NCBI GenBank assembly: GCA_011390635.1
Contig: JAABSA010000017.1
Span: 299-64,298 of the forward strand
Length of the DNA stretch: 64,000 bases
Source: Desulfotignum sp.
GTDB lineage: Bacteria; Desulfobacterota; Desulfobacteria; Desulfobacterales; Desulfobacteraceae
Direction of reading: 5' to 3'
A program made the position numbers and the translations under genes. The notes below the pieces were generated by a model. It saw only the letters and a list, made by a program, of their open reading frames with translations. It searched no databases and was not told the DNA's origin. This document shows positions 1-64,000 of this stretch, in pieces (the stretch's first letter is position 1; each line of letters starts with the position of its first letter).

Positions 1-235
1 GTGGGTGCATTTACCAAAGATAGAATTAAGAATATTTAATCAATAATAGAGCCACATTGAGGCCAGAGAATAATTATCGAGCGACTACCATAACCCCAGA
101 TATTGTATATGAATCTTTTTCATCATTGAATTTTTTATTCAATTTTATGACCCGTAACTGCTGTCAAAAAGCATTCTTACAGATTAAAGTGTAAATATAT
201 TTTGCTGAAAATACCCCCCCCCTTTTTGAAATCAA

Positions 236-300
236 GTATCATTATCCGAAAGGTGAGTATTCACAGACCGGATTTATTACAGATACCATTTCAATGCTTG
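236..300 (+). repeat. Copy A of interspersed structured intergenic repeat (box1 ...ATTATCC, central GTGAGTATTCAC, box2 GATACC)
   Basis: box1 start 236 to GATACC 282 is 46 nt; central palindrome ends 18 nt before GATACC, the same geometry as copies D and F. Confidence 0.5.
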
Positions 301-326
301 AGCTAATCACTGACGTTACGGAAATT

Positions 327-614
327 ATGAAGATAGGCCGCAATGAACCGTGCCCCTGTGGTAGTGGCAAAAAATATAAGAAATGTTGTTTGAATAATGA
401 TCAACAGACAAAACGAATGCATTCTGATCATAACGGTTTTATTCAACCGGCTCCCCTGGAAATTAGTCAGAAAAGACTCCCGAAAGCTTTGGGAACCCAA
501 ATTCGTCCATATATTTTGGCCAAAATGTGTGATCCAGCAGAGCAACAAGTGCAGGAATTGTATCTTGACCGTCCTGAACTTAAAAAAAGCTCACGATTTC
601 GGTTTCACGGATAG
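327..614 (+). CDS. SEC-C motif-containing small protein
   Basis: [21 protein letters not shown] is the classic SEC-C zinc-binding motif. Confidence 0.75.
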
Positions 615-738
615 TCGATTTAAAAAAAGAGATAACGAATCTTGAAGCAAAGCGTTAGAAGTTTTTTTTTAGACACGGCGCTGCTTCTGGACAAAAAGGA
701 TGCATGGATGTAAATATTCTATCAGTTTTTTCTGTCAA

Positions 739-812
739 CACAAATTATCCTCCAAAGAAAAATTATTTCTGGGCCTGAAAAATAATGGATACCACCATTA
801 TGCAAAATCTGA
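739..812 (+). repeat. Copy G of the interspersed repeat
   Basis: AAATTATCC ... GAAAAATTATTTC ... GGATACCaCCATtATGCAAAATCTGATAG matches copy D GGATACCCATGCTATCCAAAATCTGGTA. Confidence 0.5.
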
Positions 813-886
813 TAGACTTTCTTTTATTAGGGTGCTGGTAACGCACTTAAATGGCCTAACCCTTGACGGAAAAAAATCGGAATGCC

Positions 887-1010
887 ATGGACGGAAATAA
901 CCGAAAGAACATCACCAAAGGAAGTCTCGTAGACGTGGTCCAGAAACCGGACCTGGGGAAGAGTCAAAGATATCCTCACCAAATCCCCCTTTCACCGTGC
1001 TGGGTGGTGG
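887..1010 (+). pseudogene. YwbE-like (DUF2196) gene relic, frameshifted/deleted
   Basis: MDGNNRKNITKGSLVDVVQKPD then, after a frame change, GRVKDILTKSPFH, resembling two blocks of YwbE with the middle lost. Confidence 0.5.
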
Positions 1011-1304
1011 AACGGATTGAACGGTATGCCAAGGAAAATGGGACTTCTGTGTAAAATGTTCTGATCGAGGCACGGGATGGTTTTTTAAGAAGGGTGGATT
1101 TAGAAGATGTTGGACATGAATCAGGTTGTAAGTAATATTTGAATTTTGGAGGATTGTTTATGGTTTGGTCAACAAAATGAAAGCTTTTGCCCGTCGTTCA
1201 GCATGGCCGATTGGGGTTTTTCAACCGACACTGCATGGCATCCTGGATACACATGCGTTGCCCGTGGGCACACCGACCACAACTGAAAAAAGGGATGACC
1301 GGCG

Positions 1305-2288
1305 ATGAAAAAGCAAGTGCTTATTACCATCAGTTCACCATTAACTGACCGAGAGCGTGTTGCCATAGCGAATGAGGGAGCGGGCGAACCGATGAAAAAC
1401 GACTTCACGTTGTTCGAGATCCCCACTGTGGTGAACAGGACTCCCGATCACAATAGCGATGTCCGCGCTGCAAAAGATGAGCCCACGGAATGTCGGATGG
1501 GAGTAGCCAAGCGCATCGGGCGTGAGTGGATCGGTTGGTCGGGATGCATAGCATCTCCGAAAGCACCGCTGGGCGGCGGCGGCCTTGGTAATTTCGCCCC
1601 CGCGCAGCCGTGGAAATGCTCTGGAGGAGATCTGCACAGCCCCTGGCAACGGTGCCCCCTCGGGATGCAGCCCAACGAAACGCAACTGAACGCACCCAAG
1701 CCGGCATCTCCCCCACCGACAACCGTGCCGAGGTCGATCGGTGTCATCAAGGAGATCCAGAGCGTTTTTGTAGACTACAAAATCGAAGGAGCAGTCATTG
1801 CCGACGGTGCAAAAAATACGAGCGGGGCTGTCACGGATTTTACGGTTCCGGAACATAAGAGCCCTGAATACGACCACAAGGATGGCAAGATCACCAAGTT
1901 CAATGGCAAATTCACCTTCAGGGGCACGATCCAAATCCAAACGTTTTACAGCGTAGAGGCAAAGGCGACGGGTTTTGCGTGCTATGGCCGTGGGACCACC
2001 GAACGTGATATTGAGGATCGCAACATCACCCTTGGGTTTCATGAGTCTTGCCATCGTGCTGATTACACGGCCTACCTCAAGGCCAATGACCTACCCGATC
2101 CACCTGAGATGCGCATCGGCATGAGCGCCGATGAGTACGAAAAGGCGGCAAGGAAGTTCAAAAAATCGCTGAAACAGTTCATCTCGGACATGAAAGCAGA
2201 CTCCAAGGCCCGATCAGACGAGGTGGGATTTACCCTGAGCCACTCCGATGCGACAAATAGCTGCTACTCGCACGAACTTCCGGAATGA
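1305..2288 (+). CDS. Hypothetical protein with HExxH (HESCH) zincin-like motif; N-terminal third doubtful
   Basis: C-terminal half is protein-like with LGFHESCHRADY; N-terminal part has unusual composition. Confidence 0.45.
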   Translation: MKKQVLITISSPLTDRERVAIANEGAGEPMKNDFTLFEIPTVVNRTPDHNSDVRAAKDEPTECRMGVAKRIGREWIGWSGCIASPKAPLGGGGLGNFAPAQPWKCSGGDLHSPWQRCPLGMQPNETQLNAPKPASPPPTTVPRSIGVIKEIQSVFVDYKIEGAVIADGAKNTSGAVTDFTVPEHKSPEYDHKDGKITKFNGKFTFRGTIQIQTFYSVEAKATGFACYGRGTTERDIEDRNITLGFHESCHRADYTAYLKANDLPDPPEMRIGMSADEYEKAARKFKKSLKQFISDMKADSKARSDEVGFTLSHSDATNSCYSHELPE

Positions 2289-2311
2289 CTATGTGGTAAT
2301 TGTGGCCAACA

Positions 2312-2360
2312 AATACAGAATTTTTGGATTATGTGATCAGATACCATTCAACTTTACAAA
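2312..2360 (+). repeat. Copy B (divergent) of the interspersed repeat
   Basis: GAATTTTTGGATTATGTGATCAGATACCATTCAA resembles copy A GGATTTATTACAGATACCATTTCAA. Confidence 0.35.
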
Positions 2361-2447
2361 ATGAACGGAATCACACATGAACGTTTTCGGTGGGGGTGGT
2401 CTGTTAATTCCCCAAACAGCCGGCAATTCCAAAGAGGATTGGAACAT

Positions 2448-2810
2448 ATGTCAGAACAAAAACTGAGTTTTTCTCCTGCCGAATTTTCTCATACTGTGCT
2501 TCCGGTCGTGAAAAAGACTGTATTTCGAATGGGTATTGCCGGTAACTATGGACTTGATTCTTCTGATATCAAATGGGCTGCTGACCAGGGGGCCAATTAT
2601 TGGGTATGGGGAAGAAGTTTCGGCAAAGTCACAGACGGAATCAGGGAAGTCATAAAGAGTGATCGCGAGAACCATGTGGTTGCCATGCTCGGGTGGGGCT
2701 ATTTCGGCTGGCAGGTGAGGCGCAGTGTGGAAAACGCCCTGCGGAAACTGGGTACCGACTACCTGGATGTTTTCAAGCTGGCCTGGCTTGGGAAGACATC
2801 AATTGCATGA
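2448..2810 (+). pseudogene. Aldo/keto reductase N-terminal fragment
   Basis: MGIAGNYGLDSSDIKWAADQGANYWVWG...LRKLGTDYLDVFKLAWLG is AKR-like, then stops abruptly; the rest of the barrel is missing. Confidence 0.65.
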
Positions 2811-2855
2811 ATTTTCTGAGGCTGAAATAATTTATGATACCCATGGTATTCAAAA
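2805..2855 (+). repeat. Copy C (half copy) of the interspersed repeat
   Basis: TTTATGATACCCATGGTATTCAAAAACTGATA versus copy D TTTAGGATACCCATGCTATCCAAAATCTGGTA. Confidence 0.45.
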
Positions 2856-3010
2856 ACTGATATGGTCGATTCGTTCAGGGATGGTGGTTGTAAGAGGGTT
2901 GAAATTTGGATAAATATGTAATTCTTTGCTGAATCTTACAAGAATCCAATTTAAAACCTGTTCAGTTGTTCGGAGCCGTGATAAATGTTCAAATAATCAA
3001 GGGGAAAACG

Positions 3011-3328
3011 ATGAGAGTAGCTATGGTAGTCAGCCAGAACACCCCAGAGGTGGTTTGGAATGCTTTTCGACTGGCAAATATTATGCTTGAAGAAATGGAC
3101 GATGTCAGCATTTTTCTTAACGGCCCCAGCGTTGAATATGAAAAATTTGATTCTGATCAGTTTTCATTAAAGGAACTGGCAAAAATATTTACCCTTTCAG
3201 AGGGTAATCTGTTCGCTTGAGGCAAATTAATGGACCTTCACGGCGTGAAGGAAGGATATCACAAGAGAGCGACCCAGAAAAATTTATATGATCTAATCAA
3301 AGAGAGTGATAAAATAATTTCATATTAA
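3011..3328 (+). CDS. DsrE-like family protein, candidate selenoprotein (in-frame TGA at 3218-3220 read as Sec; 105 aa)
   Basis: Frame continues through TGA: ...SEGNLFA-U-GKLMDLHGVKEGYHKRATQKNLYDLIKESDKIISY*; SD-like AAGGGG upstream; hairpin CCTTCAC-GGC-GTGAAGG 14 nt after the TGA. Confidence 0.7.
3235..3251 (+). promoter_or_regulatory. Candidate bacterial SECIS hairpin
   Basis: 7-bp perfect stem CCTTCAC/GTGAAGG, loop GGC starting with G, loop begins 22 nt after the TGA. Confidence 0.6.
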
Positions 3329-3545
3329 GGCCAGGCATCCTTGTCTCTTAGCTTGCGCAACATCGCATGAAACGAAAACCTTTCCATGTCCTGGTCAAAA
3401 TAGCTGAATGTCTGTATCAGTGATAACCCTACAACGCAATTTATATATAATGACCAATTTCTTTCTCACGCGTTCTCCAATGGCGTATGGCTTTATCACC
3501 CGGGGTAATATTTCCTTTTTCAATGCGGCAGTTGAGGAGTCTTTT

Positions 3546-4601
3546 TTATCGTACGAGCCTATTTTTATGCTGATAATCTTCACAGCCGCAGGTGGATGCC
3601 ATATGGGATTTATAGTCCGCCTCTGTTAATGACCACCACTTTTCATCCAGAGGAGCATCTACAAATGGTGATATGTGATTGCTGAGAAGTTTTCCGGTGG
3701 TATATTCCTGGTCAAAAATAATCTTATTATCAGGGTCATTTAACCTCTTTTCGATTAATTTTTTTCCAGTTGCAAGATTTTTATTGGTGCTATCGGAAAA
3801 CATCACATTCAATGAATAAATTTGGACGTCATCTGTATCGACACATTGATATCCCTCGGTTGAATCATATATATATTTAAACCCTGGGCTGCATGTCAGC
3901 AGAACCCTTACTGGCTTTATTTTGCTGTAAAAAGAATATAGGGAAAGTAGACAGCTGAAAAGCGGATATCCCAAGTCATATCCTGGCACATCCCTTGCTT
4001 TTTCTCCAAGGTTAAAATATTTGCTTTTGTTGAGTTCAGGATATGTCTGATGAAATGCCTGGCTATAAAAGACCTGCATGGAATCCAAAGCCTCAAGTGA
4101 AAAGAGTGCCAAATTATCTGTTGTATCCATAATCATTTCAATGGCTGCCACGTTAAACAGGGAGGCGGGTATCCGGTCTCTTTGCTCTAACCTTGGTGTG
4201 TGCGTATCATCGAAAAGATTACTCTTGACAAAGGCCTGCTCTTCAAAAGAAAAGTGATTAAAAAACCGCCCATTGGTAAAAGGATAATATTTTACACTAA
4301 ACAGCCCGCCCGCCAAGTGCTTGCTCTCCCATAGGTCGTCAATGGTTTCATTTAATTCTAAAGAATAGGCTCCGTCAGTTTGAGGCATCCAGAAATACCA
4401 AGCCGGTTTGTCGCTCCACACAGGGCTTACGGCTTGAAGGCCGATGAGTTCCTTTACCTTGTCAACCCAGGAGGTGGTGACCAGCATATTGTCTATTTTA
4501 TTGCGAAACAGGCTCTGAAGATCGATATCAGTATCCTCCGTTTTTTTCAAAAAGTTCTTTGATGATGTCTTTTTTGTCCCGCCCGTCAATCGGTATTCCA
4601 A
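3546..4601 (-). CDS. Conserved hypothetical protein (start uncertain, 4601 or 4487)
   Basis: Long ORF downstream of membrane protein and 90-aa ORF in same orientation; overlaps the 90-aa ORF if started at 4601. Confidence 0.6.
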   Translation of the reverse strand: MEYRLTGGTKKTSSKNFLKKTEDTDIDLQSLFRNKIDNMLVTTSWVDKVKELIGLQAVSPVWSDKPAWYFWMPQTDGAYSLELNETIDDLWESKHLAGGLFSVKYYPFTNGRFFNHFSFEEQAFVKSNLFDDTHTPRLEQRDRIPASLFNVAAIEMIMDTTDNLALFSLEALDSMQVFYSQAFHQTYPELNKSKYFNLGEKARDVPGYDLGYPLFSCLLSLYSFYSKIKPVRVLLTCSPGFKYIYDSTEGYQCVDTDDVQIYSLNVMFSDSTNKNLATGKKLIEKRLNDPDNKIIFDQEYTTGKLLSNHISPFVDAPLDEKWWSLTEADYKSHMASTCGCEDYQHKNRLVR

Positions 4602-4800
4602 GCTGACGGGCGGTTTCTATCAATATTTCATCGGGGTAGGCCAGGGTCAGCGCATAACTGGACTCATAGGAATCAAAATATTCATCAAATTCCTGTTTCT
4701 TCTTTGCCTCTTTGATGCCTTCATCAAAACCGGAAAGGATTTTACCAACCTCACCTAAAAAACAGTTCTTGAAAAAACCTCTTTTGTTTTTATCAATCAT
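4528..4800 (-). CDS. Small hypothetical protein
   Basis: 90-aa ORF overlapping the end of the upstream membrane protein gene (4793). Confidence 0.55.
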   Translation of the reverse strand: MIDKNKRGFFKNCFLGEVGKILSGFDEGIKEAKKKQEFDEYFDSYESSYALTLAYPDEILIETARQLGIPIDGRDKKDIIKELFEKNGGY

Positions 4801-6055
4801 TTAAACCCGTTCCCCTGTCTTTTTTTAGAGGCCAGCCTTCAAAAAAATCACAGTGTACAGCAATAATACTTAAAAAAAGGATGGTCCATACCAGAGGGGT
4901 ATCGTCCGGCTGGGCAATGCCGGGGACCTTGCCAAGGAAAAAGACAGTGGCATTTGAATAATAGAAAAGATAAACAAGCGCTCCACCGACAATAGCAAGA
5001 AGAGTTCGGACGATTGCATTCAGCCATATAGAGTTTGTATTGGGGAAATTGTTAAAGTAATTTTTTAAAATAAAGGCGGACAGAATCAAAAAACCGCTGA
5101 TTTCAGCCGCATGGAGAAACCTGAAATCCGGACCGTCAGTATATTGACCGCCCATGAACGGCTCGTCCCAGAAATAAATCATGCCTTTAAGTAGAATCCA
5201 GAGCAGAATGATTCCTAAAATGGTGGTCACAATAAAAACAAAGAGTCCCCTTAAAAAATTTCCCCCATCTTTTTTTGCAAGGAGTTTGAATGGATAGCCT
5301 TCCCATAGCAGATCAGATGAAACAGCCCAGAAAAGGGCACACAGCAGCAGGCCCAGACTGAAATTGGCGCTGCCGGTATCTGCAAAAGATATCCACCAGG
5401 GTTCAACACCGGCATTTACTTGGGCCGGATAAAAAAGATGGCATACACTTGCATGAAACAATACCGTATAAGCAATGACAACAAAAAAAAGGATGGTGAA
5501 CAGGCGGCTCCATGCCTGGACACTCCGATCATTTTTTTGCCATGGCCATCGTCCAAACCCGGCACTCCAAGTTATGGTAATCCATAAAAATGCGGCGAAA
5601 AAATACAGAATGGCCCTGCTGGATATCTCCCGGGCGTTCCAAATCTCAGCCCCCTGACTGCCTGCAGCAATGATGGAGTATGGGCTGAAATACGTGATAC
5701 CGAATTCACCGAGAAATTTCCAGAAAACAACGTAATATAAAAACAACATCAGGACAACAGCAGTGATTGTCAATAGAATTCCTCTGATCAGGACACTCTG
5801 GTCCGGGGGCGTTTTTTCCGCAAACGGGTAAAATTCAAAAATATCCTTGATGATTAGAATGGCGGAAAAAAAAACAACCACCAATGAGAATCCATACATG
5901 GGTGTATAAAGCCTAAAAATTCCGTCGGCATGCATAAAAATATACCATAAAAGCCAAACAATACAGAAAATGGCAACAATATTTACCAGACCCATAATAT
6001 AATTGAACCTGTTTTCCAATGGTGAATCTGTTTCCATAATAATTCTGTGCTCCAT
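4793..6055 (-). CDS. Polytopic membrane protein with repeated YPF/WPW/WPL motifs
   Basis: Many hydrophobic segments; FEFYPF, FGRWPW, WEGYPF, FEGWPL recur at about 100-aa spacing. Confidence 0.7.
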   Translation of the reverse strand: MEHRIIMETDSPLENRFNYIMGLVNIVAIFCIVWLLWYIFMHADGIFRLYTPMYGFSLVVVFFSAILIIKDIFEFYPFAEKTPPDQSVLIRGILLTITAVVLMLFLYYVVFWKFLGEFGITYFSPYSIIAAGSQGAEIWNAREISSRAILYFFAAFLWITITWSAGFGRWPWQKNDRSVQAWSRLFTILFFVVIAYTVLFHASVCHLFYPAQVNAGVEPWWISFADTGSANFSLGLLLCALFWAVSSDLLWEGYPFKLLAKKDGGNFLRGLFVFIVTTILGIILLWILLKGMIYFWDEPFMGGQYTDGPDFRFLHAAEISGFLILSAFILKNYFNNFPNTNSIWLNAIVRTLLAIVGGALVYLFYYSNATVFFLGKVPGIAQPDDTPLVWTILFLSIIAVHCDFFEGWPLKKDRGTGLND

Positions 6056-6132
6056 TTAAAGGAGGAAAGAGAAAGGAGATACTTTCCCTTTCCTGCAGAT
6101 TATTTATATTCCATTTTTCTGCCGTCTGGTTT

Positions 6133-7227
6133 TTAAAACACGACAAAATCTCCATTAGTCAGGAATGCATTGCTTCCAGTGGCCACTGTGGAGGTTCTCT
6201 TGTAAGATTTATACTTGTCTGTTCCCTTGACAACGGGTACCCCTGCGGCAGCAGCCTTCTCCGCCCAGATCCATCCGGTACAGTGGTTGCATGCCAGTTT
6301 TTCTATTTTAAAGGCCTTAACCCCTTTAATGATATCGTCAAACTTCGGATCCCATGTCTCAAACAAGGTAATGTGCAGGCCGCCGTAACAGCCATAGGGA
6401 TGATATCCTTCAAAGTTCTTCCGGGCATAGGAAAATAGGGAAAGAATCCCTGGATGACAACAGCCGGTAACGGTAACCGTGCCCTTGTCCTTGACATTAA
6501 AGTAAAGCACATTTTCCCCTCTGACCCTTAGCAGTATCGGCACATCAAAATTTCTTACAGCTACCCCGGGCATGACTTGATAGATACCCTCCCCCTTTTC
6601 GCCGTCTGGATTGCATTCCACCAGTTTGCCAGTATGTGGCACATCATTTTTACAGATATGGTGCTCTTTGCCTTCCTTGTCTTTGGCCGTCAGATGAGCG
6701 CCTTTTAACAGCGCCATATCTTCCGGATAGTGAGTGGCCGGTCCATAGATTGTAATATCAGGTTTGTGTTTCAAGGTGGACTCAATCCCCCAGAAATGAT
6801 CCAAATGCCAGTGGGACAGTATCATAAACTCGATCTCTCCGCTTTTCAACATGGCAGGGATATTGTTCATTTCATAGATATAGTCAACCCAGTCATTGTT
6901 CCAGCCGGTATCCAGCAAAATTTTTCTTTCTTTCCCATCCAGCTCAGTCACGGTGATCAATGCCATATATCCACCGGCATTATCCCATTTCCAGGGAATG
7001 GTATACTGATTGGTCATGGCCCCGCCATAATCTACGATATCTTTTTTAAATATGTCGTTATCAAACCAGCTTGTTTCGGAAAGCACATCAATCTTAACGC
7101 TTTTCACTTCACCAAAATCTACTTTTTTCTTCTTTGCTTCTGCCTGACGGGCCAAGACGCTTGATCCGGTTAAGGATGCGGCAACACCTGTTGCAGCCAG
7201 TGATTTTAAAAATGCTCGTCGTTTCAT
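6133..7227 (-). CDS. MBL-fold metallo-hydrolase with Tat-like signal peptide
   Basis: MKRRAFLKSLAATGVAASL twin-Arg-like leader; SHWHLDHFWG matches the MBL HxHxDH motif. Confidence 0.85.
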   Translation of the reverse strand: MKRRAFLKSLAATGVAASLTGSSVLARQAEAKKKKVDFGEVKSVKIDVLSETSWFDNDIFKKDIVDYGGAMTNQYTIPWKWDNAGGYMALITVTELDGKERKILLDTGWNNDWVDYIYEMNNIPAMLKSGEIEFMILSHWHLDHFWGIESTLKHKPDITIYGPATHYPEDMALLKGAHLTAKDKEGKEHHICKNDVPHTGKLVECNPDGEKGEGIYQVMPGVAVRNFDVPILLRVRGENVLYFNVKDKGTVTVTGCCHPGILSLFSYARKNFEGYHPYGCYGGLHITLFETWDPKFDDIIKGVKAFKIEKLACNHCTGWIWAEKAAAAGVPVVKGTDKYKSYKRTSTVATGSNAFLTNGDFVVF

Positions 7228-7267
7228 AAAAAACTCCTTTTATTTAACCAAACTGATAATGCATGAA

Positions 7268-7603
7268 TTAGCCTGCTTCTTTTTCCATTCCTTTACGCAG
7301 ATCGTAAAGCAGATCGACAATCTGTTCACTTTCTTCCTGCGTCAGTCCAAGTCCGTACTGATGCATTACATTTACCACAATATGCCATTCATCCCGGGTT
7401 TTCCCCTGTTTTTCCGGGTCTGCAACTGAATCGTGGCAATCAAGGCAATTTTTTGTATATAACCTATATGCCTGCTCATGATTGAGTTTTTTCTGGTCAG
7501 CTTGGGCGATACCGCCCGTCCCTTGTAAAATAAAACCGCCCATTACAAGAATCGTAACGGCAACCAAAAAAATCGTTTTATTCCAATGCCTGTTTTTTTT
7601 CAT
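7268..7603 (-). CDS. Exported small monoheme cytochrome c-like protein
   Basis: N-terminal hydrophobic signal; single CLDCH heme-binding motif. Confidence 0.8.
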   Translation of the reverse strand: MKKNRHWNKTIFLVAVTILVMGGFILQGTGGIAQADQKKLNHEQAYRLYTKNCLDCHDSVADPEKQGKTRDEWHIVVNVMHQYGLGLTQEESEQIVDLLYDLRKGMEKEAG

Positions 7604-8290
7604 GCGCGCTCTCCTTTTTTCAAAACTCTGGCAATGCTCGACAGCTTTTGCTTCTTCAATTATATTAATTGTTAACGCCGGTTTAAGAATTTTTGTTTTT
7701 TATCACCCCCCCCTTTATCGCCATGCGTTTTTCCATCACGAGCATCAGAAGAGATTCAAGTCAATCAGTTGGAGGAGAGAACCACACTACATTGTCATGG
7801 TTTTTTTTATAAATTCAGTTAACAGTATATTTTTATAATTGATCAGCAACTCGCCCATCCGAAGGATATTTCCTTCAATATTTTTTTACTAAAAAAGCAT
7901 CCCTTCTAAGTGCACAATACATGCCAGTATAGCCACGGAAAAGACTATCCCCTGAAATATCTGGGTTTTCAATTGTTCGGGCCTGTAGATCGCATGGCAA
8001 TTCCTTATGATGATTGCACAGTTGCGACCTTTCACCTTCTTTCCCGCATCAAAAATGCAACCAAAAGCTAAGGCCATCAGAGCCCGGCCCAAAAACCGAT
8101 GCACGTCAATCACATGTCCTTTTAAGGTATTTAAAATACCGACATAATTCGTCAAGCAAAGCAATCATAATAAAAAATAAGGATGATTTTGCTAGAAAAA
8201 ATGCCGAATTCCGCAGAACAATCTATATTATCGGCAGCAGGTCCCTGATTTTTCAGCATGAATCAGCTGATGGACTTTGGAAATCCCCCT

Positions 8291-8370
8291 TCAATGATAA
8301 ATTATCCGATACCGGAAATTTCCAGTGTCATTTGATTTAGGATACCCATGCTATCCAAAATCTGGTAAGA
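8291..8370 (+). repeat. Copy D (best preserved) of the interspersed repeat
   Basis: TCAATGATAAATTATCCGATACCGGAAATTTCCAGTGTCATTTGATTTAGGATACC, one indel and about 75% identity to copy F. Confidence 0.65.
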
Positions 8371-8386
8371 TCCTTTTTTCAGACAG

Positions 8387-11300
8387 ATGAAGACAGTCGG
8401 CAACAATGAGGCAAAGGGGAGACATTTGCTAAAAGTTCAGCTAACAAGGTATAAAATTTTCATCACCCGAATTCCGGCGGCAATCCTTTTATTATTTGCG
8501 ATTGTTTTTATTGAAGTCGGAACATCTGATGCTTCAGAAAAAATCGTCCTGCAGCTTGCCTGGAAACACCAGTTCCAATTTGCCGGATATTATGCAGCCA
8601 TGCACAAGGGCTATTACAGGCAGTCAGGCTTAGACGTAACGATTGTCGAGGGTGGAAAAGGAAAATTTGCACGGGAGGAAGTTCTTAGCGGCCGGGCTCA
8701 ATACGGGGTCGCAGGAGCTGAGCTGCTGCTTCACCGCAGAGACGGCAATCCCTTTGTGGTGCTGGCCCCCATATTTCAGCACTCTCCATCCATTCTGCTT
8801 GCCAGAAGAGATACAGGCATATCAAACATTCAGGATCTTGTTGGAAAACGGGTAATGCTTTTACCCGAGGATAAGGATGCTGACATATTGGCTGCCTTCT
8901 TAAATGAGGGTGTGTCTTTGGATACCATTCACCGTCTCGATCAAACCTATAATCTCGATGATCTGATCGAAGGCCGCACCGATGCTGTCAGCGCTTATGT
9001 GACAAATGAACCTTGGCAACTTTTACAGCAGGGGGTTGAAGCGGCAGTTATATCTCCCCAGTTAAGTGGTGTGGATTTCTACAGTGACTGTCTGTTTACA
9101 ACGGAAGTAGAAATTCGGAAACACCCCCGGCGTGTGCAGGCGTTTTTAGATGCTTCGCTACAAGGGTGGGAATATGCCATGGCCCATACCCAAGAAATAA
9201 TCGACCTGCTTATCGCAGAGTATGGCGTGAAAAAACAGACAGACCATTTGTATTACGAGGCTGCAGCCATACGAAAGATGATGCTTCCCGAGCTGGTGCA
9301 AATCGGGCATATGAATCCAGGCAGATGGCGGCATATCAAAGGGGTTTATCAGAAACTGGGACTTTTGGATGTTGACTTTCCCCTGGAAGGTTTCTTATAT
9401 GATTCCGGATCACAAGCTGCTTTTCCCTGGCTGAACCGGACTTTCTTTGCCGCCATATTTGTCATTGTGCTGCTGGCCATCGGCACAGGGTTTCTGGTTG
9501 TTTTCAACAGAAGGCTGAGATCGGAGGTTCAGGAACGTAAACAGGCTGAAGTATCGTTGAGGGAGAGTGAAAATCAGATCAGCAGTATCTTCAGGAGTGC
9601 TCCCGTCGGTATTGGTTCAGTTGTCAACCGGGTAATGATCAACGTCAACATTCGTCTGTGTGAGATGACGGGATACAATGAAACAGAACTGATCGGCCAG
9701 AGTGCCCGCATACTGTATCCCAGTGATGAAGATTTTGCATTTGTGGGCCGGGAAAAATATGCCCAGATAGCTGACCACGGCACGGGCATGGTGGAAACCC
9801 GCTGGCAGAAAAAAGACGGCACCATCATGGATGTCCTTCTCAGCTCAACACCAGCGGACCTGCAGGACCAGTCAAAAGGGGTCACGTTCACGGCCCTGGA
9901 CATAACCGAACGTAAACAGGCTGAAAAAGAGTTGAAGTTGGCCCATGAAAGAATACTGACGATTCTGGACAGTATTGACTCAACCGTTTATGTGGCAGAC
10001 ATGGACACCTGTGAAATCCTGTTCATGAACAAAAGGATGATAACCGATTTCGGCGGGGATAAAACAGGTGATATCTGCTACAGTGCCTTCAGGAAAAATT
10101 CAGAACGCTGCGAATGCTGTACCAATAATCAACTGGTCGACAACCATGGAAACCCGGCAGGTGTTCATATCTGGAATGACAAAAACCCTGTCACATGCAG
10201 GTATTACATCAATTACGACCGGGCCATTGAATGGACGGACGGCCGCCTGGTCCGGATGCAGATCGCCACAGATATTACAGATCTGAAAAAAATGGAGGCT
10301 CAGCTCCTCCAGGCCCAGAAAATGGAATCGGTGGGCCGCCTGGCTGGCGGTGTGGCCCATGATTTCAACAACATGCTGGGGGTGATTCTGGGACATACTG
10401 AACTGGCATTGCTGCAGGCAGATGAAAACCACGATCTGTATTCCGACCTGAAAGAAATTCAAACCGCAGCTCAGCGTTCGGCTGATATCACAAAGCAGCT
10501 GCTGGCTTTTGCCAGAAAACAGACTATTTCTCCCAGAAAATTGGATTTGAATGACACCGTGGAGAGCATGCTGAATATGTTGCGCCGGATTATCGGAGAA
10601 GACATTGACCTGGTCTGGAAGCCGTCCACCCATCTGTGGCCCGTAAAAATGGACCCGTCCCAGATCGATCAGATCCTTGCTAATCTGTGTGTGAATGCAC
10701 GGGATGCCATTGACGGAGTGGGAAAACTCACCATAGAAACCGGAAGAAAATCATTTGATGAAGAATATTGTAGTGAACACCCAGGTTTCATCCCCGGTGA
10801 TTTTGTGCTACTGGCCGTCAGCGACAATGGCTGTGGAATGGACAAGGATATTCTGGACAATCTGTTCGAGCCGTTCTTCACCACCAAGGATGTGGGCAAA
10901 GGCACCGGCCTGGGGCTTGCAACAATTTACGGCATCTGCAAACAGAACAACGGTTTCATAAATGTCTACAGTGAACCCGGCCAGGGTTCCACCTTCAATA
11001 TTTATCTGCCCCGGTTACTTGCCGATGAAGACACAGATATGACCGTGCCGGAGAAAAAAGCAGCGGTCGGAGGTACAGAAACCATTTTGCTGGTAGAGGA
11101 TGAACCCATGATCCTGGATATGACCACAACCATGCTTGGAATGTTGGGTTACACTGTTCTGGCAGCTGCATCGCCGGATGAGGCTATACGACTTGCAAAA
11201 GATCACACCGGTAAAGTCCATCTTCTCATGAGTGATGTCGTCCTGCCGGAGATGAACGGCCGAGACCTTGCTGGACAAATCGTTCATCTTTATCCGGGCA

Positions 11301-11455
11301 TTCGGCTTTTGTTCATGTCTGGGTATACTGCCAACGTCATTGCCCACCAAGGGGTGCTGGATGATGGAGTGGCATTTATTCAGAAGCCATTTTCCATGGC
11401 GGACATGACGGAAAAGGTGCGGGAAGTTTTGGATATGGCCACTGATAAAAGTTAG
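8387..11455 (+). CDS. Hybrid sensor histidine kinase: NMT1/THI5-like periplasmic domain, TM, PAS domains, HisKA/HATPase, receiver
   Basis: [23 protein letters not shown] (THI5-like), PAS segments, GGVAHDFNN (H-box), DNGCGM/GTGLGLA (ATPase), LLVEDEP...[11 protein letters not shown] (REC). Confidence 0.92.
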
Positions 11456-11483
11456 GTATTATCCAATGTGTGATTGTTCACGG

Positions 11484-11525
11484 CCCGGATAAATTATAGA
11501 TACCAATACAATCCAAAAAATGATA
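11484..11525 (+). repeat. Copy E (internally deleted) of the interspersed repeat
   Basis: GATAAATTATAGATACCAATACAATCCAAAAAATGATA joins box1 and box2. Confidence 0.4.
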
Positions 11526-11576
11526 TTTTCAATTGGGAAAGGAATGATGCTTGCGCTATAGTTGACCTTTGAAAAC

Positions 11577-11597
11577 TTCTGTTTTTGAAGAACAGAA
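11577..11597. promoter_or_regulatory. Inverted repeat upstream of hicA, possible HicB operator
   Basis: TTCTGTT-7 nt-AACAGAA ending 15 nt before the hicA ATG. Confidence 0.4.
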
Positions 11598-11612
11598 ATA
11601 GATGAATGAACC

Positions 11613-11864
11613 ATGAAATCACGAAAATTGCTTCAAAAAATACTTGGTGGTTCAAAAAATATCAGATTCACAGAGATGGTGAATCTTGTTGAAAGTTTCG
11701 GTTTCAAGCTAAACCTGAACGACGGTAGCCACCACATTTTTTCAAGGCCTGGTATTCCTGAGCTCGTAAATCAGCAAGATGTCAAGGGGCAAGCCAAACC
11801 ATATCAAATTAGCCAGTTTCTGAAACTGGTTGAAAAATATGATTTTAAACTGGAGGATGAATAA
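11613..11864 (+). CDS. hicA: HicA-type mRNA interferase toxin
   Basis: FTEMVNLVESFGFKLNLNDGSHHIFSRPG...VKGQAKPYQISQFLKLVEKY is HicA-like; overlaps hicB. Confidence 0.88.
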   Translation: MKSRKLLQKILGGSKNIRFTEMVNLVESFGFKLNLNDGSHHIFSRPGIPELVNQQDVKGQAKPYQISQFLKLVEKYDFKLEDE

Positions 11865-12088
11865 TGCGGGATTATCATATAAACATTTTCTATTCAGATG
11901 ATGACGAAGGGTACATCGCTGATATACCCGATCTTGAGGCTTGCTCCGCGTTCGGCGAGACTCCTGACGAGGCATTGCATGAAGTCCAGAAGGCCAGGGA
12001 TTTGTGGATAGTGGCAGCACGAGCAGAGGGAAAAACTATTCCGCTCCCTAAATATCGACCGGTTATATATCAGGCGGTTTCTGCTTGA
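11864..12088 (+). CDS. hicB: HicB-type antitoxin
   Basis: INIFYSDDDEGYIADIPDLEACSAFGETPDEALHEVQKARDLWI is HicB-like. Confidence 0.88.
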   Translation: MRDYHINIFYSDDDEGYIADIPDLEACSAFGETPDEALHEVQKARDLWIVAARAEGKTIPLPKYRPVIYQAVSA

Positions 12089-12182
12089 TAATATTACAGG
12101 CCAAACATCAGCTTGCAGAATGGTGCTCATTTTGCTGCATTTCATTCCCACATCTCCATCTGGGCGTTAAGATTTATCCTGC

Positions 12183-12250
12183 TCAATGATAAATTATCCC
12201 ATGGCAGGGAATTTTCAGGGATATCTGTTTTAGGATACCAAGATTGCTGA
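12183..12250 (+). repeat. Copy F of the interspersed repeat
   Basis: TCAATGATAAATTATCCCATGGCAGGGAATTTTCAGGGATATCTGTTTTAGGATACC, same geometry as copy D. Confidence 0.65.
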
Positions 12251-12302
12251 GATCGGATTGGTTTCAGCACCCAGACGGTCTTGATTCTGTTGATCCGTAA
12301 GG

Positions 12303-13130
12303 CTATATAAAAAGCAGCAGCCGCAGGGCCTCCATGTAGGATCTGGTTTTAAACCCGATTTTTTTCGGGGACAGCAGCGTTGCACTGGGGTAAAAAGAGG
12401 CTCGATATGCGTCTTTACAGTCAAAGAAGGACACTTCCACATCAAAATGATCCGGCAGTTTCGGAACAACCGGTTTTGGATCGGTTCGTGTTGCATCAGA
12501 TTGACCGGACAGTGACAACAGGCTCTGTTTTACCTTTTTTTTGATTTCACGGCATGCGGTTTCAGGGTGAATATTGATGGTTGATCCGCCTTTACCCTGT
12601 TTAACGGCTACAGAACTGATTCCCGGGATCAGGCGTGACGCATGCCGGCAGATCTCCAGGTCACCTGAAATAAATACCACCGGAACATTTTCCATGGCAG
12701 CCGTATAGGCGTTCAGCATAAATTCCGATACGGTCTCACCGTTAAAGGTTATCCAGGAATACCGCGAGGAATCCATGGTGTGAGCCAGGGGATTGCCGCC
12801 AGCCGAAGCATGGGCATGATATCCGATAAACAGGGCCGCATCAAAAGAGCCGTCAAGCTCCTGCATCATCATGTAGGGGTGGCGGCTCCATCCCCGGATC
12901 AGCTTCACCGGTTCCGGCAGATCTTTTGCAATCAGGTTCCGTGCCGTGGAGTGGGCGTCCTTGACAAGGATCCGGTCAACACCAGCTTCCATGGCACCGA
13001 GACAAGCGGCACTGACCTCCCGTGTCATCTGGGCCTGAAACTCGGGATAGTCGCCGTGATTCCGGGTAACTTCATCCCAGACCGTGGTTCCGGTGATACC
13101 TTCAATGTCCGCACTGATAAATACTTTCAT
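12303..13130 (-). CDS. M55 family D-aminopeptidase (DppA-type)
   Basis: MKVFISADIEGITGTTVWDE, VKDAHSTARN, FIGYHAHA. Confidence 0.88.
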   Translation of the reverse strand: MKVFISADIEGITGTTVWDEVTRNHGDYPEFQAQMTREVSAACLGAMEAGVDRILVKDAHSTARNLIAKDLPEPVKLIRGWSRHPYMMMQELDGSFDAALFIGYHAHASAGGNPLAHTMDSSRYSWITFNGETVSEFMLNAYTAAMENVPVVFISGDLEICRHASRLIPGISSVAVKQGKGGSTINIHPETACREIKKKVKQSLLSLSGQSDATRTDPKPVVPKLPDHFDVEVSFFDCKDAYRASFYPSATLLSPKKIGFKTRSYMEALRLLLFI

Positions 13131-13167
13131 TTTATTTCTCCTTACGATGTGAGCATAACAGGCCGTG

Positions 13168-14136
13168 TCATTGGTGCAGGAGGCAGGCTACATGATGTCC
13201 CGGGGTGATTCCGGTGAGCACCGGTTCTGTCCGGCTGCACTCATTCATCGCATCGGGGCACCTGGGATGAAAACGGCATCCGGCAGGTGGGTTCATCGGG
13301 CTTGGAACGTCACCTTTTAAGATAATCCGTTTTTTTCTATCCATTTTACCGATCTCAGGGATTGCCGAAAGCAGGGCCTGAGTATAGGGGTGTTTCGGGT
13401 CGCTGTACAGTCTCTCATAAGTGGTGAATTCCACAAACTTCCCCATATACATCACCGCAATCCGGTCGCAGATATACTCCACGACAGCCAGATCGTGCGA
13501 AATGATGATATAGGACAGGTCAAACTCCTGCTGGAGATCGATCAGCAGGTTGATGATCTGGGCCTGGATGGACACATCCAGTGCAGATACCGGTTCGTCC
13601 CCAATGATGAGGCTCGGGTTGAGGGACAGGGCCCGGGCAACACCGATCCGCTGCCGCTGCCCGCCGGAAAATTCATGGGGATACCGAAATCCCTGTTCAG
13701 GAGACAGGCCTACCTTGTCCAGAAGATAGGCCACCCGGTCATCGACCTCACCTTTCGGATACACCTGGTGAATCCTCATGGGATCGCCGATAATCCGGTT
13801 GAGGGTCATCCTTGGATTCAAAGAAGAGTAGGGGTCCTGAAAAATGATCTGCATATCCTTTCGCAGGACCTTCAGCGCTTTTCTTGACATTCCGGCAATA
13901 TCCCGCCCTTTGAAAAGCACCTGTCCCCCTGTGGGTTCTTCCAGCTTCAGCATGGCCATGCCGGCAGTGGTTTTGCCGCATCCGCTTTCCCCCACGATGC
14001 CGAGCGTCTCGCCCTTGTCAAGGGACAGGGAGATGCCGTCCACGGCAAAGACATGTCCGGTGGTTCGGCCAAACAGCCCTTTTTTAACCGGAAAATGTAC
14101 TTTCAGTCCGTCAACTTGAAGAAGTGGTTCCACCAC
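13168..14136 (-). CDS. Oligo/dipeptide ABC transporter ATPase (DppF/OppF-like)
   Basis: GESGCGKTT, FSGGQRQRIGVARAL, RFHPRCP C-terminal motif. Confidence 0.95.
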   Translation of the reverse strand: MVEPLLQVDGLKVHFPVKKGLFGRTTGHVFAVDGISLSLDKGETLGIVGESGCGKTTAGMAMLKLEEPTGGQVLFKGRDIAGMSRKALKVLRKDMQIIFQDPYSSLNPRMTLNRIIGDPMRIHQVYPKGEVDDRVAYLLDKVGLSPEQGFRYPHEFSGGQRQRIGVARALSLNPSLIIGDEPVSALDVSIQAQIINLLIDLQQEFDLSYIIISHDLAVVEYICDRIAVMYMGKFVEFTTYERLYSDPKHPYTQALLSAIPEIGKMDRKKRIILKGDVPSPMNPPAGCRFHPRCPDAMNECSRTEPVLTGITPGHHVACLLHQ

Positions 14137-14159
14137 TGGTTCATTCCCTCTTTTTATTA

Positions 14160-15149
14160 TTATTCATACAGCCGGCACCGGACCCGGTGCCGTTCCCCGC
14201 GAAGAACCAGTTCCGGCATCCCCTCAGTTGCGCACTCCGGTAACGCCTGGCTGCATCTGGGTTGAAACGTGCAGCCATCCGGCAGATCATAAAGGCTGGG
14301 CACCACACCGGGAATCTCTTTGAGCCGGTCCCGCCCTTTTGCAGCCCGCTGCCCCAGGATGGGAACGGATGCCATCAGCCCCCGGGTGTAGGGGTGCAGG
14401 GGGTTGCTGAACAGTTCATGGGTGGGGCCTTCCTCGACCACCTTTCCGGCATACATGACCACCACCCGCTGGGCGACCTGGGAAATCACGCCGAGGTCAT
14501 GGGTGATCATGAGTACGGCCGTGTCATACTGGGCCTTAAGCTCCAGGATCAATTCCAGGATCTGGGCCTGGATTGTAACATCCAGTGCCGTAGTAGGTTC
14601 ATCAGCGATAAGGATGGCAGGATTACAGGCCAGGGCCATGGCAATCATTGCCCGCTGGCGCATCCCGCCGGACATCTGGTAAGGGAACTCTTTGACCCGT
14701 TTTTCGGGAGAAGGGATCTTGACCCGCTCCAGCATCTCAACGGCCCGTTCCATACTCTCTTTACGAGTCAATCCTTTATGGATGGTGAACATCTCAGCAA
14801 TCTGGTTCCCGACGGTATACACCGGGTTCAGGGAGGTCATTGGCTCCTGGAAAATCATCGAGATCTGGTTCCCGCGAATGGACCGCATGCGGTTTTCCGG
14901 CAGGTCGATCAAATTCACCCCTTTGAAATGGACCTGACCCTCAACAATCCGTCCCGGAGGACTCTGGATCAGGCGCATGATCGAAAGGACGGTGACGCTT
15001 TTCCCGCTGCCGGATTCTCCTACAAGCCCGAGGGTTTCCCCCCGATCTGCATGAAAAGAGACATCATCCACGGCTTTTGCAACGCCATCCAGGGTGTGGA
15101 ACTGGGTTTTCAATCCTTGAACGTTCAGTATGGGTGACTTGTCACTCAC
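14160..15149 (-). CDS. Oligo/dipeptide ABC transporter ATPase (DppD/OppD-like)
   Basis: [30 protein letters not shown]; likely GTG start at 15149. Confidence 0.94.
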
Positions 15150-15183
15150 CTTTTTCTCTTTTCCTGTCTGCTGTGTCAATTGC

Positions 15184-16770
15184 TCATGATTTACTGAATA
15201 CCACTTCACCGCCAATGATGGTCATTTCAACGTTCACATCGTGCCACTCACGGGGATGCAGCGCTTTCAGGTCATTTTCAAAAATCGTCAGATCCGCCAG
15301 CTTGCCGGGCTCAAGCGATCCCAACCGGTCTTCTTTCCCACTCATCCAGGCAGCGGTCTGGAAAAATCCGGTGAGACTGTCCTCAATACTCAGGCACTGC
15401 TCTGGATACCACCCGCCTTCAGGCTTGAAGTCCGGGGACTGGCGCAGCACGGCCGCCTGCAGTCCCAGGATGGGCGCAATGGGCTCTACCGGGGCATCGG
15501 ATCCGAATTGAAGCCGAATCCCGTTGTTCATCATTTTTTTCCATGCATATGCCCGGCTGCACCGCTCAGTGCCCCATTTTTTTTCTGCCACGGGCCAGTC
15601 AAAACGGACAAACCCCGGCTGGACCGAAGCCACAACGCCTAAATCCCTGTACCGGTTAAAATCTTCAGGCGTGTAGAGCTGGATATGCTCGACCCGGTCT
15701 CTCCAGGGACCGGGATAGTATTTTCTCCCATTCTCAATGGCATCCAGGGCCCGGGTGCCGGCTTTGTCGCCGATGGCATGGATGGCCACGCTGAATCCCC
15801 GCTCATATGCCTTGAGAACATTGTCCTTGAGTTCATCCGCATCCAGGCAGTGAATACCGCAGTTTTCCGGATCGTCCTCATAGGGATCATGCATAAGGGC
15901 AGTGGCCGAACCCAGTGATCCGTCGGCAAACAGTTTCAGGTGGCCCAGCCAGAGGCGGTCACTGCCGCTGAGCCATTTCAGGCCCCGGTTGTCCAGTGTT
16001 TCAAAATCATAATTCTGGAACAGGTGATGGATCCTGAGTTTCAGCTTGCCGGTGCTCTCCATGTCCTGCAGCATATCCCACTCCTCCAGTGACTCACAGC
16101 TGTGCAGTCCGGTCAGGCCGAGCTTCAGGATTTCGGCCTGACCGGACTGGATACAGGCCGTCAGCTGAGTCCGCTCAAACGGGGGAATCGATTTCTGGAC
16201 CATTTCCCGGGCTTCATGCAGAAGGCCCGTCAGGCTTCCGTCCGAATTCCGGTCAAACCGGATACCCGGGGGATCCATCGATGCCGGTGTTATGCCGGCG
16301 GCTTCCAGGGCCCGGCTGTTCAGCCACTCACTGTGGCCGCAGGTGCGGGCCATCATGATGGGGTTGTCGGGACTGATGTCGTCGAGATCCTGTTTTGTCG
16401 GGGTACGCTTGTTTTCCCACAGGTTGTGGTTCCAGCCGAAACCCACAACCCACCGGCCCGGTTCCGTCTTTTCCACGACGGCCTTGATTTTTTCCCTGCA
16501 GGCGGCGATACTTGTCAGATCCTTCAGATTCACCAGGAGCCTGGACCGGCTGAAAGAGACAAAATGGCAGTGGGCATCCACTAGACCGGGTGTGACCATC
16601 CTTCCTGGCACATCAATGATTCCGGCATCAGGAAGCGCGCTTGTCACCGCTTTATTACTGCCCACAGCTGCGATGACCCCATCTTTTATCCCGACGGCCT
16701 CCACCCAAGGGCAGGCGGGCAGCCCTGTAAAAACGGTTGAAGAGGTGATGACAAATTCGTTGGCGGTCAT
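15184..16770 (-). CDS. Amidohydrolase family (YtcJ-like) protein
   Basis: VDAHCHFVSFSRSRLLVNL, AIHAIGDKAGTRALDAIE, FGSDAPVEPI. Confidence 0.9.
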   Translation of the reverse strand: MTANEFVITSSTVFTGLPACPWVEAVGIKDGVIAAVGSNKAVTSALPDAGIIDVPGRMVTPGLVDAHCHFVSFSRSRLLVNLKDLTSIAACREKIKAVVEKTEPGRWVVGFGWNHNLWENKRTPTKQDLDDISPDNPIMMARTCGHSEWLNSRALEAAGITPASMDPPGIRFDRNSDGSLTGLLHEAREMVQKSIPPFERTQLTACIQSGQAEILKLGLTGLHSCESLEEWDMLQDMESTGKLKLRIHHLFQNYDFETLDNRGLKWLSGSDRLWLGHLKLFADGSLGSATALMHDPYEDDPENCGIHCLDADELKDNVLKAYERGFSVAIHAIGDKAGTRALDAIENGRKYYPGPWRDRVEHIQLYTPEDFNRYRDLGVVASVQPGFVRFDWPVAEKKWGTERCSRAYAWKKMMNNGIRLQFGSDAPVEPIAPILGLQAAVLRQSPDFKPEGGWYPEQCLSIEDSLTGFFQTAAWMSGKEDRLGSLEPGKLADLTIFENDLKALHPREWHDVNVEMTIIGGEVVFSKS

Positions 16771-16793
16771 TGATTCTTCCTCAGGTTTAAAGA

Positions 16794-17636
16794 TTAACTG
16801 TGCTGGGTCTGCGTGTGCGGATCCAGTATGTCTCTGAGGCCATCCCCCAGAAGGTTCAGCCCCAGTACGGTGATGAAAATGGCAATCCCCGGGAAAATGG
16901 AAATCCAGGGGGCGGTAAACAGCTGTTCACGGGCTGTGGAAAGCATCCCTCCCCAGGATGGTGTCGGCGGCTGCACGCCTAGCCCCAGAAAAGAGAGTGC
17001 TGCTTCCAGGAGAATGGCCCAGGCAACCCCCAGGGTCCCGATAATCAGGATCGGACCAATGATGTTGGGCAGAATCTGGGTGAACATCAGGCGGATACGT
17101 CCGTACCCCAGTGCCCTTGCCGCCTTGACATAGTCCAGATTTTTGGCGGACAGCGCCTGGGAACGGGTGATGCGGCAGGAAAAGGACCAGTTGGTGAATC
17201 CCATGGCAATGAAGACGTTGATCAGTCCGGGCCCAAGCAGGGCCATGATAGCCAGGGCAAATACCAGGGCCGGGATGGACAGCATGATATTGGTCAGGCC
17301 CATCACGAAATCATCCCACCAGCCCCCGAAAAATCCGGCGCTCAGTCCGAACAGGACCCCGATGATGGTGTTCAGGGTCTGGCTTACCAGGCCGATGGCG
17401 AGCGAAATCCGTGCACCGTAGATGACCCGGGACAGGATATCCCTTCCCTGGATATCCGTGCCCAGGTAATAGGGGGCACCGGGCGGCTCTTCCGATACCA
17501 TCAGATCAGAGTCGTCCACTGGATGGAATGGTGCGAGCACGGGTGCGAAAACAGCCACCGTGATGACGAACAGCGTAATACCCCCTCCCACAAGAAGGTT
17601 TGTCTGGCGGATAATTTTTCGAAGGTTCTTATTCAT
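16794..17636 (-). CDS. ABC transporter permease (DppC-like)
   Basis: GTDIQGRDILSRVIYGARISL, EAALSFLGLGVQPPTPSWGGML. Confidence 0.94.
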   Translation of the reverse strand: MNKNLRKIIRQTNLLVGGGITLFVITVAVFAPVLAPFHPVDDSDLMVSEEPPGAPYYLGTDIQGRDILSRVIYGARISLAIGLVSQTLNTIIGVLFGLSAGFFGGWWDDFVMGLTNIMLSIPALVFALAIMALLGPGLINVFIAMGFTNWSFSCRITRSQALSAKNLDYVKAARALGYGRIRLMFTQILPNIIGPILIIGTLGVAWAILLEAALSFLGLGVQPPTPSWGGMLSTAREQLFTAPWISIFPGIAIFITVLGLNLLGDGLRDILDPHTQTQHS

Positions 17637-18577
17637 TTATACGATGCCCTGATTCTTGGGTCGATGACTCCGTAGAGCAGGTCGACAATGAGATTAACCA
17701 GTAAAAAAGTGGAAATAATGACGAGGATACACCCCTGGGTAACCGGAATGTCCCGCTGAAAAATGGAATCCACCAAAAGCGATCCAAGTCCCGGCCAGGA
17801 GAACAGTTTTTCCACGATGACGGTCTGGGCCATCAGGTCCCCGAACTGCAGACCGGCCGTTGTCAGGATCAGGATCAGGGCATTTCTCATCACATGCTTC
17901 TGATTGATCAGAAGCTCTGACAGGCCTTTGGCCCTGGCAGTCCGGATATAATCAAGCGACAGGATCTCCACGACCGCGGCACGGGTTGTCCTCGCAAGAA
18001 GGCCGACATATCCGATGCCCAAGGTAAATGCCGGCAGGACAATATGTTTGATGCTCCCTTCGCCATATCCCTGGGGCGGCAGGAGTTGAAATTTTACCGA
18101 GACAAAGTACATGAGCAGCAGCCCCAGCCAGAACTGGGGCATGGAAACACCGGAGACGGCACCGATCATGGTAATTGTATCGGCAATCCGTCCCTGACGG
18201 AGAGCGGAGTAGAATCCTAAGGGGACGCCGAGGCAGATGGCAATGAGCATGGCCGTCATGGCCAGTTTCAACGTGGGCCAGATCCGCTCTTTGAGCAGTT
18301 GGTTGACCGGCTCCCGTCTCAGGAATGATTTTCCCAGATCACCGGTGACCAGTCCTTTCAGGTAGACGGCATACCGGTACCACAGGGGTTTGTCCAGCCC
18401 CCAGTCCCGCTTCATCTCTTCAATGTCTTCGGTCGTGAGGGTGCCGGTATCCTGTTCGCCTCGGGACATCAAAGCGGCATTTCCCGGCAGGACATTCAAA
18501 AGAATGAAAATGATCAAGGATATGGCCAGTATGGTGGGGATAAACTGCAACAGTCTGCGCACTGCATAAGCAAACAT
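17633..18577 (-). CDS. ABC transporter permease (DppB-like)
   Basis: LRRLLQFIPTILAISLIIF-type start, YIRTARAKGLSE EAA loop; 4-nt overlap with dppC. Confidence 0.94.
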   Translation of the reverse strand: MFAYAVRRLLQFIPTILAISLIIFILLNVLPGNAALMSRGEQDTGTLTTEDIEEMKRDWGLDKPLWYRYAVYLKGLVTGDLGKSFLRREPVNQLLKERIWPTLKLAMTAMLIAICLGVPLGFYSALRQGRIADTITMIGAVSGVSMPQFWLGLLLMYFVSVKFQLLPPQGYGEGSIKHIVLPAFTLGIGYVGLLARTTRAAVVEILSLDYIRTARAKGLSELLINQKHVMRNALILILTTAGLQFGDLMAQTVIVEKLFSWPGLGSLLVDSIFQRDIPVTQGCILVIISTFLLVNLIVDLLYGVIDPRIRASYK

Positions 18578-18606
18578 AGCCCTTCCTTCTGTCTCCGGGT
18601 GATTCG

Positions 18607-18641
18607 AAAAAAACCGGGAAGGCCCCGGAAGGCCTTCCCGG
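18607..18641 (-). terminator. Intra-operon rho-independent terminator downstream of the substrate-binding protein gene
   Basis: Minus strand: CCGGGAAGGCC-TTCCGG-GGCCTTCCCGG-TTTTTTT, 11-bp perfect stem plus T7. Confidence 0.85.
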
Positions 18642-18652
18642 CAGGTTACGGT

Positions 18653-20260
18653 CTACTTTTCATTGGCACGGGGAGAGGTTTCATCCACCCATACAGCGGT
18701 GAGATCCTGGAACATCATTTCCGGGGCAACCTTTGAGAGGTTGTGAACCCAGGGATGGAATGCCATGATCGCTTTGTTGTAATTGAAGAACCAGACCGGT
18801 GCTTCTTCGGTGAAAATGGCATCGGCCTTTTTCACCAGTTCGTTCTTTTCCGCGTCCGTTTCTGCCACGGCAGCCTGATCCAGCAGTTTATCAAACTCGG
18901 CGTTTTTGAACTTCACATAATTTCCGGATCCCACGTCCACATCTGATTTCCAGCGTGACATGGTTTCCAGGGAATCCGGGCCTGAATCCAGGGACCAGAT
19001 GAACATGTCGAAGTCACTGGACCGGATTCGGGCGTCCATTGCCGCGCCTTCCATCTGCTGGATTTTCAGCTCGATACCGATCTTTTTCAGGTAGGGCATC
19101 ATCGCTTCATAAATGCCGGTCCCCCAGGATTTATTGGCCGTACCAATGGCCCGCTCCACGACAAATCCGTTTTCATAGCCCGCTTCTTTCATCAGGGCTT
19201 TGGCTTTTTCCGGGTTGAACTCATACTTTTTTCCATCGGGATCAAACGCAGGTGAGGAAGAGGGCAGGTAGCCCCTTGCAGGGAATGCTTTTCCCTTGAG
19301 AATCTTTTCGATAATCAGGTCGGACGGGATGGCATAATTGATGGCCTGGCGGACCCGTTTGTCTGCAAACGGCTTGAAATCAGGATTCATACCGACCAGA
19401 CGGGTAAACATTTCCGCGACCTCGATCATGTTTTTGGAGATGACCGGGTCTGCCTTGTATTCCGGATAGTTGACGGCACCAACAATGGTGGCGTCCAGTT
19501 CCCTGGCCTTGAAGGCCAGATCACGCGCCGCTGCCTCACCCATGATCTTGTATGTGACTTTATCAAGGTACGGCATGCCTTCCATATAGAAATTATCAAA
19601 TTTTTCAAGGATGACCTCAGATCCCTTGACCCATTTTACAAACTTGAACGGGCCGCATCCGACCGGGTTGGTACCGAATGCATCACCTAACCTCTCAACC
19701 TCTTCTTTGGGGTAAATAACCACGGCCGGAAACCAGAGGGAGTAGCTCAGGTCGATGGGCGCAGTAAGAACGATCTGGAAAGTCAGGTCATCGATTTTTT
19801 TCATGCCGGTAAAGGTACTGATCTTGCCTTCGTGAAGGTCTTTTGCCCCTTCGATCATGTTGATATACCGGAAGGCCGGTGCTGACGGCTTCATGGTGGC
19901 GATGCGGGTGAAGCTCCATATCACGTCATCGGTAACCAGCTGCCGCCCGTTATGGAATGTGATATTGGGGCGGAGTTTAAAGGTGTATGTTTTTTTATCG
20001 GCTGATATCTCTAAACTCTCGGGAAGATCCAGGACGGGAACACTGTTCTGAGCATCCCAGCGGTACAGCCCCCTGTGGATATTCATCCCCACGAGATAGT
20101 CCTGGTACCGGCTGGTTTTTGTCAGGTCCAAGGTGCTCAGATCCCCCCCGTAGGGTGCCATGAAATTCAGGGTACCGCCTTTTCTGACGGCATAAGCCGA
20201 GCCGGAAAGAAGGAAACCGGTTAAAAACAATGCGGCCAGGATGATCATCCATTTTTTCAT
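18653..20260 (-). CDS. ABC transporter family 5 substrate-binding protein
   Basis: Signal peptide MKKWMIILAALFLTGFLLSG; TLRPNITFHNGRQLVTDDVIWSF SBP_bac_5-type. Confidence 0.93.
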   Translation of the reverse strand: MKKWMIILAALFLTGFLLSGSAYAVRKGGTLNFMAPYGGDLSTLDLTKTSRYQDYLVGMNIHRGLYRWDAQNSVPVLDLPESLEISADKKTYTFKLRPNITFHNGRQLVTDDVIWSFTRIATMKPSAPAFRYINMIEGAKDLHEGKISTFTGMKKIDDLTFQIVLTAPIDLSYSLWFPAVVIYPKEEVERLGDAFGTNPVGCGPFKFVKWVKGSEVILEKFDNFYMEGMPYLDKVTYKIMGEAAARDLAFKARELDATIVGAVNYPEYKADPVISKNMIEVAEMFTRLVGMNPDFKPFADKRVRQAINYAIPSDLIIEKILKGKAFPARGYLPSSSPAFDPDGKKYEFNPEKAKALMKEAGYENGFVVERAIGTANKSWGTGIYEAMMPYLKKIGIELKIQQMEGAAMDARIRSSDFDMFIWSLDSGPDSLETMSRWKSDVDVGSGNYVKFKNAEFDKLLDQAAVAETDAEKNELVKKADAIFTEEAPVWFFNYNKAIMAFHPWVHNLSKVAPEMMFQDLTAVWVDETSPRANEK

Positions 20261-20362
20261 TTTCTGCCTCCTTAACATGTTTTTCTTGTTTAAAAAAACA
20301 GGACAATCCGTCACCCGTTGTGTGGCAGCCGGATCGTCTGCCTGCTGTGTCCCCTCACTGAT

Positions 20363-21538
20363 TTAATGCTTACATGAATGTGCACATAACAGATGGTTCT
20401 TTTCATTGTCAAACCTTTTTTTTCGTGGTGATGTATCCGGCAGGTACTGGTGATCCCTCATGAATTCCCGGATGGCCGGCATGAGCCGGGCCATTCCCTC
20501 CGGTGGAGATGCCAGGGGCAGGACAACGGGGATATCCCCCCTTTTTTCAAGATCACGCCGGTACTGAATCAGATCTTTTGTCGTGCCGCCATGGCCGTTC
20601 AGGCAAATGGCAATAACCCGTGCACCATACATCCCGGCCAGCCTGACCTCGGTATCGATATCCGGTCGCAGGCAGTAACGGGATTCCATCCCGGACACAT
20701 AAGCCCTGAAAGGGGCATGCTGGATAATGACCCCTTTTGTGTTTCCGGAAAGGATGATTTCCGATCCACATGGCCCAGACGGATTTCTGAGGGCCGATTG
20801 CCCTTCGATAACCATCAGGTCCGGTCTGGATTCAAGCTCACACCTGACAATGGCATCTTCAAGTTCCCCACTCACAAAGTCGTTCAGAGTCGCATCCAGG
20901 ATAAACCCATAGGCGTTTCCCTGGAGCCATCCTGTCTGGCCGGTATATATCATTTCAGCATGGATTCCGACCTCCTGGCAGGCCTCGACAATGAGCCTGG
21001 AAGTTGTGCGTTTTCCCACGGCGCAGTCAGTTCCAAGCACGGCAATCCTTGGAATTTTCATGTCATAGATCCGGCCGGACCAGAAACGGCACTGTTCAAA
21101 AGGCTTTGCGGCCCGGATGTCTATGATCTGGGCGTTATTCAGTCTGGCGGCTTCCATAAACATCGGGATCTGGTTCAGCTGCATGTGCATGCCGTTTATA
21201 ACGGAGATCCCCATGTTCAGGTATTCCATGACAATGGCCTGCCACTGTTCGTCCAGACGTCCCCCGCAAAGGGCCAGGCCGATGATGGCAAAGTCGGGTT
21301 TTGCCTTATGTTCTGTCAGGTAGGTGGTCATTTCCGCATATACAGGAAGTCCCCGGTACTTTCCATCCAGTACCTCACCTGCGTCTTTGCCGGCGCTGTA
21401 ATCATCAATCACTCCGGTGATGTCAAAGCGCCGGGTGCCGCGGATCAGCCCGTGGGCTGTCTTTGCATCGTCGGTATGCAAACGGCCGTTGGTCAGGATC
21501 ACTGCCGTACCCATCCAGAGATTTTTTTTCTCTTTCAT
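20363..21538 (-). CDS. DUF1611 family protein (DgcN-like, candidate D-glutamate N-acetyltransferase)
   Basis: P-loop GTDCAVGKRTTS, IEGQSALRNPSG; start overlaps stop of the epimerase gene. Confidence 0.8.
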   Translation of the reverse strand: MKEKKNLWMGTAVILTNGRLHTDDAKTAHGLIRGTRRFDITGVIDDYSAGKDAGEVLDGKYRGLPVYAEMTTYLTEHKAKPDFAIIGLALCGGRLDEQWQAIVMEYLNMGISVINGMHMQLNQIPMFMEAARLNNAQIIDIRAAKPFEQCRFWSGRIYDMKIPRIAVLGTDCAVGKRTTSRLIVEACQEVGIHAEMIYTGQTGWLQGNAYGFILDATLNDFVSGELEDAIVRCELESRPDLMVIEGQSALRNPSGPCGSEIILSGNTKGVIIQHAPFRAYVSGMESRYCLRPDIDTEVRLAGMYGARVIAICLNGHGGTTKDLIQYRRDLEKRGDIPVVLPLASPPEGMARLMPAIREFMRDHQYLPDTSPRKKRFDNEKNHLLCAHSCKH

Positions 21539-22599
21539 TGGATCATTGTCACTCCAAGTCCGGGTTGGTCATTTGTTCTCATCCGACCGCTTTCAAGGAC
21601 AAATCCGCCCTTTGCAATATCCCGGGCGAGATCCAGGCTGCCGTCCAGATCCAGGTACCGGGTGGCCGGGGATGCCAGTGCCGCATGAAGGGCAGCGGCA
21701 ATACTGACAACGCTTTCATCCATGCATCCCCACATGAGATCAATCCCGGAAAGATCAGCCATCCGGGCAATGTCCATGCCCGGGCCGATACCACCGCATT
21801 TCATAAGCTTGATATTAAAAATGCCAAAGGGCCGGGGCTTCTGAAGAAGACCCGGCACATCATGCGGGCCATGCAGACTTTCATCAGCCGCAGACATCGA
21901 CCGCATCGATTCGCTCAATTCCTGCATGTCTGATATCTGCCCGTCTTTCAGAGGCTGTTCGCAAAATTCCACGTATTTTCTGGTCTTTTCAAAAACCCGG
22001 GTGAAGTCTTCAACAGAATATCCCTGGTTGGCATCCACCCTGATCCGGATGTCCCTGCCGAACCGTTCCCGGACCTTGAGTATCCGTTCGATATCTTCTT
22101 CAGGATTCAGCCCGGTTTTGATTTTCAGAATAAAAAATCCTCTTTCGACATATTCACGGGCTTCATCCAGGGTCTCTTCAAGGGACATGATACCGATGGT
22201 AATGGAAGTGGGAAGCCCATCATGACTCCTGCCCAGAAGATCTGCCAGAGGCAGCCCTAGTGATTTCCCCACCAGGTCATGCAGCGCTATGTCTGCCGCA
22301 GCTACAGCTGCCGGTGCACCTTTCATGGATTTTTGCACCGCTCTGAGCAGCGATGCGGCCTTCCGGATATCCTGTCCTTTAAAAATATCTTCAAGGGCTG
22401 TTGCCGCCCCCATACTTTTTCCCATGGTTTCCCCGGTGACACCTGGAGCCGGAGAGCCTGCCCCGATACCGGTGATACCTTTTTCCGTCTCCAGCATGAC
22501 AAACAGGTTTTCAACCGAGTCAATCTTGTCGTAAGCGATGGTATATGGACGTGTCAGCCTGAGGTTTTCTTTCCAGAAGTTAACGGTTGTTATTTTCAT
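21535..22599 (-). CDS. Enolase-superfamily dipeptide epimerase (L-Ala-D/L-Glu epimerase or DgcA-like)
   Basis: LKIKTG (KxK), RVDANQGY, ADES, IKLMKCGGI, LDLDGSLDL. Confidence 0.88.
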   Translation of the reverse strand: MKITTVNFWKENLRLTRPYTIAYDKIDSVENLFVMLETEKGITGIGAGSPAPGVTGETMGKSMGAATALEDIFKGQDIRKAASLLRAVQKSMKGAPAAVAAADIALHDLVGKSLGLPLADLLGRSHDGLPTSITIGIMSLEETLDEAREYVERGFFILKIKTGLNPEEDIERILKVRERFGRDIRIRVDANQGYSVEDFTRVFEKTRKYVEFCEQPLKDGQISDMQELSESMRSMSAADESLHGPHDVPGLLQKPRPFGIFNIKLMKCGGIGPGMDIARMADLSGIDLMWGCMDESVVSIAAALHAALASPATRYLDLDGSLDLARDIAKGGFVLESGRMRTNDQPGLGVTMIQ

Positions 22600-22618
22600 G
22601 GATTAATCTGCCCAGCCG

Positions 22619-22741
22619 TTATTGAACCGTGGGTGCGGATACACCCAGTTTGCTTGCAAGCTCTTTGGCCGGCATCCGACCATCTTCTGAAAGCAGTTTG
22701 ATTAACCGCCGGTCGATTATATCAATGTCTTGCCTTTCCAT
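22619..22741 (-). pseudogene. Lrp/AsnC-family regulator fragment, 40 aa, ends after the HTH
   Basis: MERQDIDIIDRRLIKLLSEDGRMPAKELASKLGVSAPTVQ*; not in the ORF track because it is under 60 aa. Confidence 0.65.
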
Positions 22742-22898
22742 TATGGTTGATCGAGCCTCCGGTGAAAAGATGTCGGATGATCAATGGCAAAGACAGTTCA
22801 TCCTGCCGGTAAAAAAATGCACGTATTTTAAATAATTAAAAAACAAGTCGGGTTATATTTGCATTCGCTAAATCATAATGTCAATAATTTTATTTATC

Positions 22899-24089
22899 TT
22901 ATTTTATGGCGGTAGAATTTAAAATCTGATTGACAATGGCGTTATACATTCTGATTCCAGGTTCAATGAGTTTGTCAGGAAAATCAAAATCAGGTTCATG
23001 CAGGTCCGGTTGATCCGGGCCGGACCCTAAATGAAAATATGCGCCTCCCCGGCTGCTGCTGTTAATAATATACCCCACATCTTCTCCGCCCCTCATGGGA
23101 GTTTCCATATAGTGAACCTCCAGATTATTTTCCTTTGCTGCTTTTTCAATAATCCGGCAGCATTCTTCGTTATTGGTGCAGGCAATGGTTTCATCAGTGT
23201 AAGTGATGGCCCAGTTTGTTAATGTTTCTTCTTTTGAAATTCTGGCAATGTACACTTCAATCTGATCGGTGAGTTTTTTTAATACGCTGTCTTTATATGC
23301 CCTCAAAGTGATGGCAATATGGGCATCCCCCGGAGCAGTGCCATATCCTGGATTTTTTCCCAGCACAAAATGCACAAGAGTTGCCATGGAAAAATGATCA
23401 GAATGAACGTCTGAATTGTTCTGCAGTTCATATGCCCTGGCAACGATCTTCACAGCAGAATTATAAGGACAGATACCGGATTCAGGCCGGGATGCATGGG
23501 CCGGGGTTCCTTTAAGATCGACAAGCATTGTGGTCACGGCCGGGCTCATTTGACCGGTCTTGAGCACAACCTGATTTTTCTTGTCTGATCTCCAGTTATG
23601 AAGGCCAAACACATAATCAGGTTGGATTTCTTCGAATTTTGGGTCTTTGATATATTTTCTTGCACCATCCAGGGTTTCTTCAGCAGGCTGAAATATCAAA
23701 ACAACCCTGCCCCTTTCCGGCCTGTTCTCCTGTAAAACAGCGCCCAAGCCGGCAAGGATTGCTGTATGTCCGTCATGGCCGCACATATGACCGACATTCT
23801 CAACTTCTGATGCATGTACAAAGCGATTTTTTTCCTGGATTGGCAAGGCATCAATGTCCGCCCTGAAAGCCAGGGTCGGACCGGGAATCCTGCCGTTATA
23901 AACTGCAGCGAGACCATACCCGCCAATGTTGGTAATGATTTTGTCGGGGTTGAATCGGGAAAGAAAATCATAAATTTTTTTGTGCGTGTTTTTTTCATTC
24001 CTGGAAAGCTCGGGATGCCGATGTAAATCTCTTCTAAATTTGATAAGCTCATCTAAATTTGACAGTTTCAATATTTGAAATCCTCCCAT
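22899..24089 (-). CDS. M20 family amidohydrolase/deacylase
   Basis: RRDLHRHPELSRNEKNT, GHMCGHDGHTAILAGL, MRGGEDVGYI. Confidence 0.92.
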   Translation of the reverse strand: MGGFQILKLSNLDELIKFRRDLHRHPELSRNEKNTHKKIYDFLSRFNPDKIITNIGGYGLAAVYNGRIPGPTLAFRADIDALPIQEKNRFVHASEVENVGHMCGHDGHTAILAGLGAVLQENRPERGRVVLIFQPAEETLDGARKYIKDPKFEEIQPDYVFGLHNWRSDKKNQVVLKTGQMSPAVTTMLVDLKGTPAHASRPESGICPYNSAVKIVARAYELQNNSDVHSDHFSMATLVHFVLGKNPGYGTAPGDAHIAITLRAYKDSVLKKLTDQIEVYIARISKEETLTNWAITYTDETIACTNNEECCRIIEKAAKENNLEVHYMETPMRGGEDVGYIINSSSRGGAYFHLGSGPDQPDLHEPDFDFPDKLIEPGIRMYNAIVNQILNSTAIK

Positions 24090-24455
24090 AAAAGAATTCT
24101 TTCAACAGTCAATCTGCCCAATTGAAATCATCTTCTTGTGTTAGAGTAAAAATAATGCACCGACGTTGATTTTTCCGTGCATGATTGATACTGCGATTTG
24201 ACTCTGCTGAGAAATATAGACAAAAATTATTCTTTTTTAAAGATCACTCTGTCCCAAAAAAAAATATTACCGTAAAATGGTGGATACAGCAGAAAGTGTC
24301 TTCAGGGTGATTACTATTTTACACCCGGTTTTTAATGGACGATCTGCAGCATCACTGTCAGCTGGTTTGTCATAACCAAAATCCGTGAAATTTTGGTTGT
24401 CTGTATTCAGGTAAAGGATTATACTCCACCAGTTTACAAGCATCAGAGGAGCAGA

Positions 24456-25394
24456 ATGAAAAAAAAAGGGGCATATAAAGGATTTTTGCTGGTGATTTTT
24501 TCAGCAGTCCTTTTTGGTACAACAGGCACTTCCCAGGCTTTGGCACCGGAAGGTATTTCCTCCACTGCCATAGGATCTTTGCGTCTGCTCATCGGAGGGC
24601 CGGCATTGCTGCTGCTGGCTGCATTGTTCAGCAAAACCAGTCCGTTTTCTTTCCGCCCCCCCCTGGTACCTACTTTTATTGCAGCTTGCGGCATTGTCAT
24701 ATTTCAGCTGTGCTTTTTCGAGGCGGTAGCCCGAACAGGGGTGGCCCTGGGAACCATCGTCGCCATTTGCATCGCCCCGGTTATTTCCGGTCTGCTCAGT
24801 GCCGTTTTTCAAAATGAGCAGTTGAACCGGACCTGGCTGGCAGCATCCATCCTGTCAATCTGCGGATGTATTCTTCTCACCGTGGCAGGCAGTGATGTGA
24901 AAGTCGATACCGCCGGTGTTCTGCTGGCCACTGCCGCCGGATTCGGATATGCGGTTTCCCTTGTGGCAAGCAAGGCTGTGGTGGCAGACCATTCTCCTGT
25001 CCTGGGCATTGCCGTCATCCTCTGTGTGGGAGCAGTCCTGGTATTTCCCCGGGTGATTGCAGAAGACCTTTCCCAGGTGATGACCGCTCACGGCATGGCA
25101 GCAGTGCTTTATCTGGGGCTGGTGGCAACGGCAGGGGCCTATCTGCTTCTGGCAAAAGGGCTTTCAGTGATTCCGGTGTCCAGAACCGCCATTGTGATGC
25201 TGGTTGAACCGCTGACCGGTTGCCTGCTGGGTGTATTGCTGCTTGGTGAAATATTTACACCTGTATCAGCTGTGGGCTCAGTGCTTATTTTCAGCGGGCT
25301 TGTGATAATTTCAATTTCGCCGGACAAGGCCGGTCCCATGACACCCGTGCCTGCCCCGCCAAAACGCAAGGTTTTATTCAGGTTCCGCAAATAG
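24456..25394 (+). CDS. EamA/DMT family transporter
   Basis: About 10 TM segments; internally duplicated EamA pattern. Confidence 0.88.
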   Translation: MKKKGAYKGFLLVIFSAVLFGTTGTSQALAPEGISSTAIGSLRLLIGGPALLLLAALFSKTSPFSFRPPLVPTFIAACGIVIFQLCFFEAVARTGVALGTIVAICIAPVISGLLSAVFQNEQLNRTWLAASILSICGCILLTVAGSDVKVDTAGVLLATAAGFGYAVSLVASKAVVADHSPVLGIAVILCVGAVLVFPRVIAEDLSQVMTAHGMAAVLYLGLVATAGAYLLLAKGLSVIPVSRTAIVMLVEPLTGCLLGVLLLGEIFTPVSAVGSVLIFSGLVIISISPDKAGPMTPVPAPPKRKVLFRFRK

Positions 25395-25396
25395 CG

Positions 25397-26026
25397 TTGT
25401 GCCCTTGCAAAAGGATAAGATTTTCTATGATATCAGATAAAAAATGTCAATGGTGTGGCAAACAGGCATCTTCCTATAATTCAATTTTTATTCCGGCTGA
25501 GGATAAAAATCTCTGTGTATGCCTGCATTGTTACAACCAGGAAATATCAAAAGCTGCCGGCATTGATTTTGATCAGGTTCAGCTTCATCCGGTGGTTTTG
25601 ACAGACAAGGATGGCAAAGACCATGAATTTCATTTTTCGTTGCGCCTGATGGGAGACAAGCAGGTTCTCAGTGCCTTTGAAGTTGCCGGTGATGCTTTGA
25701 GCGGATATGAATTCAGCTGTATTGGTAACACGGCAGACGGGATCTTTTCTGTTTTTTCACAATTGTATGGCCGTATGCTGAGTGCCTTGAACCAAAAACA
25801 CATCTGTAAGAATACAGAAACCGGCACCTGGCAGATAACCCGGGAAGATATTGTCAGGGGCCGGATTTCCTGTGATGATGCATCAGGTGAATATCCCCGG
25901 ATTCCCAAACTACTCATTGACGGCAAGGCAGTCTCCTGGGATGAATTCGGCCGGATGCTCATGCCCTACCAGGGATTCAGGTTTATACTGCAGATTGCTG
26001 ATCCCGCTGATGATACACAAGGATGA
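25397..26026 (+). CDS. Hypothetical protein with N-terminal Cys pairs (CQWCGK, CVCLHC)
   Basis: Complete ORF right after the transporter. Confidence 0.6.
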   Translation: MCPCKRIRFSMISDKKCQWCGKQASSYNSIFIPAEDKNLCVCLHCYNQEISKAAGIDFDQVQLHPVVLTDKDGKDHEFHFSLRLMGDKQVLSAFEVAGDALSGYEFSCIGNTADGIFSVFSQLYGRMLSALNQKHICKNTETGTWQITREDIVRGRISCDDASGEYPRIPKLLIDGKAVSWDEFGRMLMPYQGFRFILQIADPADDTQG

Positions 26027-26093
26027 TTGGGTCGGCTTATGACAGCTGTCATAAAACAAACATCACCATCAGTTTTGTACTGAATTTTGTCGG

Positions 26094-26786
26094 TCACGGC
26101 TTTTTTTCATACCCTTTGTCATCGGGCCAGCCGGTTTGCCGGGCCGCTGTATTGGCAAGCACATCACAGCGTTCATTCAGGGGATTGCCGCTATGGCCCC
26201 TGACCCATATAAACTGCACATCCAGGGTTTGTACCAGGGGCAGCAGCTGTTTCCACAGATCTGCATTCAGGGCGGGATTCCCATCGGATTTGTACCAGTT
26301 TTTTTGCTGCCACTTTCTGGCCCATCCCTTGTTTACAGCATCCACCACATATTTTGAGTCGGAATGCAGAATCACTGGACTGCGGGCTCCTTCCAACGCT
26401 TTCAGGGCCTTGATCACCGCCATCATTTCCATGCGGTTATTGGTGGTGTGGTTGTAGCCGCCGGATAACTCTCTGGCAGGTCCATCTGCCTTGTCCTGAA
26501 TCACCACCCCGTATCCGCCGGGGCCGGGATTGCCGATGGCACTGCCGTCGGTGTAGACACGAATGGTGCCTTCAGGATATTCGACCGGCCGGCAGGGGGA
26601 TGTTTTTTTCTTCACACAATCGGGACCTGGTCCCATAACCGGGTCTTCAAGAAAAGCCCGGGCCTGTTCCCGTGTTGTAAAGCTTTTGAATACAGGCCTG
26701 GGAAATCCCTTTACCTGGGCTTCCGCTTCGGGCCAGGTGGTAAAAATACCGGTTTTACGACCGGCGGCGACAGCATAAAATTTCAT
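26094..26786 (-). CDS. rnhA: Ribonuclease H with N-terminal viroplasmin-type RNA-binding domain
   Basis: MKFYAVAAGRKTGIFTTWPEAEAQVKGFPRPVFKSF; YTDGSAIGNPGPGGYGVV; HSDSKYVVDAVNKGWARKW. Confidence 0.93.
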   Translation of the reverse strand: MKFYAVAAGRKTGIFTTWPEAEAQVKGFPRPVFKSFTTREQARAFLEDPVMGPGPDCVKKKTSPCRPVEYPEGTIRVYTDGSAIGNPGPGGYGVVIQDKADGPARELSGGYNHTTNNRMEMMAVIKALKALEGARSPVILHSDSKYVVDAVNKGWARKWQQKNWYKSDGNPALNADLWKQLLPLVQTLDVQFIWVRGHSGNPLNERCDVLANTAARQTGWPDDKGYEKKP

Positions 26787-26872
26787 GAAGTTACTATAGG
26801 GGCTCCCGGCTGGCCTGTAAAGTACCGGGGCAAAAATTTACGGTTAAAAATTTTCATTGTTATGGTCTGGCG

Positions 26873-28414
26873 GTGCAGTTGTTTTTGTGGTATTGCCGGT
26901 ATCAGAAAATAATGTATATCCATATGGATTTAACGGCAAAGGAGGCAGCAGACATGATCCATTCGAAAGCGACCAGTGAGCGGCGGCCGTACATGCGGAT
27001 TCTGGCCGATGACCAGGTCTTTGAGATTCGGCGGGCCGCCTTTGACCTGATGTTCAGTGTGGGGTTCAAGGTGCTTCATCAGGGGGCCCGGCAGATGCTG
27101 CAAAAAGCCGGGGCTGTGGTGGATGGTCAGCATGTCAGGGTGCCGGAATTCATTGTAAAACAGTGTCTGACAACAGCCCCCAACGGGTTCACCCTGTATG
27201 ACAGAAACGGGAATCGGGCCCTGGAGGTAGAGGGCCGTAAAAGCTATTACGGCACCTCCACCGGCAGCCCCAGAACCAAAGATGCCGGAACCGGAGAGAT
27301 CCATCCCACCACTGTGGCGGATATCGGCATCGGGGCAAAAGTGGCGGATGCCTGTGAAAACATCGACTGGGTCATGCCCATGGGATCCTGTCAGGATGTG
27401 CCATCCATTGCCGCTGACCTGTATGAGTTCGAGGCGGTGGTGACCAATACCGTAAAACCCATAGTGTTCATCGGGTATTCGGGCCGGGGAACACAACTGG
27501 TCCTGGAAATGGCGGCAAAGGTCGCCGGGGGTATGGACAAGCTGCGGCAAAAACCCTTTCTTGCACTGTATCCGGAACCTATCTCTCCTCTGGTGCAGCC
27601 TGCGGAAACGGTGGACCGGATTTTTGCGGCAGCAGATCATTTTATCCCCCAGGTGCCGGGACCTGCCGTACAGATGGGGGCGACAGGTCCCATGACCATG
27701 GCCGGTGTCATCACCCTGATCACAGCGGAATCTCTCATGTGCCTGGTGCTGGCACAGCTGCGCCAGCCCGGCTGCCCGGTGTGCCTGAGCGGCAATGTCC
27801 AGATTCTGAACATGTCCTCCGGCGTGTTCGGGGTGGGATATCCGGAGATGAGCCTGGGGATATCCGCCCAGGCGGAAGTGGCCCGGTCTTTTGACCTGCC
27901 CACCTGGGGATATGCCGGGTGCACCGATGCCAAGGTGGTGGATGCCCAGGCCGGACTTGAAAGCGGATTTTCCATCATCACCCAGGCCCTTGCCGGGCTC
28001 AACCTCATCCATGATGTGGGATACCTGGACCAGGCCATGGTGTGTTCGGCAGCCCAGCTGGTGCTGGGCAACGAGGCCGTGGGCATGGCAAAAAAATTCA
28101 TGGAAGGCATCCGGGTGGATGCTGCAACCATTGCCAGAAATGTGATTGCAGATGTCGGACCGGGCGGCCATTTTCTGGCCCACCGGCACACCGTGGACCA
28201 TTGCCGTACCGCAGTGTGGGGTTCACGGCTGCTGACCAGAGAACCCTATGAAACCTGGCAGGCCAAAGGAGAAAAAGATATGGCCCGGCGGATTCAGGAT
28301 CGGTTGATGGATATTTTGGACCATCATAAGGTGGCACCGCTGCCGGAAAAGGTGCTGACCGCCATGGCGGACATCCGGGAAGCCGGGGTCAAAGAGCTGA
28401 CCGCCGGAAAATAA
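26873..28414 (+). CDS. MttB-family (trimethylamine methyltransferase superfamily) protein, non-pyrrolysine
   Basis: DLMFSVGFKVLHQGARQMLQKAGA...; TSTGSPRTKDAGTGEIHPTTVAD; no in-frame TAG; true start may be internal. Confidence 0.85.
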   Translation: MQLFLWYCRYQKIMYIHMDLTAKEAADMIHSKATSERRPYMRILADDQVFEIRRAAFDLMFSVGFKVLHQGARQMLQKAGAVVDGQHVRVPEFIVKQCLTTAPNGFTLYDRNGNRALEVEGRKSYYGTSTGSPRTKDAGTGEIHPTTVADIGIGAKVADACENIDWVMPMGSCQDVPSIAADLYEFEAVVTNTVKPIVFIGYSGRGTQLVLEMAAKVAGGMDKLRQKPFLALYPEPISPLVQPAETVDRIFAAADHFIPQVPGPAVQMGATGPMTMAGVITLITAESLMCLVLAQLRQPGCPVCLSGNVQILNMSSGVFGVGYPEMSLGISAQAEVARSFDLPTWGYAGCTDAKVVDAQAGLESGFSIITQALAGLNLIHDVGYLDQAMVCSAAQLVLGNEAVGMAKKFMEGIRVDAATIARNVIADVGPGGHFLAHRHTVDHCRTAVWGSRLLTREPYETWQAKGEKDMARRIQDRLMDILDHHKVAPLPEKVLTAMADIREAGVKELTAGK

Positions 28415-28510
28415 ATCTGACCAAACAAACTACCCGGTGTGAAAAACACACGGGTGTGAAAAATGCATGAAGAGAAGACAGGATAGATCCATCATGCAAA
28501 AGAGGGGATC

Positions 28511-29959
28511 ATGACCGACCCGCTGCCGGCACCACAGACACCGGCATATGAAACACTGGAAAAACTGGACCACATGGCCCGGCAGATACTTGAACAGATC
28601 GGCATCCGGATTTTAAGCCGGCCGTTTCTTGCGCTGTTGTCTGAAAAAGGGCTGTCCGTCACAGAAGACCGGGTGGTTTTTTCGCCGGACCAGATCACCA
28701 CCCTGCTGGCACGGGCCCCTGAAAACTTTACCCTCTACGCTGTCAATCCTTCCCATGACATCACCATCGGCAGCGGCCCGTCCAGGCTGGCTGCAGGATA
28801 CGGGTGCGCGTCGGTCATGGACCCGGACGGCAACCTTCGGGGGGCGATTTTCCAGGACCATGTGGACCTGGTGAAACTGGTGCACACAAGTGAGCTGTTC
28901 CACATCAACGGCGGCATCCTGGCCCAGCCATCTGACGTGGACCCGGACTCCAGCCACCTGGCAATGATGTATGCGGCCCTGAAATATTCAGACAAATGCA
29001 TTTTCGGGATCCAGTGCAACCGGCAGCGGATGGAAGAGATCATGGCACTCGCAGCCATCCGGATAGGGGGCAAAGAGGCCCTGGTCCACACCCCCCGGGT
29101 GCTGACCATGATCAGCCCGGTCAGTCCGCTCCAGGCAGATCAAACCGGACTGGAGGCCCTGGATGTGGCAGGACAGTATCACCAGCCCGTGATTATTTCT
29201 CCGGGGGTGGCAGCCGGCACCACCGGCCCCATAGATCTTGCCGGCAATGTTGCCATGGCCGCGGCAGAGGCCCTGGGGCTTATCATGATCGCCCAGACCC
29301 TGCATCCGGGCACCCCGGTTGTTTTCGGTCTCCAGTGCTACGGGTCTGATATGAAAACAGGCAATATCTCCATCGGGTCCCCGGCCTATGCCCTCCAGGC
29401 AAAATACTGCGCAGCCCTGGCCCGGTATTATCATCTGCCCAGCAGGGCAGGGGGTGCGACCACTGATGCCCGAAACCTGTCTGCCCAGGCAGGGTATGAA
29501 AGCATGCTGTCCATGTTCACGGCCATGCAGAACCAGGTGAGCCTGATTGTGCACAGTGCCGGGATTCTGGACAGTTTTGCCGCCATCTCCTTTGAAAAAT
29601 TCATCATGGACCTGGAGATCATCCAGATGATCCGGTTTTACATGGATGACATGACAGTGGATGACACCACCTTGAACCTTGATCTGATTCGGTCGGTGGG
29701 GCCGGGGGGGCTGTTTTTGACCACCATGGACACCATGAAAAAATGCAGAACCCATTCCTGGAATCCCGCAGTGGCTCTGCGAGGCAATCTCATGAACATG
29801 TCGCCTGGTGAAAAATTTGTAAAAAATATCCAGGATACCCGGGAGCGGATGCTGGCACAATACCGGCAGCCGGAAATTGATCCGGCTGTATTGAAAAATA
29901 TGGATGATTTCATGCACCAAAAAGGGGTGGACCCTGATACCCTGCCGTTGTATTATTAA
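28511..29959 (+). CDS. MttB-family protein, second paralog
   Basis: [45 protein letters not shown]; same fold signature, divergent sequence. Confidence 0.85.
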
Positions 29960-30066
29960 ATGATTACGTAAAATCTATCCGGAATATACTATATGTGGTG
30001 CAGATCGTTGGATATGAAGGAAATACTGCACCAAAACCTATGTATGACACCATTTGGAGGCTGATT

Positions 30067-31113
30067 ATGCAGGATACCATGAAAGCAATTGTCAAGGCAA
30101 AACCCGAGCCGGGATTGTGGCTTGCGGATGTGCCGGTACCAAAAATCAGGCATAATGAGGTGCTCATTAAAATTTTGCGTACCGCCATCTGCGGCACGGA
30201 TGTTCATATCTACAACTGGGACAGCTGGTCCCGAAAAACCATTCCCGTGCCCATGCACATCGGCCATGAATTTGTGGGCACCATTGAGCAGGTGGGGTCC
30301 CATGTGGCTGATTTTAAAAAAGGTGACCTGGTGTCCGGAGAAGGCCATCTGGTGTGCGGTCACTGCCGCAACTGTCTGGCCGGCCGCCGCCATCTGTGCA
30401 AGGACACCAAGGGGGTGGGGGTAAACCGCCCCGGAGCGTTTGCCCAATATCTGGCCATCCCGGTGACAAATGTCTGGTATTGTGAGCCGGACATCCCCCT
30501 GGAAACCCTGGCCTGCTTCGACCCCCTTGGCAACGCCACCCATACGGCACTTTCTTTTGACGTACTGGGAGAAGATGTGCTCATCACCGGAGCCGGCCCC
30601 ATTGGATGCATGGCTGCTGCCATTGCCAGGCACAGCGGTGCCCGGCATGTGGTGGTCACCGATATCAATTCCTTTCGTCTGGATCTGGCAAAAGGAGCGG
30701 GCGCCACCCTGGCACTGGATGTCACCCGGCAGTCGGTGGCTGATGCCCAGAAAGAACTGGGTATGAAAGAAGGATTTGACGTGGCCATGGAAATGTCCGG
30801 CAGCCCGGAGGCGTTACATACCATTTTACAAAACATGTGCCATGGCGGCAAAATTGCCATGCTGGGGATTATGCCTGACCAGACCGCGATTGACTGGAAT
30901 ACGGTGGTATTTAATATGTTGACCATCAAGGGCATTTATGGCAGGGAAATGTATGAAACCTGGTACAAGATGACATCCATGATCCAGACCGGCCTGGACA
31001 TCACCCCTTTGATTACCCACAGGTTTCCCTATACACAGTTTGAAGACGGGTTTGAGGTGATGCGCTCGGGCCGGTCCGGAAAAGTGATCCTTGACTGGAC
31101 CCGGACCCAATAA
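30067..31113 (+). CDS. tdh: L-threonine 3-dehydrogenase-like zinc alcohol dehydrogenase
   Basis: [50 protein letters not shown]. Confidence 0.93.
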
Positions 31114-31146
31114 ATTCCGATAGGATGATAATTACCACACACGAAG

Positions 31147-31217
31147 ACCACGAAGGATGGCATATGAAAAAATTCCCATTATACCCTTCATGTGCCTTCT
31201 CATATTATCTTCGTGGT
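31147..31217. other. Inverted repeat between tdh and kbl-like gene
   Basis: ACCACGAAG (31147-31155) and CTTCGTGGT (31209-31217). Confidence 0.5.
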
Positions 31218-31287
31218 GCACCGATAAATGGGTACAAAAAAGAGGCATGACGTGTAAAAATCAGTAATGATATGGGAGAATTCACAG

Positions 31288-32511
31288 ATGGGTACAGACA
31301 AACTGGACAACAGCCTGGATATGGAACTTACGGCTCTCAAAGAAGAGGGCCGGGCAAAAGCATCGGAACGGATCATTCAGGGATATATGCCGCCCGAAGA
31401 CAGCCGGGGACCCCGGTACAGACTGGTGGGTTCCGGCCAGGCATTCATGCGGTTCAACTCCAATTCCTATCTCTCATTGTCCCACCACCCGGAACTGATT
31501 GCGGCTGCGGATCAAGCCACCCGGGAATTCGGGGTGGGGCCGGGGGCCGTACGCTTCATTGACGGCACCTTCATCCACCATGTGAGGCTGGAGGAACGTA
31601 TTGCCGGGTTTGTGGAAAAACCTGCTGCAAAAATTTTCAACTCCGCCTATACCGCCAATTGCGGTCTGGCCCTGTCCATTTCCAGCAAAAAGACCCACTG
31701 GATCGGAGACCAGCTCAACCACAACTCCATTATCAGAGCCATGCGCATCAGCAATGTCCCCAGTCAGAACAAGGGCATTTACAAGCACAATGACATGGCA
31801 GACCTCCAACGGTGCCTGGATGCGGTCAGTCTTGACATGGAGCGGGTGGTGGTGGTGTTCGACGGTATCTTCAGCATGCGCGGTGATTATGCCCCCATCA
31901 ATGACATTGTAGAAATCTGCAGGGCCTGCGAAGATCGGTTCACAGACGGGGTGATCACCGTGGTGGATGACTCCCACGGCATCGGCGCGTATGGTGATAC
32001 CGGCCGGGGCACCCCGGAATTTGCCGGGGCCTGGCCGGATGTGGTGGTGGGGACCTTCGGCAAAGCGTTCGGGGTGAACGGCGGGTTCATTGCCGGCAGC
32101 CGGACCCTGATTGAATCAGTGCGCCAGAAGGCAGATACCTATATCTATACCAATCCGTTAAGTGTGGCGGATTGTGCAGCAGCTGTCACAGCCATTGATA
32201 TCTGCGACAGCAGCCAGGGACGCAAATTGCTGGCCCACCTCAAAGAGCAGACAAACCGGTTCCGCAAGGGTCTTACCAAACTGGGTCTGGAATCTATTCC
32301 CGGCCCCCATCCGGTGGTACCCCTGATGGTCAGAGATACTGCTAAAACCCATGCACTGGTAAAATATCTGTATGACAACGGGGTGCTGGTGGTGGGACTG
32401 ACCTTCCCGGTGGTGCCCAAAGGCGATGAAACCATCCGGTTCCAGATCAATGCCTGTCATACGCCTGGTGATATTGATCAGGTGCTGGACCTGCTGGCTA
32501 AATTTGTCTGA
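31288..32511 (+). CDS. kbl: Glycine C-acetyltransferase (2-amino-3-ketobutyrate CoA ligase)-like alpha-oxoamine synthase
   Basis: FNSNSYLSLSHHPELI, VVDDSHGIGAYGDTGRG, VVGTFGKAFGVNGGFI. Confidence 0.87.
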   Translation: MGTDKLDNSLDMELTALKEEGRAKASERIIQGYMPPEDSRGPRYRLVGSGQAFMRFNSNSYLSLSHHPELIAAADQATREFGVGPGAVRFIDGTFIHHVRLEERIAGFVEKPAAKIFNSAYTANCGLALSISSKKTHWIGDQLNHNSIIRAMRISNVPSQNKGIYKHNDMADLQRCLDAVSLDMERVVVVFDGIFSMRGDYAPINDIVEICRACEDRFTDGVITVVDDSHGIGAYGDTGRGTPEFAGAWPDVVVGTFGKAFGVNGGFIAGSRTLIESVRQKADTYIYTNPLSVADCAAAVTAIDICDSSQGRKLLAHLKEQTNRFRKGLTKLGLESIPGPHPVVPLMVRDTAKTHALVKYLYDNGVLVVGLTFPVVPKGDETIRFQINACHTPGDIDQVLDLLAKFV

Positions 32512-32642
32512 AAAAAAATCCCCGGACCTTTTTTCCGAAGTCCTTGAATTTGGCGTACAATCAGTGTATTATAGAAAAATTGGCTTGGCCAGCACAAGGA
32601 TGACCGTGCATGATCCAAATGTTTTTACAAGGAGAAAAAGGA

Positions 32643-33194
32643 ATGGAGCCTGATAAATTCAGAGAGTCCAGACAGGAAATAAACCGCATGTGTAAAGGTG
32701 TTTATGCCCTGATTGATAAAAAAGCGCTGGAAGAATCCAAGGAAGGGTATGAAAAAATTCATGAACGTCTGGATGTTCTCAAACCCCAGGCAGAAGGGGA
32801 GATCCAGAAGCGGTCCGTCAAGAATCTGGGACTCAAGCTCAAAAACCTGTCGACCCTTATCCGCAAACTGAAACCCAAGGCAGGTGCCGCCCGAAAGGCC
32901 GGAAAACCAGGTGTCGTATGGGATGAAGAACGGCTGGCCCAGTTGGCCACGCCCTTTTTGGAAAAGATTTTTCAGAATATGGGAACAGATGAAGGTGCTG
33001 GTGTGTGTCTGGGTACTACAGGAAAAGGTATTCGCCCCAATTACCATATCCAGTTCAGTGATAACACCATAACACCTTTCAGCGGATCCAACCACAAACC
33101 CAGCCAGAAGCCGGATGCCGGCAAGACAAAAAATATTTCCGCTCCCTTTTCAAGGGAAGTGATTGAGAAAGTTCTGGTCCAAAAAAAGTCCTGA
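32643..33194 (+). CDS. Hypothetical protein
   Basis: Complete ORF, coiled-coil-like, SD upstream, terminator after. Confidence 0.65.
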   Translation: MEPDKFRESRQEINRMCKGVYALIDKKALEESKEGYEKIHERLDVLKPQAEGEIQKRSVKNLGLKLKNLSTLIRKLKPKAGAARKAGKPGVVWDEERLAQLATPFLEKIFQNMGTDEGAGVCLGTTGKGIRPNYHIQFSDNTITPFSGSNHKPSQKPDAGKTKNISAPFSREVIEKVLVQKKS

Positions 33195-33215
33195 ACCTGC
33201 AGGGCATATTTTCAT

Positions 33216-33248
33216 CCATGGTCCGGAAGAAACCGGATCATGGTTTTT
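33216..33248 (+). terminator. Rho-independent terminator
   Basis: CCATGGTCCGG-loop-CCGGATCATGG-TTTTT, one G-T wobble. Confidence 0.8.
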
Positions 33249-33684
33249 CCCCCAACTGTTTGATCATTTTGACCTGGTTCCTTAAGGTGGATGAACAGTC
33301 AATGTCCACGCAATCCATGACACACTGCATGATGTGCATACCCAGTCCGCCGGGTCTGATCTCATCAAGATCCCGGGGGGCAAGGTTGTCAGGCTCCCAT
33401 TGACAGCCGAAGTCTTCAATAATGATGATCAGTTCCGTGTGTGTGATTTCCCAGAAAATGTTGATCTGTCCATGGGGCTGCCCTTTGTAGCTGTGTTTGA
33501 TGCTGTTGGAACAAGCCTCGACCACCGCCAGCATAATATTTGCTGCCTGGGCATCATCCATTCCGGTGGCGGCTGAGATTTTTTTCACCATGCCCCGCAC
33601 CAGTTGCAGGTATTTCGGGTGGGACGGAATACTCAGGCCCAGGTGCGCAGGATTTGTGGCCATGGTGTCGTTCATGTGCTGCAA
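33238..33684 (-). CDS. Anti-sigma regulatory factor-like HATPase (RsbW/SpoIIAB-type)
   Basis: VVEACSNSIKHSY and GGLGMHIMQCVMD. Confidence 0.85.
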   Translation of the reverse strand: MQHMNDTMATNPAHLGLSIPSHPKYLQLVRGMVKKISAATGMDDAQAANIMLAVVEACSNSIKHSYKGQPHGQINIFWEITHTELIIIIEDFGCQWEPDNLAPRDLDEIRPGGLGMHIMQCVMDCVDIDCSSTLRNQVKMIKQLGEKP

Positions 33685-33913
33685 TGTCCCGGTTTTTTTG
33701 TATTAAAAATCATTTTATCCTGGGAAAAATTTGGATGTACATTTCATAATAATAAGGTCTGCAGTCATCCCGGCGTTGTTTGTCAATCTTACCACAACAT
33801 AAACAGTTGCGCCAGCTTCCGGTGGAGAAATCGCATGTAGCGCGATCACATCGGGTTGATCTTGCCTGCGGATTATCGTTGACACCCCAAAACCGGTAGG
33901 TTATTTATGCCCT

Positions 33914-34726
33914 ATGATACGCGTTGAAAACCTTGTAAAAACCTATGGTTCGACTGTGGCCTGCAACCGGTTGAACTGCCGGTTTGATGCCAAAAAAGTG
34001 ACCGTGATATTAGGGGGGAGCGGATCTGGAAAAACCACGCTCTTGCGGCAGATTACAGGACTGGAAAAGCCGGACAGCGGATCGGTATTTTTTGACGACA
34101 TGGATTTGACCCGGGCTTCCAAAAAAGACTTGTATAAAAAAAGAAAAAAAATGGGCATGCTGTTTCAGGGTTCTGCCCTGTTCAATTACCTGAATATTTT
34201 TGAAAATATAGCCTTTCCCCTTCGCGAACATACCAGGATCGCAGAAAATGTCATAAAAAACATTGTGACCATGAAGCTTGAAATGGTGGGATTGCGGGGG
34301 AACGAGCATCTGATGCCCTCCCAGCTGTCCGGGGGGATGATGAAACGGGTGGGGCTGGCCCGGGCTATTGTCATGGATCCCAAGGTGATCTTCTATGATG
34401 AGCCAACCTCCGGCCTGGATCCTATTTCCACCGGGGTGATCGGTAAGTTGATCAGGGATTTGAATGTCAAGCTGGACATCACCACGGTGGTGGTGTCCCA
34501 TGACATCGCCTCCAGTTTCAAGATTGCCGATAAAATCATTATTCTCTATTTCGGAGACATAATTGCCCAGGGAACAGTGGACCAGATTAAAAACAGCACA
34601 GATGAACGGGTCCAGCAATTTATCACAGGTTCCCCGGAAGGGCCTATTCCTTTTACCCGAACAGATACCAATTACGTTGAAGCGCTTTTGGCAGACACTG
34701 ACAAATCCATGGAAAAAATGTCATGA
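33914..34726 (+). CDS. mlaF: MlaF-like phospholipid transport ATPase
   Basis: GGSGSGKTTLLRQITG, LSGGMMKRVGLARAI, DEPTSGLDPI; followed by MlaE/D/B/C homologs. Confidence 0.93.
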   Translation: MIRVENLVKTYGSTVACNRLNCRFDAKKVTVILGGSGSGKTTLLRQITGLEKPDSGSVFFDDMDLTRASKKDLYKKRKKMGMLFQGSALFNYLNIFENIAFPLREHTRIAENVIKNIVTMKLEMVGLRGNEHLMPSQLSGGMMKRVGLARAIVMDPKVIFYDEPTSGLDPISTGVIGKLIRDLNVKLDITTVVVSHDIASSFKIADKIIILYFGDIIAQGTVDQIKNSTDERVQQFITGSPEGPIPFTRTDTNYVEALLADTDKSMEKMS

Positions 34727-35496
34727 ACCTTGATATTGCAGCATCCATTGGCCAGGCTACGATAGCCCGGGTGCAGGTTATCGGCAGAAGCGGCGTGTTT
34801 TTGTTTTTTGCGTTTTTCCTGGCGTTTCGACCGCCATACCGGATTTTTCGGCTGATCAAGGAAATTGAATTTGTCGGATCCAAATCATTTTTGATTGTAT
34901 TTGTCACCGCTTTGTTCACCGGAATGGTGCTGGGGCTGCAGGGATATCATACACTGACCCAGTTCGGGGCCCAGGCCCTTTTGGGGTCTGCCGTAGCCCT
35001 TTCCATTATCCGGGAGTTGGGACCTGTGCTGTGTGCGCTTATGGTAACCGGAAGAGCAGGCTCCGCCATTGCCGCAGAAATCGGCATCATGAGAATCACC
35101 GACCAGTTTCCGGCCCTGGAAATGATGGCCATTGATCCTGTTAAATATGTGATCAGCCCCAAAATTCTGGCCGGTATCATTTCTCTACCCCTGTTGACGG
35201 CCTTTTTTGATGTGGTGGGCATCATGGGTGGGTATCTGGTGGGGGTCCAGCTTCTCGGGGTCAACCAGGGAGCGTATTTCGGGAAAATGATCACAGCTGT
35301 CACCTTTGCAGATATCTATGGCGGTATGATTAAATCCTTGTGTTTCGGCCTGTTGATTACCTGGATTTCATGCTTTATGGGATTTTGTGCCAAACCCACC
35401 ACCGAAGGGGTGAGCCGTGCCACTACCCGGGCGGTGGTGGTGAGCTCCGTGTCCATTCTGGTGGTGGATTATATCTTGACATCTTTATTGCTATAG
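34723..35496 (+). CDS. mlaE: MlaE-like permease
   Basis: VTALFTGMVLGLQGYHTL; IIRELGPVLCALMVTGRAGSAIAAEIG. Confidence 0.95.
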   Translation: MNLDIAASIGQATIARVQVIGRSGVFLFFAFFLAFRPPYRIFRLIKEIEFVGSKSFLIVFVTALFTGMVLGLQGYHTLTQFGAQALLGSAVALSIIRELGPVLCALMVTGRAGSAIAAEIGIMRITDQFPALEMMAIDPVKYVISPKILAGIISLPLLTAFFDVVGIMGGYLVGVQLLGVNQGAYFGKMITAVTFADIYGGMIKSLCFGLLITWISCFMGFCAKPTTEGVSRATTRAVVVSSVSILVVDYILTSLLL

Positions 35497-35511
35497 GATG
35501 TAATATCGATC

Positions 35512-35949
35512 ATGTACGGCAGAAAAACAGAAATTTCGGTGGGGGTGCTCATGGTCCTGGGAATGGGTTGTCTGGTGTATCTTTCCATTAACCTGGGCGG
35601 GGTGAATCTGTTCGGGTCTGACACCTATACCATTAAGGCCTCATTCCGATCCGTGGAAGGACTTGAACCGGGTGCCACCGTTGAAATAGCCGGAGTGCCC
35701 GTAGGAAAGGTCAAGCAGATCCGCCTGGAGGAAAACGACGCCCTGGTGGAAATGGAAATTCAAAATACCACCCAAATTTCCGATGATACCATTGCATCGG
35801 TTCGAACCAAGGGAATTATTGGTGACAAGTTCATTAAATTGTCGCCTGGCTGGTCTGAGGAACACCTCAGTGAAAATGATGTTCTCATGGATACGGAATC
35901 CGCCATCAGTATAGAAGAACTGATCAATAAATACCTGTTTGATCAATAA
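35512..35949 (+). CDS. mlaD: MlaD-like MCE domain protein
   Basis: KTEISVGVLMVLGMGCLVYLS; FRSVEGLEPGATVEIAGVPVGKV. Confidence 0.94.
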   Translation: MYGRKTEISVGVLMVLGMGCLVYLSINLGGVNLFGSDTYTIKASFRSVEGLEPGATVEIAGVPVGKVKQIRLEENDALVEMEIQNTTQISDDTIASVRTKGIIGDKFIKLSPGWSEEHLSENDVLMDTESAISIEELINKYLFDQ

Positions 35950-35971
35950 AACCAATTGCGACAAACAGCAT

Positions 35972-36358
35972 ATGACATACGGAAAATCTGCCATGGGATT
36001 TCACATAGAAAGCGTTGAAAAGAAAAATGCCGCCATGATCCGGGTGGCGGGAGATGTGGACATGTATACCTCTCCGAGCCTGCGGGATGCCCTGGTTCCG
36101 TTTTTTAAAAAAAATGTAATGGCAGTTGTGGTGGACCTTTCCCGTGTTTCCTTCATGGACAGCTCGGGCATAGCCACCCTGGTGGAAGGGTTGCAGTGGA
36201 GTAGAAAACAAGACAGGCAGTTCATTCTGGCCGGTCTTGGCGATACGGTATCCAATGCCCTTTCTTTGACCAAACTGGACAATGTGTTCACCATCCATAA
36301 AAATGCAGAACAGGTCTTTGCATCCATAACCCGGGAAAACCAAGGAAAGAAAACATGA
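35972..36358 (+). CDS. STAS-domain protein (MlaB/anti-anti-sigma-like)
   Basis: DLSRVSFMDSSGIATLVEG STAS motif. Confidence 0.88.
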   Translation: MTYGKSAMGFHIESVEKKNAAMIRVAGDVDMYTSPSLRDALVPFFKKNVMAVVVDLSRVSFMDSSGIATLVEGLQWSRKQDRQFILAGLGDTVSNALSLTKLDNVFTIHKNAEQVFASITRENQGKKT

Positions 36359-36963
36359 GATATCACCTGATTGCCAAAACCATTTTAGTGACCTTTTTTT
36401 TGCTGCTGTCTGCTGCAGGGAATGTCTGGGCATCCCCTGCTCAGGATCAGCTCAAAGCCGGCATTGATACCATCATACATATTTTGAAAGATGATACCCT
36501 TAGAGGAGAAGCCAATACCGAAGGTCGCAGGAAGGCGCTCAGACAGGTGTTCTTTGAGCGGTTTGATTTTGAAAAGACATCCCAGCTCAGCCTGGGCAGG
36601 CACTGGCGGGACAGAACACCCACGGAACGTAAGACATTTGTTGATTTGTTCTCCCGGCTTCTGGAAAATAATTATGTGTCAAAAATTGAATCCTACACCG
36701 ATGAACAGGTGACGTATGTCAAAGAACAGATCAGAGACAAAAAAGCCCAGATCGATACCATCATCATCACCGATACCATAGAAATTCCCATCGATTACAG
36801 GATGTACCAGACCGATACCGGTCAATGGCTGGTGTATGATCTGGTGATTGAGGGTGTCAGCCTGGTGGCAAACTACCGGGCACAGTTCACCCGGATGCTG
36901 GAATCCGATTCCTTTGCATCGCTGCTCAAACAATTGGAGGAGAAAACAACCCCGGACTCCTGA
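36355..36963 (+). CDS. mlaC: MlaC-like ABC transporter auxiliary protein
   Basis: Signal peptide; FFERFDFEKTSQLSLGRHWRDRTPTERKTFVDLFSRLLENNY. Confidence 0.93.
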   Translation: MRYHLIAKTILVTFFLLLSAAGNVWASPAQDQLKAGIDTIIHILKDDTLRGEANTEGRRKALRQVFFERFDFEKTSQLSLGRHWRDRTPTERKTFVDLFSRLLENNYVSKIESYTDEQVTYVKEQIRDKKAQIDTIIITDTIEIPIDYRMYQTDTGQWLVYDLVIEGVSLVANYRAQFTRMLESDSFASLLKQLEEKTTPDS

Positions 36964-37096
36964 ACCTATGGGCCCGGCAGTGTCAGGGCCATTCCATGTA
37001 CCCGAATCCTGTTCGATTGACCGAAACCCGCCCCCCTGTAGTTGCCGTGTGCAATATGTCTGGTGTCACATTTACTTGCACCGGTCACCATAATGG

Positions 37097-37140
37097 TTTG
37101 CTAACCATTTTCTAATTATTTGCTCATCATTTGGTAAACA
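37097..37140 (+). promoter_or_regulatory. Pho box: four contiguous 11-bp PhoB half-sites upstream of pstC
   Basis: TTTGCTAACCA/TTTTCTAATTA/TTTGCTCATCA/TTTGGTAAACA, exact 11-nt phasing, followed by TATAAAA at 37147. Confidence 0.8.
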
Positions 37141-37206
37141 AATCCTTATAAAAGATCTGTATCTTCACATTCAGTTCAGTGAATAATTTTTTTTGTAAGG
37201 GATACC

Positions 37207-38598
37207 ATGTCTTCTTCCAATTTACTTCTTGTGCTGTTGATGCTCACTGTCAGCGGATATTTTCTGGGCCGCAGGCGTGCTGTCGCCGTTGCTGTTGCCG
37301 GCGGCCGAAATCAGCAGATACTGCATTCCCGGCCCACCTACTATGGGGCTTTGGCAGCACTGTGGTGCGCGTTTCCCGCCCTGGTCATTTTTTCCTTCTG
37401 GCACCTCTTTGAATCCAGTGTGATCACCCAGCTTGTGATCGCCGGACTGCCCCCTGACATGCAGGCCATGCCCGCAGATCGGCTGGGTCTTGTGATCAAT
37501 GATATCAAAAACCTTGTAGGCGCAAATATTGTCCCCCAAAAAATTCATCCCGCCATCCAGTCAGCAGCCGACCATTATACACAGCTTACGGCCATCAGCC
37601 ATGCCACTTTGGCAGTGATCGCCACCGCCATTGCCATTGCCGGTATTCTGTGGGTGCAAAAGATCATTTCTCCGGAACTGCGGGCCCGCAACCATGTGGA
37701 AACAATGATAAAATACATGCTTGTGGCCTGCTCCACCATCGCTATATTCACCACCATCGGCATTGTTCTGTCGGTTTTGTATGAAGCCATCCGGTTTTTC
37801 AAGATTGTTCCCTTGCATGAATTTGTGTTTGGTCTGAAATGGAGTCCCCAGATGGCCATCCGTGCTGATCAGGTGGGCTCTTCTGGTGCATTCGGCGCCG
37901 TTCCGGTGTTCATGGGCACCATGCTCATATCAGCCATTGCCATGTGTGTGGCGGTTCCCATCGGTCTGATGTCCGCTATTTATCTGTCTGAGTATGCCGA
38001 CAAAAGATTCCGTGCAGTTGCCAAGCCGCTGCTGGAGATTCTGGCTGGTATCCCCACGGTGGTGTACGGATTTTTTGCTGCCCTGGTGGTGGCCCCCATG
38101 ATCCGTAATGCCGGGGTATCCATCGGTCTGGATGTGTCCTCTGAAAGTGCCCTGGCCGCAGGCCTGGTCATGGGCATCATGATCATTCCCTTTGTATCCT
38201 CTCTTTCCGATGACGTGATCAATGCCGTACCCCAGTCCCTGCGGGACGGTGCCCTGGGTCTGGGCTCCACCCACAGTGAAACCATCCGTCTGGTTGTTCT
38301 GCCTGCTGCATTGCCGGGAATTGTAGGCGGCGTGCTGCTGGCGGTTTCCCGGGCCATCGGTGAAACCATGATCGTGGTAATGGCGGCAGGTCTGGCGGCC
38401 AATCTGACGGTAAATCCCCTGAACACCGTCACCACAGTGACGGTCCAGATTGTCACCCTGCTGGTGGGTGACCAGGAATTTGACAGCCCCAAGACCCTTG
38501 CAGCCTTTGCCCTGGGCCTGATGCTGTTTGTCATTACCCTTATCCTGAATGTCATCGCCCTGGTGGTGGTGCGCAAATACAGGGAGCAATATGAATAA
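37207..38598 (+). CDS. pstC: Phosphate ABC transporter permease PstC
   Basis: FGAVPVFMGTMLISAIAMCVAVPIGLMSAIYLSEYA; PLLEILAGIPTVVYGFFA. Confidence 0.93.
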   Translation: MSSSNLLLVLLMLTVSGYFLGRRRAVAVAVAGGRNQQILHSRPTYYGALAALWCAFPALVIFSFWHLFESSVITQLVIAGLPPDMQAMPADRLGLVINDIKNLVGANIVPQKIHPAIQSAADHYTQLTAISHATLAVIATAIAIAGILWVQKIISPELRARNHVETMIKYMLVACSTIAIFTTIGIVLSVLYEAIRFFKIVPLHEFVFGLKWSPQMAIRADQVGSSGAFGAVPVFMGTMLISAIAMCVAVPIGLMSAIYLSEYADKRFRAVAKPLLEILAGIPTVVYGFFAALVVAPMIRNAGVSIGLDVSSESALAAGLVMGIMIIPFVSSLSDDVINAVPQSLRDGALGLGSTHSETIRLVVLPAALPGIVGGVLLAVSRAIGETMIVVMAAGLAANLTVNPLNTVTTVTVQIVTLLVGDQEFDSPKTLAAFALGLMLFVITLILNVIALVVVRKYREQYE

Positions 38599-39934
38599 TC
38601 ATTCCCGCGACAACCATGCCGGCCGGAATAATGATGCCGGCAAAAGCCATATCAGCACCAGCACCAAAGCTGCGGCCGCAAGTACAATGGATATTGTCAA
38701 TCAGGGGCTGTCCAGGCGCTACAATGCTGAAAAGCGGTTCCGGCTGTATGGTATCTGTGCCATCATTCTTTCCATGGCGTTTTTGGCCATGCTGTTCATC
38801 AGCATCATTGGCAACGGGTACACCGCTTTCCAGCAGACATTTGTTAAGCTGGATATTTTTCTTGACCCCGAAACCATTGATGCCCAGTCCCTGCAAGATG
38901 TCAATTATCAGGCCATGGTGAAACAATCTCTTGGTGCCATGTTCCCTGAGGTAAAAACCCGGGCCCAGAAACGGGAGTTATATGGCATGGTCAGCACCGG
39001 AGCTGCCTTTCAATTGCAGGATTTTGTGCGCAAAAACCAGCAGATGATCGGATCGGTTATCCAGCTTTGGGTACCGGCGGATGATGATGTGGACATGCTC
39101 ATAAAAGGCCATATTTCCCGGGATGTGCCTGAAACCGAACGTAGAATCAAAGATGTCCACCTGTCCTGGATTGATCGTCTCCAGGAACAGGAACGGATCC
39201 AAAAAAGGTTCAATACCACTTTTTTTACGGCAGGAGATTCCCGTGAACCGGAACTGGCAGGTATCCTGGGTGCGGTTTCCGGTTCATTTTATACCCTGAT
39301 CATCACGCTGGTGTTATCTTTTCCCATTGGTGTGGCCACAGCGGTTTACCTGGAGGAGTTTGCCCCGAAAAACCGGTGGACCGACATCATTGAAGTCAAT
39401 ATCAACAACCTGGCAGCAGTGCCCTCCATTGTGTATGGCCTGCTGGGGCTGGCGGTTTTTCTCAATTTTTTCGGACTGCCAAGATCGGTTCCCCTGGTGG
39501 GCGGGTTTGTGCTGACCCTGATGACCCTTCCCACCATTATCATTGCCGGCCGGGCAGCCTTGAAATCAGTACCTCCCTCCATCCGGGAGGCCGCCCTGGG
39601 CGTAGGTGCTTCTAAAACCCAGATGGTGGTCCACCATGTGCTGCCGCTGGCCCTGCCGGGTATGCTCACCGGGACCATCATAGGTATGGCCCAGGCACTG
39701 GGTGAGACAGCCCCTTTGCTCATGATCGGTATGGTGGCCTTTATTGTGGATATACCCGGCGGATTCACCGATCCGTCCACGGTGCTGCCCGTACAGATTT
39801 TTTTGTGGGCGGACAGTCCGGAACGGGCCTTTCTGGAGAGAACCTCAGCTGCCATCATGGTATTGCTGGCGTTTCTGGTGACCATGAACGCAGTGGCGGT
39901 TTTTCTGAGAAAAAAGTTTGAACGAAGATGGTAA
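38591..39934 (+). CDS. pstA: Phosphate ABC transporter permease PstA
   Basis: FPIGVATAVYLEEFAPKNRWTDIIEVNINNLAAVPSIVYGLLGL. Confidence 0.94.
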   Translation: MNNHSRDNHAGRNNDAGKSHISTSTKAAAASTMDIVNQGLSRRYNAEKRFRLYGICAIILSMAFLAMLFISIIGNGYTAFQQTFVKLDIFLDPETIDAQSLQDVNYQAMVKQSLGAMFPEVKTRAQKRELYGMVSTGAAFQLQDFVRKNQQMIGSVIQLWVPADDDVDMLIKGHISRDVPETERRIKDVHLSWIDRLQEQERIQKRFNTTFFTAGDSREPELAGILGAVSGSFYTLIITLVLSFPIGVATAVYLEEFAPKNRWTDIIEVNINNLAAVPSIVYGLLGLAVFLNFFGLPRSVPLVGGFVLTLMTLPTIIIAGRAALKSVPPSIREAALGVGASKTQMVVHHVLPLALPGMLTGTIIGMAQALGETAPLLMIGMVAFIVDIPGGFTDPSTVLPVQIFLWADSPERAFLERTSAAIMVLLAFLVTMNAVAVFLRKKFERRW

Positions 39935-40000
39935 GTGGTATGCAGATAGTGTTTATTAATTGAATGTATTTTAACAACCAAAAAATGTAAGGAGAAACAA

Positions 40001-41053
40001 ATGAAAAAGGTGTTTATCGCAAGTCTGGCCCTGGTGTTTGCACTGGGCATTGGTACCGTTGGAGCGGCATCCCGGGATTATATCTCCATTGTGGGATCGT
40101 CCACGGTGTATCCGTTTGCAACGGTTGTTGCAGAAAATTTTGGTAAATCCACCAGTTTTAAAACCCCCACAATTGAATCCACCGGGTCCGGCGGAGGCCA
40201 CAAACTGTTTGGTGCCGGTGTTGGTGTGGAATATCCGGATATCACCAACTCTTCCCGGCGGATTAAAAAATCGGAGTTTGAAAAAGCGGTTGCAAACGGT
40301 GTCAAAGAAATCGTTGAAGTGAAGGTAGGGTATGACGGCATTGTCATCGCCAACTCCATCAAGGCCCCGCTGTTCAAATTGAGCCGCAAGGATATTTTCC
40401 TGGCCCTGGCCAAGGATGTGCCGTCCGGAAACGTGGCCGGCAAAACCGTTCCCAATCCCAACAAAACCTGGAAAGATGTAAATCCCTCATTGCCGGATGT
40501 AAAAATTGAAGTTCTGGGTCCTCCTCCCACCTCCGGAACACGGGATGCGTTTGTAGAGCTGGCCATGGAGGGCGGTGCAAAAAAGTTTTCATGGATCGCT
40601 GATCTGAAGGGCAAAGACAAAAAAGCCTACAAAGCACTTTGCCATACTATCAGGGAAGACGGTGCCTATATTGAAGCCGGTGAAAACGACAACCTGATTG
40701 TTCAGAAACTGGATGCCAACAAGGATGTGCTGGGAATTTTCGGGTTCTCTTTTCTGGACCAGAACGCGGACAAACTCCAGGGTGCGCTCATTGATGGTGT
40801 TGCTCCGGAATTTGAAGCCATTGCAGACGGCAGCTACCCGGTATCCCGGCCCTTGTTTTTCTACGTCAAAAAAGCCCATGTGGGCAGCATTCCCGGAATC
40901 AAGGAGTTTCTGGCCGAGTTCACCAGTGAAAAAGCCTGGGGTGATAACGGCTATCTTACTGATAAAGGTTTGATTCCCATGCCTGAAGCGGAAAGGAAAA
41001 AGTTCCGCCAGGCGGTTGAAAATTTAACCCCGCTTTCCGGTTCTGAATTGTAA
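40001..41053 (+). CDS. pstS: Phosphate ABC transporter substrate-binding protein PstS
   Basis: SIVGSSTVYPFATVVAENFG; SSRRIKKSEFE; GPPPTSGTRDAFVELAM. Confidence 0.93.
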   Translation: MKKVFIASLALVFALGIGTVGAASRDYISIVGSSTVYPFATVVAENFGKSTSFKTPTIESTGSGGGHKLFGAGVGVEYPDITNSSRRIKKSEFEKAVANGVKEIVEVKVGYDGIVIANSIKAPLFKLSRKDIFLALAKDVPSGNVAGKTVPNPNKTWKDVNPSLPDVKIEVLGPPPTSGTRDAFVELAMEGGAKKFSWIADLKGKDKKAYKALCHTIREDGAYIEAGENDNLIVQKLDANKDVLGIFGFSFLDQNADKLQGALIDGVAPEFEAIADGSYPVSRPLFFYVKKAHVGSIPGIKEFLAEFTSEKAWGDNGYLTDKGLIPMPEAERKKFRQAVENLTPLSGSEL

Positions 41054-41070
41054 TTTCTGGTAGAAAATGT

Positions 41071-41113
41071 AAATCCGGACAAGGGGTGCAAGCCCTTTGT
41101 CCGGATTTTTTTT
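41071..41113 (+). terminator. Rho-independent terminator after pstS
   Basis: AAATCCGGACAAGGGG-TGCAA-GCCCTTTGTCCGGATTTTTTTT. Confidence 0.9.
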
Positions 41114-41123
41114 GCACAAGCGA

Positions 41124-41465
41124 TTAGTTTTTTTCTGCAGCCCTTGCGCACTGAATGCAGGTGAGCGCACTGGGGTCTGCTTTCAGCCGGCCGGCGGCAA
41201 TTTCTTCTTCACACTGGATGCAATAGCCGTAATCCCCGGTTGTGATGCGTTTCAGTGCGGTGCGGATCCGCTGTGTTTCTTTTGCCAGAAGCCTTGCCGT
41301 TGCCTGGTCCATGGCCTGGCGCTGCATGGCATCCATCCGTGACAGCCGGCCTATCCGGGACTGGTCCAGTTCCACCGGTGTAATTGTCTGCTTTCCCTCG
41401 GTGATCTCTTTGAGGCGCTTTTCAAGACGGGTTTTAAAATAGGGATAGTCTATGGATTCGTCCAT
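41124..41465 (-). CDS. DksA/TraR-family C4 zinc finger protein
   Basis: CIQCEEEIAAGRLKADPSALTCIQCARAAE. Confidence 0.92.
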   Translation of the reverse strand: MDESIDYPYFKTRLEKRLKEITEGKQTITPVELDQSRIGRLSRMDAMQRQAMDQATARLLAKETQRIRTALKRITTGDYGYCIQCEEEIAAGRLKADPSALTCIQCARAAEKN

Positions 41466-41573
41466 GTCGGTTATGTCCTGTATCCTGTGTATGGTGTAAT
41501 TCAGGCGTAAAAAAGATCAATTTATAATCAGGAAGGGGTGTTGTCAATACAGAAGAAGAAGCTCTCTTGGTCA

Positions 41574-43229
41574 TCAATAGCCCCGGCCCCGGATGATGGT
41601 AATGACCAGCCACAGCCCCAGAATAGCGGAAATAAGGTATCCTGACATGCCCAAAGCAGGATAGCCGAACAGCAGGGGTCCCACCCCGGTGGTGATGATC
41701 ATGGAAGATCCTATGATCAATGCCCCCAGGACAATACCCAGGGTCAGGCGGTTGAAGCTGTTCTCCAGGGCTTTTTGCAAGGGGCTCAGATTTTTGTGAT
41801 CAAATCCGATGATGAGTTCGTTGTGTTGTATTTTTTTCAAGATGGTTGACAGGGTGTCGGGCAGATGCTTTTGCAGGGTCCACATGGCAGCCAGGTTGTT
41901 GCGCAGCCGCTGCCACATATATCCCTTTGAATACTGCCGGGAGACCAGTTTGCGCACATGGGGTTCAGCCTCTGAAATCACATCCAGATCCGGATACAGC
42001 ATCCGGGCCGTGCCCTCAACGGTGATAAGGGCCTTGATGACAATGGACATGTCCGGCGGCAGGCGCAGATCATGGGATTTCAACACCTGTACAATATCCT
42101 CCAGCAGCTGCCCCATCTGTATATCCTTCAGGGGCAGAGACATATAGACATCCATGATATCCATAATGTCCTTTTCCAGCTGCTGAACGGTCACAGTTTT
42201 TTGTGCTGTTGCAATATTCAGCAGCATCTCGGTAACTTTTTTGCTGTCTTTGTCCACCGCTGCCCGGATCAAAAACAGAAGGTCGTTTTTTTCATCCGGT
42301 GTGAGCCGGCCCACCATACCCCAGTCCATGAGACACAGTCTGTTGTCAGAGGTGATTACCATATTCCCCGGATGGGGGTCGGCATGGTAAAATCCATGGT
42401 CCAGGATCTGGAGAACGGCTGACCGCAAGCCTGCGGCAGCCAAACTTTTGCGGTCGGTTTCCGGCAGATCCATATCGGATGTGATTTTGGTCCCTTTAAC
42501 AAAAGCCGTTACCAGCACCCGGGGGGTGGCATATTCGGTGAACACCTCGGGAATGAGTATATCAGATGCCTGTTCAATCTTGGATTTGGCAATCTGAATA
42601 TACCGGGCCTCCCTGGAAAAATCAATTTCCCTCAGCAGTGTGCGCCGACAGGTTTCCACGATTGCCGGCAGGTCATACACCTGCAGGGCATCAATATTGT
42701 TATGGGCTTGCCTGGCCAGTGTTTCCAGGATATTCAGATCGGTTTCAACGGTTTTGACAATGCCGGGACGTCTGACTTTCACCGCCACAACTCTTTTTGC
42801 GCCTGGATGAATCGCCTTGTGCACCTGGGACAGGGAAGCAGCTGCCACAGGTTCCGGATCAAAAGACTGAAACATGCATTCCAGGGAGGTATCAAATTCC
42901 TGTTCCAGGACCGCTTTGACATCCTCAAAGGGAATCGGACTTACCGCATCCTGAAGCTTTGTCAACTCCCGGATCATGGGCAACGGCAACATATCCGGCC
43001 GCATGCTGAGGATCTGCCCGAACTTGACAAAGGTAGGTCCCAGTTCTTCTAAAGCAAGCCGAATGCGCTGGAACACATCCATGTCCGCATCGATCTGTGG
43101 GGAGATGCTGTGCACCAGTTTTTTCACCGGCAGATCCAGCCGCTGGAGAAGATCTCCGAATCCATACTTGGCCAGAATGAAAGCCATGTCCTTTAACCGG
43201 GCCATGTTGGTGAAGGTCTTCAGTTCCAT
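41574..43229 (-). CDS. UbiB/ABC1 atypical kinase family protein
   Basis: LGPTFVKFGQILSMRPDMLP; AAASLSQVHKA; DHGFYHADPHPGN. Confidence 0.95.
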   Translation of the reverse strand: MELKTFTNMARLKDMAFILAKYGFGDLLQRLDLPVKKLVHSISPQIDADMDVFQRIRLALEELGPTFVKFGQILSMRPDMLPLPMIRELTKLQDAVSPIPFEDVKAVLEQEFDTSLECMFQSFDPEPVAAASLSQVHKAIHPGAKRVVAVKVRRPGIVKTVETDLNILETLARQAHNNIDALQVYDLPAIVETCRRTLLREIDFSREARYIQIAKSKIEQASDILIPEVFTEYATPRVLVTAFVKGTKITSDMDLPETDRKSLAAAGLRSAVLQILDHGFYHADPHPGNMVITSDNRLCLMDWGMVGRLTPDEKNDLLFLIRAAVDKDSKKVTEMLLNIATAQKTVTVQQLEKDIMDIMDVYMSLPLKDIQMGQLLEDIVQVLKSHDLRLPPDMSIVIKALITVEGTARMLYPDLDVISEAEPHVRKLVSRQYSKGYMWQRLRNNLAAMWTLQKHLPDTLSTILKKIQHNELIIGFDHKNLSPLQKALENSFNRLTLGIVLGALIIGSSMIITTGVGPLLFGYPALGMSGYLISAILGLWLVITIIRGRGY

Positions 43230-43607
43230 ATGTTTTTATCCAAATGCGTTGCAGACAATAAAAAAATAGCCGATCAGAACAGGTTTTGTTCAATACTGAT
43301 AGTTCATAACACTTTTTATAAAGCCATTCAACTTTCATTTGTGGCACATTTCCAGGGATGACCGGTCAAAATATCAACAACAATTTGACCTGAGCAGGGC
43401 TTTTGATTTAAGATACTCCAAACAAGGAAAGGGGTTTTAACCGATGTTGTATTCAGGACATTTTTCATTCAAACAGGATGCTGGACCGGAAGGGGAGTAT
43501 AAAGAAGCGGTTCCTTTTATGCAGTTTTCCAATTAGCAGGCCCAAAGGTCCGGGAAGGGGGAGTATGCTGATGGTTGACACACCATTTTTGCGGAGATGG
43601 TAGATAT

Positions 43608-44159
43608 ATGGAGGCTTTCTGGATATTTAACCCGGATTCTTCGGCCCATCCGGCAATGGTCCTGCTGCCGTATCTTTTTCTGCCACTTGTGGGATTTCCG
43701 GTCACACCGTTTCTGGTGTTGCTGGGCCTGAGATTCGGGTCTGCCTGGGGTATTGTCTTCATGATGGCCATTGTGCCGATCCATCTTGTTGTTTCCTTCT
43801 GGTTTACCCGGGTGGTTGCAGGCCCCTGGATACGGATACTGGCAAAAAAAGTGGGGGTGTCCATACCGGAACTGCCCGAGAGCCGCCAGCTGGGGTTTGC
43901 GTTTTTGTTCATGGTGATTCCCGGGCTTGGATACAGCATAAAAAATCTGGTGCTGCCGTTATCCGGCATCCGGTTTTTTCCTTATTTGATGTGTGGATGG
44001 CTGATTCAGGGTATTATGGGCATTCCTTTTGTGATCATGGGAAAAGCCTTGATCCAGTGGGATATAAAGCTGCTGGCGGCGGTGGGCATGATTGTTCTGG
44101 TGATTTTTTTGTTCAAACATAAAATTCGTGACATGTACCGCGGTATCATGAAATTATAG
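43608..44159 (+). CDS. Hypothetical inner membrane protein
   Basis: Several TM segments; complete ORF. Confidence 0.75.
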   Translation: MEAFWIFNPDSSAHPAMVLLPYLFLPLVGFPVTPFLVLLGLRFGSAWGIVFMMAIVPIHLVVSFWFTRVVAGPWIRILAKKVGVSIPELPESRQLGFAFLFMVIPGLGYSIKNLVLPLSGIRFFPYLMCGWLIQGIMGIPFVIMGKALIQWDIKLLAAVGMIVLVIFLFKHKIRDMYRGIMKL

Positions 44160-44188
44160 AAAAAGTAAAAAAAGGCAACATAAAACAG

Positions 44189-45217
44189 ATGAGAACTTTA
44201 TTGCCGGCTGGACTGTTACTGCTGATCCTGCTGGTTTCCACGCCGGGCTGGTGCGAAGAATCTGACGGTTTGCAGACCTTTCAGGTCTTTTATGAAAATG
44301 ATCTTTTCGGAGATACAGACAGGTATTATACCAATGCCCTGCAGATGACCTGGCTGTCCAAAGATCTGAAACAATACAAAGATGATGTCCGCCTGCCGGA
44401 CTGGTCCCTTCCTTTGATCCGGGCGGTTCCGTTTGCCCATGTTCCCGGCAGCACCCATAATATCGGGCTGCTGTTCGGGCAGCAGATTTTTACCCCTGCA
44501 GATATTGCGGCCACGGATCTGCTGCTTGATGACCGGCCCTATGCCGGATATTTATATACAGGCATCGCCCTGCACAGCAAAACCGCAACCAAACTGGATA
44601 CCATTGAAATTTCCCTGGGGGTGGTGGGCCCGGCTGCCCTGGGGGAACAGGTTCAGAATACCGTACATGATTTCAGAGATATCGCTCAAGCCCAGGGCTG
44701 GGATCATCAGCTTGCCAACGAACCGGCAGTACAATTTTCCTGGCAGCGCAAATGGCGGAACCACAGGGCGATGCTCACGAATATCCTGTGCTATGACCTG
44801 CTGTCCCACACCGGTGTCACCCTGGGCAATGTGAGAACCGGTGCGAATGCCGGCCTGGAAGTCCGGATGGGATACAATATTCCAATGGATTTCGGGTCCG
44901 ACGTGATCCGTCCCGGTGCCGGGATCAGTGCTCCGGTATCCAATTCCGGGTATCCCCATATACCGGATTTTGGCGTACACCTGTTTGCCGGTGTCCGGTC
45001 AGCAGCGGTGTTTCGTGATATCTTTCTGGACGGCAACACCTTTAAAAGCAGCCACAGTGTGGATAAAAGACCATTGGTGGGGGAATTGTCCGCAGGCATT
45101 GCCGTAAACTATAAGCGGATCAAACTGACCTACCGCCATGTTTTTAGAACCAAACAGTTCGATAACCAGTCCAGGGGCCATGTGGTGGGATCTTTGGCTC
45201 TGACCGTCTCTTTTTAG
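44189..45217 (+). CDS. LpxR-like lipid A deacylase family outer membrane protein (DUF2219)
   Basis: Signal peptide; FYENDLFGDTDRYYTNALQMTWLS; DDRPYAGYLYTGIAL. Confidence 0.9.
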   Translation: MRTLLPAGLLLLILLVSTPGWCEESDGLQTFQVFYENDLFGDTDRYYTNALQMTWLSKDLKQYKDDVRLPDWSLPLIRAVPFAHVPGSTHNIGLLFGQQIFTPADIAATDLLLDDRPYAGYLYTGIALHSKTATKLDTIEISLGVVGPAALGEQVQNTVHDFRDIAQAQGWDHQLANEPAVQFSWQRKWRNHRAMLTNILCYDLLSHTGVTLGNVRTGANAGLEVRMGYNIPMDFGSDVIRPGAGISAPVSNSGYPHIPDFGVHLFAGVRSAAVFRDIFLDGNTFKSSHSVDKRPLVGELSAGIAVNYKRIKLTYRHVFRTKQFDNQSRGHVVGSLALTVSF

Positions 45218-45227
45218 GGATTTGGTG

Positions 45228-47489
45228 CTACACCGGTTCCAGGAAACACCCCCCCTGGGATGTGTCCAGATGTTGGGACCGATACCCGGGAACCGCTGCC
45301 TTGCAGGCGATGGGCCTGCCCTGAACAGAGGCGTCCAGGACCAGCTCCAGGCCTTTATCCGACGGAATGAATGTCACGATAACAGCGCCTCCCGGCACCA
45401 GGGTGGGGCCAAATGACAAAGGGATGTTTTGTTTAAGCCATCCGGGAAAAATTCCGGAGCCCAGTATCAATGTATCGCCTTCTTCTCTGATGAACAGGCT
45501 GCGCATCATCAAGATCCATTCTGCGGCAGCCCAGCCGTGCTGGCCGTCTCCCATGCACCCGCCCCCAGTCAAAGGGTTTATGGCTTCCGGCCACTGGCCG
45601 GTGGGGGATGCCAGATCCGCCACGGTGGTGATCAAATCCCGGTACCGGGTATCCTGGCTGCGCAAAAACGTCTGGGCCATGGCCAGGGTCAGGTAGATGT
45701 TGATGCCTGAGTGAATCATGTCCTGGAAAAAGGCATTGCCATAGGAGCAATGGGACATGAGATAGGACATGGTGTTCATGATCCTGGCATCATTTGGTGG
45801 TGTGATCTGCAATGGATAATCCGCCACCAGGGACCCCACAGCTCCTGCATCCATACGGCGGTAGGGGGATGCCGGGATGGCATGGTATCGTTTATATGCG
45901 GCAGCCTGGCCCAGGGAGGCAAAAATCCGGTTTTCAAAATCCGTTGCCTGGGCAGCGAATGTGTTCTGATAAGAACTGTTTTTTTGTATTTCTGCCAGCC
46001 TGGCTGCCGCTCTGAGTCCGGCAACTCCCCAGAAATCATCCCAGTAATAATAGTCGTTGGGTCCCAGATGTTCGGCGCTGAATCCGGCCGGCAGCAGGCC
46101 GTCATGGGGTTTGCCGTCCTTTTTGCTGCGGCGGTTGTGCAGGATCCACCGGGCACCTTTCATCAAAGAGGTGAAAAGATCGGCTGACGGGGCGATGCCG
46201 GTGCACTGTGTGAATCGGTAAGCGATCCACAAAACCTGGCCGTTGGAATCCCATTCTCCTTCCTGGGAATGGAAATACCCGGTCAGGCTCTGGCGGTCCG
46301 GAAACCTATGGATCAAGCGGTTGCATTTTCGGACGAGTCCCAGACCCAGCAGGGCATTGATCATTAAACATGCATCCCGGAACCAGAACCGCCGGTAGGT
46401 GTAGGGGCCGGGATATACTTCATCCGCGCTTAACAGCAGCAGGGTCCTGACTGCGGCATCATACAGGAATTGAAAATCTGCATCAGGTACGGACAATGCT
46501 GCGGTTTGGGCAACAACCTCTGATGTGGGGGTAATCCCCCGGCCGGTGTCAGAGGATGGTTCGGCCGTATCCTTTTCCAGGGGCACCTGGATATCTATAT
46601 GGGTGGTTTCATCGGCCCTTATAGGAAAAAACGCGGCAGCCGTGGCCATGCCGATGGGACAGGCGGTCTGGTTTTCAGCCTGGGGCCGGTGCAGGTTCAG
46701 GGCCACATCCCCGTGATCATAGGTGGAAAACAACACCTTTTCAGGCGCAGTTGTAAAGTGTACATCATTGGTGTGGTTAATGGTAAACCGGCTGTCTTTA
46801 TAGCGGATATGGTCGATGAAATGAATGCCTTCCGGATTATAGGGCCGTATGGACACAATAAGCCATCCAGCATCCTTTTGCATGCCGCCTCTGGCTCTCA
46901 TCTGCATCACCGGTCCTGCATGGCTGTCCATTGCCACCGTGGCTGTGCAGACCAGAGACAGCGTATCTTTTTCTGTGGCAGTGGTGACGGCAAGTTCGTC
47001 TGTCAGATCCAGTGTCTGGTCAGCATGGACCTGCCGGGACGGTACCAGCAGTTTTCCCGCTTCAGACATGAGCCAGACATCAATGGACCAGGCATCAAAC
47101 AAGGGTGTCACAAGGCCCCTGGGATCGATGACAGGGTATAGGGCAAGGTCGTGTCGGCCCACTGCGGTCCAGTTTCTGTGGGTGACATTGATGTGGGAAA
47201 AAGAAAATCCCCTGGGGATAAAAGATGCATCCCGGGGGGTAAATTGTTTGACTACCCAGAAAGGCCATATCCAGTCAAGATTGTATTGAATGGCCCGGGT
47301 ATTGATCAGACCCCGGGCATGGAAAATTAGTCCGGCCCGGAGCAGTTCAATGGGTTCCTGCACTTTTGAGGGTTTGCCGAACTGGCGCAGCCGGGCCATC
47401 ACGGTGATCGGGTCCACAAATCCGTAATATCCGGTAATCCGTCTGATCAGAAAATGCCATGGGAACCATTTTTTAAAAAACCTATGCAT
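45228..47489 (-). CDS. Glucoamylase/GH15-like glycoside hydrolase-type protein
   Basis: GPYTYRRFWFRDACLMINALLGLG; DSNGQVLWIAYRF; alpha/alpha-barrel-like pattern. Confidence 0.7.
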   Translation of the reverse strand: MHRFFKKWFPWHFLIRRITGYYGFVDPITVMARLRQFGKPSKVQEPIELLRAGLIFHARGLINTRAIQYNLDWIWPFWVVKQFTPRDASFIPRGFSFSHINVTHRNWTAVGRHDLALYPVIDPRGLVTPLFDAWSIDVWLMSEAGKLLVPSRQVHADQTLDLTDELAVTTATEKDTLSLVCTATVAMDSHAGPVMQMRARGGMQKDAGWLIVSIRPYNPEGIHFIDHIRYKDSRFTINHTNDVHFTTAPEKVLFSTYDHGDVALNLHRPQAENQTACPIGMATAAAFFPIRADETTHIDIQVPLEKDTAEPSSDTGRGITPTSEVVAQTAALSVPDADFQFLYDAAVRTLLLLSADEVYPGPYTYRRFWFRDACLMINALLGLGLVRKCNRLIHRFPDRQSLTGYFHSQEGEWDSNGQVLWIAYRFTQCTGIAPSADLFTSLMKGARWILHNRRSKKDGKPHDGLLPAGFSAEHLGPNDYYYWDDFWGVAGLRAAARLAEIQKNSSYQNTFAAQATDFENRIFASLGQAAAYKRYHAIPASPYRRMDAGAVGSLVADYPLQITPPNDARIMNTMSYLMSHCSYGNAFFQDMIHSGINIYLTLAMAQTFLRSQDTRYRDLITTVADLASPTGQWPEAINPLTGGGCMGDGQHGWAAAEWILMMRSLFIREEGDTLILGSGIFPGWLKQNIPLSFGPTLVPGGAVIVTFIPSDKGLELVLDASVQGRPIACKAAVPGYRSQHLDTSQGGCFLEPV

Positions 47490-47504
47490 TGCTCGCCTTC
47501 CTGG

Positions 47505-48320
47505 CTATATAAAGGGGTTGGCAATGTGCTGCTGCATTTTTTTGTCAATGGTTTTCTCAAAGGGCCTGCCGTAATAATCATATAACCGTGTTTCCGTCTC
47601 CAGATTCACCGGTTTTTGGGGATCAAATTCAGGGCCGTCCTTAATGGCCCGGGTTGTCAGGTCCATCTCAAAGGTGGATTCCCCCCAGTTAATGGATTTG
47701 ACCCAGTGCAGAGACAACAGCACTTTTTTGCCCCCGGGCAGCCAGTTTCGGGTGTCCACCACCACATACCGAAGTGCCCAGGTGTCGTCATCCAAAATAA
47801 AATCCTCCACATGTCCGATATCCCCGTCCGATGCCTTGATAAAATATCCTTTGACTTCCTTGAAAGAGCGAAGGTGATTTTCCGGTGTGGTTTCCATGTC
47901 AGATTCATCCAGATCATCATCCGCAAGGATAGCAGTGTCAGACGTCACCGGTCCCACGGCTGCAGGATAGGCTGCCGGACCCCACAGGCCGGTGCCGGCC
48001 CAGTAATACGGATATCCATAATACCGGAACAATTTTTTTTCGTGCTCCCGGGACACTGGTTCATCTGCTGAGGGTGCCGGACAGTTTTCCAGCGTATCTT
48101 TGGATATGGTGAGAAAAAGACTGCGGGTGTTCCAGTCCGGACGGTCAATCATGATTGGTGATATCAGCACCTGGTTTCCTATCAGCCAGTTTCCGGTGTT
48201 GGCAATGATGTGACGTACGGTCCACCACTGGTCATCAAATAAAACATCTTCACATGTTCCAAAATGCTGGTTATCAGCATGTAATTTATATCCGATAATT
48301 TCATCTACACTCCTGAGCAT
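47505..48320 (-). CDS. Tandem PRC-barrel domain protein
   Basis: VDEIIGYKLHADNQHFGTCEDVLFDDQWWTVRHIIANTGNWL and second copy VKGYFIKASDGDIGHVEDFILDDDTWALRYVVVDTRNWL. Confidence 0.9.
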   Translation of the reverse strand: MLRSVDEIIGYKLHADNQHFGTCEDVLFDDQWWTVRHIIANTGNWLIGNQVLISPIMIDRPDWNTRSLFLTISKDTLENCPAPSADEPVSREHEKKLFRYYGYPYYWAGTGLWGPAAYPAAVGPVTSDTAILADDDLDESDMETTPENHLRSFKEVKGYFIKASDGDIGHVEDFILDDDTWALRYVVVDTRNWLPGGKKVLLSLHWVKSINWGESTFEMDLTTRAIKDGPEFDPQKPVNLETETRLYDYYGRPFEKTIDKKMQQHIANPFI

Positions 48321-49630
48321 GAAGCTCTCCTTTCTTTTTTAGAACCTTTGGATCTGGAGAAGGTTCTGGTAATACTGTGGACTTTTTCACTGATCAGATC
48401 CCATTCGGTTCGAATCGTCCGCAAAAACATCTCCCACGGTTCCATATCTGTTTCATCCATCACCGAAGCACCACTCCCCCGTGATACGGCATGTTCATAA
48501 AGATCCGACAGTTTTTGGGCACAGGTGTTTCGGCTGAAATCCTGTGCCGTCTGCAATGCGCATTTTTGCCATGCAGCTGTTTTTTCAGGATGAGACACTG
48601 CATCACAAATGGCCCGGGAGAATGCTTTGGTGTTTGCACCGCTATGTAACAGCATGCCGTTCTGTTTGTGCCGTACCACTTCTCTGGCACCCGGGGCATC
48701 CAGGGCGATCACTGGTGTGCCTGCTGCCATGGCCTCTGTGAGCACCATGCCCTGGGTTTCAGATTTGGAGGAAAACACAAACATATCCATGGCCTGGTAG
48801 GCATCGGCCAGGACTTTTCCCTTGAGATTGCCTGTGAGAACCAGCCGGTCCAGAAGGTTGTGCGCATCAAAGATGTCGTGAATTTTTGCTTCTTCCGGGC
48901 CTTCTCCGGCTACGCAAAACCAGGTGTCAGCAAGGGTTTCCATAGCTATGGCAACACTTTTTGCCAGAAATACCAGGTTTTTTTCAGGGGCAAGTCTGCC
49001 CACATGTCCTATGACAAAAGCATTTTCAGGAATCTGCCGTTCTTTTTTAAAGGCAGGGCCGTCTGCGGAGCCAAAAAAAGCGGTATCCACACCCGTGGGA
49101 ATTTCCGTAATCGGGGTGGTGACTCCCCGCTTGCGGATCAAATCGGCAATACTTTTGCTGGGTGCCACCACCTGGTCGCATAAATTGGCGTACATGGTGG
49201 ACAGGTTCAAGGCAAACTGCCTGAAATTCTCGTTGTCTCCGGCTACATAATGGGCATATTCCTCATACAGGGTATGGTGGGTGAAAACAAGGGGAAGCCG
49301 GTGGCGCCGTGCCGCCCGGAAGGCCGCATCACCCAGCAGATACGGATGGTGACTGTGGATGATATCAGCCTTGAAATCCTCCAGTTTTTCGGTAATGTAA
49401 AACGGTACGGGAATGCGCATGGAAAAATCACTGCCGTTGAAATTCTGGATGGCCGGCACACGTATAATAGTATCATCTTCGGTTTCATCTATGCCGGCTT
49501 CCGGGAATGTGGGCGCAACAATGAGAACCCGATGCCCTTTTTTTTGCAGATCCTGTGCAAAATTATGAACCGAGCGCGCCACCCCGCCCACATGGGGCAG
49601 GTATGTATTGGTGAACATACAGATATGCAT
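48305..49630 (-). CDS. Glycosyltransferase family 4 protein
   Basis: MHICMFTNTYLPHVGGVARSVHNFAQDL; GHVGRLAPEKNL; SETQGMVLTEAMAAGTPVIALDAPG. Confidence 0.94.
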   Translation of the reverse strand: MHICMFTNTYLPHVGGVARSVHNFAQDLQKKGHRVLIVAPTFPEAGIDETEDDTIIRVPAIQNFNGSDFSMRIPVPFYITEKLEDFKADIIHSHHPYLLGDAAFRAARRHRLPLVFTHHTLYEEYAHYVAGDNENFRQFALNLSTMYANLCDQVVAPSKSIADLIRKRGVTTPITEIPTGVDTAFFGSADGPAFKKERQIPENAFVIGHVGRLAPEKNLVFLAKSVAIAMETLADTWFCVAGEGPEEAKIHDIFDAHNLLDRLVLTGNLKGKVLADAYQAMDMFVFSSKSETQGMVLTEAMAAGTPVIALDAPGAREVVRHKQNGMLLHSGANTKAFSRAICDAVSHPEKTAAWQKCALQTAQDFSRNTCAQKLSDLYEHAVSRGSGASVMDETDMEPWEMFLRTIRTEWDLISEKVHSITRTFSRSKGSKKERRASCSGV

Positions 49631-50082
49631 CAGATTCTTTCATACCTGCCCATGAGTTCGGCATGGAAAAGCACATGGCCGGACATGGCATTTTCCACCT
49701 CTGCCTTGGCGCTTTTTTCAGGCAGATCCAGCAGGGTGTCCAGGGCAAATAATTTGAAAAAATACCGGTGTTCTCTGTCCGGCGGGCAGGGGCCGAAATA
49801 CCCGGCTTCGCCATTAGTGCCGATACCGGCCACTCCCGGTGGCTCGCTGGCTTCTGCGATGGTGTGGGTATCCGGTGGGATATTGAATACCACCCAGTGG
49901 TCCCACATTCCGTCTTTGCGCAGGTTTTTGGGGACATCAGGATCATCCATGATCAGCACCAGGCTTTTGGCTTCATGGGGTACACCGGTGATCTCCAGGG
50001 GCGGATTTACATTATCACCGTCGCAGGTGTAGATGGACGGTATTTTTTCTCCCTGTATAAATGCGGAACTGGTAAGTTTCAT
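49630..50082 (-). CDS. YbhB/YbcL family Raf kinase inhibitor-like protein
   Basis: IPSIYTCDGDNVNPPLEITGVP; DPDVPKNLRKDGMWDHWVVFNIPP; YFGPCPPDREHRYFF. Confidence 0.95.
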   Translation of the reverse strand: MKLTSSAFIQGEKIPSIYTCDGDNVNPPLEITGVPHEAKSLVLIMDDPDVPKNLRKDGMWDHWVVFNIPPDTHTIAEASEPPGVAGIGTNGEAGYFGPCPPDREHRYFFKLFALDTLLDLPEKSAKAEVENAMSGHVLFHAELMGRYERI

Positions 50083-50241
50083 AATGACCTCCAACGCTTT
50101 AGAATGGTAAGATAGTGACGTGCATCTTCACCTTTGTGTCAATTTTATTACCAATTGTATGCATATCTTTTTGCCGGGTCAATGGGGGAATTCACCCATT
50201 TTTCAGTAAAACATCATGGAACTATCTGGTATGGATGCCGA

Positions 50242-50312
50242 CCCTGGAGGTGCCTTCCTGCCGGCCTGAGATCCACAGGCTCTGACAGTCCTGCAGCAAG
50301 GCACCTCCGGGG
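50242..50312 (+). ncRNA. Candidate structured RNA/DNA element upstream of ion transporter
   Basis: 15-bp stem CCCTGGAGGTGCCTT/AAGGCACCTCCGGGG (one G-T) with inner helices CTGC/GCAG and GCCTG/CAGGC. Confidence 0.5.
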
Positions 50313-50488
50313 GCTACCGCCGTGCAACAGGGACCGCATTCCACGGGTCTCAGTATAGAACCAGGCCACTGCCGTGCAGACACCGGTCAACCGAACAAGA
50401 CCGGTTCCATGCGACGGCCCTGAATTTCCGTTATTTGTGTCTTGACATAATACCGGGGGCGCTATACTTGTTATACCATTTTGGGTGT

Positions 50489-51766
50489 GTGATGCTGTAT
50501 GAACGATATTCCATACCACTATACAGGAGAGGACCGGGTGTCAGTATGGTAGCGGTTGTCATTTTCAGTCTGGCCTACCTGGGCATCGCCCTGGGCAAAA
50601 TTCCGGGACTGGTGATAGACCGGGTAGGTGTGGCCCTGCTCGGTGCCATTGCCATGGTGGTGTCCGGGGTGGTGACTCTGGAAGGGGCCGTGGGTGCCAT
50701 CGATCTGCCCACGATCCTTTTGCTGTATTCGTTGATGATACTTTCCGCACAGTTGCGCCTGGGTGGTTTCTACACCTGGGTGGCCTTTATAATTGTGCCC
50801 TATTATAAACATCCCAGGGTTTTTTTAGGCATCACCATGGGGGTGAGCGCAGTGCTGTCCGCAGTGCTGGCCAATGATATCGTGTGCTTTGCATTGACTC
50901 CGGTGCTGGCGGTCTCGCTGCTGAAAGCCGGGCTGAATCCGCTGCCGTTTCTCATCGGCCTGGCGGTCTCCAGCAACATCGGGTCTGCCGCCACCATCAT
51001 CGGCAATCCCCAGAACATGCTCATCGGCCAGACCGGGTATCTGGATTTTGCACACTTTTTTTTCTGGTGCACCCCGCCCGCGGTGCTGGCCCTGTCTGCA
51101 GGGTACGGAATCATATTGTGGATATACCGGGGAAGGTTTTGCCACCTGGAAAACAGGAAGAAGCAGGAAGGCAGCGAAGAGCCGGGGCAGCCTTTTGATC
51201 CGTGGCAGACATCCAAAGGGGTGCTGGCGGTGGGGGTGTTGATGATATTATTTTGCACGTCAATACCCAGAGAATATTCCGCCATCGGCATTGCCGGGGT
51301 GCTGCTGTGCTCCCGTAAAATGAAAACCCGGGACATCACGGGACTGGTGGACTGGCATTTGATCACCTTGTTCTGTGCTCTGTTTATCATCATCCACGGG
51401 ATATCTGAAAGCGGATACCTGGATATGGTGATGGACCGCCTGGCGGACATGGGCCTGCATCTGAGCAGCCTGCCGGTGTTGACCGGAATATCCGCCCTGT
51501 TGAGTAACCTGTTCAGCAACGTGCCTGCGGCCATGCTGCTGATCTCCTTTCTGGATCCATCGGATCACATCCAGTGGCATACCCTGGCCGTTTCCAGTAC
51601 CTTTGCCGGCAACCTGTTCCTGTTAGGCAGCATTGCCAATCTCATCGTGGTGGAACAGGCACAGGCCCATGGTATAAAAATTTCTTTTTTGCAGCATGCA
51701 GCCGTGGGTATTCCCGTGACCATCGCCTCTTTACTGATATTGACTGGATGGTTTCTGGCGGTATGA
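50489..51766 (+). CDS. ArsB/NhaD/SLC13-like (ion transporter superfamily) permease
   Basis: ANDIVCFALTPVLAVSLL; GLAVSSNIGSAATIIGNPQNMLIG; NLFSNVPAAMLL. Confidence 0.9.
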   Translation: MMLYERYSIPLYRRGPGVSMVAVVIFSLAYLGIALGKIPGLVIDRVGVALLGAIAMVVSGVVTLEGAVGAIDLPTILLLYSLMILSAQLRLGGFYTWVAFIIVPYYKHPRVFLGITMGVSAVLSAVLANDIVCFALTPVLAVSLLKAGLNPLPFLIGLAVSSNIGSAATIIGNPQNMLIGQTGYLDFAHFFFWCTPPAVLALSAGYGIILWIYRGRFCHLENRKKQEGSEEPGQPFDPWQTSKGVLAVGVLMILFCTSIPREYSAIGIAGVLLCSRKMKTRDITGLVDWHLITLFCALFIIIHGISESGYLDMVMDRLADMGLHLSSLPVLTGISALLSNLFSNVPAAMLLISFLDPSDHIQWHTLAVSSTFAGNLFLLGSIANLIVVEQAQAHGIKISFLQHAAVGIPVTIASLLILTGWFLAV

Positions 51767-52137
51767 AAGACAAAATTATAAATACAACCTATGCCTCAGT
51801 CTTTGCCGTGAATCATCAATATTATCCCACAGAGCTGTTTTCCAGTAAACTTTCGCAGGTGCGAAAAACCGATCCCAAAGGGTATCGGCGCATCAGAAAT
51901 ACCATAGACCGGCTGCTGGTTGATCCGTCCGGTGCAGATGGCAAAATGAAGGGCATATACCATGGCCGGCTCAAAAAGTATGTGGGCCGGCGCGATTACC
52001 GCATCATCTATTACTGGTGTGCCAGGTGTCTCAAGGAAAACCGGCGCCTGCACTGCGGACCCATCCCCAACAACAGCGTGATCTTTTTTGATATCTATCA
52101 CAAAAAAGACAAAAAAAAGATCAAACGCCCGGGATAG
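51763..52137 (+). CDS. RelE/ParE-superfamily-like protein, no adjacent antitoxin
   Basis: FSSKLSQVRKTDPKGYRRIRNTIDRLLVDPS...MKGIYHGRLKKYVGRRDYRIIYYW; ATGA overlap with the transporter stop. Confidence 0.75.
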   Translation: MKDKIINTTYASVFAVNHQYYPTELFSSKLSQVRKTDPKGYRRIRNTIDRLLVDPSGADGKMKGIYHGRLKKYVGRRDYRIIYYWCARCLKENRRLHCGPIPNNSVIFFDIYHKKDKKKIKRPG

Positions 52138-52152
52138 CGGACTTCCCGGAGA

Positions 52153-53091
52153 TCAGCCTGGAGAATAAAAGGAGCGCAGTGTGTCCACCCCGTCTTTCAC
52201 CGCTTTGGCAGAAGCATCAAGGGCGGTTTTTTCCGCATCGGTCAATGCCAGTTCCAGAATTTTTTCCACCCCGTTTTTCCCCAGAAGGGCCGGGACCCCC
52301 AGAAACATGTCCTGGTATCCGTATTCGCCACGCAGATAGGCGGACACCGGCACCACCCGTTTTTCATCCTTGATAATGGCTTCCACCATCTTGGCTGCAG
52401 AGGCACCTGGCGCGTAAAAAGCCGATCCCTGCTTGAGCAGGGACACGATCTCCCCGCCGCCGGTGCGGGTGCGGTCGATCAGTTTTTCCAGTTCATCCGG
52501 TTCGATCAGTTCGGTGACCGGAATGCCGTTCACCCGGGTATACCTGGGCAGGGGCACCATGGTGTCCCCATGGCCGCCCAACACCATGGCCATGACATCC
52601 CCGGGCCAGATATTGAGTTTTTCCGCAATAAAATACCGGAATCTGGTGGAGTCCAGCACACCGGCCATGCCCATGACCCGTTTCAGGGCAAATCCTGTTT
52701 CCTGGAGGGTGGCCATGGCAATGACATCCAGCGGATTGGATACCACTACCACAACAGCATTGGGGGCGTATTCGGCAATGGCCCGGGAGGCTTTTTTGGC
52801 GATGTCTACATTGATTTTCATCAGATCCATACGGTCCATGCCCGGCTTTCTGGGAATCCCCGCGGTGAGGACCACCACGTCCGAATCGGCAATCTCTTTG
52901 TAATCATTGGTACCGGAGATATGGACATTGTAGTTTCGCATGGGTGCGGCGTGCAGATAATCCATGGCCTTGGCCTGGGGAAGGCCTTCCACCACATCGA
53001 CCATGACAATGTCTGCCAGGTTTTTCTCCGCAATATAGTAGACAGCTGTGGCGCCCACATTTCCGGCACCGATAATGGATACTTTAGGCAT
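52153..53091 (-). CDS. mdh: Malate dehydrogenase
   Basis: IIGAGNVGATAVYYIAEK; AGIPRKPGMDRMDL; VSNPLDV; LGGHGDTMVPL. Confidence 0.94.
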   Translation of the reverse strand: MPKVSIIGAGNVGATAVYYIAEKNLADIVMVDVVEGLPQAKAMDYLHAAPMRNYNVHISGTNDYKEIADSDVVVLTAGIPRKPGMDRMDLMKINVDIAKKASRAIAEYAPNAVVVVVSNPLDVIAMATLQETGFALKRVMGMAGVLDSTRFRYFIAEKLNIWPGDVMAMVLGGHGDTMVPLPRYTRVNGIPVTELIEPDELEKLIDRTRTGGGEIVSLLKQGSAFYAPGASAAKMVEAIIKDEKRVVPVSAYLRGEYGYQDMFLGVPALLGKNGVEKILELALTDAEKTALDASAKAVKDGVDTLRSFYSPG

Positions 53092-53998
53092 GGGAATCCT
53101 CCTTGATCGTGTCTTGTATTGTCCTGGCACATGTCTTCAAGGTCTGTATCTGTTCTGGATCCAGACGGGGTTCCAGCACTTTTGCAACGCCGCTTTTGTT
53201 TATCACACAAGGCAATGACAAGGCTGCATCCGTGATGCCGAACTGGCCGAAGAGCATCTGGGAGACGGACATGATCCGGCCGGTGTTGCGGCAGATGGCT
53301 TCCGCCAGGTCGGCCGCCACAGCCGAAGGTCCATAATAGGCACTGGCCCGGCCGGCCAGATCCACAATCAACGCCCCAGCCTGCCGGGTCTGGTCAAACA
53401 GATCTGCAATGGTTTCTTCTGCCATGAAGTTTTCTATGGGCACCCCGGACACGCAGCAGTAATGTTGCAGGATGATCATGTCATCGGTATGCCTGCCGAT
53501 AACCTGGGCCGCCACATTTTCCATGGAGACCTTCAGTTCTCTTGCAATGAAAAACCGCAGTCTTGTGGCATCCAGAATACCGCCAAGGCCCATGATCTGG
53601 TCAGGGGGCAATGCAGAATGCCGGACAAACAAGGTGGTGAGCAGGTCCACCGGTTCTGAGACAATAATGACCTTTGCGTCGGCACGGGTGATTTTTTGTG
53701 CATACCCGGTGATGATATCCCTGTTTTTCTGGAAAAGGGCATCCCGGTCCATGCCGGGGGTTCTTACAGCCCCGGCTGTAAGAATGATAACCTCTGCGTC
53801 AAGCACGGCATCCGGGTCGCCTGTGCCTGAGATAACGGTGCGGTATCCCCGGATGGGGGCCGCTTCCATCATGTCCAGGGCCTTGCCCTGCGCCAGTCCG
53901 TCCTGGATATCGAAAAGGGTGACATGGTCCACCCCTTTTTCCGCCAGAAAAAATGCGGTGTTGGCCCCGACATTGCCGCTGCCGATGATTCCGATCAT
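53084..53998 (-). CDS. Divergent LDH/MDH-family paralog
   Basis: IIGSGNVGANTAFFLAEKG; VRTPGMDRD; VSEPVDL in place of NP(L/V)D; IGRHTDDM in place of GGHGDTM. Confidence 0.85.
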   Translation of the reverse strand: MIGIIGSGNVGANTAFFLAEKGVDHVTLFDIQDGLAQGKALDMMEAAPIRGYRTVISGTGDPDAVLDAEVIILTAGAVRTPGMDRDALFQKNRDIITGYAQKITRADAKVIIVSEPVDLLTTLFVRHSALPPDQIMGLGGILDATRLRFFIARELKVSMENVAAQVIGRHTDDMIILQHYCCVSGVPIENFMAEETIADLFDQTRQAGALIVDLAGRASAYYGPSAVAADLAEAICRNTGRIMSVSQMLFGQFGITDAALSLPCVINKSGVAKVLEPRLDPEQIQTLKTCARTIQDTIKEDSHA

Positions 53999-54297
53999 AG
54001 GAGACCTCCTTTTTTCTGTCATTGCAAATAAATAGTATAATAATATGCAAAATGAATGCCTTTACTGTAGGCCGACTAAGCCGGTGTTGTCAAATCCAAA
54101 ACAAAAAAGATCCAGAACCGCTGCCTGTAAGAACGATGCCTGTAGCATCACAAACCGATCTTTTGATTGGAGGGTGGGGGAGGCATAGGACCAAATGGCA
54201 CTATACTGCCGCAAAACAACTGGCACCCGGCCGGTTGTAGAATGCAAAATCATGGTTATTGTGGTATTTATTGACGTACATCAACAGGAGGGAATCC

Positions 54298-55215
54298 ATG
54301 GAACGACTGCTGATCACCGGTGCTTCCGGTTTTGTGGGAACGCATCTGGCCCGGTATTTTTTATCAAAAGGCGTGCATGTGACCGGTCTGGGCACTTCCA
54401 CCACCCATCCGTTTACCGAAGAATATGACAATTTTGTGTGGATATCCGCCGACACCACCAAACAAGGGGCCTGGCAGGAACAGGTGCCTCTGGCAGATGC
54501 CATTGTCAACCTGGCCGGGCAGAGCATTTTCAAACGCTGGACAGACAAATACAAGCAGGCTATTTATGATTCCCGGATATTCACCACCCGGAACCTGGTG
54601 GCGGCCATGGCGGAAAACAAGCCGGTCATTCTTTTGAGCACCTCGGCGGTGGGCATCTATGGTGATGCCAAAGAAAAGCGGCTCACAGAAGATGCCCCGC
54701 CGGGATCCGACTTTCTGGCCAGGGTGTGCATCGACTGGGAAGCGGAAGCCCGCAAGGCTGAAAGCCTCGGAGCAACGGTGCATATCATGCGGTTTGGGGT
54801 GGTCCTGGGGGACGGCGGGGCTTTGTCGGTCATGTCCCCGGCCTTTAAATGGTTTGCCGGAGGCCCTCTGGGTGGTGGCCGGCATTGGTTTCCCTGGATT
54901 CATATCCAGGATCTGATCCGGGCCGCGGACTTTTTGATAGAAAAATCTACTGCCTCTGCCTCGTTTAACCTGGTGGGGCCTGAACCTGTGCGGCAGCGAG
55001 ATTTTGCCAAAGCCCTGGGCCGGGCACTGCACCGTCCGGCTGTGGTGCCTGCCCCCGGATTTATGGTGAAACTGGTCATGGGCGAGCTGGGGGCTTCGCT
55101 GCTCAACAGCCAGAAAGCATATCCCAAAGGTTTGGAAGATCTGGAATTTTCTTTTGAACATAAATCGGTTGAAGCCGCTTTGGCAGCCATTTTCGGCACA
55201 CCATCCGACAAATGA
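54298..55215 (+). CDS. TIGR01777-type NAD-dependent epimerase (YfcH-like)
   Basis: LITGASGFVGTHLARYFL; NLAGQSIFKRWTDKYKQAIYDSRI; LSTSAVGIYGD. Confidence 0.93.
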   Translation: MERLLITGASGFVGTHLARYFLSKGVHVTGLGTSTTHPFTEEYDNFVWISADTTKQGAWQEQVPLADAIVNLAGQSIFKRWTDKYKQAIYDSRIFTTRNLVAAMAENKPVILLSTSAVGIYGDAKEKRLTEDAPPGSDFLARVCIDWEAEARKAESLGATVHIMRFGVVLGDGGALSVMSPAFKWFAGGPLGGGRHWFPWIHIQDLIRAADFLIEKSTASASFNLVGPEPVRQRDFAKALGRALHRPAVVPAPGFMVKLVMGELGASLLNSQKAYPKGLEDLEFSFEHKSVEAALAAIFGTPSDK

Positions 55216-55352
55216 AAAATTACTTGTCATGACCTTGAAATCTGGTATACAAATTGCTGTCAACCTGTTATTTAATGGCTGTAGTATGTAATTGTCATGT
55301 GATATTATTATTGGCTGAAAAATGAAAAACACCAATCAGGAGGAAAAGACCC

Positions 55353-55814
55353 ATGCATTTTGGATCCATTGATGAAATATTGACCTTTGCCATTGGCAAG
55401 GAAAACGAAGCGGTTGAATTTTACAATACCCTGGCTGCTGAAGCCACCAGGGCTTCCCTTAAGGGAATTTTTCAAAATTTTGCCAAAGAAGAAGAAAAAC
55501 ACGCAGCCCTTTTGTCCGATATTTCCGGAAACAAGGCAAAAATTGCGTCCTATGAGTTCAAGAAAATTCCTGATCTGAAAATCAGCGACTACATGGTGGA
55601 AAAAGACTATGAGCAGGGCATGCCCATGCCCGAAATTCTCAAAATAGCCATGAAAAGAGAAGAAAAAGCGGTGAAGCTCTACCAGACCCTGGCAGACCAG
55701 ACCGATAATGCAGATGCCAAAAAAGTATTCATGATGCTGGTCCAGGAGGAATCCAAACACAAACTGGGCCTGGAATCCATGTATGATGATTACCTGGCCG
55801 ACCAGGACAATTAG
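55353..55814 (+). CDS. Rubrerythrin/ferritin-like protein
   Basis: AIGKENEAVEFYNTLAAEA; FAKEEEKHAALL; KREEKAVKLYQTLA; LVQEESKHKLGL. Confidence 0.92.
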   Translation: MHFGSIDEILTFAIGKENEAVEFYNTLAAEATRASLKGIFQNFAKEEEKHAALLSDISGNKAKIASYEFKKIPDLKISDYMVEKDYEQGMPMPEILKIAMKREEKAVKLYQTLADQTDNADAKKVFMMLVQEESKHKLGLESMYDDYLADQDN

Positions 55815-55829
55815 GCACACCGGGGCGCC

Positions 55830-57197
55830 ATGGATTTAAGCTGCCTTTTCAGACCGTCTTCCATGGCGGTGATCGGGGTGTCCACCTCCCATGACAGCCA
55901 CCCGGCCAATGTGATTTACAACAAGAATCACCTGCGGTACCCGGTGCAGACCTTTGCCGTCAACCCCAAAGGCGGGCGTCTTAACCGGGAACCGCTGTAC
56001 CGGTCTGTGGCAGACATTGAAATAGCCGTGGACCTGGCCGTGATTGCAGTGCGCTCCCGGTTTGTCCCGGATGTGGTGGCCCAGTGTATTGCAAAAGGCA
56101 TCAAAGGGGCGGTGATCATCTCCGGCGGGTTTGCTGAATCCGGCAGAAAAGATCTCCAGAACCAGGTGGCGGATATGGCGGCCCGGGCGGATTTTCCCTT
56201 TGTGGGCCCCAACTGCCTGGGCATTTATTCGCCTGATGCAGTGGATACCTTTTTTCTGCCCGGTGAGCGCATTATCCATCCCAAAAAAGGCAACATCGGG
56301 TTTGTATCCCAGAGTGGCGGGGTCCTGGTGGACCAGATGGTGAAATTCGCCGGCGAGGGCATCGGGGTGTCTGCTGCGGTGAGCATCGGCAACAAAGCCT
56401 GTCTCAGAGAAACCCATTTGATCGACTGGTTTGAACAGGACCTGGGCACCCGTGTCATTGCATTTTATATTGAAGGATTTGACTGCCGCGAGGGCAGAGA
56501 ATTCATCCAAAAGGCCCAGACCTGTTCCAAACCTATAGTGGTACTCAAGGCAGGCAAAACCGCCAAAGGCATTGCCGCCGCCTCCAGCCATACCGCATCC
56601 ATGGCCGGAGACTACCGGGTGTTTTCCCAGGTCATGCAGCAGCATTGCGTGGCCGAGGCGGACACCGAGTATGAACTCACCTCGTTTTGCGAGGCATTGA
56701 GCTGCTATCCCAAGGGCATCTTCGGCAATGTGGGCATTGTGTCCGTTTCCGGCGGGCACGGGGTGGTGGCGGCAGATGCCTGCGGTCACCACGGCCTGCA
56801 CATCCCCAAGATTGCCGCAGCCACGGCCGATACTATCCGGGCAAGATTGTCCCCGGAAATCCAGCAGATCGCTACCCTGGATAATCCATTGGATTTGACA
56901 GGCTCCTGCGTGGATGCCGACATTCTCACATCCGTTCGCCACCTTTCCCGGGACCGGAATCTTGACTGCATTCTGGCCCTGCTGTTGCCCTATTCTCCGG
57001 GTATTTCCGCCGACATCGGTGCCAAACTGAGCCAGGTGGCCAGAAACGAGGGTAAACCCCTGATCGCATATGTGCCCAAAGAGGACAAGTACAAGATTAT
57101 CACTGAAGGATTTGAACTCAACCGGATCCCCGTAGCCTCCTCGGTGGAAGGGGCCGTGCTTATGGCCAAGGCATTAAAGAGGTGCAGACCATGGTGA
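55830..57197 (+). CDS. ADP-forming acyl-CoA synthetase alpha subunit (CoA-binding/ligase)
   Basis: FRPSSMAVIGVSTSHDSHPANVIYNKN; FVSQSGGVLVDQMVKFA; ASSHTASMAGDYRVF. Confidence 0.93.
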   Translation: MDLSCLFRPSSMAVIGVSTSHDSHPANVIYNKNHLRYPVQTFAVNPKGGRLNREPLYRSVADIEIAVDLAVIAVRSRFVPDVVAQCIAKGIKGAVIISGGFAESGRKDLQNQVADMAARADFPFVGPNCLGIYSPDAVDTFFLPGERIIHPKKGNIGFVSQSGGVLVDQMVKFAGEGIGVSAAVSIGNKACLRETHLIDWFEQDLGTRVIAFYIEGFDCREGREFIQKAQTCSKPIVVLKAGKTAKGIAAASSHTASMAGDYRVFSQVMQQHCVAEADTEYELTSFCEALSCYPKGIFGNVGIVSVSGGHGVVAADACGHHGLHIPKIAAATADTIRARLSPEIQQIATLDNPLDLTGSCVDADILTSVRHLSRDRNLDCILALLLPYSPGISADIGAKLSQVARNEGKPLIAYVPKEDKYKIITEGFELNRIPVASSVEGAVLMAKALKRCRPW

Positions 57198-57868
57198 CCC
57201 CGCGCATGCAGCAGATCATTGCCGATGCCCAACCCATCGGGTGGGTCCTGGAGCCGTTTGCTAAAGAACTGCTGGCCCACGGCAAATTGACTATTCCCAA
57301 AGGGATTTTGACCGATTCTCTGGATACGGCCCGTAAATTTCTGGCTGCAGCAAAACACCCGGTGGTGATCAAGGCCGTGTCTGCCGACATTGTGCACAAA
57401 ACCGAGCTGCAGGCAGTGGTCACCGGTATACAGGACCCGGAGATCCTCGCATCCCAGATGCAACGGCTGCTGGCCCTGAAAGGGTGCCGCCAGGTGCTGG
57501 TGGAGGAAATGATTTTTGGCATCGAGATCCTGGTGGGGGCGAAAAATGATGTCCAGTTCGGGCCGGTGGTGGTGCTGGGCCCCGGCGGCACAGGGGTGGA
57601 ACTGTACAATGATACCGCCATCCGCCTGGCACCGGTGACACCCGCAGATGTATATTCCATGGTGGATTCTTTGGGGGCAAAACCGGTTTTCGAAGGGTTC
57701 CGGGGCCGGCCCGGGGTGAACATGGAAGAACTCACCCGCCTGGTGGTTACCTTTTCTCACCTGCTCATGGATCTGGAGCCGTATTTTTCATCCATTGACC
57801 TGAACCCGGTAATCTGCACCCCGGACCGTTGTGTGGTGGCGGATGCCCGCATCATGCTGCTGCCATGA
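57182..57868 (+). CDS. ADP-forming acyl-CoA synthetase beta subunit (ATP-grasp)
   Basis: AKHPVVIKAVSADIVHKTELQAVVTGI; VEEMIFGIEILVGAKND; FGPVVVLGPGGTGVELYND. Confidence 0.94.
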   Translation: MQTMVTPRMQQIIADAQPIGWVLEPFAKELLAHGKLTIPKGILTDSLDTARKFLAAAKHPVVIKAVSADIVHKTELQAVVTGIQDPEILASQMQRLLALKGCRQVLVEEMIFGIEILVGAKNDVQFGPVVVLGPGGTGVELYNDTAIRLAPVTPADVYSMVDSLGAKPVFEGFRGRPGVNMEELTRLVVTFSHLLMDLEPYFSSIDLNPVICTPDRCVVADARIMLLP

Positions 57869-58671
57869 CCCATACTTCTGATTCTTTCGGCCGGAAGTTG
57901 CGGCTGGTTTCCTGGAATGTCAACGGATTCCGGGCCGTGCTCAAAAAAGATTTTTTTGCCTCCGTGGCCCGGCTGGACCCGGACATCCTGCTGCTTCAGG
58001 AGACCAAACTCCAGCAGGACCAGCGCACCCCGGAGATGATCGATTTTCCCCCGTACCAGTCTTTCTGGTCATATGCCACGGTGAAAAAAGGATACAGTGG
58101 TGTGGCTGCCTATTCCCGGCTGGTTCCCAACCAGGTGATCACCGATTTCAACCGGCCGGAATATGACGGAGAAGGCCGGGTTATCCAGATGGATTTTGAC
58201 TGGTTCACCTTGTTCAATATCTATTTTCCCAACGGCCAGATGAATGATGAACGCCTGCAGTACAAGCTGGATTTTTATGACTGGTTTCTTTCCTGTGCCC
58301 AAAAGCTGCGGGATGAAGGCAAAGGCCTGATCGTCACCGGCGATTTCAACACGGCTCACAATGAAATCGACCTGAAAAACCCCGGCCCCAATGCCAACCG
58401 CTCGGGTTTTCTGCGCATCGAACGGGATGTGCTGGACCGCATGAAGGCCGATGGATACGTGGACACCTTCCGCCTTCTTTACCCGGACACCGTGAAATAT
58501 TCCTGGTGGTCCTACCGGTTCAGCGCCAGAAAGAACAACGCTGGATGGCGCATCGACTATTTCTTTGTCACACAGGATCTGCTGGACAAAGGGGTGGTAA
58601 AGGATGCATTTATAGACAATGATATTTTCGGATCGGATCACTGCCCGGTGGGAATTGAGATCGAGGTATGA
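57865..58671 (+). CDS. xth: Exodeoxyribonuclease III
   Basis: LVSWNVNGFRAVLKKDF; DILLLQETKLQ; VTGDFNTAHNEIDLKNPGPN; SDHCPVGIEI. Confidence 0.95.
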   Translation: MTHTSDSFGRKLRLVSWNVNGFRAVLKKDFFASVARLDPDILLLQETKLQQDQRTPEMIDFPPYQSFWSYATVKKGYSGVAAYSRLVPNQVITDFNRPEYDGEGRVIQMDFDWFTLFNIYFPNGQMNDERLQYKLDFYDWFLSCAQKLRDEGKGLIVTGDFNTAHNEIDLKNPGPNANRSGFLRIERDVLDRMKADGYVDTFRLLYPDTVKYSWWSYRFSARKNNAGWRIDYFFVTQDLLDKGVVKDAFIDNDIFGSDHCPVGIEIEV

Positions 58672-58736
58672 GATATGAGGGAAACCCCCTGCTTTTTTCC
58701 TCACCCCTCATCCCTCTTTTTCACATTTTGTGAAAG

Positions 58737-59957
58737 TTATGTCATATGCTTGCAGATCTGCCGGCCGAACTCGGAGCAGGATACTTCAGTGGCTCCCGGG
58801 ATTTGGCGGGCCAGATCGTAGGTGACGTTTTTGGCGGCGATGGCCTGTTCCAGGGCGGTGTGGATCAGGGCTGCGGCCTCGTGCCAACCCATATGTTCCA
58901 GCATCATGGCGCCGGACAGGATCAGGGATCCCGGGTTGACCTTGTCTTTGCCCGCATATTTGGGGGCGGTGCCGTGGGTGGCTTCGAATACGGCGCAGTC
59001 GGCTCCGATATTGGCGCCGGGCGCCAGGCCCAGCCCCCCCACCATGGCGGCCAGCAGATCCGAGATATAGTCTCCGTTGAGGTTGGGGGCGGCAATGATG
59101 TCATATTCTTCGGGCCGCAGCAGGACCTGCTGGAACATGTTGTCGGCAATGCGGTCCTTGAGCAGGATTTTGCCCTGGGGCATCTTTCCATTGAATTCAT
59201 TCCACAGCTGGTCTTCCAGGATCACGGCATCCTTGAATTCGGTGGTTCCCACTTCCCGGCCCCAGTGGAGAAACGCGCCTTCAGTGAACTTCATGATATT
59301 GCCCTTGTGCATGAGGGTCACGCTTTTGCGGTTATTGTCCCGGGCATACTGGATGGCTTTGCGCACCAGGCGTTTGGTATTGGCTTCACTGATGGGTTTT
59401 ATGCCGATGCCGGTGGTGTCCTGTGCCAGGGTTTTGCCGGTTTTTTGCCGGATCAGATCGATGATCTCCTTGGCCTCTTCACTGCCGGCCGGCCATTCAA
59501 TGCCCGCGTAGAGGTCTTCGGTGTTTTCCCGGAAAATCACCATGTCAATGGCACCAGGATTATTGCACGGCGAGGGCACCCCTTTGATGTAACGGGCCGG
59601 CCGGATGCAGGCGAACAAATCCAGTTCCTGGCGGATGGCCACGTTCAAAGAACGCATGCCTTTGCCCACCGGCGTGGTCATGGGGCCCTTGATGGCCACC
59701 CGCAATAGTCTGATCTGTTCAAGGGTGGTTTTCGGCAGCCATTCACCGGTTTTTCCAAAGCTTGTTTCTCCGGCAGGCAGCTCGGTAAAGGAGATGCTGC
59801 GTTTTTTGGCATATGCCTTTTCAACGGCGGTATTCAGTACCGGCCTTGTGGCATGCCAGATATCGGGACCCGTACCGTCGCCGGGGATGCACCCGATCTG
59901 GGGATTATCCGGTACATTGAGGGTGCCGTCCTGTTTCACGGTAATGATGTCTGCCAT
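58737..59957 (-). CDS. icd: NADP-dependent isocitrate dehydrogenase
   Basis: [65 protein letters not shown]. Confidence 0.96.
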
Positions 59958-59977
59958 GGGAAAATCCTTTTATAAGG

Positions 59978-60658
59978 TCAGTCTTTGAACACAAATTTGC
60001 CGCCGATGTGGCCTGCCACACCGGCGGATCCCAGCATGACCAGGTTGATGAAAATAAATACCCATGCCAGAGAAGATGACAAAACAAGCGGATCCAGCAG
60101 GTACCAGACCATGGAAATTACACAGGCTGCACTGGTCATTGCTGCCGACAGAATTTTGAGTCTGAACAGCAGGGTATCTGCCTGGTTGTATTTTGTCTTC
60201 CATTCCAGAACACCTGTGTACAAAACCAGGGGAAGGGACAGAATTACAAAGACCAGGTTGACGGCGGCGGCTTTGGCCGGCAGGGATACGTCAAACAGCC
60301 AGGCTATGATAAACAGGATGGCAACTGCCGGCAGAATCCCGTTGGGGGTATGCACCAGAATGGGGTGGGCGTGGTGCCGGATCATCTGAAGGGTGATCTT
60401 CTGGTACAGGTTCTTCGGGGGCAAATCAGCCTCTTTTCTGCCGGGATCAGGTTCTTTTTCCCCCATGGTCCGGGCATCCTGCTCCACTGCAGAGGTTTTT
60501 GACGCGGCATCGGCTGCTTCTGGTGCTGCGGTATCTGTTTCATCCGGAATCTCGATTTCCACGAACTTGTCTTTGCCGACCCCGCATACCGGACATTTTT
60601 CCGGGGGAGTGTCTTCTTTATGGATATAATTACATACAGTACAACGCCAGGCTTTCAT
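59978..60658 (-). CDS. Rubredoxin-like domain fused to a membrane domain
   Basis: [32 protein letters not shown] followed by TM segments ([28 protein letters not shown]). Confidence 0.85.
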
Positions 60659-60747
60659 ATATTCCCCTTCTCAATTATCAGTTCTCAAACTTGATTCCTC
60701 AAACCTATAATTTCACTTCTCATACCTCACTCCTCCACCCGCATTTC

Positions 60748-61932
60748 TCAATCCCTTTCCTCAATATCCGCAAACCGGCATTCATCCGGTCCGCAGTATT
60801 CTCCCACATAGGCTGCACCGGGCCGGTACAGCGATGGCTTGGGAGCAGCCGTGGCAAATTGTTCTTCAATGACATGGGCGCACCAGCCACTGACCCGGGA
60901 CAGGGCAAATATGGGGGAAAACAGGTCCATGGAAATGCCCATGGCATAAAACAGGGACGCGGAATAAAAATCCACATTGCAGAAAATATCTCTGTCCTTG
61001 CGTTTTTTAAATGCCTGTTTGGCTTTGATTTCAAGCTCTTTGGACAGGTCATACCAGCGGGTATCTCCGGCGATTTCTCCCATGCGCTGACACATGGGGG
61101 CCAGGATCAGGGCCCGGGGGTCATCGGTCTGGTAGACCGCATGGCCCAGTCCCATGATCAGGCCGCCGGAATCCAGGATATTGTCGATATAGGGCGCAAT
61201 GTTTTCTTTGGATTTGATTTCCATGAGCATTTGCATGACCCGGACATTGGCCCCGCCGTGCAGCGGTCCGGAAAGGCTGCCGATGGCCGCGGATATGGCG
61301 GCATAGATATGGGCTTTGGTGGAGGCCACCTGGCGGGCGGTAAAGGTGGACGCATTAAAGGAATGCTCTGCATGGAGCACCAGTCCGGCATCAAAAAATT
61401 GTGCCACTTCAGCGTTGGGTGTTTCATTGGTGAGCATGTACAGAAAATTGGCGGCATGGCCCAGGGTATTGTCCGGCATCACCGGTGCCTGGAACTTACG
61501 GATTCTGTCCCAGGCCGCAATGATGGTGGACAATCCTGCAATCAGGTTTTCCGCACTGTAAAGGACATCTTCCATGTTTTCTTTGCCTGCGTTTCCATCG
61601 GTCTGGATCAGCATGGGGGTGGCCATTTGGATCACGTCCATGGGGTTCATTTTTTTGGGCAGGCTTTTTAAAAGCGGCACCAGGTTTTCAGGCAGCCGGC
61701 GTTTCTCTTTCAGCCTGACGTCAAAATCCGCCAGTTCCTGTTTGCCGGGCAGTCGCTCGTAGAGCAAAAGATAACAGACCTCCTCAAAAGTGGCGTTTTC
61801 TGCCAGATCCTCGATACGATATCCGCGGTATATCAGTTTGCCTTCTTTTCCCCGGACATCACATATTTTTGAACTGGCGACATCAATGCCGCGAAGACCG
61901 GTGTTTAACACAGGGGTGCATTCGTCATTCAT
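60748..61932 (-). CDS. Citrate synthase
   Basis: LIYRGYRIEDLAENATFEEVCYLLLYERLP; HAEHSFNASTFTAR; GPLHGGANVRVM; GHAVYQTDDPRA. Confidence 0.96.
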   Translation of the reverse strand: MNDECTPVLNTGLRGIDVASSKICDVRGKEGKLIYRGYRIEDLAENATFEEVCYLLLYERLPGKQELADFDVRLKEKRRLPENLVPLLKSLPKKMNPMDVIQMATPMLIQTDGNAGKENMEDVLYSAENLIAGLSTIIAAWDRIRKFQAPVMPDNTLGHAANFLYMLTNETPNAEVAQFFDAGLVLHAEHSFNASTFTARQVASTKAHIYAAISAAIGSLSGPLHGGANVRVMQMLMEIKSKENIAPYIDNILDSGGLIMGLGHAVYQTDDPRALILAPMCQRMGEIAGDTRWYDLSKELEIKAKQAFKKRKDRDIFCNVDFYSASLFYAMGISMDLFSPIFALSRVSGWCAHVIEEQFATAAPKPSLYRPGAAYVGEYCGPDECRFADIEERD

Positions 61933-61952
61933 GGGTATCTCCTTAAAAACAT

Positions 61953-62282
61953 TTAGAATATTTTTTCAGGGGGTCTTCTTTCGGGAACATATTCCACCTG
62001 GGTTTCATGGTTGTGAACCGCCCGGGAAACATACAGGCCGCAGTAGCACGCCCCGAACTCTTCCAGATCCGGCTCCCGGTAGACACAGGGGCAGATGATA
62101 TCTTTGTCTTTTTCTTTGTCTGCACAGGCCAGGCGGCAGGGACATGCCATGTAGCCGTACCGCTCTTTATTGAGGAGCAGTGAGTCCAGCAGTTCAAAGA
62201 CCAGGTCCTTGTCTTTGTTAAAATAAATACCTTTGGCTTCCTGTGATTTTTTCAATGCCTGATAGAGTTGTTCAACTTTCAT
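61953..62282 (-). CDS. Ferredoxin-thioredoxin reductase catalytic subunit-like protein
   Basis: YMACPCRLACADKEKDKDIICPCVYREPDLEEFGACYCGLYV. Confidence 0.93.
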   Translation of the reverse strand: MKVEQLYQALKKSQEAKGIYFNKDKDLVFELLDSLLLNKERYGYMACPCRLACADKEKDKDIICPCVYREPDLEEFGACYCGLYVSRAVHNHETQVEYVPERRPPEKIF

Positions 62283-62566
62283 TATTTAACCCCCAGTGCT
62301 TCTTTGATTTCTTTTTCTTTGTAACCTACAATGACAATATCATTGATTTTGATGGTGGGAAAAGAACACCTGGGGTTCAATGCCTTGATATCTTCGATAA
62401 TGGCTTTTCTTTCTTCGCCTTCCAGGTCGTCCACTTCCACGTAATTATATTCCACATTGCAGTCGTTCAGCAGTTTTTTGGTTGATTTGCAATGGCTGCA
62501 CGTGCTTAAAGCATACAGAGTGGGTTTTTCGGTGGTCATTGGCTGCTCCTTTAATGAAGTCATCAT
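62282..62566 (-). CDS. Glutaredoxin-like protein
   Basis: YALSTCSHCKSTKKLLNDCNVEYNYVEVDD (CxxC); SFPTIKINDIVIVGYKEKEI. Confidence 0.9.
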   Translation of the reverse strand: MMTSLKEQPMTTEKPTLYALSTCSHCKSTKKLLNDCNVEYNYVEVDDLEGEERKAIIEDIKALNPRCSFPTIKINDIVIVGYKEKEIKEALGVK

Positions 62567-62943
62567 TTACTTCTTTTTATGAATCAGAACCGGGTATGGT
62601 CGGTGAATAAACCGGCCCTGAATTTTGTTCTGCCTGTATTTTGCATTTTTTATGCCGGTTTGGCAAGTGGCAATTCCGATTTCAGTTATTTGATATCAGA
62701 CAGCCGCAACAGCCAGCCTGCCCTGCAATCTGTTTCTGGCTTGATTTTTGCTTTTAAATGTCACATGGTAATGATACAACCTGTATATGCACCGCATAAA
62801 GACACACAAGTGTATCATGCTGAAACGTATCAGCGGTACAGGTTTACCGGCGATACGGCAATTGTGGACCAGGACCAGGCCGGACAGAGTGCCGGCGAAA
62901 GACTGTCTGATCATAACCACACAACAAATATGAAGGAGGATAC

Positions 62944-63384
62944 ATGGGAACGGTATTGATTGTTTATGCAACCCGGTCTGAAGAGACCAAAGCCATTGCT
63001 GACATCATCGGCGAAGGCATCCGGATAGCCGGTCATAATGCAGAAGTCAAACGGGTCAGCGAGATCAAGAAAGAAGAAGATCTCAAAGGCTATGATGCTT
63101 ATATCTTCGGCTCTTCCACCTATCACGGTGAAATGATCACCGCCATGAAACAGATGTTGTTTCTGGCGGAACGGGCAGAACTGTCCGGAAAGCCCGGGGG
63201 GGCGTTCGGGTCCTACGGCTGGAGCGGCGAGGCCGCAGGCAGGATCTTTGATACCATGACCCATATTTTCAAGATGAACATGGTGTCTGACGGCCCGCTT
63301 ATGCTCAAGGCAGCCTGGGTGGGGGGCGGTATAAAAGCAGCCCAGGAATACGGGAAAAGTGTTGCCGCCATGATAGTAGGATAA
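62944..63384 (+). CDS. Flavodoxin
   Basis: VLIVYATRSEETKAIADIIGEGI; YDAYIFGSSTYHGEM; GAFGSYGWSGEA. Confidence 0.93.
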   Translation: MGTVLIVYATRSEETKAIADIIGEGIRIAGHNAEVKRVSEIKKEEDLKGYDAYIFGSSTYHGEMITAMKQMLFLAERAELSGKPGGAFGSYGWSGEAAGRIFDTMTHIFKMNMVSDGPLMLKAAWVGGGIKAAQEYGKSVAAMIVG

Positions 63385-63403
63385 TTCATGTAAAGGAGAG
63401 ACC

Positions 63404-63850
63404 ATGAAAACCCAGACAGTTGTTGTTGCCTGCACCGGCTGCAATACAAAAAACCGGGTGCCGTTGGCACGCATGAAAGACCACCCTAAATGCGGCAGAT
63501 GCGGCAATTTGCTTTCCATGGAAAAGCTTGGAAAGCCTGTGATTGTGTCTGATGCTACTTTTCAACACGAAGTCATGGCTTCGGGACTGCCGGTTCTGGT
63601 GGACTGCTGGGCGCCCTGGTGCGGCCCCTGCCGGGCGGTAGGGCCAATCATGGATACCCTGGCACAAAAATACCAGGGCCGGTTAAAGGTGGCCAAGCTG
63701 AATTTGGATGAAAACCCGGCAACCGGATCACGGTTTGCCATCTCTTCTGTTCCCACCATGCTGCTGGTGAAAAACGGAAAAATTGTTGACACCCTGGTGG
63801 GGGCGTTGCCAAAAGAACAGATAGAAACCGCCCTTGTAAAAATTCTGTGA
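63404..63850 (+). CDS. trxC: Thioredoxin with N-terminal zinc ribbon (TrxC/Trx2-type)
   Basis: CTGCNTKNRVPLARMKDHPKCGRCGNLL; VDCWAPWCGPCRAVGPIMD. Confidence 0.93.
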   Translation: MKTQTVVVACTGCNTKNRVPLARMKDHPKCGRCGNLLSMEKLGKPVIVSDATFQHEVMASGLPVLVDCWAPWCGPCRAVGPIMDTLAQKYQGRLKVAKLNLDENPATGSRFAISSVPTMLLVKNGKIVDTLVGALPKEQIETALVKIL

Positions 63851-64000
63851 GAACAAAATCGCTCCTGGCGGTGTCCTGCGCCAGGTCCGAGACCCGGTGG
63901 GCCTTTTGCCATTATGATAGATGGAACAATGCTGTATGCAATTGTCCCGGGTGCGGCGCTGCATGGATTGGGGCATTGGGTGATACGAGGGTAACCCGGA

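What the first reader, a model, noticed from the sequence alone, without database searches (positions are those of the whole stretch)
3011..3328. Candidate DsrE-like selenoprotein hidden by an in-frame TGA, with an adjacent SECIS-like hairpin
Seen: the ORF track ends this gene at TGA 3218-3220, but the same frame continues for 35 codons to TAA 3326-3328 with coherent DsrE-like sequence: MRVAMVVSQNTPEVVWNAFRLANIMLEEMDDVSIFLNGPSVEYEKFDSDQFSLKELAKIFTLSEGNLFA-U-GKLMDLHGVKEGYHKRATQKNLYDLIKESDKIISY. The TGA sits where DsrE-like relatives carry Cys in an 'xACGxC' motif. A perfect 7-bp hairpin CCTTCAC-GGC-GTGAAGG starts 14 nt after the TGA; its loop begins 22 nt after it and starts with G, within the published bacterial SECIS rules (from memory). 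Established: DsrE-like selenoproteins have been reported and sulfate-reducing deltaproteobacteria are often selenoprotein-rich. Inference: this is a real selenoprotein. In contrast to a random nonsense mutation, the distal frame is intact and the TGA replaces a Cys.
Basis: partly seen in the sequence, partly recalled or inferred. Interest (0 to 1): 0.9.

Follow-up and report, generated by a model that had tools for sequence, protein, structure and literature searches.

The report
DsrE-like selenoprotein with lone selenocysteine
A short gene that looks broken by an early stop codon is almost certainly an intact selenoprotein gene: more than 35 related bacterial genes keep the same stop codon and the same RNA hairpin that recodes it to selenocysteine, in a sulfur-handling protein fold, although the protein has never been tested.

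Summary
ORF 3011-3328 has one in-frame TGA (3218-3220), followed by a 7-bp hairpin with apical loop GGC. All full-length orthologues found across many Desulfobacterota families keep this TGA. No Cys form exists among the 38 rows of the inner clade, whereas outside it the same column is Cys (ACGKC, ACGTC, and haloarchaeal ACGTC). The six codons of the hairpin stem have the highest synonymous conservation in the gene. The stem shows real covariation: one pair occurs as CG, AU, UA and GC, another as UA/CG at the price of a Lys-to-Glu change. The frame after the TGA is under purifying selection (dN/dS about 0.1). The genome has selA, selB, a Sec-type selD and a Sec-type fdhA. tRNA-Sec was not found in this 96%-complete assembly, but 13 of 14 relatives have it. 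The fold is DsrE (pLDDT 98), with Sec70 at the strand-to-helix active site. DsrE-like selenoproteins (UxxC) are already published. What is new is a widespread subfamily with UGKL, which lacks the second Cys and probably lost it twice. Proposed function: single-selenol sulfur-transfer or redox protein (inferred). Sec insertion itself is not shown experimentally.

The parts
3011..3328 (+). dsrE-like selenoprotein gene (105 aa with Sec70), ATG to TAA
   Evidence: orthologues 70-84% identical over the full length with the same TGA
2999..3004 (+). ribosome-binding-site-like AAGGGG, 6 nt before the ATG
   Evidence: read in sequence; most orthologues have AGGAG/AAGGGG-like stretches at a similar distance
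3218..3220 (+). in-frame TGA read as selenocysteine 70
   Evidence: TGA in 17/17 orthologues; aligned to Cys in ACGKC/ACGTC homologues
3235..3251 (+). bacterial SECIS upper stem-loop: 7 bp CCTTCAC/GTGAAGG, apical loop GGC (3242-3244)
   Evidence: 98.5% of cells paired in 38 distinct rows, 24 cells changed on both sides, 0/500 shuffles as high; highest synonymous codon conservation in the gene

Best explanation
The gene encodes a small cytoplasmic DsrE-fold selenoprotein. Shown by sequence comparison: the TGA is kept by selection, a SECIS hairpin just downstream is kept by compensatory change, the frame beyond the TGA is under purifying selection, and the host has SelA, SelB and SelD. Inferred from established biology: SelB binds the hairpin and delivers Sec-tRNA to the UGA, giving a full-length protein with Sec70 at the DsrE active-site position (end of a beta strand, start of a helix). 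Inferred function: because no second Cys is kept nearby or anywhere else in the protein, the selenolate acts alone, as a carrier of sulfane sulfur (Sec-bound persulfide, or thiosulfonate as in DsrE3A) or as a one-selenol reductase, and is resolved by a partner thiol such as a TusA/DsrC-type protein or the thioredoxin system. The identity of the substrate and partner is open. The confidence given is for the selenoprotein reading; for sulfur carrier rather than redox enzyme it is about 0.55.
For: TGA at the same column in all full-length orthologues. Stem covariation: pair 19-33 CG/AU/UA/GC and pair 21-31 UA/CG. Codons 75, 77, 79, 80 and 81 have codon identity 1.00 and codon 76 0.78 against 0.43-0.49 elsewhere, while loop codon 78 varies freely (0.35). 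dN/dS about 0.08-0.11 on both sides of the TGA. Cys homologues at the column; Cys homologues mostly lack the hairpin. selA, selB, selD with its own TGA, fdhA with TGA. All 64 genomes with a TGA form have selA, and the one matching genome without selA (G374) carries a Cys form. DsrE fold: pLDDT 98 and top PDB matches all DsrE-fold; YchN match by profile. Sulfur context in a few relatives: TauE beside it in L028 and L035, sulfide-dehydrogenase-like flavoprotein in L029, trxB-like and arsR-like genes upstream in L112.
Against: No tRNA-Sec found in this assembly. The protein alone is below Pfam's DsrE cut-off (18.1 against 22.7 bits). Two same-genus relatives hold only 5' fragments and one distant genome has a 1-nt deletion before the TGA, so the gene is not essential. 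No conserved operon and no conserved partner, so the sulfur-transfer function rests on the fold and a lone active-site residue.
Confidence: 0.9

Rival explanations
1. A pseudogene: the TGA is a recent nonsense mutation in a decaying DsrE gene.
For: Truncated copies exist in two same-genus relatives and a frameshifted copy in G187; many relatives lack the gene.
Against: The identical TGA in every full-length orthologue over many families, dN/dS about 0.1 after the TGA and stem covariation cannot arise from a recent nonsense mutation.
Confidence: 0.02
2. The TGA is a true stop and the 69-aa product is the protein; the downstream frame is conserved for another reason, such as a regulatory RNA.
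For: The hairpin is conserved as RNA.
Against: The downstream 35 codons are conserved as protein with synonymous drift outside the hairpin, complete the DsrE fold and match Cys homologues that are read straight through. Without the read-through no Pfam domain is detected.
Confidence: 0.02
3. A Sec-containing redox enzyme (peroxide or disulfide reductase-like) rather than a sulfur carrier.
For: Most known bacterial selenoproteins, including DsrE-like UxxC, are grouped as thiol-based oxidoreductases (PMC1088965, PMC13188914); a thioredoxin-reductase-like gene lies upstream in L112.
Against: The second Cys of the UxxC motif is lost, probably twice, which does not fit an internal selenenylsulfide cycle; the fold is that of sulfur-transfer proteins.
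Confidence: 0.35

Closest known systems
DsrE-like selenoprotein family, UxxC (Sargasso Sea, Desulfovibrio vulgaris; PMC1088965, PMC1794560, PMC13188914)
   Same: DsrE fold, Sec at the active-site column, downstream SECIS, Deltaproteobacteria
   Different: The published motif is UxxC. This subfamily has UGKL and none of the downstream Cys-Pro of the UGVC group. In the tree, the UGVC clade is separated from the UGKx clade by Cys lineages
YedF (TIGR03527, selenium-metabolism SirA-DsrE fusion)
   Same: DsrE domain with CGxC at the corresponding place; weak NCBIfam matches of 5 relatives; a yedF-like gene lies next to selD in this genome
   Different: No SirA domain, Sec instead of Cys, stand-alone gene
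DsrEFH / TusBCD and DsrE3A sulfur carriers
   Same: Same fold (2HY5), one active-site chalcogen residue
   Different: No DsrF/DsrH or TusA partner genes recognised nearby; Sec instead of Cys; sequence similarity only through distant profiles
E. coli YchN (1JX7)
   Same: Best sequence-profile match in the PDB over the whole length, its CKTC aligned to UGKL
   Different: Cys protein with CxxC

Membership tests
bacterial selenoprotein | in-frame UGA conserved in orthologues | tested here: met
   17/17 close orthologues and all 38 rows of the wider inner clade
bacterial selenoprotein | bSECIS stem-loop 16-37 nt downstream with G in the first two apical-loop positions | tested here: met
   loop GGC starting 22 nt after the UGA; rule from PMC13188914; covariation
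bacterial selenoprotein | Cys-containing homologues at the Sec column | tested here: met
   L076 ACGKC, L093-L096 and others, haloarchaeal ACGTC
bacterial selenoprotein | host has selA, selB, selD | tested here: met
   601, 342 and 370 bits, all over cut-off
bacterial selenoprotein | host has tRNA-Sec (selC) | tested here: inconclusive
   not found in the 98-contig, 96.4% complete assembly; present in 13 of 14 relatives
bacterial selenoprotein | Sec shown in the protein | not testable with these tools
   needs 75Se labelling or mass spectrometry
DsrE/DsrF family PF02635 | Pfam gathering score | tested here: not met
   18.1 bits against 22.7 for this protein; 23 of 27 aligned relatives match at E<=0.01, best E 2.8e-12
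DsrE/DsrF family PF02635 | DsrE fold | tested here: met
   AlphaFold pLDDT 98, six PDB matches at E<=0.001, all DsrE-fold
published DsrE-like selenoprotein (UxxC) | UxxC motif | tested here: not met
   UGKL here; the sister lineages are UGKC
YedF | N-terminal SirA-like domain | tested here: not met
   105-aa single-domain product; no such match
DsrEFH/TusBCD complex subunit | adjacent partner subunit genes | tested here: not met
   no DsrF/DsrH/TusA-like neighbour recognised in the window or in relatives' neighbourhoods; most neighbours were judged by eye, not profile-scanned

The most novel reading that the evidence does not exclude
The UGKL clade is a distinct class of one-selenol DsrE proteins in sulfate reducers: it gave up the resolving Cys at least twice while never giving up Sec, and works as a Sec-based sulfane-sulfur (or selenium) carrier rather than as a UxxC redox enzyme.
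Probability: 0.4. Interest if true: 0.65.

Novelty: new variant of a known kind. Interest (0 to 1): 0.5.

Why it matters
The gene is missed or truncated by ordinary gene calling, yet it recurs across many families of sulfate-reducing and related bacteria. It extends the DsrE-like selenoproteins from the published UxxC motif to a lone-Sec form. It also gives a clean natural data set of a bacterial SECIS inside a coding region, in which RNA pairing overrides codon choice and in places the amino acid. If Sec70 carries sulfane sulfur, it would be a selenium-based sulfur relay, which could be tested directly in vitro.

Tried and rejected
Pseudogene and true-stop readings were rejected by conservation, dN/dS and covariation. 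Single-sequence folding energy alone was not convincing (z -1.6), so comparison was used instead. tRNA-Sec was searched with a covariance model, a degenerate pattern and a relative's DNA, none of which found it in the own assembly; the covariance-model matches checked there were ordinary tRNAs. A conserved operon was looked for and not found: only the window and Desulfosarcina alkanivorans were seen to share neighbours. The 2007 Olavius selenoproteome paper was not held, so whether a UGKL form was listed there is unchecked. Profile search of the narrow alignment against the PDB found nothing; the wider alignment found YchN. The first structure model had a poor loop after Sec70; the wider alignment fixed it.

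Full report
Check of the observation. The hairpin CCTTCAC-GGC-GTGAAGG lies at 3235-3251, its loop beginning 22 nt after the TGA. RNA folding gives exactly this stem, -8.7 kcal/mol, but the energy alone is unremarkable for this composition. Without read-through no Pfam domain is seen; with it, DsrE (PF02635) is matched over the full length at 18.1 bits, below the curated 22.7.

Orthologues. In the family of the host, six other genomes hold full-length relatives, 72-78% identical, and every one has one TGA at the same place. A scan of GTDB genomes added Desulfosarcina alkanivorans (complete genome), Desulfopila aestuarii, Desulfobacula, Desulfotignum, several Desulfobulbaceae, an MAG filed as Desulfohalobiaceae and an Olavius algarvensis symbiont; all copies that reach this position have TGA. 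A profile search over 395 genomes of the phylum gave 75 genomes with a match, 64 of them with a TGA form. All 64 also have selA, against 355 of 395 overall; the single matching genome without selA (G374) carries a Cys form (lists compared by eye). The base rate of selA is high and the genomes are related, so this is supporting evidence only.

Column 70. In a 27-row alignment that spans the whole set, column 70 is Cys or Sec in every row. Motif classes are UGKL (this gene), UGKC, UGVC with a downstream Cys-Pro, CGKC, CGTC and a few singletons. Haloarchaeal DsrE proteins have ACGTC. In the tree, 38 rows of the inner clade are all Sec, with one CGKC row just outside, and UGVC is a second Sec clade separated by Cys rows; at least three Sec/Cys changes are forced by well-supported branches. 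Within the inner clade UGKL appears in two separate places among UGKC rows, so the second Cys was probably lost twice. With 106 columns the tree is coarse.

SECIS. Codon by codon over 15-17 close orthologues, the six stem codons 75, 76, 77, 79, 80 and 81 have the six highest synonymous identities of the gene (1.00 for five, 0.78 for codon 76), whereas the loop codon 78 is free (0.35) and the averages elsewhere are 0.43 (codons 1-69) and 0.49 (codons 83-105). Across 38 distinct rows 98.5% of stem cells are paired; pair 19-33 (T of TGA = 1) occurs as CG, AU, UA and GC; pair 21-31 as UA and CG, where the 3' change turns Lys80 into Glu or another residue; pair 23-29 as AU, GC and GU. None of 500 shuffles reaches the observed pairing, the number of double changes or the covariation score, and slid structures fall to 39-56% paired. 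RNAalifold finds the same stem unaided. Cys homologues mostly do not keep the stem: L076 keeps 6 of 7 pairs and L095 5, the others 2-4. The geometry fits the published bacterial SECIS rule (PMC13188914). The UGA regions of selD and fdhA in the same genome also fold into stems with G-rich apical loops.

Selection. Nei-Gojobori dN/dS is about 0.09 before the TGA and 0.08-0.11 after it; many pairs are saturated at synonymous sites, so these are rough.

Machinery. The genome has selA (601 bits), selB (342 bits), selD with its own in-frame TGA (370 bits) and a formate dehydrogenase alpha with TGA (852 bits). tRNA-Sec was not found by covariance model, pattern or DNA similarity, while 13 of 14 relatives have a clear one at 73-77 bits. 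I take this as a gap in a 96.4%-complete, 98-contig assembly; this is inference.

Fold and mechanism. With the 27-row alignment the model has pLDDT 98 and places residue 70 at the end of a strand (66-70) just before a helix (71-77). The six PDB matches at E<=0.001 are all DsrE-fold proteins, including DsrEFH; YchN is the best sequence match, with its CKTC aligned to UGKL. DsrE-type proteins carry sulfur on one active-site Cys; DsrE3A was shown to carry thiosulfate (PMC4175335). The closest context signals are sulfur-related but scattered: TauE/SafE beside the gene in L028 and L035, a sulfide-dehydrogenase-like flavoprotein in L029, and a thioredoxin-reductase-like gene then an ArsR regulator upstream in L112. 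I therefore favour a one-selenol sulfur carrier or reductase that needs a partner thiol. The recoding is well supported; the function is inference.

Counter-evidence. Two same-genus relatives hold only the first 52 or 30 codons, joined to unrelated sequence, and G187 has a 1-nt deletion just before the TGA. The gene is thus dispensable or mobile in the genus, but the breaks do not involve the TGA.

Novelty. DsrE-like selenoproteins with UxxC were reported from the Sargasso Sea in 2005, from Desulfovibrio vulgaris in 2006, from the Global Ocean Sampling set in 2008, and are listed in a 2026 review as predicted with high confidence (PMC1088965, PMC1794560, PMC2398784, PMC13188914). In the held papers I read I found no UxxL form of DsrE; the Olavius paper could not be read. 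The finding is a new variant of a known kind.

Noticed in passing
window 26873-28414 and 28463-29959 (+): Two neighbouring genes that look like MttB-family methyltransferases (judged by eye) without an in-frame TAG in their body; an Rfam PYLIS_3 match (27920-28019, 39.0 bits, just over the cut-off of 38) lies in the first, so that match is probably the ordinary coding sequence of a non-pyrrolysine relative.
   Followed up: partly
L024:1501-1657, L041:4001-4090 (same genus), L080 (G187): Broken copies of the gene: two 5' fragments joined to unrelated sequence and one 1-nt deletion before the TGA.
   Followed up: partly
L112, L115, L123, L124 upstream of dsrE: An ArsR-type regulator precedes the gene in four lineages (UGKL, UGKC, CGKC, UGKS forms), in L115, L123 and L124 with one or two small unnamed ORFs between. 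ArsR was confirmed by Pfam for L112 and L115 only; the other two were judged by eye.
   Followed up: partly
window 3546-4601 and 4793-6055 (-): Two unnamed genes without Pfam match whose homologues also lie beside the orthologue in Desulfosarcina alkanivorans (L028 5730-6836 and 6952-8184), the only shared neighbourhood found.
   Followed up: no
L119 and L120, about 0.7-0.8 kb downstream of dsrE: A selB-like gene lies close to the selenoprotein gene in two genomes (judged by eye).
   Followed up: no
L101:1939 onwards (G469): A DsrE-like frame with UKKA, Sec without a second Cys, placed beside a CGTA row: possibly another independent lone-Sec origin.
   Followed up: no
G063 L061 and G062 C1:529912-529999: A second, weaker tRNA-Sec match (56-58 bits) in two same-genus genomes.
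   Followed up: no
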